DNA of 64,000 nucleotides, from the NCBI RefSeq assembly GCF_009733535.1, contig NZ_SMMI01000004.1:1-64000 (forward strand), written 5' to 3'. The DNA is from Sphingobacterium endophyticum. Its GTDB lineage: Bacteria; Bacteroidota; Bacteroidia; Sphingobacteriales; Sphingobacteriaceae. Below the pieces are notes generated by a model, which saw only the letters and a program-made list of their open reading frames with translations, had not been told where the DNA came from and made no database searches. How positions within the stretch are numbered: position 1 is the stretch's first letter; each line of letters starts with the position of its first letter. Below are positions 1-64,000 of the stretch, piece by piece. Both the position numbers and the translations under genes were made by a program.

Positions 1-30
1 AAATACAAAATTTAAACGATAAAAACAAGT

Positions 31-55
31 TAATTATTTGATTATCAAATAATTA
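31..55. repeat. AT-rich perfect inverted repeat
   Basis: Eleven-base arms (31-41 and 45-55) are perfectly complementary around a 3-base centre. There is no G/C clamp and no gene boundary is visible to its left, so it could be an operator for a gene outside the window or simply an AT-rich palindrome. Confidence 0.4.
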
Positions 56-80
56 TAAAATTATTTTTGCACATATAAAA

Positions 81-110
81 AACAAAAAAGTCGGAAGAAA
101 ATCTTCCGAC
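81..110 (-). terminator. Intrinsic terminator of the NlpC/P60-like gene
   Basis: A perfect 9-bp stem (90-98 with 102-110, loop AAA) is followed on the minus strand by a T-run (89-84). It lies 45 bases past the stop codon of the NlpC/P60-like gene. Confidence 0.85.
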
Positions 111-154
111 CATGACTAGCTTTACTAGCCGCTTTTTTTTGTATCTAGTCTTTC

Positions 155-919
155 CTATATTAATCTCTTAACTATTCTCAACTTATGTGTGGTCTGCTCT
201 AGGTCATGATTAAAAATCCCTTCATTATCAATTGAATCAATTCTTACTTTTTCAACAACATGAAGGACTTCCTCATCGGAAATCACAATTCCAATATGAT
301 TTACAGTACCTTCATCATCTATAAAAAAAGCTAAATCTCCGCCTTTTATTTCAGACACAAAATCTATTGTAGTACCTAACTGTAGTATTGAAGGAATATC
401 TTTTGGAATCTCAATTCCAAAATGACGATAAAATAACCCACATAATCCAATATTGTCTACCCCATGAATGGTCCTTCCTTTATAAGAAAATGGAGTATTT
501 AAATAAGAAGCTACAAAATTTTCCAAGTGCTCCCGATCCCGCTCTTCTTCATATCCATCTAATGTCGACCTCAGATCAGATAATATTTTATAATTGTCAT
601 TTGAAGTAACAATGCTTTTATTTTCTGGTATTGGGCTTCCATGAAAAATTTGTAATGTTTTGTTTTCTCCAGCTACCGCATAACCTCCAACCTCATCAAT
701 AATATAATCTATAGGTATAATTTCTTCAACTAAATCAAATTGTCCTTCCATTATCCAACCTTGTATTTCTGAATCCAATATTTGAATCATTGTCCAAGAT
801 TTTTTTCTTTCAATTATTGTAAATGCTTCCCCAAAAAGGAGCTCATAAACTCTATTTGACGAAAATTCCGGTGACTCCAAAACCGAAATAGAACTTAAAA
901 CACATATTCCTAATGCCAT
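155..919 (-). CDS. SH3 + NlpC/P60-like protein, catalytic Cys replaced
   Basis: This 254-residue protein has an SH3-like N-terminal part (about 10-65) and a C-terminal NlpC/P60 (C40) fold (about 130-254). The family cleaves gamma-D-Glu-meso-DAP or related bonds in peptidoglycan with a Cys-His-polar triad. The block around residues 147-165 matches the family (KGRT..GVD..GL..FYRHFGI), but the nucleophile position of the usual DCSG motif is Asn156 (DNIG). The nearest cysteine is Cys160, four residues later. His208 (NHIGI) and His220 occupy the other triad positions. There is no clear signal peptide, so a cytoplasmic location is possible. It is transcribed divergently from the universal stress gene. 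It is probably a binding pseudoenzyme; the fold assignment is firm, the loss of activity is inferred. Confidence 0.8.
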   Translation of the reverse strand: MALGICVLSSISVLESPEFSSNRVYELLFGEAFTIIERKKSWTMIQILDSEIQGWIMEGQFDLVEEIIPIDYIIDEVGGYAVAGENKTLQIFHGSPIPENKSIVTSNDNYKILSDLRSTLDGYEEERDREHLENFVASYLNTPFSYKGRTIHGVDNIGLCGLFYRHFGIEIPKDIPSILQLGTTIDFVSEIKGGDLAFFIDDEGTVNHIGIVISDEEVLHVVEKVRIDSIDNEGIFNHDLEQTTHKLRIVKRLI

Positions 920-999
920 ATATTTATGTTGTTTGTTAAAACAATTAAGCTAATTTAAACGTTTTTTATATATTAGATATACATTATAATCTAAATATC

Positions 1000-1467
1000 A
1001 TGACAACCAAAAAGTTCAATCGTATATTGTTAGCAATCGATGAAACCCCTTGCTCACGTAGAGCAATCGAGTATGCAAAAGATATTGTTCAAGATATACA
1101 TCCAGCATTGGCATTAGTTACTGTCGTCCCACCAACATCACCTACTTCTTATGGTGTAGATCCATTACTAGGTCAGCAACCTATCATAGTGCCTGAAGTA
1201 TCAGAAATTCAACAACAAGCTTCACAAGATTTCTTGAATAAACTCGCTACTGAATTTACCGGATCTTCTGAAACATTTACATTTAACCGTGTTGGTGATA
1301 TTAGAGACGAAATTCTACAGGTCGCAAAAGAATGGACTGCAGATCTAATTATTATGGGAAATAATGGCAGGACCGGATTTGATCATTTTCTATCAGGATC
1401 TGTTTCCGAAGCACTAATTCGGAAAGCAAGTTGCCCTGTACTTGTAATTCCTTTAAATTGTGATTAA
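1000..1467 (+). CDS. Universal stress protein (UspA family)
   Basis: The 155-residue protein is a single-domain cytoplasmic UspA-type alpha/beta protein. Its N-terminus has the strand and Asp of the family (RILLAIDETP). Near residues 120-137 it carries the ATP-binding Usp motif G-x2-G-x9-G-S (GNNGRTGFDHFLSGS), so it is likely a nucleotide-binding member. It is monocistronic; its 3' end overlaps the convergent rRNA methyltransferase gene by 4 bases. The physiological role (stress or stationary phase) is known only for the family in general. Confidence 0.92.
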   Translation: MTTKKFNRILLAIDETPCSRRAIEYAKDIVQDIHPALALVTVVPPTSPTSYGVDPLLGQQPIIVPEVSEIQQQASQDFLNKLATEFTGSSETFTFNRVGDIRDEILQVAKEWTADLIIMGNNGRTGFDHFLSGSVSEALIRKASCPVLVIPLNCD

Positions 1468-2639
1468 ATCTTAATAAATTCGGCAACAAACATTGAGTCA
1501 GCTTTTTTATCATAGCCTATTATAGAATGCTGACTCACTAATTCAAGCCCTAATTCATTTGAGATGTAACTTGCTATTTCTTCATTTTCAGCTGCAAATA
1601 CTGAACAAGTAATATAAACTAATGTTTTTCCAGGTTTTAAATACGGAATTACATTTTTTGCAATATTCTTTTGCAAAGAACTGTACTTCAATATTTCCTC
1701 GCTTTTAAACTTTGATATCATTTCAGGGGTTCTACCCCATGTACCTGACCCTGAACATGGCGCATCCAATAAAATTCCATCGAATTTCTCTTCAGCCATA
1801 ATATGTTGTACAGAATTACTTAAGTCTAAAATTTTCTTACGATAATAAGTCTTAACACCAGCCTTCTCAAATCGTTCATCCAAATTTCTTAAAATACTCA
1901 AACGAACGTCTGAAACCAATAACTTAATATTAGGCTCCTTATCTAATAATAGTAGAGATTTACCCCCGGAAGCCGCACAACAATCCCACCAAGAACTTCT
2001 AGGCTTTATTTCGATTCCAGATAAGCATTGTTGAGATGACCAATCTTGAACCTCGTAATCTCCGTCTATAGATTTAATCTGTTGAAGCTTGGTCCCGTTT
2101 GGCAATGACAAAGCCTGAGAACTAAGCTCCTCAAATGGAACTTCATTCTTTAACAATATTTTTTTTACCTTATCTTCCATCCCTTTTTTAATTCGGATAT
2201 ATAGATTGGGTTGAATAAAATGTGAAATAATGAAATGATTTTTATCAATTGAAGCAGATAAATCGATTGGAAAAGGAAAAACCTCTTCCAAGAAGTCTCC
2301 ATACTCCTGCCTTACATTTTCAATTTTTTCATTTATTGGAGAATGGTTAGTATTAACCCATTCATTTTTGAATATCGAAACAACACCGGAATTTTCTTCA
2401 CATAGATATTCAGCAATCGTCAATCTCTCAACAACAGTTAAGTTTATAAAAGCCTTACCTAACCTAAAATAATTATAGCAGAATCTGGAATTCATCCTTC
2501 TATCGGATGAACCCATCTGCTTATTATTCTTATAAAATTGAGTTAAAAACCTAGAAAAAGGTTCTTTAAATTGATATTCTTGAAGAGTTCGCTCAAAATT
2601 ACGAACTTGTTGCTGTGTTCTTTTACTATTTATTTCCAA
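1464..2639 (-). CDS. RsmB/NOP2/Sun-type m5C RNA methyltransferase
   Basis: This 391-residue protein has an N-terminal RNA-binding helical region (1-130) and a Rossmann SAM methyltransferase domain (about 195-391). The SAM-binding segment is WWDCCAASGGKS (217-228). The two catalytic cysteines of the family are visible as Cys295 (DAPCSGSGT) and Cys345 (TCSVF). The family makes 5-methylcytosine in rRNA; which cytosine is not decidable here. The start is TTG, 6 bases after the upstream lipoprotein stop: an in-frame TAA immediately precedes it, and the next Met (residue 42) would remove conserved sequence. It is the last gene of the guaA operon. Confidence 0.9.
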   Translation of the reverse strand: MEINSKRTQQQVRNFERTLQEYQFKEPFSRFLTQFYKNNKQMGSSDRRMNSRFCYNYFRLGKAFINLTVVERLTIAEYLCEENSGVVSIFKNEWVNTNHSPINEKIENVRQEYGDFLEEVFPFPIDLSASIDKNHFIISHFIQPNLYIRIKKGMEDKVKKILLKNEVPFEELSSQALSLPNGTKLQQIKSIDGDYEVQDWSSQQCLSGIEIKPRSSWWDCCAASGGKSLLLLDKEPNIKLLVSDVRLSILRNLDERFEKAGVKTYYRKKILDLSNSVQHIMAEEKFDGILLDAPCSGSGTWGRTPEMISKFKSEEILKYSSLQKNIAKNVIPYLKPGKTLVYITCSVFAAENEEIASYISNELGLELVSQHSIIGYDKKADSMFVAEFIKI

Positions 2640-2645
2640 GGTAGT

Positions 2646-3896
2646 TTATTGAAATGAACCATTTCGGTAAGTCCTAATTTTCACCGCTTGATTCACATAG
2701 CCCCAAGTTGGGTTATAGTTGAATTGATAATCACTGAATATACCAGCGTATTTTTCTTCTACAACTTTTTCTGCATATGCTGGCCCATATTTATTTAATA
2801 AGGTTGCAAAATATTTGCCAGCATCAAATCCTTTATATGCATAATCAGAAGGATCAACTTTGAACATACTCTTATAATTCTTTTGGAAATTTTGAACCTC
2901 CGTACTCCAAACTTTTAAATGACTTTCTGAAGTAATTGTTGGATCCATCCTATAAAAATTATCATAAGGTTTGAAATCAATACGTGACCAAAGTGGATGT
3001 CCATAAAGTCTAATTAATGATCCACTACCAACTTTTGAATCTAATGAGTTAATTAATGATCTTAATTGAGTCTTTTCAGTAGTTCCACTGATTACTAGTG
3101 CTGTGCCCATTTCGGGAATAGTCTGTCCTAATTGAGATACCGATGTTACATGAACAATCTTTGCCATAGGATTTATTTTCTTCACTTCCTCATCGAATCC
3201 AGCAATGAAATTACGATGATCATTATCTCTTGCGTCAAAAACAATAATAACGTCACCATCCCTATAATTTTTCATCATTTCCCCAACAATAGCCCGCATA
3301 TGAATGCGAATAGGAGGAGTTAAGGAAACTAAATTTGCAATATTAAATTCCGTAGGCATAGTAGCTGCCAATGGATTTACCTGTAGGACTTTGTTGTTTT
3401 TATTACCTTTCGCAAAGGAACGTATTTCTTTTGGATAGACAGGACCAACAATTAAGCTAGCATTTTCAACCTCTTTAGATGCAGCTATTGTAAGATTCTT
3501 CATCTCATTATCCTGCGTATCCATAACCTTTAAATTGAAATCACCAGGCTTCTTAGATGCTTCATTTACACCTAATTGAAACCCTTGGTAAAAATCCAAA
3601 GCTAATGCAGAACGCTTAACATCTGCTTCAACCACATTTTGGTTAGCAATCATGTTCAACTGAAATGGTAAAAGCAGAGCAATGTTCTTCGATTGATCTG
3701 CTGCATTTACCGCATCTTCTTTTTTTGAGTCTTCTTTTTTCTCTTCTGATTTTGTATTACCAGTATTATTTCCAGTATTACCATACACATTTGGGTTTTT
3801 TAAAACACCACCTGTGGTTTTTGGCGAACAAGAACTAACAGCTAGTACCGCACCTAAGCAAAAGGCAGCAAAAGTACCTCTATAAATGTTTTTCAA
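2646..3896 (-). CDS. LppC/ABC-type periplasmic-binding-fold lipoprotein
   Basis: With a TTG start at 3896 the product is 416 residues. It begins with a textbook lipoprotein signal (basic start, hydrophobic core, AVSSC lipobox), then a Lys/Glu/Asn-rich linker and a Leu/Ile/Val-binding type I fold (Peripla_BP_6/LppC-like, with IVGPVYPKEI). LppC/LpoA proteins activate penicillin-binding proteins; Bacteroidota homologues are mostly uncharacterised. An ATG at 3968 is also in frame but would overlap guaA by 71 bases and place a non-signal extension before the signal peptide, so TTG one base after the guaA stop is preferred. No LysM domain is present. Confidence 0.75.
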   Translation of the reverse strand: MKNIYRGTFAAFCLGAVLAVSSCSPKTTGGVLKNPNVYGNTGNNTGNTKSEEKKEDSKKEDAVNAADQSKNIALLLPFQLNMIANQNVVEADVKRSALALDFYQGFQLGVNEASKKPGDFNLKVMDTQDNEMKNLTIAASKEVENASLIVGPVYPKEIRSFAKGNKNNKVLQVNPLAATMPTEFNIANLVSLTPPIRIHMRAIVGEMMKNYRDGDVIIVFDARDNDHRNFIAGFDEEVKKINPMAKIVHVTSVSQLGQTIPEMGTALVISGTTEKTQLRSLINSLDSKVGSGSLIRLYGHPLWSRIDFKPYDNFYRMDPTITSESHLKVWSTEVQNFQKNYKSMFKVDPSDYAYKGFDAGKYFATLLNKYGPAYAEKVVEEKYAGIFSDYQFNYNPTWGYVNQAVKIRTYRNGSFQ

Positions 3897-3897
3897 A

Positions 3898-5448
3898 TTA
3901 TTCCCACTCAATTGTTGCTGGTGGTTTTGAGCTGATATCATATACGACTCTATTGATTCCTTTGACATGATTAATAATCTCGTTTGAAATTTTAGCTAAC
4001 AAATCATATGGCAAATGAATCCAATCTGCTGTCATACCATCTAATGAACCAACTGCTCTTAATGCTACAACGTGTTCATAGGTGCGTTCATCACCCATTA
4101 CTCCAACCGATTGAACTGGCAAGAAAATAGTTCCTGCTTGCCATACTTTATCATACCAACCTGATTCTTTCAGGTTACGAATGTAAATGTCATCAGCTTC
4201 TTGCAAAATCCGTACCTTTTCTTCTGTAATGTCTCCTAAAATTCGAATTGCCAATCCTGGACCTGGAAATGGATGCCTACCTAAAATCAAAGGATCAACC
4301 TCTAACGACTTTCCTACACGACGAACTTCATCCTTAAATAAGGTTTTTAATGGCTCGATTACCTTTAATTTCATGTAATCTGGTAAGCCACCAACGTTGT
4401 GATGTGACTTAATTGTCGCCGATGGTCCCTTTACTGATATTGATTCAATGATATCTGGATAAATCGTACCTTGACCTAACCATTTTGCCTCAACACCAGC
4501 TGGTAATTCCTTTTGGATCTCTTTTGCAGCCTCATCAAAAACATCAATGAAGGATGCTCCTATTATCTTTCTCTTTTGCTCAGGTTCTGAAACACCAGCT
4601 AACCTAGAATAAAATAATTCCTTCGCATTAACTCCTTTGATGTTCAAACCCATATGCTTATAGGATGCTAGAACTTGTTCGTATTCATCTTTGCGCAATA
4701 GTCCGTGATCAACAAAGAAACAATGTAATTTATCTCCAATTGCATGGTGCAATAACACCGCTGCAACAGTTGAATCAACACCTCCCGACAACGCCATAAT
4801 TACATGATCATTCCCAAGCTGCGTCTTAAGTTCTGCAATCGTTGTATCTACAAATGCATCAGCTGTCCAGTCTTGTGAACAACCACATATATTGATAACA
4901 AAGTTCTTTAATAAAACCTGACCATCTGTACTATGCGTTACCTCAGGATGAAATTGAATACCGTAAGTATTCGTCCCTTCAATCTGATAAGCAGCAACTT
5001 TTACTTTATCAGTACTTGCAATAATGTTAAAGTTTGAGGGTACTTCTTTTATAGTGTCTCCATGAGACATCCAAACTTGAGATTGGGTAGGTATGCCTTT
5101 TAATAAATCATTCTCTTGATTTACAAACTGTAAGTTCGCACGTCCATATTCTCGAATTTCTGAAGGTAAAACCTCGCCTCCTGAATGTTGAGCTATATAT
5201 TGTGCACCATAACATACACCAAGTAATGGGAATTTCTCCTGAATTGTTCTAAAGTCAATCTGAGGTGCATCTTCTTGACGAACCGAATATGGACTCCCTG
5301 AAAAAATCACACCTTTTACAGTTCCATCAAATTCTGGAAGATTGTTGAATGGGTGTATTTCACAGTAAACATTTAGCTCCCTAACACGACGCGCAATTAA
5401 CTGAGTATATTGCGATCCAAAATCGAGAATGATAATTTTTTCTGACAT
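3898..5448 (-). CDS. guaA: GMP synthase (glutamine-hydrolysing)
   Basis: The 516-residue enzyme converts XMP, glutamine and ATP to GMP in purine synthesis. It has an N-terminal class I glutamine amidotransferase domain with nucleophile Cys79 (GVCYGAQ) and the His-x-Glu pair (QFHPEV), the ATP pyrophosphatase P-loop SGGVDST near residue 221, and a C-terminal dimerisation domain ending in the family's typical PPATIEWE. Length is normal for the family. It is the first gene of a three-gene operon. A TAnnTTTG -7 element ends only four bases before the ATG, suggesting a leaderless message. Confidence 0.97.
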
Positions 5449-5452
5449 GGCG

Positions 5453-5484
5453 CAAAGTTACAAATCAATAGCTAATTTATCAGA
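5453..5484 (-). promoter_or_regulatory. Candidate guaA promoter (Bacteroidota type)
   Basis: On the minus strand TCTG, 20 bases, then TAACTTTG (5460-5453) approximates the Bacteroidota consensus TTTG-N19-20-TAnnTTTG. The final G lies 4 bases from the guaA ATG, so transcription would begin at or within a few bases of the start codon. Confidence 0.5.
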
Positions 5485-5508
5485 GGAAATGTTAACTTAT
5501 TGAAGCAA

Positions 5509-5546
5509 AAAAGAAAGCGAACACCAAAAAGTGTTCGCTTTCTTTT
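5509..5546 (-). terminator. Intrinsic terminator of the GIN-domain operon
   Basis: A perfect 16-bp stem (5509-5524 with 5531-5546, 6-base loop) lies just past the stop of the DUF2807 gene. T-rich flanks occur on both sides. It also separates that operon from the guaA promoter. Confidence 0.88.
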
Positions 5547-5568
5547 AATCTTATAGTTTTTATCAAAC

Positions 5569-6246
5569 TTATTTATGAAATGTAATCTTTCCTCCAGCTA
5601 CTTTTTTATCTCTTTTGTTCGATGGATTACCATAAACATCAACAGTACCCCCTGCCCTAGTTTCAACATCAGCAGACTCAGAAGCATAAACCTCCGTCTT
5701 CCCACCTGCATTTACCCTCACATGTACAATATCTGCCTTTAAATCCTTACCATAAAAATTTCCTCCAGCAGTAGTCCTAACATTTAGTTTTGTCGTGCTG
5801 CCTAACAAATCAATCGCTGAACCTGTATTCGAGGTAGCATCCACTCCTACAGCTTTTATAAGGGCTCTAATTTTAGCACCCTCACTAGCAGTAAAACTCA
5901 TTGCTTCCGATTCCATTGCTGACTCTTCAATATTGACCTCTGCACCTTTCCTAGCATTAATATTGGAAATAGATGGTGTATAAATCACAACATTCGCTTT
6001 ATTCCCTTGCATATTATATCCTGCCTTCATCTTCAGCCTTAGCTCTCCATTCGAATATACAGCCTCGACCTTATCTGCTAACTCTCCATTGATTTCCATC
6101 TCTTGTCTTTCACTGGGAACAATGCTAACCCATAATCGATCAGTTACCTCTAAAATTGAAAATTCATTCACCGACTGCTTAATTTGCGCCTCGACCGAAT
6201 GAACTAACATCACTACGGCAATTAATAAAATGTATCTTATCTTCAT
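5569..6246 (-). CDS. Secreted GIN-domain (DUF2807) protein
   Basis: The 225-residue protein has a cleavable signal peptide (about 1-20, ending VEAQ) followed by the repetitive beta-helix-like GIN domain (head domain of putative autotransporter adhesins, DUF2807). Visible hallmarks are the alternating Gly/Ala/Ser-rich strands (ARKGAEVNI, SEGAKIRA, TAGGNFYG, AGGTVDVYG). These proteins are abundant in Bacteroidota and probably sit in the periplasm or on the surface; no substrate is known. It is 17 bases downstream of another secreted protein gene and shares its transcript. Confidence 0.82.
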   Translation of the reverse strand: MKIRYILLIAVVMLVHSVEAQIKQSVNEFSILEVTDRLWVSIVPSERQEMEINGELADKVEAVYSNGELRLKMKAGYNMQGNKANVVIYTPSISNINARKGAEVNIEESAMESEAMSFTASEGAKIRALIKAVGVDATSNTGSAIDLLGSTTKLNVRTTAGGNFYGKDLKADIVHVRVNAGGKTEVYASESADVETRAGGTVDVYGNPSNKRDKKVAGGKITFHK

Positions 6247-6263
6247 AATGCTAATATAAATAT

Positions 6264-6764
6264 TTACCTACCTAATAACGCTAATTCATCGGCAGTATAC
6301 ATATTTGCACCCTTTAAATATTTGTAAATTTTATCTTTTGTGAATTTATCATTCATTTTATATAGATTATTCATCACAAAATCCTTATCCTTCTCTATTT
6401 CGTTATGGTATCCTAAATATTTGGGAATGTGATACTGTATACTTAATCTAATAAAACGCAATTCAACATTGTTAGGATTGGATTTTAATTCTTTTTCAAG
6501 TTTATTTTTTCCCTCCTTGAAATAACTCATTTTCTTAAATGGGTTGGAGGTATGTTTGGCCATAAACATATGATATGCTGCAGCATAACCTCTCTCAACT
6601 GGAGAATCTGCCTTTTCCTCTAAAGTTTCTAAATGTTTTTTACATAATTCCTCATCTTTAACTCCCTTATTGAAGTCATTGCGAACTGTATTTAAATCCA
6701 AATCTTGAGCATTTATCTCATTGGAAATCAACAGCACAAAGGCTAAAATCATCACTCTTATCAT
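6264..6764 (-). CDS. Secreted helical protein, unknown function
   Basis: Using the ATG at 6764 gives 166 residues beginning with a signal peptide (MIRVMILAFVLLISNEINAQ). A longer frame to 6836 would put a poor extension ahead of the signal. The mature part is charged and predicted helical (SNPNNVELRFIRLSIQYHIP), perhaps TPR-like. I do not recognise a family. It is first in a two-gene operon with the GIN-domain protein, which suggests a shared envelope role. Confidence 0.72.
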   Translation of the reverse strand: MIRVMILAFVLLISNEINAQDLDLNTVRNDFNKGVKDEELCKKHLETLEEKADSPVERGYAAAYHMFMAKHTSNPFKKMSYFKEGKNKLEKELKSNPNNVELRFIRLSIQYHIPKYLGYHNEIEKDKDFVMNNLYKMNDKFTKDKIYKYLKGANMYTADELALLGR

Positions 6765-6955
6765 AATTAAAAATGGTTTATTAACCTTTAAATTACAAAA
6801 AACAAGCCAACTCAAATAAACTTTAACACATTTCAAGCAAAAATTTATTATTATCGCTTTGCTCTTATATCCGTAGACAATAATAAATTAACCATTATCT
6901 TTAAAAATGATTAAATTGCTTGTATTATTATATTACTAACCTTATTTATAATCCT

Positions 6956-7480
6956 ATGGAAAACAATGAAAATTTTGAAGGAAAAAATCTTGATTCAAAC
7001 AATGAATCAAATCCCGGATTAAATCCATCCCATTTTGATAGAGAACTCAAAGTCACCCCAATTAGTACTGAATACCTACGAGAAGTTGCAAAGTGGACTA
7101 AATTCTTATCCATTCTAGGGATGATTGGAATGGCATTTTATGTATTAATGGGGATTATTATGTCTTTAGTTTATTTTGGATCAAGTTTTGGTACAAGTCA
7201 AAATAATGTTGGAGCTGTAGCAATGATACCTCTATTATTTATGATGATCATCATTTGCGCAATATATATTGCTCCAATATGGTGGCTCTATAAATTTAGC
7301 ACAAACCTCCAACAGGCAATTATCTTGAAAAACACCGAACAATTAACTACAGCATTTAGTTTCTTAAAAAAACATTATAAATTCATTGGAATAATGACTT
7401 TAATAGTTATTGGACTTTATATTTTGGGATTTATTGGCATAATAGGATCTGGAGTCCTAACAACTTTAATGGCAAGATAA
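6956..7480 (+). CDS. Three-TM membrane protein (possibly DUF5362)
   Basis: With the ATG at 6956 (preferred over an upstream in-frame ATG that adds an unlikely leader) the product has 174 residues. An acidic, Asn-rich cytoplasmic start (1-50) precedes three hydrophobic segments at roughly 53-77, 88-112 and 140-165. The layout resembles small DUF5362-type membrane proteins of Bacteroidota, recalled with low certainty. No function can be given. Its transcript probably ends at the bidirectional hairpin at 7576-7605. Confidence 0.7.
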   Translation: MENNENFEGKNLDSNNESNPGLNPSHFDRELKVTPISTEYLREVAKWTKFLSILGMIGMAFYVLMGIIMSLVYFGSSFGTSQNNVGAVAMIPLLFMMIIICAIYIAPIWWLYKFSTNLQQAIILKNTEQLTTAFSFLKKHYKFIGIMTLIVIGLYILGFIGIIGSGVLTTLMAR

Positions 7481-7575
7481 AATTGAAAAATTATAAATCT
7501 TTCTATAATCAAAAAATATCTACTCCCCTATAGCCCACCAAAGGTCTAACTACTAATTACTCACTACTTAATACT

Positions 7576-7605
7576 AAAAAAGCTCGACTTTCGTCGAGCT
7601 TTTTT
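7576..7605. terminator. Bidirectional terminator (membrane gene and tRNA-Leu)
   Basis: A perfect 13-bp stem (7576-7588 with 7593-7605, 4-base loop) has an A-run on the left arm and a T-run on the right, so it works in both directions. It follows the plus-strand membrane gene and the minus-strand tRNA. Confidence 0.88.
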
Positions 7606-7608
7606 CTG

Positions 7609-7690
7609 TACCCAGGGCCGGGATCGAACCGGCACGAATTGCTTCATTGGTGTTTGAGACCAACGCGTCTACCAATTCCGCCACCTGGGC
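7609..7690 (-). tRNA. tRNA-Leu (anticodon CAA)
   Basis: The 82-nt minus-strand sequence folds as a class II tRNA. The acceptor stem is GCCCAGG with CCTGGGT, the D-arm contains TGGTAGACGCG, the anticodon loop CTCAAAC is closed by TTGGT/ACCAA giving CAA, a short variable arm follows, and the T-arm is GGTTCGATCC. The CCA end is not encoded. It decodes UUG leucine codons. Confidence 0.97.
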
Positions 7691-7710
7691 TTATTCCCTT
7701 TGGAACGTTG

Positions 7711-7741
7711 CAAATATAGGGACTCTCTCTTATTTTCCAAA
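7711..7741 (-). promoter_or_regulatory. Promoter of tRNA-Leu
   Basis: On the minus strand TTTG (7741-7738), 19 bases, then TATATTTG (7718-7711) is an exact match to the Bacteroidota primary-sigma consensus. It lies 20 bases ahead of the mature tRNA 5' end. Confidence 0.8.
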
Positions 7742-8002
7742 AATAAAATTAACCATTCTCTTAAACTAATTGATTTTAAGCCCATTTATTTTCAATTCCA
7801 CAATTTAAAATACAAATTAGTTGCATTAACAATTTTTAACATCCATATAAATAAACCTTTCAAACTCTTTTCTATCTCAATAATAAGTAAAACATAAAGG
7901 GAAATATTAACAATGCGATCCTTAACATACTTTAACAATGTTCGATTAAACGATTCCCTTTCTTTTTACTCAAACTGATAGACAATAAAATTTAAAAACA
8001 CT
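7742..8002. other. Intergenic region without a recognisable gene
   Basis: Apart from the tRNA promoter at its left edge, this AT-rich stretch holds only a short open frame with no start context or family resemblance. The promoter of the Spy-like gene must lie near 7900-8000, but I see no clear consensus match. Confidence 0.6.
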
Positions 8003-8539
8003 ATGAAAAAGATATTAACATTTGCTGCATTATTCGCTGGACTTAGTTTCGCAGCTTCTGCACAACAACAAGACAGTGTAAAAAAAGATAGATCTGAAGT
8101 TCGTCAGGAAATGAAACATAGAAAGCATGTTCGTGGCGGAGATCGTATGGGTAGAATGGAAAATAAAACCCCTGAAGATATTGCTAAAATGAAAACTGAT
8201 CGTTTGGATAAAGAACTTCAATTATCTCAAGATCAAAAGAAAAATATTTATGCCTATCATTTAGACCAGGCAAAAAAATGGAAGGAAAAACAAGAAGATA
8301 GAAAAGCTGACCGTGAAGCTCGTAAAAACGAAATGAAGGCAGAACGTGAAGAATTCTTGAAAATGTTGACTCCTGAACAACAAGAAGTATTAAAAAATAA
8401 AATGGCTGAAAACCGTAAGGAAAGATTTGATCGTGGAGATAGAAATAATAAAAGACAAATGAAACGTAGAGATCTCGATCGAAAACCTGTGGAAAAACCA
8501 GCTGAAAAAACTATGAATGTTGAAAGTTCTAATGGATAG
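8003..8539 (+). CDS. Secreted Spy-like, Lys/Arg/Glu-rich protein
   Basis: The 178-residue protein has a signal peptide (about 1-20, ASAQ) and a highly charged helical mature part. The segment KELQLSQDQKKNIY followed by a long helix and LTPEQQEVLKNK (about 120-130) has the LTxxQ-type pattern of Spy/CpxP periplasmic proteins and of DUF4890-type Bacteroidota proteins. Such proteins act as envelope chaperones or metal/stress sensors in enterobacteria; here that is an analogy only. It is monocistronic. Confidence 0.75.
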   Translation: MKKILTFAALFAGLSFAASAQQQDSVKKDRSEVRQEMKHRKHVRGGDRMGRMENKTPEDIAKMKTDRLDKELQLSQDQKKNIYAYHLDQAKKWKEKQEDRKADREARKNEMKAEREEFLKMLTPEQQEVLKNKMAENRKERFDRGDRNNKRQMKRRDLDRKPVEKPAEKTMNVESSNG

Positions 8540-8580
8540 GTTTAATTAAAGTTTTTATTAGTTAGTGGTTATATGTTTAA

Positions 8581-8617
8581 TTGATGAAGGTCCCGTGTGA
8601 ACGGGGCCTTTCATCAA
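8581..8617. terminator. Hairpin between Spy-like gene and sbcC (convergent)
   Basis: A 16-bp stem with one bulged T (8581-8596 with 8601-8617, 4-base loop) sits between two converging stop codons. The T-run is weak on either side, so it may be a factor-assisted or shared terminator. Confidence 0.65.
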
Positions 8618-8626
8618 TAATAATAA

Positions 8627-11600
8627 TTACTGCCCCCAGGAGGTTTCAATTTTACTCCCTCTGTCTGAATCCTTAACAACTGTTACAGATCTCGGAATCC
8701 GCTCCTTAAGCTCTTCAACATGTGAAATAATACCTACTACTCTATTCTCGTGATGCAAATACTGTAATGTATCAAAAACCGTATTAATGCTATCTGAATC
8801 CTGCGTTCCGAAACCCTCATCTATAAAGAAGAAGTTCCTATCTGCTTTATTCAATGATTGTATATTTTCCGCTAAGGCTAATGCTAAACATAAGGATGCT
8901 TGAAATCCCTGTCCGCCCGACAAAGTTTTTACAGACCTTTTATATCCATTATTTAAATAATCGATAACCTCAAATTCATTATTGTCATTTATAGTCAAAC
9001 TTAGTTGGTTCCTGGTTAAACGATGAAATCGCTCATTGGCCATCTCACACATTTGCCTTAAGTGAATGCTTGAAACGTAATTCACAAAACCATTCCCCTT
9101 AAAAAGATTTTCTAAAACTTTTAAATTTGATGCCCTCAAATTTAATTGGTCAAATTCTTCTAGCAACTTCTCCTTCTTCCCTATTTCCAACGTCAATTGT
9201 GCTAATTCCTTTTCCAACCCTCCTGTCAATGATAATTGCAATTCCAGCTCTTCCTTTTTAAATTCAAAAAGCTTGACACTAGTTTCTAAATCCTCCTCTG
9301 AAAACTGTTTATCTTTTAAAAAGTCACGCAATGAATTAATTTGAGTTTCCAAAACTTCCAATCGAACATAATATTGTTGAATATCTCTCCTAAGTTGTTC
9401 TACCGGCATTGGCCTTTGAATAATTTGCTGAACTTGGGTAATATCTGCAAAATTAAACTCCCTCAATAATTTAGCAAGTTGCTCTTGCCTTACTTTAATC
9501 TGTTGGTTATAGGAACTTAACTGATCCTTTGCTGAACTATATTGTCCAGCTATTTCAGCCAACTTCGTTTTAAGTGTATTAAGCTTTTGCGTTAAAGTAA
9601 GATATTGACTTTCAATATGAATAATCTTTTGGTCAAGGTTTAACCTTGAACGACGTACTTCCTCTAATTCTAAATCTTCAAATTCCGGATACTTAAGATG
9701 TTGCAATGAATTTTTGCTATGCGTACTTACACCCTGCACAACAGCAATTTCTGCCTTAATATTATCCAATTCCTTTTCAAACTTTTGGACATTTTCCCTG
9801 TTTTTGTGTAGATCTATTCTTAATTGCTTGATCTCATTTTCCAAAACTTGGGTAACTTGCTCTGATTGTTTTATTCTTTCCTTTTGTGTTGCAAATGCCC
9901 CATCATCTTCACTGGAATATCCTACCCAATTAAATTGAGAAATATGAATTTCCAATTGCCTCCTGTGATTTTCTGCTTCTATATTTTTTTGCTCTAACCT
10001 TAACCGTTTTGACCCCAAACCAAAACTTGATTTTGCAAATTCCTCTTTTAGGCTTTGATAGGATTGTCTCTGTTCCTCCAATTCCTGTTTATTCAAGCGT
10101 ATTTTATTTAACTCTTCTTGAACATGTGTAGCAACCATAGGCTCTGGATGATCCAGAGCTCCACATAATGGACAGGGCATCCCTGGCAAAAGATCTGTTG
10201 CAAATTGACTCAATTTTGCCTGAACTTGTAATTGTGTTTCTTGGTCTCTTAGCTTATTAAAATTATTCTCAATCAATTTAAGTTCATTCCCAGTCATTTG
10301 ACCCCAATTATCCTCTGTATAGCCATGCTTATGATATTGAGACTGTTCTTCAGTGATCTCTTGAGTTAGTTGTTGGATTTCTTCTTGTACTTGACCGACT
10401 TTTTGTAGCAAACTGTCTTTCAAGTGATACCACTTCTCCATCTCAATAAGCTGAGAAGTATCAATCTTTTCAGATTTCAATTCTGCTAATCTTTCTTCGG
10501 CTTCTTCAAGTTTTTGATTAAGAACAACCTCAGACTCCTTGGTCCGCTCTACAAAGGGAGTCCCTTTAATTAAGCGAGTCTCTAATTCCTTCTCCTTCTT
10601 ATTATTTTCTTTAATCTGAATAATTAATTTATAATCCTCGGCTTGGCCCCTTAACACATTTAGATTCAAATAATCATACTGAACTTCAGCTATCTCCCTC
10701 TCTACAACATCAATTTCCTGCAATTGCCTTTCCTTTATGGATTGAAAATTCTCAATTCGATGAATTAATGACTCTCTTTCATTATTTAAAGATTGTAAAA
10801 AAGCTAAAGGCTCTTTAAATGCATGAGAAGTCCGTTCATATCGGTTCAAATCCTGCTCCTGTTGCTGAATACGGGCCTTCTTAGAATTCAGTTCAGTAAA
10901 TTGGGCTTCTTTTTGATCTAATTCAATTCTCTTATCTTTAAATTCCTGTAAAGATTGAACCTTTTGCTGTAAGACTTGAAAATCCTCTTTCGTCTGTGCT
11001 AATGTTACCTTAGCATCTTCAACCTCACGCTGCTTTAATCCCAAAGCCTCAGATGATATACTTTCAAAACCTGATAATGCACCCTTAAGGTTTTCTAATT
11101 TCCTATTATTTCCTGCTTGCAAATTCCCAACTTTCGGCCCCAAATCAAATTTATTAAGGTAAAAGATCTCTTTCATCATTTCTGAACGGTCCTTACCTTT
11201 TAATTCAAGAAATTCTTTAAACTGACCCTGAGGAATTATGATGGTCCTTCGAAAGTTTGGATAGGAAAGGTTGGTAACCAATGCTCCATCTGCTGACTCC
11301 ATTGGAACCCAATTCTCATCCTTCCATTCGTAAGCAGTGCGTTCAATTGGAGTGGTATCATCAAAGTTCTTTCGCCTCTTCCATTGCGCAACAAATCGGA
11401 ATTTTCTGTTTTCAAAATTTAAAAATTCAAAATCAATCATTGTCTGATTAGATTTTAAATTCATCATATTATAAGCTCGTTTATCCGTTTTGTTTAAACG
11501 TTCAGTATCTCCATATAAAACGAAGCTTATAGCTTCTAAAATAGATGACTTACCAGAACCAACAGATCCAAAGATTCCAAATAATCCCGCCTGCGTCAGT

Positions 11601-11671
11601 TCGGTAAAATCAATTGTTTGTTTCTCTTGATAGGAATATAATCCTTCTATGCTTAATAATATTGGCAGCAT
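8627..11671 (-). CDS. sbcC: Exonuclease SbcC (Mre11-Rad50 family ATPase)
   Basis: The 1014-residue SMC-like ATPase partners SbcD to process hairpin and protein-blocked DNA ends. Walker A GSVGSGKS lies near residue 36, two very long coiled coils flank a zinc hook CPLCG near 497, and the signature LSGGQ is near 917, followed by Walker B FFFIDEGFG near 945. Length is normal. The start lies 2 bases after the sbcD stop, so the two are translationally coupled. Confidence 0.96.
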   Translation of the reverse strand: MLPILLSIEGLYSYQEKQTIDFTELTQAGLFGIFGSVGSGKSSILEAISFVLYGDTERLNKTDKRAYNMMNLKSNQTMIDFEFLNFENRKFRFVAQWKRRKNFDDTTPIERTAYEWKDENWVPMESADGALVTNLSYPNFRRTIIIPQGQFKEFLELKGKDRSEMMKEIFYLNKFDLGPKVGNLQAGNNRKLENLKGALSGFESISSEALGLKQREVEDAKVTLAQTKEDFQVLQQKVQSLQEFKDKRIELDQKEAQFTELNSKKARIQQQEQDLNRYERTSHAFKEPLAFLQSLNNERESLIHRIENFQSIKERQLQEIDVVEREIAEVQYDYLNLNVLRGQAEDYKLIIQIKENNKKEKELETRLIKGTPFVERTKESEVVLNQKLEEAEERLAELKSEKIDTSQLIEMEKWYHLKDSLLQKVGQVQEEIQQLTQEITEEQSQYHKHGYTEDNWGQMTGNELKLIENNFNKLRDQETQLQVQAKLSQFATDLLPGMPCPLCGALDHPEPMVATHVQEELNKIRLNKQELEEQRQSYQSLKEEFAKSSFGLGSKRLRLEQKNIEAENHRRQLEIHISQFNWVGYSSEDDGAFATQKERIKQSEQVTQVLENEIKQLRIDLHKNRENVQKFEKELDNIKAEIAVVQGVSTHSKNSLQHLKYPEFEDLELEEVRRSRLNLDQKIIHIESQYLTLTQKLNTLKTKLAEIAGQYSSAKDQLSSYNQQIKVRQEQLAKLLREFNFADITQVQQIIQRPMPVEQLRRDIQQYYVRLEVLETQINSLRDFLKDKQFSEEDLETSVKLFEFKKEELELQLSLTGGLEKELAQLTLEIGKKEKLLEEFDQLNLRASNLKVLENLFKGNGFVNYVSSIHLRQMCEMANERFHRLTRNQLSLTINDNNEFEVIDYLNNGYKRSVKTLSGGQGFQASLCLALALAENIQSLNKADRNFFFIDEGFGTQDSDSINTVFDTLQYLHHENRVVGIISHVEELKERIPRSVTVVKDSDRGSKIETSWGQ

Positions 11672-11673
11672 GC

Positions 11674-12900
11674 TTAATCCTCTTTTTCTAAAGTATTCGT
11701 AGAAACCTCATCAAATAAGGTCAATATTTCATCATTGGGTTCTTGTCCATATTTAAACTTGAAATAATCTTTAAAAAGATCCTTCATATTTTGGTCTAAA
11801 TTAACTTTGATTTCAGACCTCTCTAAAAGGCGCTTATTGTTAACTACTGGAATAATGTGAATGATTCCATTATGCGCCTCATGAATTCTCTTTAAATCAC
11901 TGGCTGTTAAAAAATTATCTGATTCTATTGTAAGTTCTACTAAAGCTTCTTGATTATCATGTAACCATCTCACAGCTTCGTCTATATCCTTAAATCTTGT
12001 TCTTACTAATGGCCTTCCTTTCAGAAGTTGTACAGTACGATACTGCGCAATTTTATTAGGTTCTAAATCCACAATCACTACCTGCTTTTTCTGTCCACTC
12101 TCAGAAAATGAATATGCCAAAGGACTGCCTGAGTAAATAACGGGTGAGGTACTATGCCCAATCTCATGAAATTTATGTAAGTGTCCTAACGCTGTATACT
12201 GAACTTGAGATGGAATACCATCAGAATATATTAAGTCAGCAAATCCTAGTCGAATAGGCTTTTCTCCCTCTGGCTCCTCCAAAACTTCACCTCCTCGCTT
12301 CAACATATATAAATGAGTACATAATAAATTAACCCCATAGCTGTCACAATATTGAGTTGCTAAATCTTGCCAGCGTTGTTTCAATACTTCTTGCAATTGG
12401 GCAGATTTATCCTCAAAACCTAGAAATTGCTTTAACCTAATCTCGTTGGCAAATGATGTACTCAATATTCTAATGGGATAATAGTATTTTGGAATCTTGA
12501 TCTCCACAAATCCCTCATCAACTCTGATAACATCAAAATGACCCTCTACAGTAATAGGATTAATTTTTAAATGTGGCTGACCAAAGAAGAATATCCCCAA
12601 TTCCCTTGCTAATGAATCCGGAGAATCTATGCGATCTGGTGAATCATGATTACCTGCTATCGCAATAACCGGCCTCCGTCCATTCTTTGATAATTTCTTT
12701 AATGTTCTATAAAGTAACTCAATTGCCTCAACGGGAGGATTAAAAGTATCATATAAATCTCCTGATACTACAACAATATCAACATCCTCCTTATCTGCTA
12801 TTTGACATATCTCGTCTAAAATTTCCTTCTGTTCATCTATTCGAGAAAAGAAATCAAGCTTTTTACCCAGATGCCAATCTGCTGTATGTAATATGCGCAT
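11674..12900 (-). CDS. sbcD: Exonuclease SbcD (Mre11-like nuclease)
   Basis: The 408-residue metallophosphoesterase shows the phosphodiesterase motifs DWHLGK (8-13), GDLYD (about 47) and GNHDS (about 84), and a later GHLHKFH metal-binding block. It is the nuclease subunit of SbcCD, acting on DNA ends and hairpins in the cytoplasm. It is the promoter-proximal gene of the sbcDC pair. Confidence 0.96.
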   Translation of the reverse strand: MRILHTADWHLGKKLDFFSRIDEQKEILDEICQIADKEDVDIVVVSGDLYDTFNPPVEAIELLYRTLKKLSKNGRRPVIAIAGNHDSPDRIDSPDSLARELGIFFFGQPHLKINPITVEGHFDVIRVDEGFVEIKIPKYYYPIRILSTSFANEIRLKQFLGFEDKSAQLQEVLKQRWQDLATQYCDSYGVNLLCTHLYMLKRGGEVLEEPEGEKPIRLGFADLIYSDGIPSQVQYTALGHLHKFHEIGHSTSPVIYSGSPLAYSFSESGQKKQVVIVDLEPNKIAQYRTVQLLKGRPLVRTRFKDIDEAVRWLHDNQEALVELTIESDNFLTASDLKRIHEAHNGIIHIIPVVNNKRLLERSEIKVNLDQNMKDLFKDYFKFKYGQEPNDEILTLFDEVSTNTLEKED

Positions 12901-12907
12901 TTACAAT

Positions 12908-12941
12908 AAATCTGTATGGTGAAGATTAAAAATACAGATTT
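12908..12941 (-). terminator. Hairpin downstream of the SelW-like gene
   Basis: Nine-base arms (12908-12916 and 12933-12941) are perfectly complementary with a 16-base loop, between the SelW-like stop and the sbcD start. No T-run follows on the minus strand, so it could instead lie in the sbcD leader. Confidence 0.35.
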
Positions 12942-13003
12942 TTATCTTTGTAAATGGTTAAGAAATGTGAAACACCTTAGGTATAAGAGAAAACATATAA
13001 CAC

Positions 13004-13279
13004 CTATCGGTCGGAGTGACCTAATGACTTTTCAGGATTTACCTTATTGCGAACCAATTGTTTAAGTTCTTTGATTTCTGGAAATCTACCCTCACGCTTG
13101 CGATCAAAAATAATTTCATCATTCACAATAATTGTGTAACGACCACTTATTTCCCCAGGCTCCAAGTTTACAGAAAATAAATCTTCCGAAAATGTGGTTA
13201 GCAACTCCTGAGCCATATATGAAGCCCGAAGCATCCAACCACATTTTGGACAATAAATTATACGAACTATTGCTTTCAC
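13004..13279 (-). CDS. SelW-like Rdx-family redoxin (Cys form)
   Basis: The 91-residue protein has the SelT/SelW/SelH (Rdx) thioredoxin-like pattern: a beta strand followed by CPKC at residues 10-13, and the downstream GEISGRYTIIVNDEIIFDRK strand pair. In vertebrate SelW one of these cysteines is selenocysteine; here both are cysteine. The start is GTG, because no ATG occurs before the CPKC motif. It lies 14 bases downstream of a small cytochrome c gene and is probably co-transcribed, consistent with periplasmic or membrane-linked redox chemistry, although the redoxin has no signal peptide. Confidence 0.85.
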   Translation of the reverse strand: MKAIVRIIYCPKCGWMLRASYMAQELLTTFSEDLFSVNLEPGEISGRYTIIVNDEIIFDRKREGRFPEIKELKQLVRNKVNPEKSLGHSDR

Positions 13280-13293
13280 TAATTTAAATTAAA

Positions 13294-13692
13294 TTAATGC
13301 TTTTGAACAGTATATGCATCAGTTTTACCGTTATGACAGGTATTACATGAAATATTGTAAACTATACCATCATACGCATGTTTAAAATGTTTCTTATTAA
13401 TTTGATTCGTCATTTTAATCATATGTCTGGCAACATCTTTCTTCGGATTTGAATCCGATGCAAAGTCTAATCCTTTCTCGCCGTTGGCTTTCGGAGCATG
13501 ACAATGATTACATTTTACCCCTAAGGCCATATTAAATGATTTCATCGTACTATCTAACTCTTCATGAGTTATATTTTTTGGAAGTACTTTTAAATTTTGT
13601 GGCTTTTTTTCTTCTTGACCCCCTATATGAAAGGCACTTAAACCTAAAACTATAGCGAATAAACTTAATAGCGTGCTGATTTTTCTCTTCAT
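13294..13692 (-). CDS. Small periplasmic dihaem cytochrome c
   Basis: The ATG at 13692 gives 132 residues starting with a signal peptide (MKRKISTLLSLFAIVLGLSA). The mature domain resembles the photosynthetic-reaction-centre cytochrome subunit fold (CytoC_RC) found singly in many Bacteroidota. It has two haem-binding motifs, CNHCH and CNTCH, with helical segments containing Met residues (MKSFNMALGV, RHMIKMTNQI) that could be axial ligands. It is likely an electron carrier. It is first in an operon with the SelW-like redoxin. Confidence 0.85.
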   Translation of the reverse strand: MKRKISTLLSLFAIVLGLSAFHIGGQEEKKPQNLKVLPKNITHEELDSTMKSFNMALGVKCNHCHAPKANGEKGLDFASDSNPKKDVARHMIKMTNQINKKHFKHAYDGIVYNISCNTCHNGKTDAYTVQKH

Positions 13693-13901
13693 CTCTCTTG
13701 ATTTTAGTTGGTACTGCCAATTTAGCAAAAATTATTAAATTGTAATAGAAATGTCATGAAAAACTATAAAACGCAAATAACCAACAACTTAAACATCTTT
13801 ATTTTGTTAAACACTTCTTTGTTTTTATCTTGCAACCCTTGATCTTATAATAGCTTATAGTTTGCTGACAACCTTTCTCAGCAAAATATGTATTTATCAC
13901 T

Positions 13902-14621
13902 ATGTATAAACATTTTTCATTACTATTTACGCTTCTAATTGGATTCGCAGTACCAAACTTTGCACAGTTAAAATCGGTTAAAGCTAAATCTGGTTATTCC
14001 TACTGGGTAAGAACACCTGAGAATATGGATAAAAAAGAAAAACTCCCTATAATTATCTTTCTCCATGGCAGAAGTCTTTCTGGCCATGACTTAAATAGAG
14101 TAAAAAGGTATGGGGTACTAAGGGCAATAGAAAAAGGAAAAGATTTAGACGCTATTATCGTTGCCCCTCAAACCGCTAACGGATGGGATCCAGACAAGGT
14201 AATCAAGGTGTTAGATGAAGTCCTAAAAAATTATCCCGCAGACAAAAGTAGAGTATATGTCTGTGGAATGAGCATGGGTGGTTATGGCACAATGGATGTT
14301 GCCGGTAAATATCCTGAAAGAATTGCCGCGGCAGTCGCAATCTGTGGTGGCGGAACAACTAGTTATGCATGCAATTTAACGCAAGTACCAATCTGGATAC
14401 AACATGGTAGTGCAGATCGCGCGGTACCTGCTTCTGAATCTAAAAAAATCTATAATGCAATTAAAAAATGTAATAGTAAAGCCGACGCTACCTTAACAAT
14501 TATTCCTGGTGGAACTCATGGAAGTGTCGAAAGTCTTTTTCATGGTGAAAAAATATATGATTTTATGTTTAAACACTCTAAAGGCTCATACTCAGATAAC
14601 AATACAATTTCATATAAATAA
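13902..14621 (+). CDS. Secreted alpha/beta-hydrolase (esterase/phospholipase type)
   Basis: The 239-residue protein has a signal peptide (about 1-21), an oxyanion segment IIFLHGRS, the nucleophile elbow CGMSMGGYG (GxSxG), an Asp in the GSADRAVP segment and a terminal His in GGTHGSVE. This is the layout of carboxylesterase/phospholipase and dienelactone-hydrolase-like secreted esterases. The substrate is unknown. Its stop is 16 bases before the next gene, so the two may be co-transcribed. Confidence 0.85.
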   Translation: MYKHFSLLFTLLIGFAVPNFAQLKSVKAKSGYSYWVRTPENMDKKEKLPIIIFLHGRSLSGHDLNRVKRYGVLRAIEKGKDLDAIIVAPQTANGWDPDKVIKVLDEVLKNYPADKSRVYVCGMSMGGYGTMDVAGKYPERIAAAVAICGGGTTSYACNLTQVPIWIQHGSADRAVPASESKKIYNAIKKCNSKADATLTIIPGGTHGSVESLFHGEKIYDFMFKHSKGSYSDNNTISYK

Positions 14622-14637
14622 TCAATTTAGGAAAATC

Positions 14638-15144
14638 ATGCTAATCCAAGTAAATGATGGAATGCAAAAAAATTATGCGTACGAACTTACGGAACCTGTA
14701 GGCAAAAATTTTCATCCTGAATTTACTCCAGAATTAACTCCTAAAGAAATGTTAGAATTAGGTGTATTTAATGGAAAATACCTCAATTCTTGCCAAAATG
14801 AATTCCCAATCGACTGGTTTAAAAATGTAAACCTGTTTCTTGGAGAAAGTCAGAATGGAAATCCAGACCTCAATTACTTCAAAGTTAGAGCTTCTCAACC
14901 ACTTGAAGAATGGCAAAAAAAAGGATGGATTAACCCTCAAGACCCCAGAGGATGGTTCCAATGGTATTGCAGATACTTTATGGGAAGAAGATCTGCTGAT
15001 GATCTAAGACAGATTAAACGTTGGAAAGCAATGAAAAGACATATCGCTCAAATTAAAAACAACTGTCAGTTCGGCGACCTTCAATGTAGACCTAAACAAA
15101 GACAAGCTCTTCTTCATTGGGCTTATGACAGCATAAATATGTAA
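14638..15144 (+). CDS. Conserved hypothetical protein
   Basis: Starting at the ATG at 14638 (an upstream frame overlaps the esterase out of frame and is unlikely) gives 168 residues. It is soluble, rich in aromatic residues, and has motifs such as YELTEPVGKNFHPEFTPELT near the start, DPRGWFQWYCRYFMGRR in the middle and a Cys pair (NNCQFGDLQC). Proteins of this kind occur across several phyla, but I cannot name a family. The basic tail with two cysteines hints at metal or nucleic-acid binding; this is inference only. Confidence 0.75.
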   Translation: MLIQVNDGMQKNYAYELTEPVGKNFHPEFTPELTPKEMLELGVFNGKYLNSCQNEFPIDWFKNVNLFLGESQNGNPDLNYFKVRASQPLEEWQKKGWINPQDPRGWFQWYCRYFMGRRSADDLRQIKRWKAMKRHIAQIKNNCQFGDLQCRPKQRQALLHWAYDSINM

Positions 15145-15146
15145 TC

Positions 15147-15935
15147 CTATATTTTACAATTAAAACTGAGCATCATTTGTCGGCCATTATAAGTGGGATA
15201 TAATAAATAAGGATGCTTTTTCTTTTGAATTCTTTCTTTCAACACTGGAAGCAACCAATAGGATATTTTTGTACTTAATATACCTATTCCTGCTCCCATG
15301 ATCACATCAGATAACCAATGCTTATTGTTATACATTCGGAAAAAACCTGTCCCTGCCGCAATCCCATAGGCACCTATCCCATACCAAATAGATTGATGAC
15401 TATATTCCTGCCAAACTAATTCTGCCCCAACAAATGCAGTTGCTGTATGTCCAGAAGGAAATGAATTATTAGCAGAAAAATCTGGCCTCCAAGTAGGAAT
15501 AGTCCCTTTCAGTAAATTAACCGCTCCTGCCATTATTAAATGCGAAATCCCAGCAGTAAACAATCTTGTTTTAATTTCGTGCTTACCGGAAACCCCTAAA
15601 ACATCTAACGCAAAATAGGAAGCGGTAGGAATGTATTGAGAATAATCATCAATTGGAAATTTCCCAGGATGATTTGTTTGCAGGTTATCTCGTATAAAAA
15701 CATTCTGATTTTTGATATATGGATTTTTAATCGAAACTACTCCAATTGTAATAAAGCCAACAGGTGCAATTAATTCTGAACGTAAAACATGTTGTTGAAA
15801 TATTTTATGAAAACCACTTTCTATTTGCCCTGCTAAACTATCTGTCTGACATATGCAATAGGTGCTGTTAAGATTTAAAATAAGTAAGATTAATACTCGT
15901 AATCTTAGATTAAACCAGAAGATCAATAGCTTCAT
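15147..15935 (-). CDS. PAP2-family membrane phosphatase
   Basis: The 262-residue protein starts with a signal-like hydrophobic segment and carries all three phosphatase motifs: K-x6-RP (KGTIPTWRP), PSGH (FPSGHTA) and R-x5-H-x3-D (RMYNNKHWLSD). The family dephosphorylates lipid phosphates such as phosphatidic acid, PGP or undecaprenyl pyrophosphate on the outer face of the inner membrane. The exact substrate is not decidable. It is convergent with the preceding gene, with 2 bases between the stops. Confidence 0.88.
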   Translation of the reverse strand: MKLLIFWFNLRLRVLILLILNLNSTYCICQTDSLAGQIESGFHKIFQQHVLRSELIAPVGFITIGVVSIKNPYIKNQNVFIRDNLQTNHPGKFPIDDYSQYIPTASYFALDVLGVSGKHEIKTRLFTAGISHLIMAGAVNLLKGTIPTWRPDFSANNSFPSGHTATAFVGAELVWQEYSHQSIWYGIGAYGIAAGTGFFRMYNNKHWLSDVIMGAGIGILSTKISYWLLPVLKERIQKKKHPYLLYPTYNGRQMMLSFNCKI

Positions 15936-16233
15936 TAAATTATACTTTCGGTTATTAATTGGATATTTACACCTCTCTAAATCAACCTACACATATGTTA
16001 TTGCCATATCTTTCAAAACGAAATTATTATTAAAATTCGATAAATAAAATACCTAACATCGTGTATTTTTTATGCTTTAATTATTTAATAATCATCATCA
16101 TTTTTATCAAGTTATAGCCTACAAGGACCTGTTTTGGAAGATACTCTGGTATAATTATATAATTCAACAATACTCCGACTTAACAATCTTCTTTTTTAAA
16201 GCATGCTTGAGGTAGATTTAGGAAATTCAAATA

Positions 16234-17037
16234 ATGAAAATTTTTGTCTTCTTATTTTTCACACTTATGAATATAAATCATTGCATGGGGCAGAATTCAG
16301 AAAATTCAGAAACAAATCTGCTCTTGAAAAAATTTGATTTTGAGTCACAGATAATAAATGGATACCATGAGTTGCTGCCTCAAGAACTTAAAGAATCTCA
16401 AGCTGACCTTCTCATTGATATTGAGAAAAAATATAATCGGCAAGAAATCAGAAAAACACTCCTGAATTTCATTCAACAAGTATATTCCCATGATGAAATA
16501 AAGAAATTTTCCTCAATGGAACCTGAATCTATAATTGAAGATAACCAGAACAAATTCAAAGAATTGGAAAATAAATTAGAAGGATATTATGATCAAATGT
16601 ATCTTGAAGTAAACCGAGCACTCTCTGGGGTTAAAATTATAGATATTCCGATTCAGTCTAAACCATTTGAATTTTTTACTATAAACCGACCGGATGGTAT
16701 TTACGAGGCCACTGCATATGATAATTTCCTACCCCAAAACATACAAATTAATCCGAAACCTTTAATTCCTGCAGCAAAATTTATCTCAATTGAAATCTTA
16801 CAAATTGACGCCTACACAAATAGTATTAATATTCAATTGAATCTAAATGATCAGAATTTAATAGAAAAAATAATCAAAAATCAAAAGGCTGACTTAGTCC
16901 TGATTATTGATAAAAAATTGATTTCAATTGTAAGTCATGAACCATTATTTCAAAATAATTCTTTGATTTTGACCTCAGAATGGTCATTAAATGATCTTCA
17001 AATGATTAAAGACACGCTAAACAGGGATGTGTATTAA
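16234..17037 (+). CDS. Secreted protein, first gene of ankyrin operon
   Basis: The 267-residue protein begins with a signal peptide (MKIFVFLFFTLMNINHCMGQ). The N-terminal half is helical (weakly DUF2059-like, LLIDIEKKYNRQEIRKTLLN). The C-terminal half looks like a beta domain with ILQIDAYTNSINIQLNLN and DLVLIIDKKLISIV strands. I do not recognise a family. It is 18 bases ahead of two ankyrin genes and so probably functions with them. Its codon use is AT-rich like its neighbours. Confidence 0.7.
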   Translation: MKIFVFLFFTLMNINHCMGQNSENSETNLLLKKFDFESQIINGYHELLPQELKESQADLLIDIEKKYNRQEIRKTLLNFIQQVYSHDEIKKFSSMEPESIIEDNQNKFKELENKLEGYYDQMYLEVNRALSGVKIIDIPIQSKPFEFFTINRPDGIYEATAYDNFLPQNIQINPKPLIPAAKFISIEILQIDAYTNSINIQLNLNDQNLIEKIIKNQKADLVLIIDKKLISIVSHEPLFQNNSLILTSEWSLNDLQMIKDTLNRDVY

Positions 17038-17055
17038 AATTAAAACTAAAACATT

Positions 17056-18252
17056 ATGTTCGAAAAAACAGATCTTATAATTGCCATTGATAAAGCTGAT
17101 CTAAATACTGCTGTTAAACTTTATAATGAAGGCAATAGAATTCCAAACAGTCCTCATGCTTATGATTATTCTCAATTATTTGATAATCTTATCAGAATTA
17201 GGGCATATGAATTAATCAACTTAATGGTTGAGAACGGGGAAATTGAAAATGATGTCTATATGCTTGATAATATTGAGAATTCCATGTTTTCAAAATTAAT
17301 AAGAGTAAAAAACTTAGATGAAAGCTTCCTTGAATTTTTTAAAAGCTTTTTAGATAGTTCCCAGAACATTAACGATGAGGTTGCTGGTCACTCATTAATT
17401 AGTTACGCCATTGAAAGTGGGGCAGATCCTAAAATCCTTCAAACTTTGATTGACGCAGGTTGCAATACCCATTTTAAAAATCAAGCAGAAGATAATCTAA
17501 TAAATATAAGCATTAAGAAATATGGGATAAGTAGCAGTAACCTAATATCATATATTCAAATTTTCAGTAAGGAAGGTGTAGATATCAATGAAAAAAATAA
17601 AGTCGGAAAAACTGCATTGCATCATGCTGTGGAATCTAACAAACCTCAAATCCTAGAAATATTACTACAAAATGGCGCTAACCCGAATGTACAAGATGCA
17701 GAAGGAAATTCCCCTTTTCACATTGCTGTTGCGCATAAACTCGATTTGGACATATACAATCAGCTTGCTGAATATGACAGCATGGACTTTGAACAAACCA
17801 ATCATAGAGGAGAAAAAGCACTACATGAATATCTAAGGATTTTGGATGGCTTTGGTTCTGAAAATCCAGAATTACTTTTAAAATTAATCGATGATGGCGC
17901 GAACCTAAATAGTACCTCCCCTTTTTACAGTAAGGAAGTTTCAGCATGGGATTGGATTGTCCAGAAAAAAGCTGTCCTTTTCGAAAAAGTATTTAATACT
18001 ATTCAACCTGATATAAATGAACAGGATGATTTGGGAAATACACTTTTACATAAAGTGGTTAGCAAGGACAGCAATAATGACCAAAATATCGCTAAAGAAA
18101 CTTATAGAAAAGTGAAATTCCTTCTGGATAAGGGTGCATCTCCAACAATATTAAACAATGATGAAAGGTCCGCAATGATGATTGCTTCTGAGGATAACTT
18201 AAAAACTAAAACGGTCGAATTATTATTAATAGCTCAACAAAAAGAAAAGTAA
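17056..18252 (+). CDS. Ankyrin-repeat protein
   Basis: This 398-residue cytoplasmic protein has no signal peptide. Degenerate repeats fill the N-terminal half, and clear ankyrin repeats appear around residues 175-240 (GKTALHHAVESNKPQILEIL, LLQNGANPNVQDAEGNSPFH) and 320-390. Ankyrin repeats bind protein partners. It is separated from the following ankyrin gene by only 2 bases, so translation is coupled and the two products may form a pair. Confidence 0.9.
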   Translation: MFEKTDLIIAIDKADLNTAVKLYNEGNRIPNSPHAYDYSQLFDNLIRIRAYELINLMVENGEIENDVYMLDNIENSMFSKLIRVKNLDESFLEFFKSFLDSSQNINDEVAGHSLISYAIESGADPKILQTLIDAGCNTHFKNQAEDNLINISIKKYGISSSNLISYIQIFSKEGVDINEKNKVGKTALHHAVESNKPQILEILLQNGANPNVQDAEGNSPFHIAVAHKLDLDIYNQLAEYDSMDFEQTNHRGEKALHEYLRILDGFGSENPELLLKLIDDGANLNSTSPFYSKEVSAWDWIVQKKAVLFEKVFNTIQPDINEQDDLGNTLLHKVVSKDSNNDQNIAKETYRKVKFLLDKGASPTILNNDERSAMMIASEDNLKTKTVELLLIAQQKEK

Positions 18253-18254
18253 TT

Positions 18255-19601
18255 ATGTCAATGTCATTTATAATTGCCTGTGAAGGCGGAAAAAGAAAAA
18301 TCGCTGAACTTTTGTTAAACAATAACGAAGTAGACGTAACTTATGCCGATGAAAAAGGAAGAACTGCCCTTCATTACGCTGCTCATAGAGGATATATAGA
18401 TTTGGTAAAACTTCTTATTGAAAAAGGGTCTGACTATGATTACGAAGACCATCAAGGCGAAACTCCTCTTTTTTTTGCATGCCTCCAAAAACAAAAACAG
18501 ACTGCTCAATATTTAATCGATCAGGGTGCAAATGTCAATATAAACGATTTAAAAGGAAATAGCTTACTCCATCTTACCGCAGCCACTGGTCAAGCAGAAG
18601 TTGTAAAAACTCTTATCGAAAAAGGATTAGATGTCAACGCCGTTAATAACAATACAGAAACTCCTCTTATACTCGCTGTAATGAACAGGAGCCTGGAATC
18701 TGCAAAGATTTTATTGGACACTGCTGCAAATCTCAATAATAGTAATAAAACCGGAAATGCTGCACTTTTGTTAGCGGTAAAGAACCGACAACTTCCTATG
18801 GTAGAGCTTTTGATAGATAAAGGAGCTGAAATCAACCAAGCTAATGAATTCGGAGAATCTGCCCTCCTAGTAGCTTGTTACGAAGGAAATAAAGCATTGG
18901 TGAAATTATTATTAGAAAATGGAGCAGATGTAAATATAAGCTCCTCAGAAGGTATTTCCCCAATTTGGTATGCTTGCGCTCATAATCAAAAAGAAATTGT
19001 GAATTTACTGCTAGACAATGGTCTCGATGTAAACCATAGCAGACCTATCACTGGAAATGATCAGGCATTATACGGGTACTTAGATTATGTGGAAACAAAT
19101 AATAATCTCTCAGTAGATGCTCAATTCAATTTTAATCCAAAAGATGCACAAGGTGGTGAATCATTATTGCATCATGCCGTAAAAAATGGTCACCTAAGCA
19201 TGGTGAAATTATTAATAGAACGTGGTGCAAACATTGATTTACAAGATGAATCTGGTAATTCTGCCCTTCATTATGCTGCCGCTAATGGCAAAAAGGATGT
19301 GCTGAAATTCCTTCTTGAAAACAATGCTGATCCTCAATTAACTAATATAAAAGAACAAAAAGCAATCGATTATTCAAACATTAAAGGCTATAATGAAATT
19401 ACAGCGTTATTAATCCAATTTGGATCCACCCAAAGTGTAAATCAGAGTAGTCCCTCTCAACAAAATCATCCATCAAATAGTAATACAGGACCTGTCATGG
19501 ATAAGAAAAAAGCATTAATGGATCTGAAAGAACTTTTGGATGCTGGAATTTTGACTCAAGAGGAGTTTAATCAGGAAAAGAGTAAAATATTGGGTACATA
19601 A
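18255..19601 (+). CDS. Ankyrin-repeat protein with C-terminal SHOCT domain
   Basis: The 448-residue protein carries roughly eleven regular ankyrin repeats (about 1-390; for example GRTALHYAAHRGYIDLVKLL), a low-complexity Ser/Gln/Asn linker (about 392-415), and a C-terminal SHOCT module (about 418-447: LMDLKELLDAGILTQEEFNQ). SHOCT is a short helical module often found at protein ends, thought to mediate oligomerisation. There is no signal peptide. It is the last gene of a three-gene operon. The function of the whole is unknown. Confidence 0.9.
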   Translation: MSMSFIIACEGGKRKIAELLLNNNEVDVTYADEKGRTALHYAAHRGYIDLVKLLIEKGSDYDYEDHQGETPLFFACLQKQKQTAQYLIDQGANVNINDLKGNSLLHLTAATGQAEVVKTLIEKGLDVNAVNNNTETPLILAVMNRSLESAKILLDTAANLNNSNKTGNAALLLAVKNRQLPMVELLIDKGAEINQANEFGESALLVACYEGNKALVKLLLENGADVNISSSEGISPIWYACAHNQKEIVNLLLDNGLDVNHSRPITGNDQALYGYLDYVETNNNLSVDAQFNFNPKDAQGGESLLHHAVKNGHLSMVKLLIERGANIDLQDESGNSALHYAAANGKKDVLKFLLENNADPQLTNIKEQKAIDYSNIKGYNEITALLIQFGSTQSVNQSSPSQQNHPSNSNTGPVMDKKKALMDLKELLDAGILTQEEFNQEKSKILGT

Positions 19602-19728
19602 ACTTACTTTAGATAAAACTTATAACATAATTACTGTGTTTCAATAAAAAAATATTGATAGACAATACTTTTCATATAATTTGAAATAAACTTATACGTT
19701 AAATAATTAATTGTAAAACCAAATTATA

Positions 19729-20112
19729 ATGAACAATGTTGCTATAGGGTTATTAATACTTAGAATTTTCATTGGAGCGAGAATTCTTTATGGAGTTATT
19801 GACAATGTAATAAATTGGGACAAAATGAATGAATTTGCACAATTCCTATCTCAATATAAATTTCCATTCCCAATTGTATCAGCAATTACTTCTGTTGCAA
19901 TTCAACTTTTCTGCGGATTTTTAATATTAATCGGATGGCAAACTAAATGGTCATCATTGTTACTTTTCTTAAATTTCTTAATTGCATTAATAATGGTTCA
20001 TCTTCCAAATAAGGATTCAATAGAAGTGATGACCCCTGCCTTAGCAATGCTCTTTATATCCGCAGCACTAATATTTACTGGAGCAGGAAAATATTCTGTA
20101 GATAAAAATTAA
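19729..20112 (+). CDS. DoxX-family membrane protein
   Basis: The 127-residue protein has four hydrophobic segments and the DoxX pattern: LLILRIFIGARILYGV at the start, then FAQFLSQYKFPFP and the helix pair SVAIQLFCGFLILIG and LLLFLNFLIALIM. DoxX-like proteins are small membrane subunits linked to quinone or thiol redox systems; the partner is not identifiable here. The next gene starts 12 bases downstream. Confidence 0.85.
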   Translation: MNNVAIGLLILRIFIGARILYGVIDNVINWDKMNEFAQFLSQYKFPFPIVSAITSVAIQLFCGFLILIGWQTKWSSLLLFLNFLIALIMVHLPNKDSIEVMTPALAMLFISAALIFTGAGKYSVDKN

Positions 20113-20124
20113 TCATCATAAAAT

Positions 20125-20634
20125 ATGGAAACTAAAAACTTTTTTTACGGGAAAGAAAAAATGAATGCCTTGGCAATCAAATTCTTATTATTAGGAATTG
20201 CCGGATTAATAGGAATTTACTATATCTGGTTTGTTGAAGAAAGAATTTATTTAATTGGAAGAGTGGTTGTAGTCTTCTTAGCTTTGTTAGGAATTGGAGC
20301 ATTTATTTATTTGAAATTGTTCGGAAAAAAACCAAATGAAATTGCTTTGTCAATTAGTCCTCAAGGTATTAAATCAAACACTACTCCTGTTCTGAATGCT
20401 GCAGATTTAATTGAATGGACCGACATCACAAATGTATTCTATGTAGGGAATACCATAGATATTGAGGTTATTGATCCAAATAAATATGCTGATAGAATGA
20501 AAAACTTCTTCGTGAGAGACACTTATATGAAAGCAATGAAAGGAATTTTTAGAATTTCATTAAATGAGGTGAATGCCCCAGAAAAAGAACTTGCCGAAAC
20601 CTTGAATCCTTATCTGAATAAATTGAATAACTAA
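20125..20634 (+). CDS. Two-TM protein with PH-like domain (STM3941-like)
   Basis: The 169-residue protein has two adjacent transmembrane helices (about 15-65), then a soluble domain with ALSISPQGI and DLIEWTDITNVFYVGNTIDI. This order matches the STM3941/PH-like small membrane proteins in which a hydrophobic pair precedes a beta-rich domain. A downstream ATG (MNALAIK) would shorten it by 12 residues. Function is unknown. It is probably co-transcribed with DoxX. Confidence 0.72.
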   Translation: METKNFFYGKEKMNALAIKFLLLGIAGLIGIYYIWFVEERIYLIGRVVVVFLALLGIGAFIYLKLFGKKPNEIALSISPQGIKSNTTPVLNAADLIEWTDITNVFYVGNTIDIEVIDPNKYADRMKNFFVRDTYMKAMKGIFRISLNEVNAPEKELAETLNPYLNKLNN

Positions 20635-20727
20635 AACCTTTGTGTACCTGTATTCAGGTAATTTAAAAAAAACACTGCTGTTTAAGATCTTATATTTTAG
20701 ATTTGTAATTCACTAAAATAACCTTAT

Positions 20728-21393
20728 ATGAAAAAACAGTTCTTATTTGCATCAATAATTTTAAGCAGTACTTTATTCTTTGCTTGCGGAAACAACAATA
20801 ATTCCTCCGAATCCAATGATGCTGAGGAAACTGATGAAAAAAGTGTTATTGAAAATTTAAGTGATGCCGGCGATGCAGTTAAAGGATTAAGCGGCTTAGA
20901 AAAAGCAATGAAGGATGTCGAAACACAAACTAATGCTTTAAAAGCAAAATCTCCAGTTACTAATGACGAACTTAAAAACGTCCTTCCTGAAAGCTTAGAC
21001 GGTTTGAAAAGAAAATCAATCCGTGTTGGTGACTCTGCATCCCTTGGAATCTCAACAGCAAATGCATCCTATGAAAATGAAGATGGATCAAAAACATTGG
21101 ACATATCTATTATGGATGGCGCAGGTGAAGCAGCTAGTGCTATTACAGGATTGGCATTTTATGGATTTAATACAGATTCCGAAGAAATATCCGATGATAG
21201 AACCGAAAAAACTACTGAATTCAAAGGTCAACGTGCTAAATTAACTGAATCTAAATACAACGAAGAATTAACATCAACAATTGAATGGATTCAAAAAAAA
21301 CGATATTTAATGAAGATTGAAGGTAAAACTTATACGATTGATCAATTAGGTAATCTAATGGACAAACTCAATCTTGATAAACTTCCTGAATAA
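20728..21393 (+). CDS. Lipoprotein of unknown function
   Basis: The 221-residue protein has a lipoprotein signal with the lipobox LFFAC (Cys about 20), then an Asn/Ser/Glu-rich linker and a soluble domain (about 70-221) with LDGLKRKSIRVGD and TLDISIMDGAGEAASAI. I do not recognise a family. The +2 residue is Gly, which does not mark retention or export in this phylum. A TAnnTTTG -7 element (TAGATTTG, 20698-20705) lies 22 bases upstream. Confidence 0.78.
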   Translation: MKKQFLFASIILSSTLFFACGNNNNSSESNDAEETDEKSVIENLSDAGDAVKGLSGLEKAMKDVETQTNALKAKSPVTNDELKNVLPESLDGLKRKSIRVGDSASLGISTANASYENEDGSKTLDISIMDGAGEAASAITGLAFYGFNTDSEEISDDRTEKTTEFKGQRAKLTESKYNEELTSTIEWIQKKRYLMKIEGKTYTIDQLGNLMDKLNLDKLPE

Positions 21394-21417
21394 AATTTTA
21401 TACTAAAACTATTTAAT

Positions 21418-21447
21418 AAGGCCATTTAATTCAATGGCCTTTTTTTA
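21418..21447 (+). terminator. Intrinsic terminator of the lipoprotein gene
   Basis: A 9-bp stem (21418-21426 with 21433-21441, 6-base loop) is followed by a T-run. It lies between the lipoprotein gene and the convergent GH92 gene and may serve both. Confidence 0.88.
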
Positions 21448-21472
21448 ATCCTATAAAATCTAAATTTATGTA

Positions 21473-23782
21473 CTAACTTTTTTTAGGCTTAGAGGACATT
21501 ATAAACTGAAGCTCTCCACCCTCTGCTATTTCTTCATGTGGAAGCTTAAATCCAAGCACCTCTTTTCCATTCCAGAAGACCTTAGTTACATATACATTTT
21601 TCTCAGACTGATTCTTTGCCACAATCTTCAATAATTTCCCGTTTTCTAATTGAATTTCAGCCGATTTTACTAATGGACTGCCTATCCAATACATCGGTTC
21701 TCCCGGTGCAACTGGATAAAAACCTAGTGAACTAAATAAATACCAAGCTGACATCTGACCACAATCATCATTCCCCCCTAAACCCGCAGGTCCATTATGA
21801 TATTGATTCCGGATTATTTGCCTTATACGCGCTTGAGATTTCCATGGACTTTTTGTTACATTATATAAATACGCAACATGATGAGATGGCTCATTGCCAT
21901 GTACATAATTCCCAATAATACCCTCTCTAGTAATATCTTCCGTATTTTCAAAATAGTGGTCTGGTAGATGCATACTGAATAGTGAATCCAAATAGTTTTC
22001 AAAACGAGATATTCCTCCCATGGTCTCCATTAACTCTACTGGCTGATGCGGAACATACAAAGTGTAATTCCAGGTATTTCCTTCTATAAATCCTTGCCCA
22101 TGAGTGTCTAATACATCAAATTTCTCCCTAAATTTCCCTTGACTATCCTTTGGTCGCATAAAACCAATACGCTCGTCATAAAGATTACGCCAATTCCCTG
22201 CTCGCTTAGTAAATTCTGCAGCAATTTCTTTTTTGCCTAGTTTCTCAGCTAATTGTGCTATACACCAATCATCATATGCATATTCTAAGGTATTTGATAC
22301 TGAGGTCCCATTTTTATCATCAGGTACATAACCTAAATCAATATAATCTCCTATTCCTTCATATCTCCGTGAATTGGCCGTCTCAACACATGCAGATAAT
22401 GCAGCTTCTGCATCACCTTTATAAACACCCTTCATGATAGCATCTACAACTACAGATACTGAATGATATCCACTCATACACCAATTCTCATTTGCATAAT
22501 GTGACCATATTGGCAACATCCCTAAAACAGATTGACTATGGTGGGCCATCATCGATGAAACCATATCTGAATTCCTTTGTGGAGAAACTAAGTTTAACCA
22601 TGGATGAAAGGCTCGAAATGTATCCCATAATGAAAATGAAGTGTAGTTCGTAAATCCATCTGCTACATGAACTTCCTGATCTAAACCTTTATATTCCCCA
22701 TTTAAATCCATATAAACCGTGGGCATTAAATTAGCATGATAAACAGAAGTATAAAAATTAACTAAGTCTTCCTTGTTCAGCATTTCTACTTTAAACTTAT
22801 TTAATTCCTTATTCCAATCCTCTTTCCCTTTGGAAACAATCCTATCAAAGTTCCAATCCGCTGTCTCAACCTCCATATTTGATAATGCATTTTTCATACT
22901 AACTGGACTTAATGCCACTTTCAAACCAATTTGCTCGCCTTCTTTGGTATCAAAATCTAAATGCATCTTAATGTTATGAGCAGCCAATTCTGGAAAATTA
23001 TTCTCTTGATCAAATTTCCTCCAAAATCCTTTATACTGAACATCCTTATCTAAATATTTTGCCCCATAATTCTTAAATGGTTTAGACGTCTTAATCGCAA
23101 AGTAAACTGTCCTTGTTCTTGCCCATCCATTGGTTTGACGATATCCAGTTATCGTTGAATCATTTAGTACTCTCACAAACGTCCAAACATTCTTTCCCTC
23201 ATAATTATAAATCCCAGAGGTAAGATCTAAAATTAAATGCGATTGGTCTGATGAAGGAAATGTATATCGATGCATTCCAACTCGCGTACTAGTCGTTAGT
23301 TCTGCCTTAATATTATGCTTATCAAGCTTAACGCTATAGTAATTCGCCTCCGAAATCTCATTATCATGACTATATTTAGATCGATATCCATTCTCCGGAT
23401 GGTCCTTCGTCCCTGGGTTTAGTTGAACTTTCCCTTGGGTTGGCATCACTAGAATATCCCCTAAATCAGAATGACCTGTTCCTGAAAAATGTGTATGGCT
23501 AAATCCTACTATCGTCGGATCATCATATTGATATCCTGCACAATATTTATAAACATCGCCGGTATATTTTCCATTAACTGCATATGGAATCGTATCTGTT
23601 TCAGGACTTAATTGTATAGACCCAAACGGAACTGTGGCGCCAGGAAATGTATGCCCCATCTTTGCTGTACCAATTAATGGCTTAACATATTGACTTAAAT
23701 TTGTTTGTTGAGAAAACCCTATCACAGGTAATAGGATTACCATAAAAATACCAGCTAACTTCTTATATTTATTATTTATCAT
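21473..23782 (-). CDS. Secreted GH92 alpha-mannosidase
   Basis: With the ATG at 23782 (a TTG two codons upstream is less likely) the product has 769 residues and a signal peptide ending near GFSQ. It has the GH92 N-terminal beta domain and the (alpha/alpha)6 catalytic domain. GH92 hallmarks are TFPGATVPFGSIQLSPET near residue 45, WDTFRAFHPW, YVHGNEPSHHVAYLY containing the catalytic acid Glu, and GGNDDCGQMSAWYLFSSLGF. GH92 enzymes are calcium-dependent exo-alpha-mannosidases acting on N-glycans or yeast mannan; linkage specificity cannot be read. Two further secreted hydrolases follow upstream on the same strand, but with terminators between them. Confidence 0.95.
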   Translation of the reverse strand: MINNKYKKLAGIFMVILLPVIGFSQQTNLSQYVKPLIGTAKMGHTFPGATVPFGSIQLSPETDTIPYAVNGKYTGDVYKYCAGYQYDDPTIVGFSHTHFSGTGHSDLGDILVMPTQGKVQLNPGTKDHPENGYRSKYSHDNEISEANYYSVKLDKHNIKAELTTSTRVGMHRYTFPSSDQSHLILDLTSGIYNYEGKNVWTFVRVLNDSTITGYRQTNGWARTRTVYFAIKTSKPFKNYGAKYLDKDVQYKGFWRKFDQENNFPELAAHNIKMHLDFDTKEGEQIGLKVALSPVSMKNALSNMEVETADWNFDRIVSKGKEDWNKELNKFKVEMLNKEDLVNFYTSVYHANLMPTVYMDLNGEYKGLDQEVHVADGFTNYTSFSLWDTFRAFHPWLNLVSPQRNSDMVSSMMAHHSQSVLGMLPIWSHYANENWCMSGYHSVSVVVDAIMKGVYKGDAEAALSACVETANSRRYEGIGDYIDLGYVPDDKNGTSVSNTLEYAYDDWCIAQLAEKLGKKEIAAEFTKRAGNWRNLYDERIGFMRPKDSQGKFREKFDVLDTHGQGFIEGNTWNYTLYVPHQPVELMETMGGISRFENYLDSLFSMHLPDHYFENTEDITREGIIGNYVHGNEPSHHVAYLYNVTKSPWKSQARIRQIIRNQYHNGPAGLGGNDDCGQMSAWYLFSSLGFYPVAPGEPMYWIGSPLVKSAEIQLENGKLLKIVAKNQSEKNVYVTKVFWNGKEVLGFKLPHEEIAEGGELQFIMSSKPKKS

Positions 23783-23922
23783 TTTCAAAGAATCTTATTT
23801 AATTTAAAATGGGTTTATAAGCTACTAAATCGATAATGTTATCATCAAATATATCTAAAACATTCTTCAAATTATATTTATAAAACTAATTTATATCCAA
23901 TAAAAAGCTTCCATATAGTCAT

Positions 23923-23954
23923 AAAAAAAGGTGACTCCAAAATAGAATCACCTT
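23923..23954 (-). terminator. Intrinsic terminator of the clan-D-like hydrolase gene
   Basis: A stem AAGGTGA/TCACCTT (23928-23934 with 23948-23954) is followed on the minus strand by seven Ts. It sits just past the stop of the 719-residue hydrolase gene, so GH92 is expected to have its own promoter. Confidence 0.8.
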
Positions 23955-23960
23955 CTTTAA

Positions 23961-26120
23961 TTATTTTAAGGTAAACCATGTATACCCGTTCGCAGGAATC
24001 TTGACGGGAAGATTTATTTTATAATCCCTAGTTATCTCATATTTCAAACTATTCTTTTCCTCAAATGAAATATTTACCTCATCGCTTAATCCTGTGTAAT
24101 AAACAGGCAATTCAATCGTAATATTCATCTCCTTATCAGTAGGATTATAAATCATTCCTAATCCTTTTTCTTTTCCAGATGGATCTACATGTAATATTCC
24201 ATCCCAATCCCGTCCATCTGCTCTTCTTAGATGTATAATATCTTGATTCAAAATATCTCTATATTTTTTATACCAATCTATAACTTCAATTACAGTAGAC
24301 TTTGTTCTTTCCGTATCGTATAGTCTCGGCCCACGATAACATGCTTGAATTCCTGAACCATAATACTGCATCATCAATTGCTTATAATCTTCAAGGTGAT
24401 CATTTAATGGCTCCAAAACCGCATCCGCTCCTCCTCCATGATAAGCCGTCAAGGGAACAAAACCCCAACCCATCGAGGGTGTTTTCTCCCATGTACCATC
24501 ATATATATTCTGGCGATTTAAAATCTTCTGCTGATCTCTACTTAATGAAAAATTAACCTCCCTATAGCCTAACGCAATTTTATTAGTCCCATCTAAAAAG
24601 TACCAATCTGGTGCATTGATGTATACTCCCATTTTATTTAATTCATGAAAAATCGATTTCTGAATTTCCATTTGTGCCCATTGTGAATCCTCTAAACCTT
24701 CATGCCCTGGATGATCATGTGATGCACAGACATCTCCTGGATAGGGACCGTCCATTTCCAAAATACTAAATCCTGTATTCCTGAAAAAATCCTTAATCGC
24801 TTTGGCATAATCCAAACCCCATTGACTACCAAAACAAGGTGCATTACCAAAAAATGCCCCTCCTGGCTTTCCCGTTCTTGGATTAATTACATCCGTTTCT
24901 GCATTAATTGTCCTTGAACTAAATAAGGTATATCCCCCTAATTTTATACCCTTAGATTTTGCATAGTCTGCTAATGATTTCCATTCCTTATGGTTTTCCG
25001 CCGTGTTCAACTCCATCCTTAAATGACTCCCAAAACTCAAAATTACCGCCTCATAACCAGTTGCTGCACATTGATCTATCGCTGTAATTACCTCTTCCCT
25101 GTTTTTGCTCACTAAATGCATAAATATTGGATTGGCATTCGTCCATGGTGTCAACTTTCTGTACATTTTCCGAATCGCCAACCCTCGCCTTTCATGATCT
25201 TCACTATCATGTAATAGCTCAAAGGTTTTCACTGAGGTAAATCTCCCTTTTGGGGAGATGTTTATCTTTGAAACATCCTTAGGGTAAACCAATGCTTTCG
25301 CCGGAGTCGTTAAATAATAATTTACTTGGGATGTATATGTAGAATCTGTCTCCCAATGTAAAGTTTGATCTGAAAGCCTGTATTTCATAGCATTGTTAAA
25401 TGCATAATTCGTCTCAAAATAAATCCCAGACTGCTTTAACATATCTTCCTTGCTCCCAACAACTGCAGACTCCCCTTCTACTAATGAAAGCACCTCATTG
25501 ACAACTCGATTAACTTGTATTTCTCTTCCACTATCATTAACTACCTCTACCCATTTTCGTAAAACTGGTAATCCATCATAAATTTCATAATGAACCTCTA
25601 TGACGATGCCTTTCAGATCCGAATGAATGAATTCCAAAATCAAACCCTTTCCTCCTGCCGATTCCTTTGAACCTGACCAGAACGGACCTCTGTCTTGTAT
25701 TGAAGCCTCTAAAGGCACTATTTTTGAAGCTCTAAAAGTAAATGCCTCTGGATTGGCTTTAAAATCAGACAACCATTCGTTTAGTAAATAAGCCTTTTCC
25801 TTCTGTCCTTTTAGCCCGCCTACTTCATATTCTTTCCCATTTATATTAACATAGGCCTCCGGCTCCACAGATCTGATCAATTGCTGACCATTGCTAAGAT
25901 TTCGATAATCATAACAAACTAGATTATCTGCCTTTTTAAATGCTCGTTCAATTAAACCATTTGTTAATAAAATGTCTGAACCGTTCTCTTTAATTGTTGC
26001 CTCGAATCCCTTAGGCTGGATTAACCAATCTACCTTCGGCTTTCCTCCTTGCGCTAAACAAAATTGGCTGATGGAAATAGTGAATAATGTAATTAGGATT
26101 AGTTTAGGATTGATTCTCAT
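23961..26120 (-). CDS. Secreted glycoside hydrolase, GH36/clan GH-D-like
   Basis: The 719-residue protein has a signal peptide (about 1-23). Next comes a beta-sandwich domain (about 30-290) with an FEATIKENGSDILLTNGLIE start reminiscent of GH36/GH97 super-sandwich domains. A catalytic barrel follows (about 310-620) with YEAVILSFGSHLRMEL, ILEMDGPYPGD and ACYRGPRLYD, and a C-terminal beta domain ends in GYTWFTLK. The Asp in EMDGPYPGD lies where GH-D enzymes place the nucleophile. I cannot assign a numbered family. It is flanked by a GH92 and a GH123-like gene, suggesting a role in the same glycan pathway. Confidence 0.65.
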   Translation of the reverse strand: MRINPKLILITLFTISISQFCLAQGGKPKVDWLIQPKGFEATIKENGSDILLTNGLIERAFKKADNLVCYDYRNLSNGQQLIRSVEPEAYVNINGKEYEVGGLKGQKEKAYLLNEWLSDFKANPEAFTFRASKIVPLEASIQDRGPFWSGSKESAGGKGLILEFIHSDLKGIVIEVHYEIYDGLPVLRKWVEVVNDSGREIQVNRVVNEVLSLVEGESAVVGSKEDMLKQSGIYFETNYAFNNAMKYRLSDQTLHWETDSTYTSQVNYYLTTPAKALVYPKDVSKINISPKGRFTSVKTFELLHDSEDHERRGLAIRKMYRKLTPWTNANPIFMHLVSKNREEVITAIDQCAATGYEAVILSFGSHLRMELNTAENHKEWKSLADYAKSKGIKLGGYTLFSSRTINAETDVINPRTGKPGGAFFGNAPCFGSQWGLDYAKAIKDFFRNTGFSILEMDGPYPGDVCASHDHPGHEGLEDSQWAQMEIQKSIFHELNKMGVYINAPDWYFLDGTNKIALGYREVNFSLSRDQQKILNRQNIYDGTWEKTPSMGWGFVPLTAYHGGGADAVLEPLNDHLEDYKQLMMQYYGSGIQACYRGPRLYDTERTKSTVIEVIDWYKKYRDILNQDIIHLRRADGRDWDGILHVDPSGKEKGLGMIYNPTDKEMNITIELPVYYTGLSDEVNISFEEKNSLKYEITRDYKINLPVKIPANGYTWFTLK

Positions 26121-26132
26121 ATGTCTTTTTAT

Positions 26133-26163
26133 AAAAAAGGGCAGACGTCAATTTGATCTGCCC
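26133..26163 (-). terminator. Intrinsic terminator of the GH123-like gene
   Basis: Stem GGGCAGA/TCTGCCC (26139-26145 with 26157-26163) followed on the minus strand by TTTTTT. It lies between the GH123-like stop and the next hydrolase start, so these genes are not simply one operon. Confidence 0.85.
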
Positions 26164-26186
26164 AAAATTTGTTAATAACCTCTTTT

Positions 26187-27968
26187 TTAAAGAGTTTTTG
26201 AAATATTGTTAAGTAATTCTTTAGCTTCATTCAAATCTTCATTCCAACCTTCAAATCTTTGGTTGGCTTCCATTTTGTGAATAGCGGATTGAAACAGGTC
26301 TAAATTTTTCTGATCTTTCTTTTCCTTTAATGCTTTTATGACAATCCTTGCCTTTTCATAATCTTGAATTCCTTCAAGCATTCTTTCATATCGAATCGAT
26401 GACCTTCCTTTAGGATAAACTATGTAAGTATCTCCTGCTGGCCATGTCCTGAACCTGGAATCTTGTAATGGGTTTTCAACCCATGAATTATAAGCCCATC
26501 TCAACATCCCATCAAAGCCTGTGGCTAATGCATACCAACCTAAATAGGTCGATTCTGCCGGTTCTGAAAATGTAAACTGATTTGGAAACCCATCTGAACA
26601 ACAGATATAAAATGTACTATTTAATCCTCTCTCCTTCCGGGAAATAATATCCTCCTTGGAATATGGATGACCTACTGAAATACTGATATCCTCTGAATTT
26701 GGAAATCGCTGATAGGTTTTCTGATTGTCCGCATACGAAATACCAATTTTTGGAGCAACTTTCTCTAGTAAGGCAATTGCTGCATCCATTTGCTCTCGTT
26801 CTCGCTCATCCATAGCTATGTTCGTTTTTTCTAACCAGCCTTTGGAATCAAGATGCTTTACAAAATCCTTTAAAAATGGGGTCCATAGATCTTCAAAAAT
26901 CGGAGTGCCAGGTTTTGCAACTACATTAACCATGGAATTATTGGACGCATCTTTATAATGTATTTCATTATTCCATGGAATTATTGAATAACAATTAATC
27001 ATATCCTCAACCCCTAAATCCATCATAAAATCCACCCATTTATCAAAAACCTTATAGTCATACGTCCAACTTCCATCCGTATTTTTAGTCCAACTAATCA
27101 TATCGGCATATGGATCATAAGTCTGAACATTCCAAGGATCTTTATTAAGTGTAGTGGTAATAACCTTTTGACCCGCATCCGCCAATAGCTTCATTACTGG
27201 CTTCATCGCTGCAAAATGGGCATCACTCCACATTGCCAATCCTTCAACCCGAGCAACTGAGGATGGATGTTGCCATTGATCTAAATGATAGGTCCATTCT
27301 GAGGATTTTGGAAGAATTTGATTGATCACTTCAACCTCTAATGCTAACTTCTCTGTTTTTTGTCCTTTCCCACTTATGAGGATTTCACCTATATAATTCC
27401 CAGATTTCGCTTCGGAAGGTATATCAACACTTATCCATACTGGTCGTGCTGTTTTTCCCGAAATATTAAATGATGTCAAATTGTCAAGCATATCTGCTGA
27501 TAATGACGAGGCAAAATCCTCAGGTTTCCGATGACCACATCCTCCTGCAAACTCATCTGTCATTACGTACCTGACAAACCTAGCTTTCGTTGAAGAACTT
27601 AAAATCTTCGACTTATCTTTTGAAACAAAGTCCGAAATATGAACCTCTACATCCTCTACATCAGTCTTTGACCATAACAGAACCTGAGCAGATAGCTTTT
27701 CTCCTTTCCATCCCTTAATAAGAACCCTATTCTGTTTTTCAATTTCTGGTGCCAAGGATTTTGCAAAGCGTTTATCAACTGTTACAAAGGAACTTTGTAA
27801 GCCTGAACCAACTTTCGACCAATCTGAATTAACATCTCCAGTTGGATCTGCTAGCTCTACAAATGTCTCCGACAGCCCTGGTTTTGACTGCGAAAAACCT
27901 GTTGAAAAATTTAATAATGTGCTACTTAGGGCAAGTAATATAACCCAATGTGGTTTATTGATTATCAT
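26187..27968 (-). CDS. Secreted DUF4091 / GH123-like glycoside hydrolase
   Basis: The ATG at 27968 gives 593 residues with a signal peptide ending near GFSQ. A longer frame to 28031 adds an unlikely leader. The N-terminal beta domain (about 30-215) is followed by a TIM-barrel-like DUF4091 region related to GH123 (about 220-560). GH123 enzymes are beta-N-acetylgalactosaminidases using substrate-assisted catalysis through an Asp-Glu pair; here IAMDERE (about residue 385) supplies an adjacent Asp-Glu. Activity on GalNAc-containing glycans is inferred. It sits in a run of secreted hydrolases. Confidence 0.8.
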   Translation of the reverse strand: MIINKPHWVILLALSSTLLNFSTGFSQSKPGLSETFVELADPTGDVNSDWSKVGSGLQSSFVTVDKRFAKSLAPEIEKQNRVLIKGWKGEKLSAQVLLWSKTDVEDVEVHISDFVSKDKSKILSSSTKARFVRYVMTDEFAGGCGHRKPEDFASSLSADMLDNLTSFNISGKTARPVWISVDIPSEAKSGNYIGEILISGKGQKTEKLALEVEVINQILPKSSEWTYHLDQWQHPSSVARVEGLAMWSDAHFAAMKPVMKLLADAGQKVITTTLNKDPWNVQTYDPYADMISWTKNTDGSWTYDYKVFDKWVDFMMDLGVEDMINCYSIIPWNNEIHYKDASNNSMVNVVAKPGTPIFEDLWTPFLKDFVKHLDSKGWLEKTNIAMDEREREQMDAAIALLEKVAPKIGISYADNQKTYQRFPNSEDISISVGHPYSKEDIISRKERGLNSTFYICCSDGFPNQFTFSEPAESTYLGWYALATGFDGMLRWAYNSWVENPLQDSRFRTWPAGDTYIVYPKGRSSIRYERMLEGIQDYEKARIVIKALKEKKDQKNLDLFQSAIHKMEANQRFEGWNEDLNEAKELLNNISKTL

Positions 27969-28134
27969 CTTGAATAGTTTAGTTGACCTTAGTGAATTTC
28001 CAAATAGGAATTCTCCATTTCCGGAATACAATATACAGGTTTATAATGAATTGTTTACATTATTTAGTATTTGTAAACAAAATTTTATTTATATTATTCT
28101 TTTAATGCCAATACGAAATCAGTCTTATTATTAA

Positions 28135-28932
28135 TCACCTTATCAGGGTCTCTTTTATAAGAATATAAAGACCAACAAATAAGATCATATATCCAAAACC
28201 TATTTTCAGTATCTTGTTCGGAATTTTTTCCGCAAAATAAAATCCTATAAATATTCCCAAAACCGTTCCGCCTGTGTACAATAGCAATAAATTCCAATCA
28301 AAGATTTCAAATTTCTCTATGTCACCCATGACACCAAAAAACGAGTTTATGGAAATAATTATCAAGGAAGTTGCAACTGCTCGGCGCATGGGAAGCCTGT
28401 AGAAATTAACCAATGCTGGTATAATCAAGAAACCTCCACCTGCACCTACTAATCCTGTAATGAGACCGACAATGGCTCCTTGTAAAACAACAATCTCAAT
28501 TGGGATTCTTACATTTTCAGCGGGAATTTCCAAATTATGCCTAGCACTTATTATCATACTTAATGAAGAAGCAACCATCACAAATGAAAATAATATCATC
28601 AAAAGGACATTTTGATGAAAACTATAACCTGCTATTTGTATAACTTCCGGAACTAACGGTAATATAAATAACCTGGTAATAAATACAACAATTAGGGAGG
28701 GAATCCCAAAACTTAAAACCTTAGGAAGGTCCGCCTCCTTTTTCACTATTCCACGGATTGCTCCAATTAACGAAGTAACACCGATGGCAAATAATGAATA
28801 GGTGGTGGACAAAACGGGATCTACTCCCATAATATAAACTAATATCGGTACCGTTAATATGGTTCCCCCGCTTCCTATTAATCCTAATGTTATGCCGACA
28901 ATAATCGCTAAAATACAGCCAAGGATAATCAT
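28135..28932 (-). CDS. TauE/SafE-family membrane transporter
   Basis: The 265-residue inner-membrane protein has about seven to eight hydrophobic segments in two repeated halves. Each half opens with the family's glycine-rich motif: GLIGSGGTILTVPILVYI near residue 18 and GLVGAGGGFLIIPALVNF near residue 160. Family members export sulfite, sulfoacetate or other organosulfur anions, but many are uncharacterised. No sulfur-metabolism gene is nearby, so the substrate is open. Confidence 0.9.
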   Translation of the reverse strand: MIILGCILAIIVGITLGLIGSGGTILTVPILVYIMGVDPVLSTTYSLFAIGVTSLIGAIRGIVKKEADLPKVLSFGIPSLIVVFITRLFILPLVPEVIQIAGYSFHQNVLLMILFSFVMVASSLSMIISARHNLEIPAENVRIPIEIVVLQGAIVGLITGLVGAGGGFLIIPALVNFYRLPMRRAVATSLIIISINSFFGVMGDIEKFEIFDWNLLLLYTGGTVLGIFIGFYFAEKIPNKILKIGFGYMILFVGLYILIKETLIR

Positions 28933-29026
28933 ATCAATTTATTTAATGGCACCTTATTCCCATTGTTTAACTTTAGTACCAATAAAATTAATAGAATTAT
29001 ATGAACCATAAAGGATTTCTCCCTTT

Positions 29027-30238
29027 TTATTCTGAAGGAATATAATCCAACGGCAGTAGATAGGCCAACTTTGAATAACCAACCGCATAACCACTTAAAA
29101 TCCAATTTGCAGTAGGAAAATATCCTCCCTGCGACTCTATTATTATCCCTTCATTTCCAACTATGAAAAGCTCCGAATCTTGTGTAGCTGCTCTTTGTAA
29201 TATTTTATTCTTGGATTCTGAAAAATATGCCGGATAAATAATATATAGATAATCAGAATAATTCAGCCTCTTTAAATTCTTTGAATTATCTTCTTCAACG
29301 ATAATTTCTTCTGGCTTCATAATCCCCATTAAATAACTGATCTTTTCCGGTTGTGACATCTGCTTCTGAAGGCTGTTCATTTTATCGACAGTGATCTCCT
29401 TTTGCGAGGCATAAAATAAATTCCAATTTCCATGATATTTCTTTTGAATCGTATCCATTATTGCCTTATGTTTTTGCCTTGCTTCTATTCGTACCTCATT
29501 GTCCTTTTTAACCAATTTCCTAACAACATATCCATCCTTTTCCCATTGATTATGATAGGTGCTACTAACAAATCTATTCATCGATAATAGATAGGATACT
29601 TGCCTGTTTTTTTTAAACTTTGATCGCCCTTTCCCTATATCCTTAAAAAACGCATAACCCTCGAAAAAAAACATCCTAGTCCCGAATTCCATCCTAAAAC
29701 TACCTAAATCGTATGTTAATTCATATCCCAATGCCTTGTTTAATATCTTGAGCGGTTCTGTACAAATAGCTGTTAAAACATTAGCCTTCTTATCAAATCG
29801 AAATTTAACAACCTCATGATTCAGAATTTTACAGTCATCTGCAAAATCTCCTACTCCAATTAAATTCTCAATAAAAAAACTGCCCCATTCCTTCCATCCA
29901 TCCTTTAGGTAATTTCTGACAACAACCTCCTCAATAGCTGTAGATTTTTCTTTTATCCCTATGACCAACTCATGCTCCAGTGGTAATTGAATCTCTAAAA
30001 CACGTTTGTCAAAACCCATATTACTGACAACTAATTCAACAATACGATTAGGCGAATTTATTTTAAAATATCCTTCCTTATTCGAACTTGTGCCTAATGA
30101 CGAATTATTAATATAGATGGATGCACCAAAGATTGGACTACGATCATCTGAATTGATAACCCTTCCCTCAATAATGTGCTGAGCAATTATTTGATTTGAT
30201 ATTAGAATAGCTACTATAAAAAGAAAGATTCGAATCAT
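29027..30238 (-). CDS. Secreted protein with CarboxypepD-reg-like domain
   Basis: The 403-residue protein has a signal peptide (about 1-19, IIAQ) and a carboxypeptidase-regulatory-like beta domain (about 20-105: IIEGRVINSDDRSPIFGASI and FKINSPNRIVELVVSNMGF). In SusC proteins this domain precedes a TonB plug and barrel; here neither is present. The rest is a beta-rich region of unknown family with many Lys/Glu residues. It resembles other stand-alone secreted Bacteroidota proteins of this type. Its role in the envelope is not known. Confidence 0.78.
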   Translation of the reverse strand: MIRIFLFIVAILISNQIIAQHIIEGRVINSDDRSPIFGASIYINNSSLGTSSNKEGYFKINSPNRIVELVVSNMGFDKRVLEIQLPLEHELVIGIKEKSTAIEEVVVRNYLKDGWKEWGSFFIENLIGVGDFADDCKILNHEVVKFRFDKKANVLTAICTEPLKILNKALGYELTYDLGSFRMEFGTRMFFFEGYAFFKDIGKGRSKFKKNRQVSYLLSMNRFVSSTYHNQWEKDGYVVRKLVKKDNEVRIEARQKHKAIMDTIQKKYHGNWNLFYASQKEITVDKMNSLQKQMSQPEKISYLMGIMKPEEIIVEEDNSKNLKRLNYSDYLYIIYPAYFSESKNKILQRAATQDSELFIVGNEGIIIESQGGYFPTANWILSGYAVGYSKLAYLLPLDYIPSE

Positions 30239-30287
30239 ACTACGATATTTTCGTAAATATACTAAAACTCCATAATAATACTAAATT

Positions 30288-30321
30288 AAAAAAGCCTGAA
30301 TCTGGAAAAAAACAGGCTTTT
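30288..30321 (-). terminator. Intrinsic terminator of the small lipoprotein gene
   Basis: Nine-base arms (30290-30298 with 30313-30321) with a 14-base loop; a T-run follows on the minus strand (30293-30288). It is 28 bases past the lipoprotein stop. Confidence 0.78.
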
Positions 30322-30348
30322 GACTAACAAAAATATAAAAGAATGTGA

Positions 30349-30573
30349 TTATTGGGCTGGAGGTGTTATTGTTGTATCTGCAGCAGTCGAATCAAGCTTA
30401 ATCACTTCTTCATCTGGTGCATTAATATTATAGCGCTCTTGGTCCCCTCCCTCTTGTGGATTGGGTAGCTCTTCAGCATCGGTTTCTTTATTGTCGCTAT
30501 TATTCGTACAACTTATCATAGTAATTAATCCCATGGCAAAAATTCCTGAAACTAATAATTTTATCTTATTCAT
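30349..30573 (-). CDS. Small acidic lipoprotein
   Basis: The ATG at 30573 gives 74 residues: a lipoprotein signal with the lipobox TMISC, then a short, acidic, disordered tail rich in Asp, Glu, Pro and Thr. It has no recognisable domain. An upstream in-frame ATG would add 11 residues before the signal and is less likely. Transcription is separate from amt because the amt terminator lies just upstream. Confidence 0.65.
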   Translation of the reverse strand: MNKIKLLVSGIFAMGLITMISCTNNSDNKETDAEELPNPQEGGDQERYNINAPDEEVIKLDSTAADTTITPPAQ

Positions 30574-30633
30574 ATGCTTGGCACGTTGATTTATATAGTA
30601 AACCATCTTAAGCCCTAAAAAGTTTTTATGAAA

Positions 30634-30665
30634 TAAAAAAACCTGGCTCTCGGTTAAAAGCCAGG
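30634..30665 (-). terminator. Intrinsic terminator of amt
   Basis: Stem CCTGGCT/AGCCAGG (30642-30648 with 30659-30665) followed on the minus strand by a run of Ts, 33 bases past the amt stop. Confidence 0.88.
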
Positions 30666-30697
30666 CATAATTTAGGTTATTAAGGAGTTAATAAAGG

Positions 30698-32017
30698 TCA
30701 AAGTTTTTCCCCATGCTGTGAAATGTCCAATCCTACTTCTTCTTCCGCCTCTGACACTCGTAATGGGCTCACTAAATCTGTTAATTTCAATAAAATAAAT
30801 GCTACAATCAGAATAAATATCGTTGCCCCAATCAACCCTATGATATGAGCTGAAAATAATTTCCATTCTCCATAAAATAAGCCATTATCAACAACAACTG
30901 AATTTATAGTGCTTGTAGCAAAAACTCCAGTTAAGATCATACCAACCATACCGCCTACTCCATGGCTCGGAAATACATCCAAGGTATCATCGATCCTTGA
31001 TCGAGTTCTCCACGCTATGACAACTCTACTAATTATTGCAGCTACTGCCCCGATAACTAGTGAATGTCCAACGGTGACAAAGCCCGCAGCGGGTGTAATA
31101 GCAACCAATCCGACAACTGCGCCTATGCAGACTCCCATAGCTGATGGCTTAACTCCTTTTGAAGCATCAAAGAAGATATAGGTTAATGCAGCAGCTCCTG
31201 ATGCAGTTGAGGTTGTAATTAAAGCTGTAGCCGCTAATTCCGAAGCTGAAAATGCAGACCCAGCATTAAATCCTATCCAGCCAAACCATAATAGACCTGT
31301 ACCTAATAATACATAGGTAATTCGTGCTGGTGTATGACTATGCATATCCTTGCCCTTCTTGAGGTAAAGCGCTGAGGCTAGTGCCGTCAGGCCAGCCGAC
31401 ATATGCACAACTGTGCCTCCCGCAAAATCTAAAACCCCCATCTTAAACAATACACCGTCCGGATGCCAGGTTGCATGTGCTAATGGTGCATATATAAATA
31501 CAAAAAATAAACATATAAATAACACATAGGATGTAAATCGAATCCGCTCTGCAAATGCTCCTGTAATTAGTGCTGGAGTAATTATCGCAAATTTTAACTG
31601 ATAAATTGCAAATAATGCAAATGGAATTGTCGGTGCCCCATCCCATGGTCCTCGCTCTAATACATTATTAAACATAAAATAGGTGCTTGGATTCCCTATG
31701 ATTCCACCAACTGATTCTCCAAATACTAAACTAAATCCAAATACAACCCACAAAACTGCAACTACAGCCATACAGATAAAACTCTGCAACATCGTTGAAA
31801 TTACATTCTTCTTTTTAACCATTCCACCATAAAAATATGCTAATCCCGGCGTCATAATTAAAACCAATGCAGTCGAAGTCAACATCCATGCAACATCTGC
31901 ATAATTATACTCAGAACCTGAATGAATTTGAGGTGATTTTGTAAATAATAGCGATATTATTACAAGAATTCCCATAAAAACTAATGGGATATAAGATTTT
32001 TTGCCTGATAAAACCAT
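30698..32017 (-). CDS. amt: Ammonium transporter (Amt family)
   Basis: The 439-residue protein has about eleven membrane helices and the Amt signature. The early DVAWMLTSTALVLIMTPGLA is followed by the twin pore histidines in VVHMSAGLTAL (about residue 180) and PSHGVGGMVGM (about residue 350). It moves ammonium/ammonia across the inner membrane. No glnB/glnK PII gene is adjacent, unlike many amt loci. A clear Bacteroidota-type promoter lies directly upstream, and an AraC regulator is divergent. Confidence 0.95.
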   Translation of the reverse strand: MVLSGKKSYIPLVFMGILVIISLLFTKSPQIHSGSEYNYADVAWMLTSTALVLIMTPGLAYFYGGMVKKKNVISTMLQSFICMAVVAVLWVVFGFSLVFGESVGGIIGNPSTYFMFNNVLERGPWDGAPTIPFALFAIYQLKFAIITPALITGAFAERIRFTSYVLFICLFFVFIYAPLAHATWHPDGVLFKMGVLDFAGGTVVHMSAGLTALASALYLKKGKDMHSHTPARITYVLLGTGLLWFGWIGFNAGSAFSASELAATALITTSTASGAAALTYIFFDASKGVKPSAMGVCIGAVVGLVAITPAAGFVTVGHSLVIGAVAAIISRVVIAWRTRSRIDDTLDVFPSHGVGGMVGMILTGVFATSTINSVVVDNGLFYGEWKLFSAHIIGLIGATIFILIVAFILLKLTDLVSPLRVSEAEEEVGLDISQHGEKL

Positions 32018-32038
32018 ATTTGTCTATTTTTTATATAG

Positions 32039-32069
32039 CAAAAATACATTTTTATTATATTTATCAAAA
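32039..32069 (-). promoter_or_regulatory. Candidate amt promoter
   Basis: On the minus strand TTTTG (32069-32065), 18 bases, TATTTTTG (32046-32039) matches the Bacteroidota primary-sigma consensus with a slightly short spacer. It ends 21 bases before the amt ATG. Confidence 0.6.
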
Positions 32070-32101
32070 TAAAAATGAAATATTTTTGATTTTTATTCAT
32101 A

Positions 32102-32126
32102 AAAAACATGATTTATATATGTTTTT
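32102..32126. repeat. Short inverted repeat in amt/araC intergenic region
   Basis: Arms AAAAACAT (32102-32109) and ATGTTTTT (32119-32126) are perfectly complementary with a 9-base centre. It lies upstream of the amt promoter and could be an operator. Confidence 0.45.
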
Positions 32127-32155
32127 AATAAAAATACCAGTACAAAAACAATTAT

Positions 32156-32196
32156 AAATCAATAAAAACACATATTTTTTGTGTTTTTATTGATTT
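32156..32196. repeat. Long perfect inverted repeat between amt and araC
   Basis: Sixteen-base arms (32156-32171 and 32181-32196) are perfectly complementary around a 9-base AT centre. It sits in the 340-base amt/AraC divergent region, which contains no gene. It is not near a stop codon, so termination is unlikely; an operator or a leader hairpin of the AraC gene is possible. The rest of 32018-32357 is very AT-rich with several TTTTTAT-type partial repeats. Confidence 0.6.
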
Positions 32197-32357
32197 TAAA
32201 GGTAAAAAACAACGTTTCAAACCTCAAAACACCTTTTTCATCATGTTTTAATTTCATTTGATTTCAATTTTTAAAAAAATATCAAAACAAATCATCAATC
32301 TTGCATATTTTTAATAAAATTCTGAATGAAATAGCAGATTAACATAATAATCCAACA

Positions 32358-33188
32358 ATGGAAAACCTTTTCAAAATATACAAAGTTGATAACAAAGAAG
32401 CTCTTTATATTCAATCTCAAATTAACGAACCTCATAACCACCAATTCGAGGAACTTATTATTGGGATAAAAGGAAAAATTGAACATTTTATAGACTTCAA
32501 AACTGAATCCTATTCTGCCCCATTTATTTGTTTTGTTAGCAGAGGAAAAATACATCGCGTCCTTCCAATGCTTGAAAATGGTGAATGTGATTTTTGGGTT
32601 ATCCGATTTAAAAGTGAATTTATCCCTGAAACAACATTTAATCTTTATGGATACTACCATGATGCCGCAAATATTAACCTTAAAAAAGATCGTTGTTTTG
32701 ATCGTATCAATCAAATATGCCAAATTATCAACGATGAAATGAAACAGGATAAACCTGAATTAGCTGTCGTGAGAGAATTGTTGAATACTTTATTTGCAAT
32801 GATCGAATCTGAACGTAAAAAAGTGAACCCTGACCATTTAAACCTTTACAAAAATCAAGATATTACCTTTAAAAACTTTCTTAATATCCTTGAAGATAAC
32901 TTCAAAAGACCTGAAGGTGTAAATTATTACGCTGAAAAATTATTTATGAGTGCAAGAAACCTTAATTCAATCACCCAAAGCATCCTTCAACAATCCGTTT
33001 CTGAAATTATTGAAACTAGAAAACTTACCGAAGCCAAAAATCTACTCCTAAAAACTAATAAAACAATTTCTGAAATAGGTTTCGAATTAGGATATACAGA
33101 TAAAGCCTATTTTACAAGTGTCTTCAAAAAGAAATCCGGAATAACACCTTCTGATTTCCGAATTGAAATGAATAAATTGATTTCCTAA
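32358..33188 (+). CDS. AraC-family transcriptional regulator
   Basis: The 276-residue protein has an N-terminal cupin-like sensing domain (about 10-110, with HNHQFEELIIGIKGKIEHF) and a C-terminal AraC double helix-turn-helix (about 180-270: YYAEKLFMSARNLNSI, then ISEIGFELGYTDKAYFTSVF). It is expected to bind DNA upstream of itself or of neighbouring genes. Candidate targets are the DODA-type dioxygenase 85 bases downstream on the same strand and amt, divergent to the left. The ligand is unknown. Confidence 0.92.
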   Translation: MENLFKIYKVDNKEALYIQSQINEPHNHQFEELIIGIKGKIEHFIDFKTESYSAPFICFVSRGKIHRVLPMLENGECDFWVIRFKSEFIPETTFNLYGYYHDAANINLKKDRCFDRINQICQIINDEMKQDKPELAVVRELLNTLFAMIESERKKVNPDHLNLYKNQDITFKNFLNILEDNFKRPEGVNYYAEKLFMSARNLNSITQSILQQSVSEIIETRKLTEAKNLLLKTNKTISEIGFELGYTDKAYFTSVFKKKSGITPSDFRIEMNKLIS

Positions 33189-33273
33189 TTCCTATATCTT
33201 TCTTCCAGATTTTCATACCACCTCAATTCTCTTTCTGTCGATATTTGTATTATAAATTGGAAAGGAATTTATA

Positions 33274-34167
33274 ATGGATGATATGACAAGAAAACAATTT
33301 TTAGCAGCGGCCGCAACATTACCTCTAGCTGGTGCAGCAGTAAAATTGAACGCAATTAATAAATTTATTGACGGACTTAATAGTACGAACAATATGCCCG
33401 TCCTATTCCTTGGTCACGGTAGTCCTATGAATGCTATTGAAGACAATGAATTTGTGCAAGGATTTAAAAACGTAAGTAAAGAAATAGAAAAACCAACAGC
33501 AATATTGGTTATTTCGGCCCATTGGGAAACTAAAGGAACTTTTGTTACCGCGATGGAAAACCCAACTACAATACATGATTTTGGCGGTTTCCCTCAAGAA
33601 CTATTCGATGTGCAATACCCTGCTCCTGGCTCTCCTGAACTTGCAACCGCCGTCAAACAATTGGTCTCAAGTAAAGATGTACATCTTGATGATAAATGGG
33701 GACTCGACCATGGCGCTTGGTCAGTAGTTAAACACCTCTATCCTAATGCCGATGTACCAATTATTCAAATGAGTATCGATTATAGTATGGCTCCAGCTGA
33801 TCATTATGCCTTAGCGAAAGAATTAAGTGCCCTAAGAAAAAAAGGTGTGCTGATTATTGGATCTGGAAATAATGTCCATAATCTAAGAATGGTATCCTGG
33901 AAACACTTAAATACTGTGGGATTTGCCTTTGACTGGGCAAATGAAGCTAACGAAAAAATGAAAGAATACATCCTTGACAGAAATCACAAACCTTTGATAG
34001 ATTTTCAAAATCAAGGAACCGCATTTCAAATGGCTATTCCAACTCCCGAACATTACCTGCCCATGATTTATGCATTGGCATTACAAGATAAAAATGAAGA
34101 TCTCCAAATCTTTAATGATGCCGCAGTGGCTGGCGCTCTTACAATGACTTCCTTTAAAATCGGATAA
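33274..34167 (+). CDS. DODA-type extradiol dioxygenase (YgiD family)
   Basis: The 297-residue protein belongs to the LigB/DODA superfamily of ring-cleaving dioxygenases. It shows FLGHGSPMNAI, SAHWETKG, HDFGGFP and DHGAWSV, the His positions that bind Fe or Zn in YgiD-like enzymes. YgiD of E. coli cleaves 4,5-DOPA; the substrate here is unproven. The first 25 residues (TRKQFLAAAATLPLAGAA) resemble a twin-arginine signal but with Arg-Lys instead of Arg-Arg, suggesting export or a relic of it. A second ATG lies three codons in. It is probably regulated by the adjacent AraC protein. Confidence 0.88.
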   Translation: MDDMTRKQFLAAAATLPLAGAAVKLNAINKFIDGLNSTNNMPVLFLGHGSPMNAIEDNEFVQGFKNVSKEIEKPTAILVISAHWETKGTFVTAMENPTTIHDFGGFPQELFDVQYPAPGSPELATAVKQLVSSKDVHLDDKWGLDHGAWSVVKHLYPNADVPIIQMSIDYSMAPADHYALAKELSALRKKGVLIIGSGNNVHNLRMVSWKHLNTVGFAFDWANEANEKMKEYILDRNHKPLIDFQNQGTAFQMAIPTPEHYLPMIYALALQDKNEDLQIFNDAAVAGALTMTSFKIG

Positions 34168-34197
34168 AAAATATCACACTACCCTTGAATTGCAATT

Positions 34198-34228
34198 AAG
34201 CTGCTTATTTATTGAGCAGCTTTTTTAT
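34198..34228 (+). terminator. Intrinsic terminator of the dioxygenase gene
   Basis: Stem AAGCTGCT/AGCAGCTT (34198-34205 with 34215-34222) followed by a T-run. The remaining 200 bases up to the next gene show nothing recognisable. Confidence 0.88.
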
Positions 34229-34427
34229 TTATCATAGTCCCTGCCCTAAAAGCATATTAATTCTTCAATTTCACCGAAAAATCTTTTCCATTATTTATTT
34301 TACCGAATTTATCATTGGATTCGCCGACTTTTCAATTACCCCCGCCTATTCCCTCTATTCATGATACCCTTTTCAATCTACCTTTGAATCAAACAATTAC
34401 ATAATCAATCACTAAAAAATATAAATC

Positions 34428-34865
34428 ATGAAAACGCTAATCTCTCTAATCGCAACAACAGTATTCACTTTGGTAAGTTCATTCGTATTTGCCGGAAATT
34501 TCCCTGAACCTGTAAAATTTGTAAAGGTAGAATCAATTATTGATCAATACATCGATGCAACAAACAATGGTGAAACAGCTTTAGTTGACCATCTTTTCAC
34601 AGAAGATTTTAAATACTCAACGCCAAACAATGGTAAAAATGAAATTATCTATCGGTCTAGTCTCGTAAAATATCTTAAAAATAATAAAGGTGTAAAATTA
34701 AATGCCGATACAGACTATTCTTTCGTCGAAAAAAATGATGATTGTAGTATAGTGAAAGTAACTACTCGATTCAAAAACTTTGACAGATACGACTACGTAA
34801 CGCTTTGCAACAGCAAAGATGGCTGGAAAATCAGCAATGTAACCGTTACTTATCCAGGAAAATAA
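34428..34865 (+). CDS. Secreted NTF2-like (DUF4440/SnoaL-type) protein
   Basis: The 145-residue protein has a signal peptide (about 1-23, SSFVFA) and a cone-shaped NTF2-like domain: the long helix VESIIDQYIDATNNGETALV, a strand with FTEDFKYSTPN, and terminal strands ending KISNVTVTYPGK. Proteins of this shape bind small molecules or act as accessory domains; the ligand is not known. It is monocistronic with a terminator after it. Confidence 0.82.
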   Translation: MKTLISLIATTVFTLVSSFVFAGNFPEPVKFVKVESIIDQYIDATNNGETALVDHLFTEDFKYSTPNNGKNEIIYRSSLVKYLKNNKGVKLNADTDYSFVEKNDDCSIVKVTTRFKNFDRYDYVTLCNSKDGWKISNVTVTYPGK

Positions 34866-34902
34866 TACAATTCATAAGGTTTAGTTAATATAGTTTTTAC
34901 TT

Positions 34903-34931
34903 AAGGGTATAACAGTTGTTATACCTTTTTT
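34903..34931 (+). terminator. Intrinsic terminator of the NTF2-like gene
   Basis: Stem GGTATAAC/GTTATACC (34906-34913 with 34918-34925) followed by six Ts, 40 bases past the stop. Confidence 0.85.
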
Positions 34932-35015
34932 GCTATTCAATCAGCTAAAACCTTTTATATTTATTGCTTTTAAACTTCTAATTTGCTATTTTGAAACTTC
35001 TTAAACCATATTCAA

Positions 35016-35975
35016 ATGAAAAACTTTTTAGGTGCTGTGACATCGTTATGCTTAATGATTTCAACTAACTTAAACGCTCAGCAAAATCCAGTATTCAAAG
35101 GTTGGTACGCTGACCCTGAAGCAATAATCTACAATAATGAATATTGGATCTTCCCAACTTATTCTGCTCCTTATGAACAACAAACACATTTTGACGCATT
35201 CTCATCTAAAGATTTAGTAAACTGGAAAAAACACCCTAAAATAATTGACAATAATGAAGTAAAATGGGCCGAAAAAGCTATGTGGGCTCCTAGTGTTATT
35301 GAAAATGATGGCAAATACTATTTCTTTTTCGCGGCTAATGATGTTCACGAAGGTGAAATTGGTGGAATTGGCGTTGCTGTTGCCGATAATCCTGAAGGTC
35401 CTTACAAAGATTTATTAGGAAAACCATTGATTAATGATATCGTAAATGGTGCACAACCTATTGATCAATATGTTTTTAGAGATAAAGATGGTCAACATTA
35501 TATGTTCTACGGCGGTTGGGGCCACTGTAATGTTGTAAAACTAAGTAACGACTTTAAAAGCCTTGTCCCTTTTGATGATGGAACTATCTATAAAGAAGTT
35601 ACCCCTGAAAATTATGTGGAAGGTCCAACAATGTTTATCAAAGATGGAAAATACTATTTTATGTGGTCTGAAGGTGGTTGGACTGGACCTGATTATAAAG
35701 TAGCTTATGCTATTGCTGATAACCCGCTAGGGCCATTTAAAAGAATTGGAACTATCTTAGAAAAAGACCCTAATGTCGCAAAAGGTGCTGGACACCATTC
35801 CGTTATTAAAATACCTAATCAGGATAAATATTATATCGTTTACCATAGAAGACCCTTGGACAAAGAACAATCTTTTGAAAGAGAAACCTGTATTGATGAA
35901 ATGATCTTTGATAAAAATGGAATCATAAAACCAGTCAAAATGACTTTCAAAGGCGTTAAACATGTTTTAAAATAA
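35016..35975 (+). CDS. Secreted GH43-family glycoside hydrolase
   Basis: The 319-residue protein has a signal peptide (about 1-22, LNAQ) and a five-bladed propeller typical of GH43. Acidic catalytic positions are visible: the general-base Asp in GWYADPEAI, an Asp in QPIDQYVFRD, and the general-acid Glu in YVEGPTMF. GH43 enzymes usually attack arabinose- or xylose-containing polymers, and some act on galactans. The substrate cannot be read. It has no linked transport genes. Confidence 0.9.
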   Translation: MKNFLGAVTSLCLMISTNLNAQQNPVFKGWYADPEAIIYNNEYWIFPTYSAPYEQQTHFDAFSSKDLVNWKKHPKIIDNNEVKWAEKAMWAPSVIENDGKYYFFFAANDVHEGEIGGIGVAVADNPEGPYKDLLGKPLINDIVNGAQPIDQYVFRDKDGQHYMFYGGWGHCNVVKLSNDFKSLVPFDDGTIYKEVTPENYVEGPTMFIKDGKYYFMWSEGGWTGPDYKVAYAIADNPLGPFKRIGTILEKDPNVAKGAGHHSVIKIPNQDKYYIVYHRRPLDKEQSFERETCIDEMIFDKNGIIKPVKMTFKGVKHVLK

Positions 35976-35993
35976 ATAACAGTATAATTTTAG

Positions 35994-36026
35994 AAAAGCC
36001 ATTCCTGAATTTCAGAAATGGCTTTT
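35994..36026 (+). terminator. Intrinsic terminator of the GH43 gene
   Basis: An almost perfect inverted repeat (35994-36008 with 36011-36026, one C/A mismatch) begins just after the GH43 stop. It overlaps the longer possible start of the DUF72 gene and so argues for the ATG at 36066. Confidence 0.82.
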
Positions 36027-36065
36027 ACTGTAAATAATGCAATTGAATTCTTCGAAATAAATATT

Positions 36066-36950
36066 ATGAAATTCGGAAAAGTATTAGATCCTACTGCAAT
36101 TGATTTTTCCTTGCCGCAAACTCCTCAAGAAACCAGGAATCTTTTGAATAAACATAAAGGTCAACAGGATTTTGAAATCTTTGTTGGTTATCCTAAATGG
36201 TCTAAAGCTGACCTAAAGGGATTTTATCCGCGTGGCACGAAAGATGAACTTTTTTATTATTCCAACAAATTTAATTCAATTGAATTCAATGGTACATTTT
36301 ACAGGTCTCCTAGCAAAGAGCAAGTTTTGACCTGGAAAAACCGTACAGCGGATAACTTTAAATTTTGTCCAAAATTCACCAATAGCATTAGCCACTATTC
36401 AAGATTGAACAATACAGATGAAAAAGTGGCCGCATTTGTGGACTCTACGATTTTATTTGAGGAAAAATTGGGATTGGGATTTGTCCAAATGCCAGAAAAC
36501 TTTAGACCTAAAGCTTTCGATAGATTGCAAGGATTTCTTAAAAGATTCCCAAAAGGATATCCATTAGCAATGGAAGTAAGAAATGAAGAATGGTTTAATG
36601 ACCCTCATGTTCTAAAGGAATACTTACAATTACTTTCGGAAACAAATACTACCAATATTATTGTAGATACTCCTGCTCGAAGAGATATGTTGAATTTTAG
36701 ATTGACAACCCCAATTGCTTTCATTCGTTTTGTATCATCGACACATGAAATTGACAAATTAAGACTCAAACAATGGGTGAATAAATTAAAAGAATGGAAA
36801 CAAGATGGATTACATCAAGCTTATTTCTTTATTCATCAAAAAATAGATCAAGAAACTGAGTTTCTTTCAGATGACTTCATTCAAGAATTAAACAAAAATT
36901 TAGACTGTAATTTACCGCTTGCAAATAAATCAGTAGGAATTAAGTCTTGA
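36066..36950 (+). CDS. DUF72 (YecE-like) protein
   Basis: Starting at the ATG at 36066 gives 294 residues with a TIM-barrel-like DUF72 domain (family of E. coli YecE). Hallmarks are IFVGYPKWSKADLKGFYP, YSNKFNSIEFNGTFYR, FCPKFTNSISHYSRL and AMEVRNEEWF. The family's biochemical function is unknown. The start 48 bases upstream would run through the GH43 terminator hairpin. It is convergent with the PNGase F-like gene, with 5 bases between the stops. Confidence 0.88.
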   Translation: MKFGKVLDPTAIDFSLPQTPQETRNLLNKHKGQQDFEIFVGYPKWSKADLKGFYPRGTKDELFYYSNKFNSIEFNGTFYRSPSKEQVLTWKNRTADNFKFCPKFTNSISHYSRLNNTDEKVAAFVDSTILFEEKLGLGFVQMPENFRPKAFDRLQGFLKRFPKGYPLAMEVRNEEWFNDPHVLKEYLQLLSETNTTNIIVDTPARRDMLNFRLTTPIAFIRFVSSTHEIDKLRLKQWVNKLKEWKQDGLHQAYFFIHQKIDQETEFLSDDFIQELNKNLDCNLPLANKSVGIKS

Positions 36951-36955
36951 ATTCT

Positions 36956-38617
36956 CTATTGATAGACTAATGCTCCACTTACATTCCAAAAACTGGTGCT
37001 CTCACCTTCCTTTGGACCCTGTGGTATTCTTACTCGTATTATATGCTCTCCTGCCGATAAATCACCTAATTCTATAAATACTGGATTGGTAATCGTCCCT
37101 GGACACCAATTCGAACGACTTAGATCGGAGGAAGAAAGTCCATTATCAAAATTCCCACTTACTGGATTATATAACCGATAACTTCCGCAATCTAATCGCC
37201 ATGGTGTAAACTGTGCTTTCAATTCACCATCGATAAAAATACTATTGGCTTTTGGAACAAATTCATCCCCATTACCCCATCCTCCATGTCCTGTTGTGAT
37301 ATAGCGCAATTTAACCCCTTTCCTATTTTCGGGAAGAGTAAACTTAAACTCCAACCCTCTCTCATCAGAAAACATCGTCGGATAGGTTTGTCCCGCCATT
37401 TCCATCACATTGGTCGTGTTGAATAATGGCATAATCATCATCCCTTCTGCATAATTTGAACTCCCGGGATGTATGCTTAGTTCTAAGCTAACTTTATGCC
37501 CACCTTTATCATAATTACCAATATAGGTACCAATATAAACCTCCCTACCCGATAAAACTGATAAAAACTCAGAAACATCCTGTCTGTATATTACACTGTC
37601 CTGCCATGTTTTTCCCTTTAATGTCAAACGATCATTAAAATGAGAAACCCCAAATGGAGTAAAAAACCTCATTAGCTCTAAAATTGGAGAAAAACCTTCC
37701 GTACGAACCATCCCAGGGTATTTAACCCCACTTGAATCAACATACATCGGCAAAGTCTCCATCCCATTTTTCATTCCATCTAAAAAGCTGATCTCCTGAT
37801 CTTCGGAAATAATAAAAACTGATCCAGTACGATCATATGCATCCCCATTTGATTTCTCAATTAACTCAATGAACGCCTGACTCCCTTTCTCAACTTCTGG
37901 AATCCTCACTTTTTTTAATAGTACTGTACCTTCTGCAAATCTCAATATCGAATCTGATTTTATCCCTGGTTGATAGCAAATCTGTTCATCTTCAAATATT
38001 GGAACCTGAATAAACTTGCTTTTCCATAAAAGATCTCGATAACTAAGCTCGTCCAATAAATTAGTCTTGTTAATCGAAGGCAATTCCTTTGGCCATCCTT
38101 TCACCTTTTCTATAGACGATGCAACTAGACCAGAATTCCCATTTCTCCTATATTCTAATACTAATCCCAATGTTTGACCCAAATCATTTGGAGCAGCATT
38201 TAAATTGAAATCTTTGGTATATAATAACTCTATTTTGTTAGAATTTACCGAGGTAACAGCTCTTTTGGTCTTGTGCTTTAAAATCTCCTTTCCTTCTCCA
38301 TCTTCTTGATATTCATATCGATTTAGGGTATTACTATCAACTGCTTGAATTATTCTGGAATCTGATAAATAGGAAATACGGTAAACTAATTTATGAACAT
38401 AATCAAAGCTTGAAACTTCTAATGGATATCTAGGACTCCCCGAGATCATGCTTTCTTTAGTAATAAAGGAGCGGCCTTCACTAGCATAAACTACAACAGG
38501 ATCTTGTTTAATCATCGCCCCATCCCTAAAATAATGGTACGTAATCTTGTATGTGTCCTGTCCGTTCCCTACAATAGAAACAAAAATTAATATTAAAATC
38601 AGTAAATATCTTTTCAT
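36956..38617 (-). CDS. Secreted PNGase F-like peptide-N-glycosidase
   Basis: The 553-residue protein has a signal peptide (about 1-20). Its N-terminal domain (about 20-185) looks like a GLPGLI/NBL domain, as in PNGase F-II-type enzymes, and the double jelly-roll PNGase F domains occupy about 230-553. The catalytic region is recognisable: an Asp in AYDRTGSVF (about residue 261) aligns with Asp60 of Elizabethkingia PNGase F, and a Glu in GGWGNGDEF (about 452) with Glu206. The NWCPG and YRLYNPVSGNF blocks match the C-terminal domain. It should remove whole N-glycans from asparagine. The alignment is by eye; the family call is firm. Confidence 0.9.
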   Translation of the reverse strand: MKRYLLILILIFVSIVGNGQDTYKITYHYFRDGAMIKQDPVVVYASEGRSFITKESMISGSPRYPLEVSSFDYVHKLVYRISYLSDSRIIQAVDSNTLNRYEYQEDGEGKEILKHKTKRAVTSVNSNKIELLYTKDFNLNAAPNDLGQTLGLVLEYRRNGNSGLVASSIEKVKGWPKELPSINKTNLLDELSYRDLLWKSKFIQVPIFEDEQICYQPGIKSDSILRFAEGTVLLKKVRIPEVEKGSQAFIELIEKSNGDAYDRTGSVFIISEDQEISFLDGMKNGMETLPMYVDSSGVKYPGMVRTEGFSPILELMRFFTPFGVSHFNDRLTLKGKTWQDSVIYRQDVSEFLSVLSGREVYIGTYIGNYDKGGHKVSLELSIHPGSSNYAEGMMIMPLFNTTNVMEMAGQTYPTMFSDERGLEFKFTLPENRKGVKLRYITTGHGGWGNGDEFVPKANSIFIDGELKAQFTPWRLDCGSYRLYNPVSGNFDNGLSSSDLSRSNWCPGTITNPVFIELGDLSAGEHIIRVRIPQGPKEGESTSFWNVSGALVYQ

Positions 38618-38621
38618 GCGC

Positions 38622-39665
38622 TTAAAATACCTCTACAGTGGTTCCATTTTCTAAGGGATGTGACGTACAAATCAGGCACCTACCATTTTCAACTTCCCGG
38701 TCCGTTAATACTTCATTATAATCCATCCTAACCGATCCATTAGTTACTTGAGATATGCAAGTACTGCACATACCCGATTTACAAGAATATGGAAGTTTCA
38801 ATTTGTTTTCTAATCCAACATCTAATATGGTTTTATTATATGGAATGGTCAAAGGATATTCATCTCCTTGAAACTTAAGTACGATATCATAACTTGTTTC
38901 ATCTACCGCTTCCTCCTCCTTCTCATCCTCATCTTCTTCCTCTTCTGGAAAATGAAAGGTTTCCCTTTTTATCGACTCTTCAGGAAAACCCATTCCTAGT
39001 AAAGTAAATCTTACTAAGTCCATATAAAACAATGGACCACATGTATAAAATACTGCATCCTTTGAACCATTCAGCTCAGAATTAACTAAGCTAATAATAT
39101 AATCCCTATTTAACCTTGCCTTCAATAAATTCTTAGCATTCGACCATATAAATTCAATATGCAATCGATCTGGAAATTCCTCTTGCCATTTAATAAGGTC
39201 TTCATAAAATATAGTCTGTTCTTTGGAACTATTACTATAAACTAAAACAACTTTACTGTTTTTTTCTCCAACTAATGCTGACTTTAAAATGCTGTATAGT
39301 GGTGTTACGCCAACCCCTGCACCAAACAGGAAAATGGTATTCTTATGCTCATCATTCGGCTCATAAGTGAAAAGTCCCTGTGGGTCCATCACTTGAATTT
39401 CTTCTCCAACCGCTGTCCTATGATGTAATAATCTAGAAATTTCACCATTGTCAACCCGCTTAACTGTTATCTCATATGGTTCATTGACATCTGGTGAACT
39501 TGAAAATGAATAGGAACGTCTAACCTCGCGATCCCCAAATTCAAAGGATAAGGTTAAAAATTGTCCAGCTTTATAAACCGGAAAACTATTGCTTTTATCC
39601 TCAAATCGAATTGAAATATTATGATTAGGCTGTTTAATTATTTCTGAAATCCTAAATGTATACAT
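38622..39665 (-). CDS. FAD/NAD(P)H reductase with 2Fe-2S domain (PaaE/Hcr-like)
   Basis: The ATG at 39665 gives 347 residues. An FAD-binding barrel (about 1-95; RRSYSFSSSP binds the flavin phosphate) is followed by an NAD(P)-binding Rossmann domain (about 100-225; FGAGVGVTPLYSIL). An unusually acidic linker (about 232-252, mostly Glu/Asp) and a C-terminal plant-type ferredoxin domain complete it, with Cys295, Cys300, Cys303 and Cys333. Such reductases feed electrons from NAD(P)H to oxygenases or desaturases. The partner is not adjacent. The gene precedes the PNGase F-like gene by 4 bases, so the two may be co-transcribed despite unrelated functions. Confidence 0.9.
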   Translation of the reverse strand: MYTFRISEIIKQPNHNISIRFEDKSNSFPVYKAGQFLTLSFEFGDREVRRSYSFSSSPDVNEPYEITVKRVDNGEISRLLHHRTAVGEEIQVMDPQGLFTYEPNDEHKNTIFLFGAGVGVTPLYSILKSALVGEKNSKVVLVYSNSSKEQTIFYEDLIKWQEEFPDRLHIEFIWSNAKNLLKARLNRDYIISLVNSELNGSKDAVFYTCGPLFYMDLVRFTLLGMGFPEESIKRETFHFPEEEEDEDEKEEEAVDETSYDIVLKFQGDEYPLTIPYNKTILDVGLENKLKLPYSCKSGMCSTCISQVTNGSVRMDYNEVLTDREVENGRCLICTSHPLENGTTVEVF

Positions 39666-39737
39666 AGCGCTAAAGATACCATCTTGAAAGAGATTTGTCA
39701 AATAGAAAGAGTCGATGACTTATCTCATTTTTTGATA

Positions 39738-39769
39738 AAAAAAAGAGGTTTAGCCAATGACTAAACCTC
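39738..39769 (-). terminator. Intrinsic terminator of rimP-nusA-infB
   Basis: Stem GAGGTTTAG/CTAAACCTC (39745-39753 with 39761-39769) is followed on the minus strand by a run of Ts. It lies 24 bases past the infB stop. Confidence 0.9.
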
Positions 39770-39792
39770 ATATTATTTCCGAGTAAACCAAA

Positions 39793-42700
39793 TTAAAGTT
39801 TACGTTTTACTTCTACTTGTTCGAACGCTTCAACAATATCTTTTTCTTGAATATCGTTAAATCTTTCTATACTCAATCCACACTCATATCCTTGAGAAAC
39901 TTCCTTAACGTCATCTTTAAATCGTTTCAATGATGCTAATTTACCTGTATGAATAACTACACCATCTCTAATAATGCGAATTTCATTATTGCGGTTGATC
40001 TTACCATCCAATACCATACATCCGGCAATAGATCCAACTTTCGAAATCTTAAATACTTCACGGATCTCAACCTCAGCAACAATTTTCTCCTCAAGTTTTG
40101 GTGCCAACATCCCTTCCATCGCCGATTTAATCTCTTCAATTGCATCGTAAATGATTGAATATAATCTAATGTCAATCTGTTCGTTCTCAGCTAATTTACG
40201 AGCATTTTGTGTAGGACGTACTTGGAAACCAATGATGATTGCATCTGAAGCCGATGCCAATAAAACATCAGACTCTGAAATCGCACCAACAGATTTATGG
40301 ATAATATTAACTTGAATCTCATCAGTTGATAATTTCAATAAGGAATCGGATAACGCTTCAATTGAACCATCAACATCCCCTTTAACAATGATATTAAGTT
40401 CTTTAAAGTTTCCAATCGCAAGACGTCTACCAATTTCATCCAAGGTAATGTGCTTGGTAGCACGCATTCCTTGTTCACGTTGTAATTGTAAACGCTTATT
40501 TGCAACTTGACGAGCTTCTGACTCACTCTCCATTACATAAAGTTTATCTCCTGCAGTTGGTGCACCAGACATACCTAAGATCTGAACTGGCATCGATGGA
40601 CCTGCCTCTTTTACGCGCTCACCCCTTTCATTCGTCAAGGCCTTTACCTTTCCTGAATAAGATCCCGCAAGAATTGGATCCCCAATCTTCAATGTACCTC
40701 CTTGAACTAACACTGTAGTTACGATACCTCTACCCTTATCTAATGCAGCTTCAATTACTGATCCTACAGCTCGCTTCTTAGGGTCCGCATGTAATTCTAA
40801 TAATTCCGCTTCTAATAATACTTTCTCTAATAACAGATCAACATTCTCACCAGTTTTTGCCGATATCTCTTGAGCTTGATATTTACCACCCCAGTCTTCA
40901 ACTAAAATGTTCATAATCGATAATTGCTCACGAATTTTATCAGCATTCGCTCCTGGCTTATCTACTTTCGTAAATGCAAATACGATTGGAACTCCTGCTG
41001 CCATTGCATGGTTTATCGCCTCTTTTGTCTGAGGCATAACCGCATCATCCGCTGCAATTACGATAATAACGATATCCGTAACTTGAGCTCCTCGCGCACG
41101 CATCGCCGTAAATGCCTCGTGACCTGGAGTATCTAAAAACGTAATTTTCTTACCACCATCTAGTTGTACCGCATACGCACCAATGTGCTGGGTAATACCC
41201 CCTGCTTCTCCTTTAGTTACATTAGCCTTACGGATATAGTCCAGTAAGGATGTCTTACCATGGTCTACGTGTCCCATTACCGTAACAATTGGAGCTCTCG
41301 GAACCAAACGTGTTTCATTATCAGCCTCCTCTAACTCAGTAGTCTCCTCATCCTCAGGCTTAATGAATTCTATTTGAAAACCAAACTCATCCGCAACAAT
41401 CGCTAACGTCTCTGCATCTAAACGCTGATTGATCGAAACAAACATCCCTAAACTCATACAGGTAGCAATAACCTGTGTAACTGGAACATCCATTAAATTT
41501 GCCAATTCATTTGCCGTAACGAATTCCGTAACACGCAAAATCCTTGATTGTGCCTCTTGTTCCATTGCCGCCTCTTCTGCCGACAAGGCTACATCATCTC
41601 GCTTCTGACGACGTAATTTAGCTCGTTGCGCAAACTTCCCAGATTTACCCGCACCACTTAAACGTGCTAAAGTTGCCTTGATTTGATCTTGGATCTCCTT
41701 CTCTGTTGGCTCCTCTTTTGGTGTATCTGGTTTTCTGTTCCTATCATTACGACCTCTATTATTCCCGTGACGATCATTGTTAGGATGATTCCCACGGTTT
41801 GGCCTATTTCCCCCCTGATGTGGAGGACGATTCCCCCCATCTTGCCTATTTCCTTGCTGGCCTTGACCTTGACCCTGGCCTTGGCCCTGTCCATGACCTC
41901 CTTGATGCTGACCTTGGCCTCCTTGATGATGTCCTTGCCCTTGACCTGGACCTCCATGTGGAGAATTTGGCTTATTCGTACGCTTACGCTTACGCTTATT
42001 ATCTTGGTTCCCACCAGCATTGTTCGATGATGAAGCAACTGGTTTGTGTGGCTTGGAAACTGGTAATTGAATCTTACCAATTACTTTTGGTCCACTTAAG
42101 GTTTCTGAACGAGCACGTATAACTTCGTCAGCTGGTTCTGCTTTCACAGCAGGCTTTTCTACTTCTATATTTTTTTTCACCTCTACAGGTTGTTTTTCAA
42201 TCTTTTCTGATTTCTCAACTTTCTCAGTCTTCTCCTCTGCTGTAGCCTGAGCACTTACTGCTGGCTTAATTTCAGGTTCAGCTGGTTTTGTAGGTTCAGT
42301 TGCTGCTGGTTTTACAGCCTCTTCTACAACTGCCTTCTTCTCCTCAAATTTCGGAGTTTCTTCTTTCTTTGGCTCCTCTACTGGTTTCGCAACTGGAACT
42401 TCCTCCTTCTTAACCTCAACCTTGGCCGCTGGCTCTTCTTTCTTCTCTACTTTCTCCTCAACTTTTGCCGCTGGTTTCCCCCTCTTTAAACTCTCTAAGT
42501 CTATCTTTCCAACTACTTTTAATGGTGACGATCCCCCTTCTTCCTTCTTCGGCTCTTCAACTACTGCTGTCGAATCCGTAGAAGCATTCTTAATTAAAAT
42601 CTCTTTAACCTCAGTAGGATTTTCTTTTTCTTCAGTAGATTCAGGGCTTGAGCTTCCTGTGCCTGTGGCTGGACCTTCTTCACGGCGAATCTTGCCGATA

Positions 42701-42903
42701 ACTATTTGTTTAGCCTCGTCTTTAACAATCTTATCACCCTGAAATTCTTTCAAAAGAACCCCATACATCTCTGGACTCAACTTTGAACTTGGCTTAGAGT
42801 CTACATCAAACCCTTTCTTAACCAAATATTCTACAGCTGTGCCTATTCCAATGTTGAGCTCCTTCGCAGCTTTAAGCAAGTTTATACTTTTACCTTCTGT
42901 CAT
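39793..42903 (-). CDS. infB: Translation initiation factor IF-2
   Basis: The 1036-residue GTPase delivers initiator tRNA to the ribosome. An IF2_N module (about 5-55) is followed by a long low-complexity region: Pro/Lys/Glu/Val-rich (about 75-290), then Gly/Gln/His/Asn-rich (about 310-400), then a second IF2_N (about 450-500). The G domain (about 535-700) has [12 protein letters not shown] and DTPGHEAF, with TKVD in place of the usual NKxD, a variant I recall from relatives. Domains II-IV follow. It is the last gene of rimP-nusA-infB, the standard order. Confidence 0.98.
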
Positions 42904-43005
42904 CTACTATCTTCTAAATATAATTTCGTACTACAAAAATATGTTTTTTTACAAGGATTTAACAATTTATTATAAATTGTTAAACCCTCAAACCCGAATG
43001 TTTTA

Positions 43006-44244
43006 CTATTCGAATTCCGCTTGTAAAATACGTACGATTTCACGAATGGTATCTTCCTCTAAATCTGTACGCCTTACAAGCTCCTCTTCGGATAATGCCA
43101 ATACAGACCTTGCTGTATCTAAACCAACGCGCTTAAACTCGTCGATTATCCATCCGTCGATTTCGTCTGCAAATTCTTCAATGTCTACATCCTCCTCTTC
43201 TTCCCCGCTCTCACGGTAAACATCAATCTCATAACCAGTTAATTTACCAGCTAATTTTATATTATGACCGCCCCGACCTATCGCTAACGATACCTGGTCC
43301 GGCTTTAAATAAACCGCAGCTGTCTTGTTCTCCTCATCAATCTTAATCGAGGTAATACGTGCTGGACTTAATGCTCGTGTAATATATAATGAATGATTCG
43401 TCGTAAAGTTAATTACGTCAATATTCTCATTACGCAATTCACGAACAATACCATGAATACGTGAACCCTTCATACCTACACAAGCTCCAACAGGATCAAT
43501 ACGATCATCGTACGATTCTACAGCAACCTTCGCACGCTCCCCCGGTTCACGAACAATTTTCTTAATCGTTATCAATCCGTCAAATATCTCCGGAACCTCC
43601 AACTCAAATAACCTTTGCAAAAATTCTGGAGCCGTACGTGATATAATAATCTTCGGATTATTATTCATCATATCAACCTTGTCTACAACAGCACGAATGC
43701 TATCACCCTTCTTGAAATAATCTGCAGGTATCTGCTCATTCTTCGGAAGTATCAATTCATTCCCATCCTCATCCAATACCAATATCTCTTTCTTCCAAAT
43801 CTGATAAACCTCTCCTATTACTAATTCTCCCTCACGATCCTTATACTTCTTGAAAACTTCGTCCTTCTCTAGCTCGAGAATCTTAGAAACCAAAGTCTGA
43901 CGGGCAGCTAAAATTGCTCTCCGCCCAAAACTCTCTAAAGTTATCTGCTCAATGTAATCGTCTCCAACTTCTAAGTCCGCATCATACTTATGAGCCTCTT
44001 CCAATTCAATTTCTAAATCATCATCCTCAGAAAAACCATCTTCCATAACAACACGTGTACGCCAAATCTCTAAATCCCCATTATCCGGGTTTACAATTAC
44101 GTCTACGTTCTCATCAGTTCCAAATCGCTTACGGATCATACTGCGGAAAACCTCCTCTAAAACCGTAATAACTGTGGGACGATCGATATTCTTAAAGTCC
44201 TTGAACTCCTGAAACGAGTCTATCAAGTTTATATTAGTACTCAT
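43006..44244 (-). CDS. nusA: Transcription termination/antitermination factor NusA
   Basis: The 412-residue protein has the NusA N-terminal RNA-polymerase-binding domain (about 1-130), an S1 domain (about 135-200) and two KH domains: the first spans VGACVGMKGSRIHGI and the second VSLAIGRGGHNIKLAGK. An acidic stretch and a helical C-terminus with VGLDTARSVLALSEEELVRR complete it. It pauses RNA polymerase and stimulates termination at hairpins. It starts 2 bases after the rimP stop. A terminator-like hairpin in the operon leader is therefore a natural autoregulatory target. Confidence 0.97.
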   Translation of the reverse strand: MSTNINLIDSFQEFKDFKNIDRPTVITVLEEVFRSMIRKRFGTDENVDVIVNPDNGDLEIWRTRVVMEDGFSEDDDLEIELEEAHKYDADLEVGDDYIEQITLESFGRRAILAARQTLVSKILELEKDEVFKKYKDREGELVIGEVYQIWKKEILVLDEDGNELILPKNEQIPADYFKKGDSIRAVVDKVDMMNNNPKIIISRTAPEFLQRLFELEVPEIFDGLITIKKIVREPGERAKVAVESYDDRIDPVGACVGMKGSRIHGIVRELRNENIDVINFTTNHSLYITRALSPARITSIKIDEENKTAAVYLKPDQVSLAIGRGGHNIKLAGKLTGYEIDVYRESGEEEEDVDIEEFADEIDGWIIDEFKRVGLDTARSVLALSEEELVRRTDLEEDTIREIVRILQAEFE

Positions 44245-44246
44245 TC

Positions 44247-44711
44247 TTATTTAAATGAAATTAACACCTTTGTTTCCTTTATTTGATCTAATGGAATTTC
44301 CGTCTGTACCAAAACAGCCTTCTTTCCTTTTTCTTTTACTTTCTCTTCAATGCTAACGGTTGAACCTGTAATCGACAATAACTGACCCTCCTTTTTTGTC
44401 CCATCTAACATCTTAACCTGTACATCCCGACCAATGTTCTTCTCAAATTGTCTTGGAAGAACTAACGCAGAATCAATACCTGGTGATGAAACTTCTAAAC
44501 GATATGCCGTATCAATCACATTCTCTTCCTCTAAATGGTATCCTACATGACGACTAACCTGCACACAATCTTCTATCGCGATACCCTGGTCCCCATCCAA
44601 TAGTATTTCTAAAACCCCATTCTTCAAAAACCGAACACTTACTATAAATAAATCCGGCCTATCCGCAATTTTTTCTTCAACTAATTCGATAACTCGATTT
44701 TCAACCCGCAT
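44247..44711 (-). CDS. rimP: Ribosome maturation factor RimP
   Basis: The 154-residue protein is needed for late 30S subunit assembly. It shows the RimP N-terminal alpha/beta domain (RPDLFIVSVRF, LDGDQGIAIEDCVQVSRHV) and the motif YRLEVSSPGID (about 66-76), followed by a small SH3-like C-terminal domain. Position directly before nusA confirms the call. Its promoter and an intervening hairpin lie in the leader. Confidence 0.95.
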   Translation of the reverse strand: MRVENRVIELVEEKIADRPDLFIVSVRFLKNGVLEILLDGDQGIAIEDCVQVSRHVGYHLEEENVIDTAYRLEVSSPGIDSALVLPRQFEKNIGRDVQVKMLDGTKKEGQLLSITGSTVSIEEKVKEKGKKAVLVQTEIPLDQIKETKVLISFK

Positions 44712-44728
44712 AATTTAATAAATGAATT

Positions 44729-44755
44729 AAAAAAGGGGGCATACCATGCCCCCTT
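44729..44755 (-). terminator. Terminator hairpin in the rimP operon leader
   Basis: A 10-bp GC-rich stem AAGGGGGCAT/ATGCCCCCTT (44733-44742 with 44746-44755, 3-base loop) is followed on the minus strand by TTTTTT, 18 bases before the rimP ATG. It can terminate the S24 repressor transcript. A consensus promoter lies between that gene and the hairpin, so the hairpin is also inside the rimP transcript and may act as an attenuator. Confidence 0.85.
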
Positions 44756-44769
44756 CCTTTCAGATAGTA

Positions 44770-44801
44770 CAAAGGTACAAAAATATTTTTTTATTTACAA
44801 A
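44770..44801 (-). promoter_or_regulatory. Promoter of rimP-nusA-infB
   Basis: On the minus strand TTTG (44801-44798), 20 bases, TACCTTTG (44777-44770) matches the Bacteroidota primary-sigma consensus. The predicted start is near 44765, giving a leader of about 54 bases that contains the terminator hairpin. Confidence 0.75.
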
Positions 44802-44815
44802 CCATTTATGGATAC

Positions 44816-45589
44816 CTAATTTTTATCAACTACTGAATTTATGGTCTTCTGCATTTGGGCCATCATCGTAGACAAGGCTTCTAAGGTAGGCTCAGCATTT
44901 GGCTCCGGAAGCTCTGTGCTCACAAATGCTTTCGCTTTCCAAACCTCAAGGATCTCTGAGGCAGGAACCCAATATGGCTCATAGGTTTTATTATCAGAAA
45001 CTAACTTCAACCCCTTGTCCTCCTTAAATTTCTGGCCAATTCGCTTATAGACAACTCCGTCATTTGAGGAAACAACTATATAGGTTTGCCCAGGCTTTAT
45101 ATCATGCCAATTTTCAACATATTCTGATATAATCAAAGATCCTGAAGCCAATGGCAACATGGAATCACCCTTAATCTCAAAGGCCCTAAAAGTACCCTGA
45201 TTAAACATTGGTAAAGAAAATTTTGGAAGCTCACTTACATATTCTGGATCCGCATACCCATTTAAATAGCCTGCACTCGCTTTTACTGGAACTAATTCTA
45301 TATTCTCACGATCATTGGAATCAACAGTTACGCTTAATACTCGCAGATTCGAAGCATTACTCTTCGGAGTTGGCTTCCACTTGTCATCTATCTCATCATT
45401 TGCCAACTCATCCATACTTAAATCATAGAACTCAGCTATTTTTTTTAGTAACTCATACTTCGGCTCTGCACGATCCTCCTCATACGCCCCAACTGAAGCT
45501 CGCTTAATTTCCATTAAATCAGCAAATTGCTGCTGTGTAAGTCCTTTCTTCTTACGAAGATACTTGAGATTTGATGAGATATTAGACAT
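44816..45589 (-). CDS. XRE-HTH / S24 peptidase repressor (LexA/CI-like)
   Basis: The 257-residue protein has an N-terminal Cro/CI helix-turn-helix (about 5-62: LRKKKGLTQQQFADLMEIKR) and a C-terminal S24 peptidase domain (about 105-225). The autocleavage set is complete: the Ala106-Gly107 scissile bond (KASAGY), the nucleophile Ser143 (GDSML) and the general base Lys182 (VVYKRI). It should therefore cut itself when bound to RecA filaments, as LexA and lambda CI do. It is divergent from a GIY-YIG-like gene, with palindromes in the shared region. No phage genes are nearby. Its transcript ends at the hairpin 44729-44755. Confidence 0.9.
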   Translation of the reverse strand: MSNISSNLKYLRKKKGLTQQQFADLMEIKRASVGAYEEDRAEPKYELLKKIAEFYDLSMDELANDEIDDKWKPTPKSNASNLRVLSVTVDSNDRENIELVPVKASAGYLNGYADPEYVSELPKFSLPMFNQGTFRAFEIKGDSMLPLASGSLIISEYVENWHDIKPGQTYIVVSSNDGVVYKRIGQKFKEDKGLKLVSDNKTYEPYWVPASEILEVWKAKAFVSTELPEPNAEPTLEALSTMMAQMQKTINSVVDKN

Positions 45590-45615
45590 TTTATTTTTTT
45601 AAATATTTTTTGATT

Positions 45616-45632
45616 TACTAAATTTATTAGTA
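45616..45632. promoter_or_regulatory. Candidate operator of the S24 repressor
   Basis: Arms TACTAA and TTAGTA form a perfect palindrome with a 5-base centre, 27 bases upstream of the repressor ATG. A wider TTAGC...GCTAA pair lies at about 45651-45687, nearer the divergent gene. Spacing and location suit repressor binding, but no footprint is known. Confidence 0.4.
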
Positions 45633-45700
45633 TAATTGTACCAATAAAATTAGCAAAACATTCGCAAATTACCAAATAATTTAGCTAAAACAAGAATAAA

Positions 45701-46024
45701 ATGAACATTTACTATACTTACATCGCAACTGATTCTAATAGAAGATTCCTACAAACTGGAATAAGCCAAGACTTAAATTCAATCTTTAATGATTATCAAA
45801 ATTCAAACGAACCTGCATTGTTTTCTTTCGCTATGTTGAACAGAATTGTTTTGCTGGAATCTTTCCCTACTCTTGCTGATGCCCAAAATAGAATGAATGA
45901 ATTATCTCAGATGGGTAGAATCGTTAAAGAACGCTTGATCCGTAAAGCAAACCCAAACTGGCTAAGTTTATGCCCTGTTTCCCCGAAAATTAAATCATTA
46001 AAAAAAGCCGTTGTTTATGCATAA
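45701..46024 (+). CDS. Degenerate GIY-YIG-like protein
   Basis: The 107-residue protein starts like a GIY-YIG nuclease (NIYYTYIATDSNRRF, then QTGISQDL), but key residues differ. The second Tyr of the YIG part is Thr, the Arg that normally follows the motif (as in DLERR) is absent (DLNSI), and no clear catalytic Glu is seen. It is probably non-catalytic or highly diverged. It is divergent from the S24 repressor and could be a damage-inducible gene under its control; this is inference. Confidence 0.6.
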   Translation: MNIYYTYIATDSNRRFLQTGISQDLNSIFNDYQNSNEPALFSFAMLNRIVLLESFPTLADAQNRMNELSQMGRIVKERLIRKANPNWLSLCPVSPKIKSLKKAVVYA

Positions 46025-46086
46025 GCTATAAACAACGGCCTTAACAACCTTCTCCTTCAACCAAATCACCCGCACTCTAGTTTAGA

Positions 46087-49000
46087 CTACCAGCCAGGCG
46101 CAAAGTTTAATCCAAAGGTCCCAAACTTCTCTCTTGTAGGGTTATTTAATTGAATAGCATAATACGGCTCTAAAATCATCGCCCCAAATAAATTAACGCG
46201 CAACGATACTCCTGCACTAAATACCGGCATCGTCACATTCGGATCATAACCTGAATAAATCTCACCATTTATTTCTTCTGTTAATTTATCTGCATCTGTC
46301 TTTTTCCAACGTATTGTACTCCCATTTCTCCATGCAAGTCCTCCATCTATAAAGAAATTTAAATCTGAAAATAATAATCCTGAAGGTATGACCGCCAACT
46401 TCTCTGGACCAGTAAACGGAAGCCTTAATTCTAAGTTACCAACGACCATTTTTGAACCCGACAAATCATTAAAACCAATCATACTATTTGGACCAAAGGA
46501 ATTCGCTTCATATCCTCGAACCATATATGGATAGCCAATGTAAATATTATACAATTTGTCAGCATCATCTCCCATACGCATATACGAGTAAACCCTCGCA
46601 GCTATAGTAACTGGCTTGATCCTTTGATATTTCCTTAAATCTATATTCAATGCAGTAAATTTGTATGTCCCAAAATACTGCTCCGCACCTAACCTATATC
46701 TGAAACCCTGTAATGGGGCAGCTATTCCAAAAACAGCATTGTCCCCCACAAAACCGGCATTGACTTGCATCAGATTAAATGGATCTAAATTCGCAACACC
46801 CAACGCCTTTGCCGCTTCATCATTCGGAACACGATCCCTAGTCCCATAATAATTATAATAGCTTTGGGTAAACCGATCTACTCGGTAAGAATTATATGAT
46901 GCCGCAGCTCCTGTTTCAAATCGATGATGCCTATTAAATGGATACGCAACAAAACCATCCACCTGAGTCTGAAAGGATCGAACCAAATACTGATCCAAAA
47001 CCGGCTCTATTCCTTGACCTAAATCTCTTTGATCGTAGTTGTAAAAACCAAAACGATATGGAATATGGGATATCGAGCCCCCCCAATTCCAACGACTCCG
47101 TTGGTTGATATAAGCTACTTGTCCACCAAAATCATAAATCTCTCCGTTGATGTTTAATGCCGCAAAAATCTGATTATAACCCAAGATATCCGAAAACATC
47201 CCCTGTACTCCCGATGCAATCCCAGCGCCATACCTCGACCCTACAGACATACCAACACCACTATTCGCTAAATAATCTAATTTGAATTTCGGCTTATATG
47301 GAATCTCCTGTATCTGTCCATTCGATATCCGATTGTAGGCATTAAAATTGAATAGATTCGTATTCACTACATCAACACCTCGACTTTGAATAGGTGGCAA
47401 CATCGCCGCCTGCATATTAACTTCACCAGCATTTACCGGAACCGATTCAAATTCCGAACTTTTTGCCTTATAAATCGTGAAGGAATTGTTCTTGAAATAC
47501 GAATAAATGATATCATCATTCGCAGAAACACTCATCGCTGGTGAATATTCTGTAATACCGCTAATCCCTGTAAAGAAATCTGTCATCCTCTCAACCTGAG
47601 CAGTCTCTATTACAATCTTATACATATTTCTAAATCCATCACTGTTTGAAAGGAAGTATATCTCCTTTCCTGAAGATGAAAAATGAGGATTTAAATTATT
47701 TGCACCAGGAAATACTGGTATTTCACGAATCTGCTTTGTATTTACATCAACAACTGCTAAGCTCATCGGAATATCTACACTCCTACTGGATGATTCTAAG
47801 GACATTCGATCCGTACTGAACACTATAAATTTCCCGTCTCTAGAAAAACTCGGCTGAAAATCAGAATATTTATCATCAGTTAGTTGATTAAGGCTCTTTG
47901 ATTCTAAATCATAAGTATAGATATCACTTCGACCATTCTTTAATCCCGAAAATGCAACCAAACTGCCATTTGGTGCCCACGTGATATTAGTAAATTCCGC
48001 AATATCTCCCATCGCCTCTACTGAAAGAGTCTTCCCGGATTCAATATCAACAATCATCAGCTTATTCTTCCCTTCACTGAATACTGAAAATGCAAACTTC
48101 TTACTATCCGGCGAAAATGTACCTGCTGACTCTATAAAACTGAATTCATCTATGTCTTTGTTGGTTAATCGACTGCCCAGCTTGCGAACAACTGTTCCTG
48201 TTTCAGCATCTGCCAAAAATAAATCTATACTAAATAAATCCATTTCCGATAAAAAAACAACATACTTCCCGTCCGGTGAAATTGCAGGTGAAACGTTCAT
48301 CCGTCCCGCATTCTTTGTCGAAAGCAATAACTTCCCAATTGGATTCGAAGTTGTATCTTTTCCTAAATTCTTATAGGAATTCTCCATACTGTTTTTCCAC
48401 AAGGTACCCATGGTTTGCGCATCATATCCAAAAACCCTGCGAATCGCATTTTCATAACCATATTTCGCAGTTTCAATAAATAATGGCATAATAACCGTAT
48501 CACCATACGTAGAACCAACATATGACCAAAAGGCCTGACCATAGCGGTATGGAAAATACTTACTAGACTGTTCCGTCATTTGACGTAAACTCGGTAAATC
48601 ATTCCTAGCATATGAGTCCCGCATCCACATCGACGTAAATGCATCCTTCTTCCCTATCGAAAAATATTCCGCCATACCTTCAACCATCCATAATGGCAAG
48701 TTGGCAATACTCTCTAATCGAGTCGAATCTGACCCTTCAATCAATACCCGGTATTGAAAGGCATGAACAAGCTCGTGCCCTAAAACATGACGCGTTTGTT
48801 GATTGATTTGCATAATAGGCATCACAACTCGCTGCTTGAATGCCTCCGTTACTCCTCCAGTTCCTACACTAATCTCTCCGGAAATTGCCGTGGTCTGCTG
48901 GAATTCCGGATGGTTATTATACAATATAATCGGATTCTTCCGCGAAAACGTATCCTGAAATACCTGCTGATGTAACTCATACCAAACCTCTGATTCCTTC

Positions 49001-49209
49001 GCAATCCAATTCATCATCGAATCATTTTGAAGATAATAGTATATATTGAAATGAGGTGTGTCATAAACCTTAAAATCCAATTTCTTATACCTCATCTTAT
49101 TCTGCCCAAAATACTGAGCTTCAACCTGAGAAGGTATTAAAGATATCAACACCGTGAAAACAAGGCTTATACTTAATAATCTTGTAAAGAATATATGCTT
49201 TAATCTCAT
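46087..49209 (-). CDS. OM protein: metallopeptidase + TolB-like propeller + beta-barrel
   Basis: The 1040-residue protein has a signal peptide (about 1-32) and a zinc-metallopeptidase-like domain (about 50-290) with HELVH near residue 145 and a downstream Glu in WMVEGMAEYFS. A WD40/TolB-like propeller follows (about 300-590; repeated SPDGKYVVFLSE-type blades). The C-terminal outer-membrane barrel (about 640-1040) ends in an aromatic residue (FAPGW), as BamA/surface-antigen barrels do. The combination is typical of Bacteroidota 'TolB-like' proteins, whose function is unknown. The metallopeptidase part would face the periplasm or the cell surface. It lies 49 bases after the PBP1 gene on the same strand. 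Confidence 0.82.
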   Translation of the reverse strand: MRLKHIFFTRLLSISLVFTVLISLIPSQVEAQYFGQNKMRYKKLDFKVYDTPHFNIYYYLQNDSMMNWIAKESEVWYELHQQVFQDTFSRKNPIILYNNHPEFQQTTAISGEISVGTGGVTEAFKQRVVMPIMQINQQTRHVLGHELVHAFQYRVLIEGSDSTRLESIANLPLWMVEGMAEYFSIGKKDAFTSMWMRDSYARNDLPSLRQMTEQSSKYFPYRYGQAFWSYVGSTYGDTVIMPLFIETAKYGYENAIRRVFGYDAQTMGTLWKNSMENSYKNLGKDTTSNPIGKLLLSTKNAGRMNVSPAISPDGKYVVFLSEMDLFSIDLFLADAETGTVVRKLGSRLTNKDIDEFSFIESAGTFSPDSKKFAFSVFSEGKNKLMIVDIESGKTLSVEAMGDIAEFTNITWAPNGSLVAFSGLKNGRSDIYTYDLESKSLNQLTDDKYSDFQPSFSRDGKFIVFSTDRMSLESSSRSVDIPMSLAVVDVNTKQIREIPVFPGANNLNPHFSSSGKEIYFLSNSDGFRNMYKIVIETAQVERMTDFFTGISGITEYSPAMSVSANDDIIYSYFKNNSFTIYKAKSSEFESVPVNAGEVNMQAAMLPPIQSRGVDVVNTNLFNFNAYNRISNGQIQEIPYKPKFKLDYLANSGVGMSVGSRYGAGIASGVQGMFSDILGYNQIFAALNINGEIYDFGGQVAYINQRSRWNWGGSISHIPYRFGFYNYDQRDLGQGIEPVLDQYLVRSFQTQVDGFVAYPFNRHHRFETGAAASYNSYRVDRFTQSYYNYYGTRDRVPNDEAAKALGVANLDPFNLMQVNAGFVGDNAVFGIAAPLQGFRYRLGAEQYFGTYKFTALNIDLRKYQRIKPVTIAARVYSYMRMGDDADKLYNIYIGYPYMVRGYEANSFGPNSMIGFNDLSGSKMVVGNLELRLPFTGPEKLAVIPSGLLFSDLNFFIDGGLAWRNGSTIRWKKTDADKLTEEINGEIYSGYDPNVTMPVFSAGVSLRVNLFGAMILEPYYAIQLNNPTREKFGTFGLNFAPGW

Positions 49210-49258
49210 AATTTAGGATTAGTCAATAAAAATAATAATTTCAATGCACTTATATTGA

Positions 49259-51586
49259 TTAATTCGTTTCTTCTTGTTCTTGGTTAGACTCATTCTGATT
49301 AACGTCCGGCAAGACAATCGCTGGTAAATCTGAATTTGATTCCAAAACTCCTGTACTATCACTTTCCCTTCGGGAACGAATCCTTGGACCAGGACAATTA
49401 TATTTCTTTTTAATCTCAACCCTTGATTCTGGAAACTTACCAAAAGTCACCCCAAGCTCCGGATGTTTGTACAGCTCCTCCATAAATAGTGCATAGATTG
49501 GTAAAGCTGTTTTTGATCCTTCTCCTGTCGCAGAACTTTTGAAGTGAATACTTTGTTCATCACAACCAACCCAAACTCCTGCTACAAGATCCTTTGTAAC
49601 CCCCATGTACCATCCATCTACATAGTCAGACGATGTCCCAGTTTTCCCTCCAATCTCATTCTCATCTTTAAATAAATCCCACTCCCACAACGCTTGAGAT
49701 GTACCTCCCGATTCCTCTATCGTTCCACGCAACATATAACCCATTAACCATGCATTTTCTGCCGTAATGGCCTGTTTGGTCTCAGTCTTGAACTCCGCAA
49801 GAATATTCCCATCCTTATCCTCTATCCTTGAAACCAGTACAGGTTCCGTACGCTTCCCTTCGTTCATAAATGTACTGTAGCCTCGAACCATCTCATATAC
49901 AGAAACATCATTCGAACCTAACCCAACCGATGGTACAGACTCTAATTTACTGTCAATACCACATAAATGTGCCATCTCAACAACTTTATCCCATCCTACC
50001 TGCTCCGTAATTTGTGCAGTAACCGTATTTAATGAACGAGCCATCGCATGTCTTAGCGACATCTCACTATGTGAAAATGTCCAATCCGCATTCTTTGGCT
50101 CCCAAATCTCATGCTCACCTTTGTTATTGATAAACTCTATCTTAACAGGTTTATCCGTATACTTATCGCATGGTGCCATCCCAGATTCTAATGCTGCCGC
50201 ATAGGCAAACGGCTTAAACGTCGATCCAGCTTGACGCTTAGCTTGATTCACATGATCAAACTTATAATAATCATGATTTATCCCTCCTATCCATACCTTA
50301 ATCTCTCCATTATAGGGATCCATAGCCATCATCCCCGTATTCAACATCGTTAGATAATGCCTTAAGGAATCCATACTGGAATATTCTACTTTCTCCATTC
50401 CATCCCAGGTAAATACATCCATGGTCTTTTTCTTCGATAATTCCTCAATGACTCTTGACTCATCATTATATTTCTTCATTAACGAAGTATAAATAGGCAA
50501 TTTCTTCGCATGATCCTCCAAAAAATTTGGAATAATATTCCCCTCCTTATCTCGCCATGGCAGTTCGTCTCCCCATACATTATCTAATCGCGATTGCAAT
50601 TCATTCATCTGTTTCGCAACAACTTCTTCTGCAATCTTCTGCATCCTCGAATCAATAGTTGTATAGATCTTTAAACCGCTCGTAAAAATATCAACCTCAT
50701 TCTTCGTTGCCCAATCTTCCAACCATTTTTCTACGGCAGTCCGCAAATACGAATCGTTTGAATTCCTAACCTCCTGATTGTTTAAATTTAATCCCAATGA
50801 ATCTTTGCTCAGTTTCGAAACCTCTTCGCTCTTTAAATATCCCTCCTTCGCCATTTGGTTTAGAACAACATTCCTCCGTTGAAGTGCATTCTTAGGATTT
50901 CTTATTGGATTGTAATAGGTCGTACCTTTTAACATACCCACTAATACCGCCGCTTCATTGACCGAAACCTCACTCGGTAATTTATCGAAATATCGAACAG
51001 AGGCCGATTTAATACCATAGGCATTATTACTAAAGGATACCGTATTTAGATACATCGTTAAGATTTCCTCCTTGCTGTATTTACTCTCCAGCTTAAAAGC
51101 AGTCATCCATTCTTTATATTTTGTTACGATTAATCCAACCCCCGGAATCTTTCCCAACAATCCTTGAGAATCTTGGTATCTTGTCCGGTATAAATTCTTT
51201 GCAAGCTGCTGGGTAATGGTACTCGCGCCTCGATCACTCCCGCTTAATGTTGAAAACAATCCCCCAAACAAACCCAAAAAATCTACACCATGATGACGCA
51301 TAAAACGAACATCCTCCGTCGCTATTAAGGCGTTTATAATGTTTTTTGAAATACTATCATAAGGAACTGGATCTCTATCTTGCTTGTAATATCGTCCAAT
51401 TAAAACAGAATCTGCTGTAAATAACTCTGATGAAACATTTAGTTCAGGTAACAAAATTTCCTTCTTCGTTGGCGAGGAACCAAACAATCCCAGAAAGTTA
51501 ATTTGAACCGCACATGTAAATAAAACTATAAAGTAAATAACAATCAGTGCGATGCGCAAAAATTTGTTCCGAACACGTTTAAACAT
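49259..51586 (-). CDS. Class A penicillin-binding protein (PBP1)
   Basis: The 775-residue bifunctional enzyme has one N-terminal membrane helix (about 10-30). The GT51 transglycosylase domain (about 65-250) shows EDVRFMRHHGVD and GASTITQQLAKN. The transpeptidase domain (about 400-720) has SxxK (STFK, about 455), SLN (ARSLNTV) and KTGTS (about 649). It polymerises and crosslinks peptidoglycan. A Ser/Asn/Glu-rich tail follows. It is transcribed divergently from rpoN. Confidence 0.96.
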   Translation of the reverse strand: MFKRVRNKFLRIALIVIYFIVLFTCAVQINFLGLFGSSPTKKEILLPELNVSSELFTADSVLIGRYYKQDRDPVPYDSISKNIINALIATEDVRFMRHHGVDFLGLFGGLFSTLSGSDRGASTITQQLAKNLYRTRYQDSQGLLGKIPGVGLIVTKYKEWMTAFKLESKYSKEEILTMYLNTVSFSNNAYGIKSASVRYFDKLPSEVSVNEAAVLVGMLKGTTYYNPIRNPKNALQRRNVVLNQMAKEGYLKSEEVSKLSKDSLGLNLNNQEVRNSNDSYLRTAVEKWLEDWATKNEVDIFTSGLKIYTTIDSRMQKIAEEVVAKQMNELQSRLDNVWGDELPWRDKEGNIIPNFLEDHAKKLPIYTSLMKKYNDESRVIEELSKKKTMDVFTWDGMEKVEYSSMDSLRHYLTMLNTGMMAMDPYNGEIKVWIGGINHDYYKFDHVNQAKRQAGSTFKPFAYAAALESGMAPCDKYTDKPVKIEFINNKGEHEIWEPKNADWTFSHSEMSLRHAMARSLNTVTAQITEQVGWDKVVEMAHLCGIDSKLESVPSVGLGSNDVSVYEMVRGYSTFMNEGKRTEPVLVSRIEDKDGNILAEFKTETKQAITAENAWLMGYMLRGTIEESGGTSQALWEWDLFKDENEIGGKTGTSSDYVDGWYMGVTKDLVAGVWVGCDEQSIHFKSSATGEGSKTALPIYALFMEELYKHPELGVTFGKFPESRVEIKKKYNCPGPRIRSRRESDSTGVLESNSDLPAIVLPDVNQNESNQEQEETN

Positions 51587-51811
51587 ACGGTAAATATGAA
51601 CAAAACTTTGGAAAAAATCGTATCAATTAACCCAAAAATCAACCTTCAAATAAAAATTAACGAAATTTAACAAATGTGTTTTTTGGTTTTTAATCAGCCT
51701 GGTTAATCTCAAATTCACAAGCAAAAACTGTACCCAATTCCCTTTTCTTTAGCTTATTTATTATCTTATTAAATATTAATCGCTATTTTTACCTGAATTA
51801 TTATTGGGGAC

Positions 51812-53275
51812 ATGTTAAAACAAACTTTACAACAAAAATTATTACAGAAACTATCACCACAGCAAATTCAATTCATTAAACTTCTTCAGGTACCAACCGT
51901 CTCCTTAGACGCCAGAATCAAAGAAGAACTTGAAGAAAATCCTGCATTGGAAGATGGAAGCTTGGCTAACATGAATGATCCTGTTGAAGAATATCCAGAT
52001 AAAGATCCTGATGATGACTTTAACATGGAAGATAATAACTACGAAGATGAATTTAGTGTAGATGAATATATCCAAGAGGATGATTATAGAGACTACGGTG
52101 GTGGATATGACCACGATGATGACGAAGGTAAAAAGGAAATTCCAATTGCCGTCCAAGATTCTTTCTATGAAAACCTCCAAAATCAACTCGACCTTTTAGC
52201 CCTTTCTGATAAAGACTATGTCGTTGGACAACAAATAATTGGCTCATTGGACGATGACGGATACCTAAGACGACCCCTGCTATCTCTCATTGATGACTTG
52301 GCATTTTCTCAAAACGTTATTGTAGAAGAAGAGGATGTCGAAGAAATGCTTAAAATCGTTCAGTCTTTCGACCCTGCTGGTATCGGTGCCCGAAACCTTC
52401 AGGAATGTTTGGCTATACAGCTCCGAAAAAAAGACCAAAACAATCCCATTATTCAACAGGCTATGTTGGTCGTAGAAAATTATTTGGATGAATTTACCAA
52501 AAAACACTATGATAAAATAGAAAAACAACTAGGGGTAAATTCAGAGGAATTGAGAGAAATCGTAAATGAAATCTTAAAATTAAACCCTAAACCTGGAGAC
52601 TCTGGCGCTGTTGCAGGTAAACAATTGCAAATAATCCCGGACTTCCATATTTCTAATAATGATGGAACACTACATTTAACCCTTAATGGTAGGAATGCTC
52701 CGGAACTTAGAGTTTCTCGATCTTATCAAGAAATGTTCGAACATTATGAAAAGGCCGAAAAAAACGATAAAAAAATGCGCGAAGCAGTCCAATTTGTTAA
52801 ACAAAAACTGGATTCTGCTAAATGGTTCATTGATGCAATCAAACAAAGACAGCAAACCCTCCTCAAAACAATGAATGCAATCATGGAGTATCAATATGAT
52901 TACTTCCTAACTGGAGACGACAGAATGCTTAAACCAATGATATTAAAAGATATCGCTGATAAAATTGAAATGGATATCTCAACCGTATCTCGTGTCGCTA
53001 ACTCCAAATATGTACAAACAGAATTTGGAACTTTTCTCTTGAAATCTTTCTTCTCAGAAGCTATTCAAACTGAATCTGGTGAAGAGGTTTCTAATAAAGA
53101 AGTCAAGAAAATCCTTGAAGAATGTATTGCTAATGAGGACAAAAGAAAACCTTTAGCTGATGAAAAACTTACCGAAATTTTAAAAGATAAAGGTTATTCT
53201 ATTGCCCGTCGAACCGTAGCAAAATATCGGGAAGCTATGAATATCCCTGTTGCTAGGTTGAGAAAAGAACTTTAA
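51812..53275 (+). CDS. rpoN: RNA polymerase sigma-54 factor
   Basis: The 487-residue protein has the region I Gln/Leu-rich activator-responsive start (LQQKLLQKLSPQQIQFIKLL), a strongly acidic region II (about 45-110), the core-binding domain, and a DNA-binding domain ending in the RpoN box ARRTVAKYRE (about 468-477). It directs RNA polymerase to -24/-12 promoters and needs an AAA+ activator; none is encoded nearby. Length is normal. It is monocistronic. Confidence 0.97.
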   Translation: MLKQTLQQKLLQKLSPQQIQFIKLLQVPTVSLDARIKEELEENPALEDGSLANMNDPVEEYPDKDPDDDFNMEDNNYEDEFSVDEYIQEDDYRDYGGGYDHDDDEGKKEIPIAVQDSFYENLQNQLDLLALSDKDYVVGQQIIGSLDDDGYLRRPLLSLIDDLAFSQNVIVEEEDVEEMLKIVQSFDPAGIGARNLQECLAIQLRKKDQNNPIIQQAMLVVENYLDEFTKKHYDKIEKQLGVNSEELREIVNEILKLNPKPGDSGAVAGKQLQIIPDFHISNNDGTLHLTLNGRNAPELRVSRSYQEMFEHYEKAEKNDKKMREAVQFVKQKLDSAKWFIDAIKQRQQTLLKTMNAIMEYQYDYFLTGDDRMLKPMILKDIADKIEMDISTVSRVANSKYVQTEFGTFLLKSFFSEAIQTESGEEVSNKEVKKILEECIANEDKRKPLADEKLTEILKDKGYSIARRTVAKYREAMNIPVARLRKEL

Positions 53276-53303
53276 TTCTTTTCTCAACTATTTTTTCTAA
53301 ACC

Positions 53304-53335
53304 TTTGCATTTTTAAATTTAATCTACTAAGTTTG
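53304..53335 (+). promoter_or_regulatory. Promoter of the structured RNA / 86-residue ORF
   Basis: TTTG (53304-53307), 20 bases, TAAGTTTG (53328-53335) is an exact match to the Bacteroidota primary-sigma consensus. The expected start, about 5 bases downstream, falls on position 53340, the first base of the outer helix of the predicted RNA structure. Confidence 0.75.
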
Positions 53336-53339
53336 TAGA

Positions 53340-53456
53340 GTATTCAGAATTGCAAGTGCAATACCAACCGAGTGAAAATCACCGCGGTGGTAAATCGATA
53401 CGGGCATCATGCCAAAATAAATGATTATCGTAAAGTCTTGATGACTATCTGAATGC
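53340..53456 (+). ncRNA. Putative structured RNA (five-helix junction)
   Basis: The 117 bases fold into a closed multi-branch structure. P1: 53340-53348 with 53448-53456 (9 bp, one G-U). P2: 53349-53353 with 53358-53362. P3: 53363-53375 with 53379-53391 (11 bp, one bulge, one small internal loop, AAA loop). P4: 53396-53400 with 53426-53430, enclosing the small hairpin 53403-53413. P5: 53434-53437 with 53443-53446. An alternative helix (53348-53354 with 53454-53460) would break P1 and P2, as in a switch. I recognise no riboswitch consensus. It may be a leader of the ORF that starts 33 bases later, or an independent RNA. Confidence 0.55.
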
Positions 53457-53488
53457 AATTATGGTTAAACCCTTTAAACATTAATTGT

Positions 53489-53749
53489 ATGTCTAACACA
53501 AAACCTCTTCAACAGCATCTTGTTGAACAATTCCAAAACTATTCTACAAATGAATTAGTAATCCTTAACAATGATTTAGTTAATTCAAATTGGGGAGCTA
53601 ATAAAACAGCTTTTAGAACCGCACTTTTAAGTACCTTGTCAAGTCGTGGTATTGATCTTTCCGCAATTATTAGCACCGAAGATGGATTTACCCAAATTCA
53701 CCGTGTCCCTGTTAAACTAACAGATAACAAATTAATCCCAATCTGCTGA
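53489..53749 (+). CDS. Small soluble protein, unknown
   Basis: The ATG at 53489 (chosen over an earlier in-frame ATG at 53453 that overlaps the RNA element) gives 86 residues without signal peptide or membrane segment. It is rich in Asn, Leu, Thr and Ser: a helical first half (QHLVEQFQNYSTNELVILNN) followed by a segment resembling a small alpha/beta unit (AALLSTL-like helix, then IHRVPVKLTDNKLIPI). I do not recognise it. Its position behind a promoter and a structured leader suggests a regulated gene. Confidence 0.6.
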   Translation: MSNTKPLQQHLVEQFQNYSTNELVILNNDLVNSNWGANKTAFRTALLSTLSSRGIDLSAIISTEDGFTQIHRVPVKLTDNKLIPIC

Positions 53750-53770
53750 ATCTAGATGCACAATACCAAA

Positions 53771-53895
53771 ACTCCATAGGAGTGCTATATCTATAACTCC
53801 GTAGGAGTGCTATATCCATAACTCCGTAGGAGGGCTATATCCATAACTCCGTAGGAGTGTCATATCCATAACTCCGTAGGAGTGTCATATCTATA
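53771..53895. repeat. Five tandem 25-bp palindromic repeats
   Basis: Five contiguous units of 25 bp (starting 53771, 53796, 53821, 53846, 53871) vary at a few positions. Each contains a CTCC-GTA-GGAG hairpin (CTCC-ATA-GGAG in the first unit) followed by an AT-rich spacer. There are no unique spacers, so this is not a CRISPR array. It resembles REP-like extragenic palindromes. It occupies the gene-free stretch 53750-54070. Confidence 0.9.
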
Positions 53896-53896
53896 G

Positions 53897-53916
53897 CCAG
53901 CCCCTTTTGGGGCTGG
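53897..53916. repeat. GC-rich hairpin adjoining the repeat array
   Basis: Arms CCAGCCCC and GGGGCTGG are perfectly complementary around TTTT. No T-run follows on the plus strand; it abuts the 25-bp repeats and probably belongs to the same REP-like element. Confidence 0.7.
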
Positions 53917-53939
53917 AATAAAATATAAAATTCAAATCA

Positions 53940-53952
53940 ACACCGTAGGTGT
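53940..53952. repeat. Single related palindrome (CACC-GTA-GGTG)
   Basis: ACACC-GTA-GGTGT is a perfect hairpin with the same GTA centre as the tandem units, 24 bases beyond the GC-rich hairpin. It suggests a second variant of the same repeat family. The rest to 54070 shows nothing further. Confidence 0.6.
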
Positions 53953-54070
53953 GAAATGTTTTTTTAACCCAAAAATATCACCCCTACTAAACAAAACTCT
54001 TCCCCCCTTCCCTTAACTCCCATCTGAAACTATCACGGCTCTTATGTCATTTCTTATGTCTAACACACAC

Positions 54071-55168
54071 CTACTGTCTCCCAACCGCATATAATGCAAA
54101 AGTGCCCAACCAATGACTTCCCATATAATCATCCTTTGCACTTAAATTCCCAATGGAATAATTAAAATGATCAACTCCCACCTTCTTAAGATGTGCCAAT
54201 TTTGGGTCTACCTTCGATAATCCAAATAAACAAGCAGCCCTACTATAATTCAAACCATCTAAATGCACCAATTTACCATCACTCCGATCTTTAACGATCG
54301 CTGGCGATAATGCAAAAGAGCTTTTATATAAATCTGGCATAAAATTCTTCAACCAACTTAAATACTCAGATTTCCCTAGTACCTTACTCATTAAATAGGC
54401 CTCTTCCAGACAAGGTGAAAGAAAATCGTACCCACTTGGCTCATAAGATAGATCACAATGCTTATCATGCTGAAAAAGTCGCACAGAATTCTCAATAATT
54501 GCATTTTTAAACAACTCATCTCCAACCGTATTGGCATAATCCAATGATAGTGTAAGACTAAATGCAGAATTATCATGTTGTCCTGCACGAATTGGATAGA
54601 CTAATTTTGGAAGATATTCAATATATCGTTGGACTAACAGATCAACCAATGGTTGCAAAGTAGCTTTCCAACGCTTCCCATCATTGTCATCCCAAGTTGA
54701 TAATTCTTCCTGCAATTTGAATAACCAGGCCCATCCATAAGTACGTTCAAATCCCAAATTATTCTTATCATTGAAAAATGAAATCTCTATTGCAACATTT
54801 GCAGGTGTAATATGTTGGTTCAATGATAACCTTACTTTCCCATCATGATCTAATTCTGGAAACTGCTTTAATAATTTAATAATAGACCAATATCCATGAA
54901 CTGAAGAATGCCAATCAAAACAACCATAAAATACTGGTCTTAAACTTTTCGGACTTTTTAAATCTGTGTCCGATCCTAAAACCTGACCTAATTTATTTGG
55001 ATATTCAATTTCAATGCAATGAGTCGGCATTTTAAAAATAATCTCAGATAATTTAGAATCTAATGTAATCCCTGCTACTTGTTGATTTTCTTCTTGATCC
55101 GATCCGTTTTTACATCCAGAAAAAAACAAAATTATAAGTACAAATAGGTTTATAAAACTTTTATTCAT
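54071..55168 (-). CDS. DUF2891 lipoprotein
   Basis: The 365-residue protein has a lipoprotein signal with the lipobox FFSGC (Cys about 19), then the DUF2891 domain. Its hallmarks are RPVFYGCFDWHSSVHGYW (about 77-94), YEPSGYDFLSPCLEEAYLM and DYMGSHWLGTFALYA near the end. The fold is an alpha/alpha toroid like those of glycan-processing enzymes, but the family has no proven activity. It is convergent with the repeat region and divergent from the DUF937 gene. Confidence 0.88.
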   Translation of the reverse strand: MNKSFINLFVLIILFFSGCKNGSDQEENQQVAGITLDSKLSEIIFKMPTHCIEIEYPNKLGQVLGSDTDLKSPKSLRPVFYGCFDWHSSVHGYWSIIKLLKQFPELDHDGKVRLSLNQHITPANVAIEISFFNDKNNLGFERTYGWAWLFKLQEELSTWDDNDGKRWKATLQPLVDLLVQRYIEYLPKLVYPIRAGQHDNSAFSLTLSLDYANTVGDELFKNAIIENSVRLFQHDKHCDLSYEPSGYDFLSPCLEEAYLMSKVLGKSEYLSWLKNFMPDLYKSSFALSPAIVKDRSDGKLVHLDGLNYSRAACLFGLSKVDPKLAHLKKVGVDHFNYSIGNLSAKDDYMGSHWLGTFALYAVGRQ

Positions 55169-55234
55169 AAAGGTATTTTTGGCAATATATTTGATTCATA
55201 AAAATAACATTTATAAACTAAAACATTCTACAAA

Positions 55235-55924
55235 ATGAACATTACAGACTTAATATCAGGAAGCCTCGGCTCACAAGCTACTGAAGGAATATCTGAAAAA
55301 TTAGGAATCGATAAAAATCAGACGCAATGGGTCGTGTCTGCTGCAATTCCTTTAATGATTTCTGCATTAAATTATAATGCCCAAAAAAGTCCTGAAAAAG
55401 CCCAAGGAATTCAACAAGCAATCGACTCCAAAAGTTCTGCTGGAATTTTGGAAAATCTTACTGGACTTTTTAATCAAGGTCCTACAGAAGATGAAGATAA
55501 GATGGTAAACCATATATTCGGAAAAAACACCGAAAATGTCAAGGAATCATTATCAGAAAAGTCTGGAATAAGTATGGGCAAAATCGGTGGAATCCTTGCT
55601 CTATTAGCCCCTTTAATCATGGCTTATATCGGAAAGCAAAAACAAAGTCAAAACCAAGATGATAACAGTTCAGGTGGAGGTATAGGTGACCTATTGGGGA
55701 ATATTCTTGGTGGGGGGAACTCTTCTTCATCTTCTGGTGGAATTGGTGACTTAATTGGTTCTGTTCTTGCTGGTGGAAATAACCAACAAAATCAACCTAC
55801 TAATAGCCAACCCAACATTTCCGGAGGTTTAGGAGATTTAGTCGGTCAGTTCTTCGATCAAAAAAATGATAAAGGTACTAAAGGTAGTATCCTTGATAGC
55901 CTTGCAGGTATGTTTGGAAAATAA
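55235..55924 (+). CDS. DUF937 protein with Gly/Ser-rich tail
   Basis: The 229-residue protein has the DUF937 helical domain (about 1-130: NQTQWVVSAAIPLMISALNY, GGILALLAPLIMAYIGK) followed by a Gly/Ser/Gln/Asn-rich region with repeated GGIGDLxGxxLxGG segments (about 148-215). There is no signal peptide. The family's function is unknown. The repeats of the tail are a local duplication of about 26 residues. Confidence 0.85.
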   Translation: MNITDLISGSLGSQATEGISEKLGIDKNQTQWVVSAAIPLMISALNYNAQKSPEKAQGIQQAIDSKSSAGILENLTGLFNQGPTEDEDKMVNHIFGKNTENVKESLSEKSGISMGKIGGILALLAPLIMAYIGKQKQSQNQDDNSSGGGIGDLLGNILGGGNSSSSSGGIGDLIGSVLAGGNNQQNQPTNSQPNISGGLGDLVGQFFDQKNDKGTKGSILDSLAGMFGK

Positions 55925-55945
55925 GAATTCAATTCTATATTAGTA

Positions 55946-55979
55946 AAAAGAGGATAGTTTTTTTTAACTATCCTCTTTT
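55946..55979 (+). terminator. Intrinsic terminator of the DUF937 gene
   Basis: A perfect 14-bp stem (55946-55959 with 55966-55979, T-rich 6-base loop) closes the DUF937 transcript before the threonine aldolase gene. Confidence 0.9.
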
Positions 55980-56021
55980 CTATTTCATCCCATTCATTTC
56001 CGAAAACAGTTATATTTACGC

Positions 56022-57059
56022 ATGGAATCTAAAATCAGTTTTAAAAATGACTACAGCGAGGGTGCACATCCCAAAGTTTTAGAACTTCTTCAACAAACAA
56101 ATTTATCGCAAGAGCCTGGCTATGGAGCAGATAGTATATCTCAAAAAGCTAAAGAATATATTATCCGGGCAACTAAAAATCCAGATGCCCAGGTATTTTT
56201 TGTATCTGGTGGAACCCAAGCTAATTTATTGGTCATTAGCCACCTCCTAAAACCTTATGAATCTGTAATTGCAGCTGATAGTGGGCATATTGAAGTACAT
56301 GAAACTGGTGCCATTGAAAATACCGGTCATAAAATAAACTTAATACCAAATATTAATGGAAAAATCAAAGGCGCAGAAATTCAAAAAATCGTTAATAACC
56401 ATACAGACAACCATATGGTCAAACCTGCAATGGTTTATATTTCCCAATCTACTGAATTTGGAACCGTTTACTCTAAAAATGAACTTCAAGATATAGCAAA
56501 TTGCTGTAAGAAAAATAACCTTCTTCTATTTATTGATGGCGCTAGACTTGCAACGGCCTTAACTTCACAATCCAATGATCTTACTCTTCAAGAAATCGCT
56601 AAACTTGCTGATGTATTTTATATTGGGGGCACAAAAAATGGAGCATTATTGGGAGAAGCAATTGTATTCCAAAATAAAAGGTTGGCAGAGGGTTTCGATT
56701 TTACCCTGAAACAAAAAGGAGCTTTAATGGCTAAAGGAAGATTGTTGGGAGCACAATTCCTAGCACTATTTCAAGATGATTTGTTCTTTGAATTGGGATT
56801 TCATGCAAATAAATTAGCCTCTAAAATTGCAAACATCTTTAAACAGAATGGTTATGATTTTGCTACTGAACCTGTAAGTAACCAGATTTTCCCTATTTTG
56901 CCCATTTCGATTGCAGAAAAATTAATGGAAAAATATGACTTCTACATTTGGGAAAAACTGGAAGATAACATGGTAACTCTTAGAATAGTGACCTCTTGGG
57001 CAACTCAAGAGTCATCCGTAGATCAATTTATAAAAGATATTTCTAAGAATTTAGGTTAA
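56022..57059 (+). CDS. L-threonine aldolase-type PLP enzyme
   Basis: The 345-residue fold-type I PLP enzyme belongs to the beta-eliminating lyase/threonine aldolase family. It opens with FKNDYSEGAHPKVLELL, has FVSGGTQANLLV, the PLP-contact IDGARLATAL, and the Schiff-base lysine in GGTKNGALLGEA (about residue 205). The family splits L-threonine or allo-threonine into glycine and acetaldehyde. Stereospecificity is not readable. It is 51 bases before idi, with no shared pathway. Confidence 0.9.
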   Translation: MESKISFKNDYSEGAHPKVLELLQQTNLSQEPGYGADSISQKAKEYIIRATKNPDAQVFFVSGGTQANLLVISHLLKPYESVIAADSGHIEVHETGAIENTGHKINLIPNINGKIKGAEIQKIVNNHTDNHMVKPAMVYISQSTEFGTVYSKNELQDIANCCKKNNLLLFIDGARLATALTSQSNDLTLQEIAKLADVFYIGGTKNGALLGEAIVFQNKRLAEGFDFTLKQKGALMAKGRLLGAQFLALFQDDLFFELGFHANKLASKIANIFKQNGYDFATEPVSNQIFPILPISIAEKLMEKYDFYIWEKLEDNMVTLRIVTSWATQESSVDQFIKDISKNLG

Positions 57060-57110
57060 ATTCCCTTTAATCTATATATTAGGAATTATACCTAAATCTA
57101 AGTCAAATCT

Positions 57111-57629
57111 ATGGAAGAATATGTAATTCTAGTGGATCAGAATGATCAAGAAATCGGCGAAATGGAAAAACAAGAAGCTCATGTATTGAATAAAAAACAT
57201 AGAGCCTTCTCTGTTTTCCTCCTTGATGAAAACAACAATTTCATTTTACAACAAAGAGCACTGTCCAAATATCATAGCCCCGGCCTTTGGACAAACTCCT
57301 GTTGTGGACACCCCAGACCAAACGAAACTACCTTGAACGCTGCTAAAAGAAGAACCTTTGAGGAAATGGGAATCCATGTTGATATCCAGGAAATTCTCCA
57401 AATTAGCTATCAAGAAAAATTAGAAAATGGTCTTTGGGAAAATGAATTTGACCATATCTTCATCGGAAAATATACCGACAATAAATTCAATCTAAACCCA
57501 AATGAAATTAAAGCCATCAAAAATGTCAACCTTGTTGAATTAGAAATGGATGTACAAAATAATCCAGATCAATACACTTTCTGGTTTAAATTAATTTTCC
57601 CTAAAATAAAAGATAAACTTAAAATATAA
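57111..57629 (+). CDS. idi: Isopentenyl-diphosphate delta-isomerase, type 1
   Basis: The 172-residue Nudix-fold enzyme interconverts IPP and DMAPP. It has the type 1 signatures LWTNSCCGHPRPNE with the catalytic Cys (about residue 65) and AAKRRTFEEMGI, and the second acidic block LWENEFDHIFIG. Length fits the bacterial family. It supplies isoprenoid precursors for quinones, carotenoids and undecaprenol. Confidence 0.96.
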   Translation: MEEYVILVDQNDQEIGEMEKQEAHVLNKKHRAFSVFLLDENNNFILQQRALSKYHSPGLWTNSCCGHPRPNETTLNAAKRRTFEEMGIHVDIQEILQISYQEKLENGLWENEFDHIFIGKYTDNKFNLNPNEIKAIKNVNLVELEMDVQNNPDQYTFWFKLIFPKIKDKLKI

Positions 57630-57644
57630 GCTCCACCCTATTCT

Positions 57645-58220
57645 TTACCACCACTGTGCATCCGGAAGATAATAGGATGCTGTGTCAGCTTCGCTCTGCC
57701 AAGGGGCTAACTCAAATTTATATGCCTTTTGACTGCCCTTCCAATCAAGATTGGAGTTCAACTTGCCCCAGGAAACCTCAACCTTATATGTTTTTCCTTC
57801 TGTACTGCTCAAGGTTCCAAAAAGTTTGGACCTCGAAAAGCCCGAAACTCCTGGCGTGTATTGAATTGCTTTGTCAAATATTATTTTTGAATTTTCCGAA
57901 ATTGTATCACTCAATTTAATCTCAAGGACATCAGCTTGCAACATCGATGTATAGGTTGACCAACTATGCATATTCGTATCTGATAATACATACGGATAAT
58001 CCTTTCGTGTAGGATATTTTTCCATAAATAATCGAACTGGCCTCTTTAATACTAATTCTTTACCTATGAAATCCTTAAATGGCTCCTTTTTACTGATGTT
58101 TGTAGACTTGGTCTTACAGGTCTGAAAGAGGGCAAACACAAATAAGAAAAATCCAACTACTAAACAGATTAAAAATATTTTCACGACTTGCTTTGCTGTA
58201 ATTCCTTCTTTAATTCCCAT
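57645..58220 (-). CDS. Single-TM protein, third gene of DUF695 operon
   Basis: The 191-residue protein has one N-terminal membrane helix (about 14-33) and a periplasmic or cytoplasmic domain with no recognisable family. Motifs include the segment KELVLKRPVRLFMEKYP and a C-terminal PDAQWW. It starts 3 bases after the preceding gene's stop, so it belongs to the DUF695-RraB operon. Its C-terminal SYYLPDAQWW end might be a sorting or interaction signal; that is speculation. Confidence 0.68.
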   Translation of the reverse strand: MGIKEGITAKQVVKIFLICLVVGFFLFVFALFQTCKTKSTNISKKEPFKDFIGKELVLKRPVRLFMEKYPTRKDYPYVLSDTNMHSWSTYTSMLQADVLEIKLSDTISENSKIIFDKAIQYTPGVSGFSRSKLFGTLSSTEGKTYKVEVSWGKLNSNLDWKGSQKAYKFELAPWQSEADTASYYLPDAQWW

Positions 58221-58223
58221 CTT

Positions 58224-58907
58224 TTATTTTTTTTCAGAAAAAGTGATTTCGTAGGAACCATCTTTTGAAATTAGGTCAATTTGAAAACTCTCCTGATTCT
58301 TTATTTCCATAGGAATGGATTCTTTTTCAAAACTACTACTATTCATCTCATTTGATGGTTTATGTGTACTACTCATTTCAGTACTCATTGATACTAACAT
58401 GCTCTCTGCTCCTGCATCCATCACTTTAAACCATCCATAACCTGCTCGTTTACTCATTTTAGTGGTTGGATCAATCTCCATAAATCGACCATAATATAGA
58501 TCTCCTCCTTCAATCTTTTGCTCTAAACTTGACGCAACTGCTGCCGATGAATTTACAGAAGGTTTTACACTATCATAAATCAAATATCCAAATAAGCCAA
58601 TAATTCCCAATAAAAAGATATATCCTATAACAGTTAATTTAAACTTATATGGAGCTGGCCTAACTTCCCCTAAACACTTATTCGCATAGCTAATCATATC
58701 TGATGTCCATTTCCGCCTTGAAATAGTTTTCCCCGTTACTGTATCCCAATAAATAGGTGCTGCCTTCTTTGAATAACCCTTACTAAATGCTGTACCTATA
58801 TAATTCCTGTAAATTCCTAACACCATTAAATTATTTGGATTAACTGGATTTTGCAAATGATCCGCAGCAAATGACCCTTCTTCAACTCGTTGAACGTTTA
58901 TAAACAT
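58224..58907 (-). CDS. Single-TM protein, second gene of DUF695 operon
   Basis: The ATG at 58907, with an AGGA-type ribosome site just ahead, gives 227 residues. An earlier in-frame ATG at 58967 would overlap the upstream gene by 28 bases. A cytoplasmic N-terminal part (about 1-85) contains YWDTVTGKTISRRKWTSDM. One membrane helix (about 93-112) and a soluble C-terminal domain with DLYYGRFMEIDPTTKMSKR follow. No family is recognised. Confidence 0.7.
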   Translation of the reverse strand: MFINVQRVEEGSFAADHLQNPVNPNNLMVLGIYRNYIGTAFSKGYSKKAAPIYWDTVTGKTISRRKWTSDMISYANKCLGEVRPAPYKFKLTVIGYIFLLGIIGLFGYLIYDSVKPSVNSSAAVASSLEQKIEGGDLYYGRFMEIDPTTKMSKRAGYGWFKVMDAGAESMLVSMSTEMSSTHKPSNEMNSSSFEKESIPMEIKNQESFQIDLISKDGSYEITFSEKK

Positions 58908-58939
58908 TTTTTTTCCTTTTAGTGTATGTATATTATTTT

Positions 58940-59725
58940 CTATCTTAAAATCAAATCGGTTTCCCAACCATCATAGTTACCATTGTAAACCTGTGCCTTT
59001 TCCCAAATTGGTAAACATAAACTGTCTATCGATTCATAAGAAAGGAAATCTAATCGCGAAATGCAGATCCGCCATTTTTCCTGGCTGAGAACTTTCGAGG
59101 TTAAACTAAATTGCTCCTGCCTAGCGTAATCTAAAAACTCATTTAAATCTTCTTCCTTCTCAAAATTTAGATTATGATAAATGAGCCTTTCTTTACTTAA
59201 TCGATCCCCAGCATCAACCAGAGCCCGAAGATTGGATCGGTTTTTTATCATTTCCATTTGAAATGCTGTTGGATAGGCTAATGTAAAGTAATCATCCCAT
59301 TTCTTATCTTCCCGATGGTCTACTTGAAATGTTAATTCCTCTAAGAAGGTTTTATCAATCTGGATTAAAAAATCCTTGGCATCGCCTATTTTATGACAAT
59401 AAAACATTTGCAACCGCTCAGAACTCATTGAAATAGTGGCAACATGCAATAATTGCGGAGCATATCGAAATTTGAGATCCGCAATTTTATCCTCAACCTC
59501 ATTAATATGTTTATAGCTCTCCATCGTCGGCAAGCCTTCAGCCGATGGAAAATCAAAAGGTATAATCAAGTAAAAAACTTCTGTAAGATTCGAAATGGGC
59601 GCAAGATCTGCAACATTTAGATCAACTATGATCGAAGCTATTTGATTATTAATGCTAGATGTATAAACCTGCCAATTTTCTTCATGAAATGGCAAATCTG
59701 CTTTTTTCCTAAATAATTTAAACAT
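58940..59725 (-). CDS. DUF695 + RraB-like protein
   Basis: The 261-residue cytoplasmic protein joins a DUF695 domain (about 15-150, ENWQVYTSSINNQIASIIVD) to an RraB-like domain (about 165-258, LIYHNLNFEKEEDLNEFLDYA). RraB inhibits RNase E in gamma-proteobacteria; in Bacteroidota this fold pair is common and unstudied. It is first in a three-gene operon whose other products are single-helix membrane proteins, suggesting a membrane-anchored assembly. Confidence 0.82.
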   Translation of the reverse strand: MFKLFRKKADLPFHEENWQVYTSSINNQIASIIVDLNVADLAPISNLTEVFYLIIPFDFPSAEGLPTMESYKHINEVEDKIADLKFRYAPQLLHVATISMSSERLQMFYCHKIGDAKDFLIQIDKTFLEELTFQVDHREDKKWDDYFTLAYPTAFQMEMIKNRSNLRALVDAGDRLSKERLIYHNLNFEKEEDLNEFLDYARQEQFSLTSKVLSQEKWRICISRLDFLSYESIDSLCLPIWEKAQVYNGNYDGWETDLILR

Positions 59726-59844
59726 CCCTTATTTTTTGATATAACATAAAAATGCATCACCCAAAAATATGGATCTATCAATTGCAGTTCGAATTTTGTG
59801 TTAATTGATTTATATAATTAAGGTAGACCTATGTTAATAAAACC

Positions 59845-61584
59845 CTATTTATCAACCTCTTCTTTAAGATAGTCCAAAAATTGTGATGGAGTTACTCCTG
59901 TACTTTTTTTAAAGGCTTTGCTAAAAATACTATGGGACGAAAAGCCACTTACCTCAGCTAAATAGGAGATTTTATACTGCTCAAATTTTGGCTCATTCTT
60001 TATCTTCTCAATAATATATCGAATCCGTAGACCATTGATATAATCATTGAAATTCATCTGTTTATAGGTATTAATTATTTTTGAAAGTGTAATCGTATTA
60101 GTTGATAGATAACTGGCTAAAAAGGCAAGACTCATCCGACTATCTACGTATAGATCGCCTTCCTCAAACTCATCTAACTTATCTAAAATTTTACCCGTCT
60201 TCTCATCTATTTCTTGACTTTGACCTTGCTCATTGACTTCTTCTGAAGATAAGTCCTTTCGCTTGTCCTGACTTATATTCTTTTTCTGGCTATCTGCGTT
60301 TAATTGAGCTAAATAATCTGAAATCTTCTGTTTATTTTTTTTGTTCTCCTTAAATTGATAAAACAAAATAATTCCCAATCCTGCAATTAATACCGCTAAC
60401 CCAAATAAGATATACTTTAATAAAAAATTAGTGCTATTCTTTGCAGATAAATCATCTTGAAGTTTACCAACTTCCAGATTATTAATGAAGGAATTAATGA
60501 AATTAGATCTTTTATTGTCATTTAATTCCTCATCCTGCTCCATAAATAACCCAGAATACTTCAACGACTTTTCTGTGTCTCCCAATTGCTTGCTTGCTAA
60601 ATATGCATAGCGGTAAGATTCCATCTCATACTTCACATAATCTGCAACAACCATTGGATGATTAATTGCAATTTCGGTATGCATCAATGAGGTCGGATAG
60701 TCCCCTAATTGGTAATATATAATTCCTAAAAATACTTGTGCCATATAAGCCTCTTCTTGAAAGTCAATATCCTTATCGATTGATATAACTTCCTCAAAAT
60801 ATGGAATCGCCTTTTCAAATTCCTTCTTGAAAAAATGATACTTACCCTTCACTAATAAAGTATGTACTGAAGTACTGTTTACAGCATCTTTGAAATTTGT
60901 TGCATAAATGCTGTCAACTTCTTTTAAATTTAACGCAGCCTGATCAAAATCTTCTTTCATTATATAGCCACAAGCAAGATTAACTCCGATTGTGGCTATG
61001 GAATTTTCCAAATATGCGCTTTCAGATTCCGAAATGTTTTTCCTTAACTTCCTTAAATCTGAAATTGATTTTTCTAATTCAACTATATAAACATCAAAGT
61101 TCCCACTCAAATAATAGAAATAAGAATACTCAGCATTGGCAAGTGATCTTTCTATTCCTTCAGGAAAATCCTTTATGAATTTCTGTGCCCGTTCAAATGA
61201 TTGCTTACTTTGCTCATAATCAGATTTTTTATAGTAAACTTCTGCTACTCCTAAATTTGCAAGAAACTGATTGATCGGGTCATTTGTAGATTTGGAAATG
61301 GAATCTAACTTTTCCAAATAATGTAAGGTGAGATCTAATTTACCGTTCGTGGAGGCTAGAAAATAATACCAACGATACAGATCCTTCTCCTCATCTTGGC
61401 TTAACTTCTTCTTACTTAAATAATCTAAATAGTCTGTGGAACGTGTTTCAAATGCCTTGTCAAAAAGTTCATCAATCGAATATTTACTCAGACTATCGCT
61501 TTTACTTTGACCATTTGTAACAAAACTGTCAGTTAATAAGATTATAAATATGAAATAAAATTGAAATAAAAAACTCTTTCTCAT
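59845..61584 (-). CDS. Membrane TPR regulator with AraC-type HTH
   Basis: The 579-residue protein has a signal peptide (about 1-25), TPR-like helical repeats (about 35-380; LTLHYLEKLDSISK, AIPYFEEVISIDKDI), a membrane helix (about 390-412) and a cytoplasmic AraC DNA-binding domain (about 470-579; LAEVSGFSSHSIFSKAFKKS). In Bacteroidota such proteins sense periplasmic or extracellular signals and act on nearby genes. The divergent neighbour, a DUF3472 lipoprotein gene, is the obvious candidate target. Confidence 0.9.
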   Translation of the reverse strand: MRKSFLFQFYFIFIILLTDSFVTNGQSKSDSLSKYSIDELFDKAFETRSTDYLDYLSKKKLSQDEEKDLYRWYYFLASTNGKLDLTLHYLEKLDSISKSTNDPINQFLANLGVAEVYYKKSDYEQSKQSFERAQKFIKDFPEGIERSLANAEYSYFYYLSGNFDVYIVELEKSISDLRKLRKNISESESAYLENSIATIGVNLACGYIMKEDFDQAALNLKEVDSIYATNFKDAVNSTSVHTLLVKGKYHFFKKEFEKAIPYFEEVISIDKDIDFQEEAYMAQVFLGIIYYQLGDYPTSLMHTEIAINHPMVVADYVKYEMESYRYAYLASKQLGDTEKSLKYSGLFMEQDEELNDNKRSNFINSFINNLEVGKLQDDLSAKNSTNFLLKYILFGLAVLIAGLGIILFYQFKENKKNKQKISDYLAQLNADSQKKNISQDKRKDLSSEEVNEQGQSQEIDEKTGKILDKLDEFEEGDLYVDSRMSLAFLASYLSTNTITLSKIINTYKQMNFNDYINGLRIRYIIEKIKNEPKFEQYKISYLAEVSGFSSHSIFSKAFKKSTGVTPSQFLDYLKEEVDK

Positions 61585-61892
61585 GCACTGACCATCAGTT
61601 TAATTCATAGGATTAGAAATCACCAAGTAAATGAATTGTAAGAAATATTCAAATCAATTCAATTATTTGCGTAAATATAATTTTTTTTACCAACTATGAG
61701 GTAGAACTGTCATAAATAGATTGGTTTTTTAATACTAAATTTAGATGTCTTAACATACAATCTAAATCTATTTATATTATCTCAAGACCGAACAATACTT
61801 TCCATCGAAATTTTAATCAATCGTTTGCTTTCATTTAAAATTTTTAATTCAATTCATCCTTCATTATCTTCAATAAATTTATAAATAACCAA
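61585..61892. other. Divergent intergenic region (regulator / DUF3472)
   Basis: About 308 bases without a gene. An inverted repeat ATTTAGAT/ATCTAAAT (61739-61746 with 61760-61767) sits near the middle. No clear TTTG-N19-TAnnTTTG promoter is seen in either direction. Regulatory sites for the TPR-AraC protein may lie here. Confidence 0.5.
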
Positions 61893-63227
61893 ATGAAAAT
61901 ATCTAGATTTCGATTACCATGTGCTTTCCCCTTTTTTGTTTTTCTTGTATTGAATTTCGCTTGTGCTAAACAATCATTGACGGGCTCTCCTAAGCTTTCC
62001 GAAAATGATTCAACCTATATTGTTCCTCTGGATGGAAATGCATTCGTAACAACCATCGCAAATGATTCAAGAGAAACCATCTCGAAAAATGGTCTCGTAA
62101 ATTGGACCTCCGAAAAAAGTATGATCAGTACTTATGTAAGAATTAATAAAGCGGGAACCTTAAAATTGACATTGAATACCAATAAGGCAAACAATGAAAC
62201 TACAAGCAAAATAAAAGTCTCCGTCAATGATAAACAGAAAACAATAACATTAAAGTCTAATCAAGGTCCAAATCACATTGTTGGAGATTTCAAAGTCGAT
62301 ACCGGATATGTAAAAATTGATTTGCAAGGTTTAACAAAAACTGGCCAATCCTTCGCCGAGGTTGAAAGCTTCTCTATTTCTGGAAATGCAACTAGCATGG
62401 GAGTAATTTATAGCAATGATCCTGAATACTATTATTGGGCAAGAAGAGGTCCTTCATGTCACTTATCATATACTATTCCAACTACAGAAAATATAAACTA
62501 CTATTACTCTGAAATCGAAGTTCCTCAAGGTTCTGACCCTATTGGTTCATATTTTATGGCCAATGGATTCAGTGAAGGTTATTTCGGATTCCAGGTAAAC
62601 TCCCAAAATGAACGAAGAATATTATTCTCAGTATGGAGCCCTTTTTCCACCGATGACCCGAACGCAATTCCTGATGATCAAAAAATTATCCTTAATAAAA
62701 AAGGAAATGACGTACATACTGGAGAATTTGGAAATGAAGGATCTGGTGGACAAAGTTTTCTCAAATACAACTGGAAAGCCGGAACTAACTACAAATTCTT
62801 GCTCAAAGCTGAACCTGATGGAAATGGAAAAACAGATTATACCGCTTGGTTTTTTGCTCCAGAAATTAACCAATGGAAATTGATTGCAAGTTTTAAAAGA
62901 CCTAAAACCAATAAATATCTCACTGGATTCCATAGTTTTTTGGAAAATTTTTATCCTAACAATGGATATCTTGAACGAACTGCGAATTATAAAAATCAAT
63001 GGGTAAAAACTGTTTCCGGAAATTGGAAAAAGGTGGATCAAGCTAAATTTACCGTCGACAATACTTACAAAGCCAAGCAACGTATAGACGCAATTGGTGG
63101 TAAAAATCAAAATGGATTTTTTCTTAAAAATGGAGGATTCTTTAATGAATTAGTGACACCGAACTCAAAATTCATTTTCGAAAACTCGAATCAAAATCCA
63201 CAAATCGACTTTAATAAATTACCGTAA
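61893..63227 (+). CDS. Lipoprotein with DUF5077 and DUF3472 domains
   Basis: The 444-residue protein has a lipoprotein-like signal ending in NFAC (Cys about 25). A DUF5077 beta-sandwich (about 45-165, LDGNAFVTTIANDSRETISK) is followed by a DUF3472 domain (about 175-350: YYWARRGPSCHLSYTIP, GYFGFQVNSQNERRILFSVW), then a further beta region (about 370-444). DUF3472 proteins occur in polysaccharide-use loci and probably bind or process glycans at the surface. It is divergent from the TPR-AraC regulator. Confidence 0.85.
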   Translation: MKISRFRLPCAFPFFVFLVLNFACAKQSLTGSPKLSENDSTYIVPLDGNAFVTTIANDSRETISKNGLVNWTSEKSMISTYVRINKAGTLKLTLNTNKANNETTSKIKVSVNDKQKTITLKSNQGPNHIVGDFKVDTGYVKIDLQGLTKTGQSFAEVESFSISGNATSMGVIYSNDPEYYYWARRGPSCHLSYTIPTTENINYYYSEIEVPQGSDPIGSYFMANGFSEGYFGFQVNSQNERRILFSVWSPFSTDDPNAIPDDQKIILNKKGNDVHTGEFGNEGSGGQSFLKYNWKAGTNYKFLLKAEPDGNGKTDYTAWFFAPEINQWKLIASFKRPKTNKYLTGFHSFLENFYPNNGYLERTANYKNQWVKTVSGNWKKVDQAKFTVDNTYKAKQRIDAIGGKNQNGFFLKNGGFFNELVTPNSKFIFENSNQNPQIDFNKLP

Positions 63228-63315
63228 AAGCCTTATTTTTAATACTTAATATTTTTAACCATACTTTATTTAAAATTTTAAAGCTTTCCACCCTCAATTT
63301 AGTATATTTACTTTG

Positions 63316-63711
63316 ATGATACATGTTGCTTGTGCCTTAATAGAAAAAGATCAACAATTATTAATTTGTCAAAGATCTGCCGAAATGAAACTTCCTCTAA
63401 AATGGGAGTTTCCAGGAGGAAAATTGGAAGAGGGAGAAACCTTGCAAGAATGTTTGCTAAGAGAGGTCCTTGAAGAAATCAATATAAATGTCGAAATCCT
63501 CGAAGAGCTTACTAAAGTGGAATATCATTATCCTGATTTCTCTTTAACACTCTACCCTTTTGTCTGTACAATTAAAAATGGAGAGCTGAAAGCTAATGAA
63601 CATGAACAGGTCCTATGGGTAGACAGAACCGAATTATTTAGATTTGATTGGGCTAACGCTGATCTCCCAATAGTAGAAGAATATATTAGAACAAGAAGAG
63701 AAGAAGTATAA
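63316..63711 (+). CDS. 8-oxo-dGTP diphosphatase-like Nudix hydrolase (MutT)
   Basis: The 131-residue protein begins at the ATG at 63316 (an in-frame TTG one codon earlier is less likely). It has a complete Nudix box, GGKLEEGETLQECLLREVLEE, preceded by LKWEFPGG. MutT-type enzymes sanitise oxidised nucleotides such as 8-oxo-dGTP; other nucleotide substrates are possible. It is followed by a bidirectional hairpin. Confidence 0.9.
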   Translation: MIHVACALIEKDQQLLICQRSAEMKLPLKWEFPGGKLEEGETLQECLLREVLEEININVEILEELTKVEYHYPDFSLTLYPFVCTIKNGELKANEHEQVLWVDRTELFRFDWANADLPIVEEYIRTRREEV

Positions 63712-63728
63712 TATCCAAAAATATTTGT

Positions 63729-63763
63729 AAAGCATGGTGGTATTCTAACCCCCATGCTTTTTT
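63729..63763 (+). terminator. Intrinsic terminator (mutT and dehydrogenase, convergent)
   Basis: Stem AAAGCATGG/CCATGCTTT (63729-63737 with 63752-63760) followed by a T-run on the plus strand. It lies between two converging genes. Confidence 0.8.
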
Positions 63764-63767
63764 CTTT

Positions 63768-64000
63768 TTATAACAACTGCCTTAGTGCTAATTCATACGC
63801 TCTAGAAGAAAAATTTGTCCTTGAATCAGGTAAATAAGAATAAATCTTCTCTATTGCATCCCGAATAACGGCTGAAACATCATTGAAAATACATTCATCG
63901 CTGATTTCAATATTTGGCTGCATCAGATAGGCAAATACTCTTGCCATCCCACAGTTTGCAACAAAATCAGGAATTACCGCAACATGATGATCTGCATATT
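63768..64000 (-). CDS. Glu/Leu/Phe/Val dehydrogenase, C-terminal part
   Basis: The gene runs off the right edge; 77 C-terminal codons before the stop are visible. The readable protein includes DHHVAVIPDFVANCGMARVF, then AYLMQPNIEIS and a helical end ending in ALRQLL. The IPDFxANxGG/MARVF pattern is that of the C-terminal NAD-binding domain of amino-acid (leucine/phenylalanine/valine or glutamate) dehydrogenases. It is on the strand opposite mutT. Its start and substrate cannot be seen. Confidence 0.7.
   Translation of the reverse strand, partial: YADHHVAVIPDFVANCGMARVFAYLMQPNIEISDECIFNDVSAVIRDAIEKIYSYLPDSRTNFSSRAYELALRQLL

Follow-up and report, generated by a model that had tools for sequence, protein, structure and literature searches.

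In the accessible part of the report that defined them, SAM-I/IV riboswitches are variants of SAM-I and SAM-IV without the internal loop in P2, found in several phyla and in marine samples (PMC2864571). The excerpted account of SAM-IV gives its fold a pseudoknot, PK-2, that joins the P3 region to the 3′ end, and presents SAM-I/IV as devoid of PK-1 and equipped with a P4 helix (PMC6890682). An excerpted survey gives translation attenuation as the commonest mode outside the Firmicutes, with exceptions (PMC2258182). Bacteroidetes mRNAs, for their part, are described as lacking Shine-Dalgarno sequences, and in Flavobacterium johnsoniae structure near the AUG tunes initiation (PMC6847099, in excerpt). 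The literature search, from which subscription papers were mostly excluded and whose negative outcome is accordingly weak, returned no paper on a SAM-I/IV riboswitch in Sphingobacterium.

The locus described here lies on the forward strand of a 64,000-nucleotide stretch, called the window, of the Sphingobacterium endophyticum genome. With a probability of roughly 0.8, a SAM-I/IV leader with its own promoter controls the small gene at 53489-53749 at the level of translation, probably in the OFF sense, with SAM as the predicted ligand. The aptamer membership follows from computation: a search of 53250-53520 against the Rfam library with permissive filters matched RF01725 (SAM-I/IV riboswitch) at 53335-53429 (+) with 49.8 bits and an E-value of 1.6e-7, above the gathering score of 41.1 bits that serves as the criterion of class membership. 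RF01725, and not RF00162, was the best match of the element within the SAM clan. On its sequence, the RNA thus belongs to a known riboswitch class and is predicted to bind SAM. A new RNA class is ruled out by the same score, and matches to csRNA1 and AbsR25, far below gathering, were rejected. An earlier note on this DNA had seen a structured element matching no riboswitch that it recognised, perhaps one not described before, and had proposed an Rfam search as a check of the supposedly unknown class; that search returned a known one, to which most of the relatives tested likewise belong. Its wider picture, a riboswitch-like leader that has its own promoter and can adopt two states, is supported by computation.

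The element is absent from the whole-window Rfam scan (curated thresholds, fast filters), which listed a single tRNA, and from the genome-wide RF01725 search. As the score itself suffices, speed filters are presumably the cause, and the case is a caution that a whole-window Rfam scan can miss an element scoring above the curated cut-off. The genome-wide search reported two weaker places instead (L111 and L112), which score better as SAM-I riboswitches (RF00162, 71.9 and 69.2 bits). The ORFs that follow these two copies we take to be metE and metF. Since SAM-I riboswitches thus precede metE- and metF-like ORFs at no fewer than two places in the same genome, SAM sensing fits the biology of the organism. 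Among relatives, the RF01725 gathering score was reached in 7/7 loci tested from the genus (Sphingobacterium, here and below, by kinship assignment) and in 15 of 20 further loci; two of the latter fell just below it (L156 and L158; 40.0 and 38.1 bits) and three had no match (L145, L146 and L149). Our own model, R1, scored the window aptamer at 96.8 bits, the window itself being among its training rows.

The segment 53335-53470 folds at -36 kcal/mol compared with a mean of -24.0 (sd 3.0) for dinucleotide-shuffled sequences (z -4.0), and none of 200 shuffles was as good. The five helices that the earlier note had placed in 117 bases are recovered in the minimum-energy fold, where a 9-bp P1 (53340-53348/53448-53456) closes four further elements. 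The RF01725 alignment pairs part of the same 5′ strand elsewhere, 53340-53344 with 53397-53401. Because both helices use 53340-53344, they are mutually exclusive, and the P1 of the earlier note is the ligand-free antisequestor, not the P1 of the aptamer.

The aptamer P1 proper (5′ strand 53340-53344, 3′ strand 53397-53401) is paired in 150/150 cells across 30 genus rows. P2 (53349-53362; 53349-53354/53357-53362) is free of an internal loop and shows two-sided changes in all six of its pairs on 23 rows of diverse aptamers, and P3 with its apical stem (53363-53391) carries a core, CCAACC and GGTGG, that is invariant on the same number of rows. A hairpin 3′ of P1 (53403-53413; 53403-53406/53410-53413), the counterpart of SAM-IV P5, keeps its three outer pairs in 82/90 genus cells, with two-sided changes in 2/3 pairs. 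Pairing of the RF01725-like helices over the 23 diverse aptamers amounts to 91.1% of cells, and 47 cells are changed on both sides compared with 16.5 (sd 3.5) in shuffled alignments, none of 500 shuffles being as high; every slid version of the helices gave fewer two-sided changes than the true register. Two coarser counts, the number of aptamer pairs with a two-sided change (10) and the number of pair types, were not above shuffles (81/500 and 191/500 as high, respectively).

The helices of the earlier note fared unequally in the 30 related genus sequences. Its P1 was paired in 267/270 cells, its P2 in 150/150 and its P3 in 309/330; its P4 was paired in 100/239 and its P5 in 32/84. All pairs of either P4 or P5 are kept in one row of the 30, the window itself, so that the two look local to this species, and as conserved helices they were rejected for their poor pairing. 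The earlier note would have counted it against the element if its helices were missing from relatives with the promoter: P1 to P3 are retained and P4 and P5 are lost. The 7-bp helix 53348-53354/53454-53460, proposed as the competitor that creates a second state, can indeed form and the pair of states is real; it is paired in 176/208 cells and complete in 5/30 rows, however, compared with 150/150 cells for the aptamer P1, and was rejected as the conserved alternative. The conserved competitor is the aptamer P1 instead.

Compared with SAM-I/IV as described in the available text of PMC2864571 (RF01725, 'SAM-I-IV-variant'), the element is alike in score, loop-free P2, P3 core and the hairpin 3′ of P1. 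It differs in that most genus members show no evident PK-2-like pairing and in that the gene it is predicted to control encodes an undescribed small protein and is no methionine gene; a further difference is its antisequestor/sequestor platform over the start codon, described from computation. PK-2 is described for SAM-IV, where it links the P3 loop with the 3′ tail, and is assumed for SAM-I/IV; a pairing of this kind at -4 kcal/mol or below was found in 6/30 genus, 3/8 divergent and 4/11 phylum leaders, the window candidate reaching -4.5. Like SAM-IV, as far as the accessible account goes, the element has a hairpin after P1, in the position of P5, whereas SAM-IV has P2a and P2b with PK-1 and the window P2 is one short helix (PMC6890682). 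With SAM-I (RF00162), it shares the ligand-binding core common to the clan, and at least two SAM-I copies reside in the same genome; those copies precede metE- and metF-like ORFs, the window element a small ORF. SAM-I platforms with the ribosome-binding site in the 3′ side of P1 resemble it in tying SAM-dependent translation control to P1; compared with these, in so far as they are detailed in the excerpt of PMC2258182, a separate antisequestor competes with P1 here and a further hairpin covers the AUG.

Given that just some of the peripheral features are typical, with PK-2-like pairing not evident in most of the genus, and that the genes downstream of the class outside the genus mostly have no assigned function, the aptamer could be a variant that senses another ligand, such as S-adenosylhomocysteine or a SAM analogue. 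The invariant P3 core on 23 rows argues against this, as does the placement of family members before a SAM synthetase and a Cys/Met enzyme, and we consider a change of ligand quite unlikely.

The promoter proposed in the earlier note holds exactly: TTTG, the -33 element of a Bacteroidota-type promoter (53304-53307), is followed after N20 by TAAGTTTG, the -7 element of the form TAnnTTTG (53328-53335). In 38/43 loci, TTTG or TTG stands ~16-27 nt before a TAnnTTTG-type box, with the strict TAnnTTTG likewise in 38/43 and the boxes upstream of the aptamer. Transcription would be expected to start near 53340, judging by the position of these boxes. The preceding ORF (51812-53275, +) presumably encodes a sigma-54 factor (rpoN), a name that we take from the earlier note and from a C-terminal box; the nearest named loci for its product are in Sphingobacterium mizutaii and S. 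cellulitidis, at 97% identity. A terminator scan found a hairpin with a T-run at 53256-53289 (+), after this gene, which may end the upstream transcript. Since the element DNA was matched in just three of 80 loci fetched with the upstream gene (L031, L032 and L066, all close relatives), that gene lies outside the riboswitch unit, and control of the element tied to it was rejected.

The proposed switch consists of two competing helices. In the antisequestor, 53340-53348 pairs with the 3′ strand 53448-53456; in the sequestor, 53453-53461 pairs with 53482-53490, a strand that lies over the start codon and includes its AU. Both were examined in 49 leaders, comprising 30 distinct genus loci, eight from the set of 20 further loci and 11 of 17 non-genus loci. 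Ten loci with a riboswitch were not entered (L147, L148, L150, L152, L155-L158, L160 and L162), six were omitted because the ORF was distant or not an orphan or because the aptamer lay off centre (L196, L201, L203, L204, L207 and L208), and near-duplicates were counted apart (L157/L161, L199/L209 and, among IMG/VR contigs, L238/L239, with the same protein and aptamer). The antisequestor register was picked by duplex energy, which favours pairing, a bias addressed by swap and shuffle controls. The shuffle z was -3 or lower in 41/49 leaders and above -3 in eight. For 25 distinct strand pairs, 0.88 of ten positions were paired, compared with 0.749 after swapping strands between leaders (sd 0.021, maximum 0.812 of 2000), and the 14 pairs without the genus 5′ strand gave 0.886 compared with 0.767 (sd 0.025, maximum 0.843). 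The strand pairs, whose types include GTATTCAGA/TCTGAATAC, GCATCAAGA/TCTTGATGT and GTATTCCGA/TCGGGATAC, show two-sided changes at 5/10 positions. Genus members all share the same 5′ strand, so that no pair changed on both sides among them; the antisequestor owes its covariation solely to other families, and the 30 genus rows, being related, are not independent.

The six outer pairs of the sequestor (53453-53458/53485-53490) are present in 179/180 genus cells. In 18 distinct non-genus leaders the duplex averaged -7.74 kcal/mol compared with -2.99 on swapping strands (sd 0.57, best -4.73 of 500), and for all 35 distinct leaders the reported change on swapping was from -7.74 to -4.25 kcal/mol (sd 0.36). 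When the stretch running from the antisequestor 3′ strand as far as the AUG was folded, at least one AUG base was paired in 45/49 leaders, with a segment z of -2 or lower in just 32/49. The sequestors of three phylum leaders (P_L195, P_L197 and P_L200) are almost absent, and in P_L206 the sequestor stops short of the AUG, on its upstream side. Both competing helices are thus conserved and show compensatory change by computation. Attenuation of transcription, intrinsic or Rho-dependent, in place of start-codon hiding would find a parallel in two phylum loci, those with the Cys/Met PLP enzyme (L204) and the SAM synthetase (L208), where GC-rich hairpins and T-runs were seen by eye after the aptamer. 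The window scan found no terminator-like site between aptamer and AUG, and the conserved hairpin covers the AUG with strands that compensate each other across the phylum, which makes attenuation unlikely at this locus.

Folding with one or the other helix enforced showed the antisequestor state to be the more stable in 47/49 leaders, by a mean of 2 to 5 kcal/mol across three groups. The region from AUG-8 to +3 was less paired in that state, by more than 0.05, in 45/49 leaders, on secondary structure only; the AUG triplet alone was more paired in it in some leaders (for example L006, L022, L026, L027, L199 and L209). The combination of greater stability and a more open start region is the pattern expected of a SAM-OFF translational switch, and in the computed folds two helices exclude each other, the closing of one setting free a strand that can cover the start of translation. 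In the absence of SAM, the 5′ strand of P1 and J1-2 (53340-53348) would pair with 53448-53456, leaving the AUG region comparatively open so that the small protein would be made. In its presence, the aptamer would close P1 (53340-53344 with 53397-53401), releasing 53453-53461 to pair with 53482-53490 and to conceal the start codon. We infer SAM binding, the direction of regulation and any role of the protein beyond its production when SAM is scarce.

The direction would be reversed if translation really began at position 53453, where the antisequestor 3′ strand contains an in-frame ATG that SAM would then expose. This codon shares the frame of 53489, and the listed frame starts with it in the window and in four other loci (L001 is the window; L003, L031, L032 and L006), but in 26/31 loci the listed frame begins elsewhere. 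Moreover, the antisequestor strand ends in ATAC, with no ATG, in 21/30 genus leaders, and the second AUG is where the homology profile begins. An ON switch is therefore very unlikely, and 53489 is retained as the start in the proposed OFF switch.

The predicted target, the 86-residue ORF at 53489-53749 (+), begins 32 nt after the end of the P1 drawn in the earlier note. Variation by codon position is 0.25/0.12/0.47 (16 of 30 rows), the median dN/dS is 0.23 (11 unsaturated pairs), and on these computed measures the ORF looks protein-coding. Searches with 30 members gave weak matches only, each in one or two members, both in Pfam (best E 0.02) and in NCBIfam (best E 0.0094); a gene of SAM or methionine metabolism downstream is usual for the class without defining it, and these weak matches are all that was found here. 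The PHROGs search also gave weak matches only, a CARF-like PADLOC match of the window protein (E 0.007) was too weak to be credited, and a search of PLSDB plasmids did not find the window protein. No sequence relative of the small protein was found in the PDB. A structure model from a four-sequence alignment reached a pLDDT of 81.9 with a pTM of 0.69 as the best of five (54.8 to 81.9), and searches with it against PDB and viral structures gave no match at E <= 0.001. By its sequence the partner protein family seems new, and an involvement of the protein in SAM metabolism is possible. The small ORF is followed directly by a 25-bp tandem repeat, CCATAACTCCGTAGGAGTGCTATAT, which extends over 53766-53895 in 5.2 copies, its unit containing the near-palindrome CTCCGTAGGAG, and a DUF2891 protein (54071-55168, minus strand, E 3.8e-124) adjoins the unit.

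An ORF of 85-92 codons follows the element in each of 32 loci, and 30 of these ORFs were aligned as one family. A DNA search with the element matched 38 of 201 family genomes, two of which (G110 and G164) match solely over query bases 12-44, before the aptamer core. The protein profile found members in 65 of the 68 same-genus genomes among 301 family genomes, those of G265 and G283 being divergent. In the genomes G000-G250, and on the presumption that the R1 search spanned all of them, an R1 match stands 34-71 nt upstream of 52 of 55 protein places, and the small protein follows 52 of the 62 R1 places. The three unlinked proteins are in G031, G034 and, as a second copy, G187. The ten R1 riboswitches without the protein are in G038, G092 (four), G129, G149 and G023 and in second copies in G187 and G074; the small ORF of G038 is a divergent relative (A6 match, E 9.9e-6). 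G092 is also the source of a stretch (L154:1138-1656) with two SAM-I/IV riboswitches ~420 bases apart, each before its own ORF (84 and 429 residues). The linkage, established by computation, leaves the stand-alone ncRNA entertained in the earlier note unsupported, because the spacing is 34-71 nt in 52/55 places. A structured leader with no regulatory function, or a free-standing small RNA, would accord with the promoter-like boxes of the element and with the terminator-like hairpin that separates it from the upstream gene, but neither would account for near-constant spacing to one gene family or for compensatory changes that involve the start-codon region, and this is the least likely of the readings considered.

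Beyond the genus, the R1 search of 395 phylum genomes gave matches in 18, three of them in the genus, and all 17 non-genus R1 places are RF01725 above gathering. The ORFs downstream of four of these encode a Cys/Met PLP enzyme (L204), a SAM synthetase (L208) and AAA ATPases (L196 and L203); the remaining 13/17 had no Pfam match over the cut-off, in one case (L209) by near identity to another (L199). The two ATPases are MoxR-like and come from two different families of the phylum. An A6 search of the same 395 genomes gave seven matches, of which three were clear and four marginal (E 0.001-0.005). As the clear matches are all in the genus, the small protein appears to be rare in chromosomes outside it. 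A divergent version of riboswitch and small ORF, including broken or truncated copies, was seen in various genera and one viral contig (L144, L145, L146, L150 and L222) and looks mobile.

Among viral contigs, the aptamer-core pattern found 20 stretches. Rfam was run on 17 of these, and eight carry RF01725 at gathering, at nine sites, six of which are followed at once by an ORF of 83-91 residues; L221 has two other ORFs, one of them N-formylglutamate amidohydrolase-like, and in L222 the ORF is cut short. The viral small proteins and the genus protein are homologues (hhalign probability 98.4, E 6.5e-15, profile A2 compared with profile A5, the latter including two chromosomal members as well); a search of viral contigs with A2 found no relative, and one with A5 did. 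The protein search of IMG/VR returned eight contigs, two with the same protein, and six of the eight have RF01725 above gathering directly upstream of the small protein. L245 has no adjoining RF01725, though its contig has one elsewhere (L222). In L241, upstream of position 3001, ~60 inserted bases appear by eye to separate the P3 core of a SAM-I/IV riboswitch from the P1 3′ strand. In six IMG/VR loci (L213, L214, L224, L228, L229 and L230) the 3′ end of the riboswitch touches the AUG of the homologous small proteins; in two of them (L214 and L224) the P3 loop AGGATA could, by eye, form a PK-2-like direct platform by pairing with the TATCCT that immediately precedes the AUG. Integrase-like and ArdC-like ORFs, read by eye from translations, occur near IMG/VR riboswitch sites.

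The novelty of the locus probably resides in its partner, a conserved and undescribed small protein that is probably under SAM control through a switch over the start codon, and the start-codon-covering layout is likely common to unrelated genes across the phylum. We would go further only tentatively, to an idea that is possible but doubtful as a whole: the SAM-I/IV riboswitch and the ~85-residue family may form a portable SAM-scarcity module of the Bacteroidota, near-universal in the genus and present on IMG/VR contigs with a different and more direct start-hiding platform, which would be a new SAM-homeostasis effector or a response to SAM depletion, in a phylum where the class mostly guards proteins annotated without a function (13/17 non-genus loci). 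A riboswitch names the metabolite to which its gene answers, and a small protein present in 65/68 genus genomes thereby acquires a testable link to SAM. The findings suggest how a translational switch may operate in a phylum without Shine-Dalgarno sequences in its mRNAs, the AUG itself being covered, and they point to further proteins of no known function behind the same riboswitch class.
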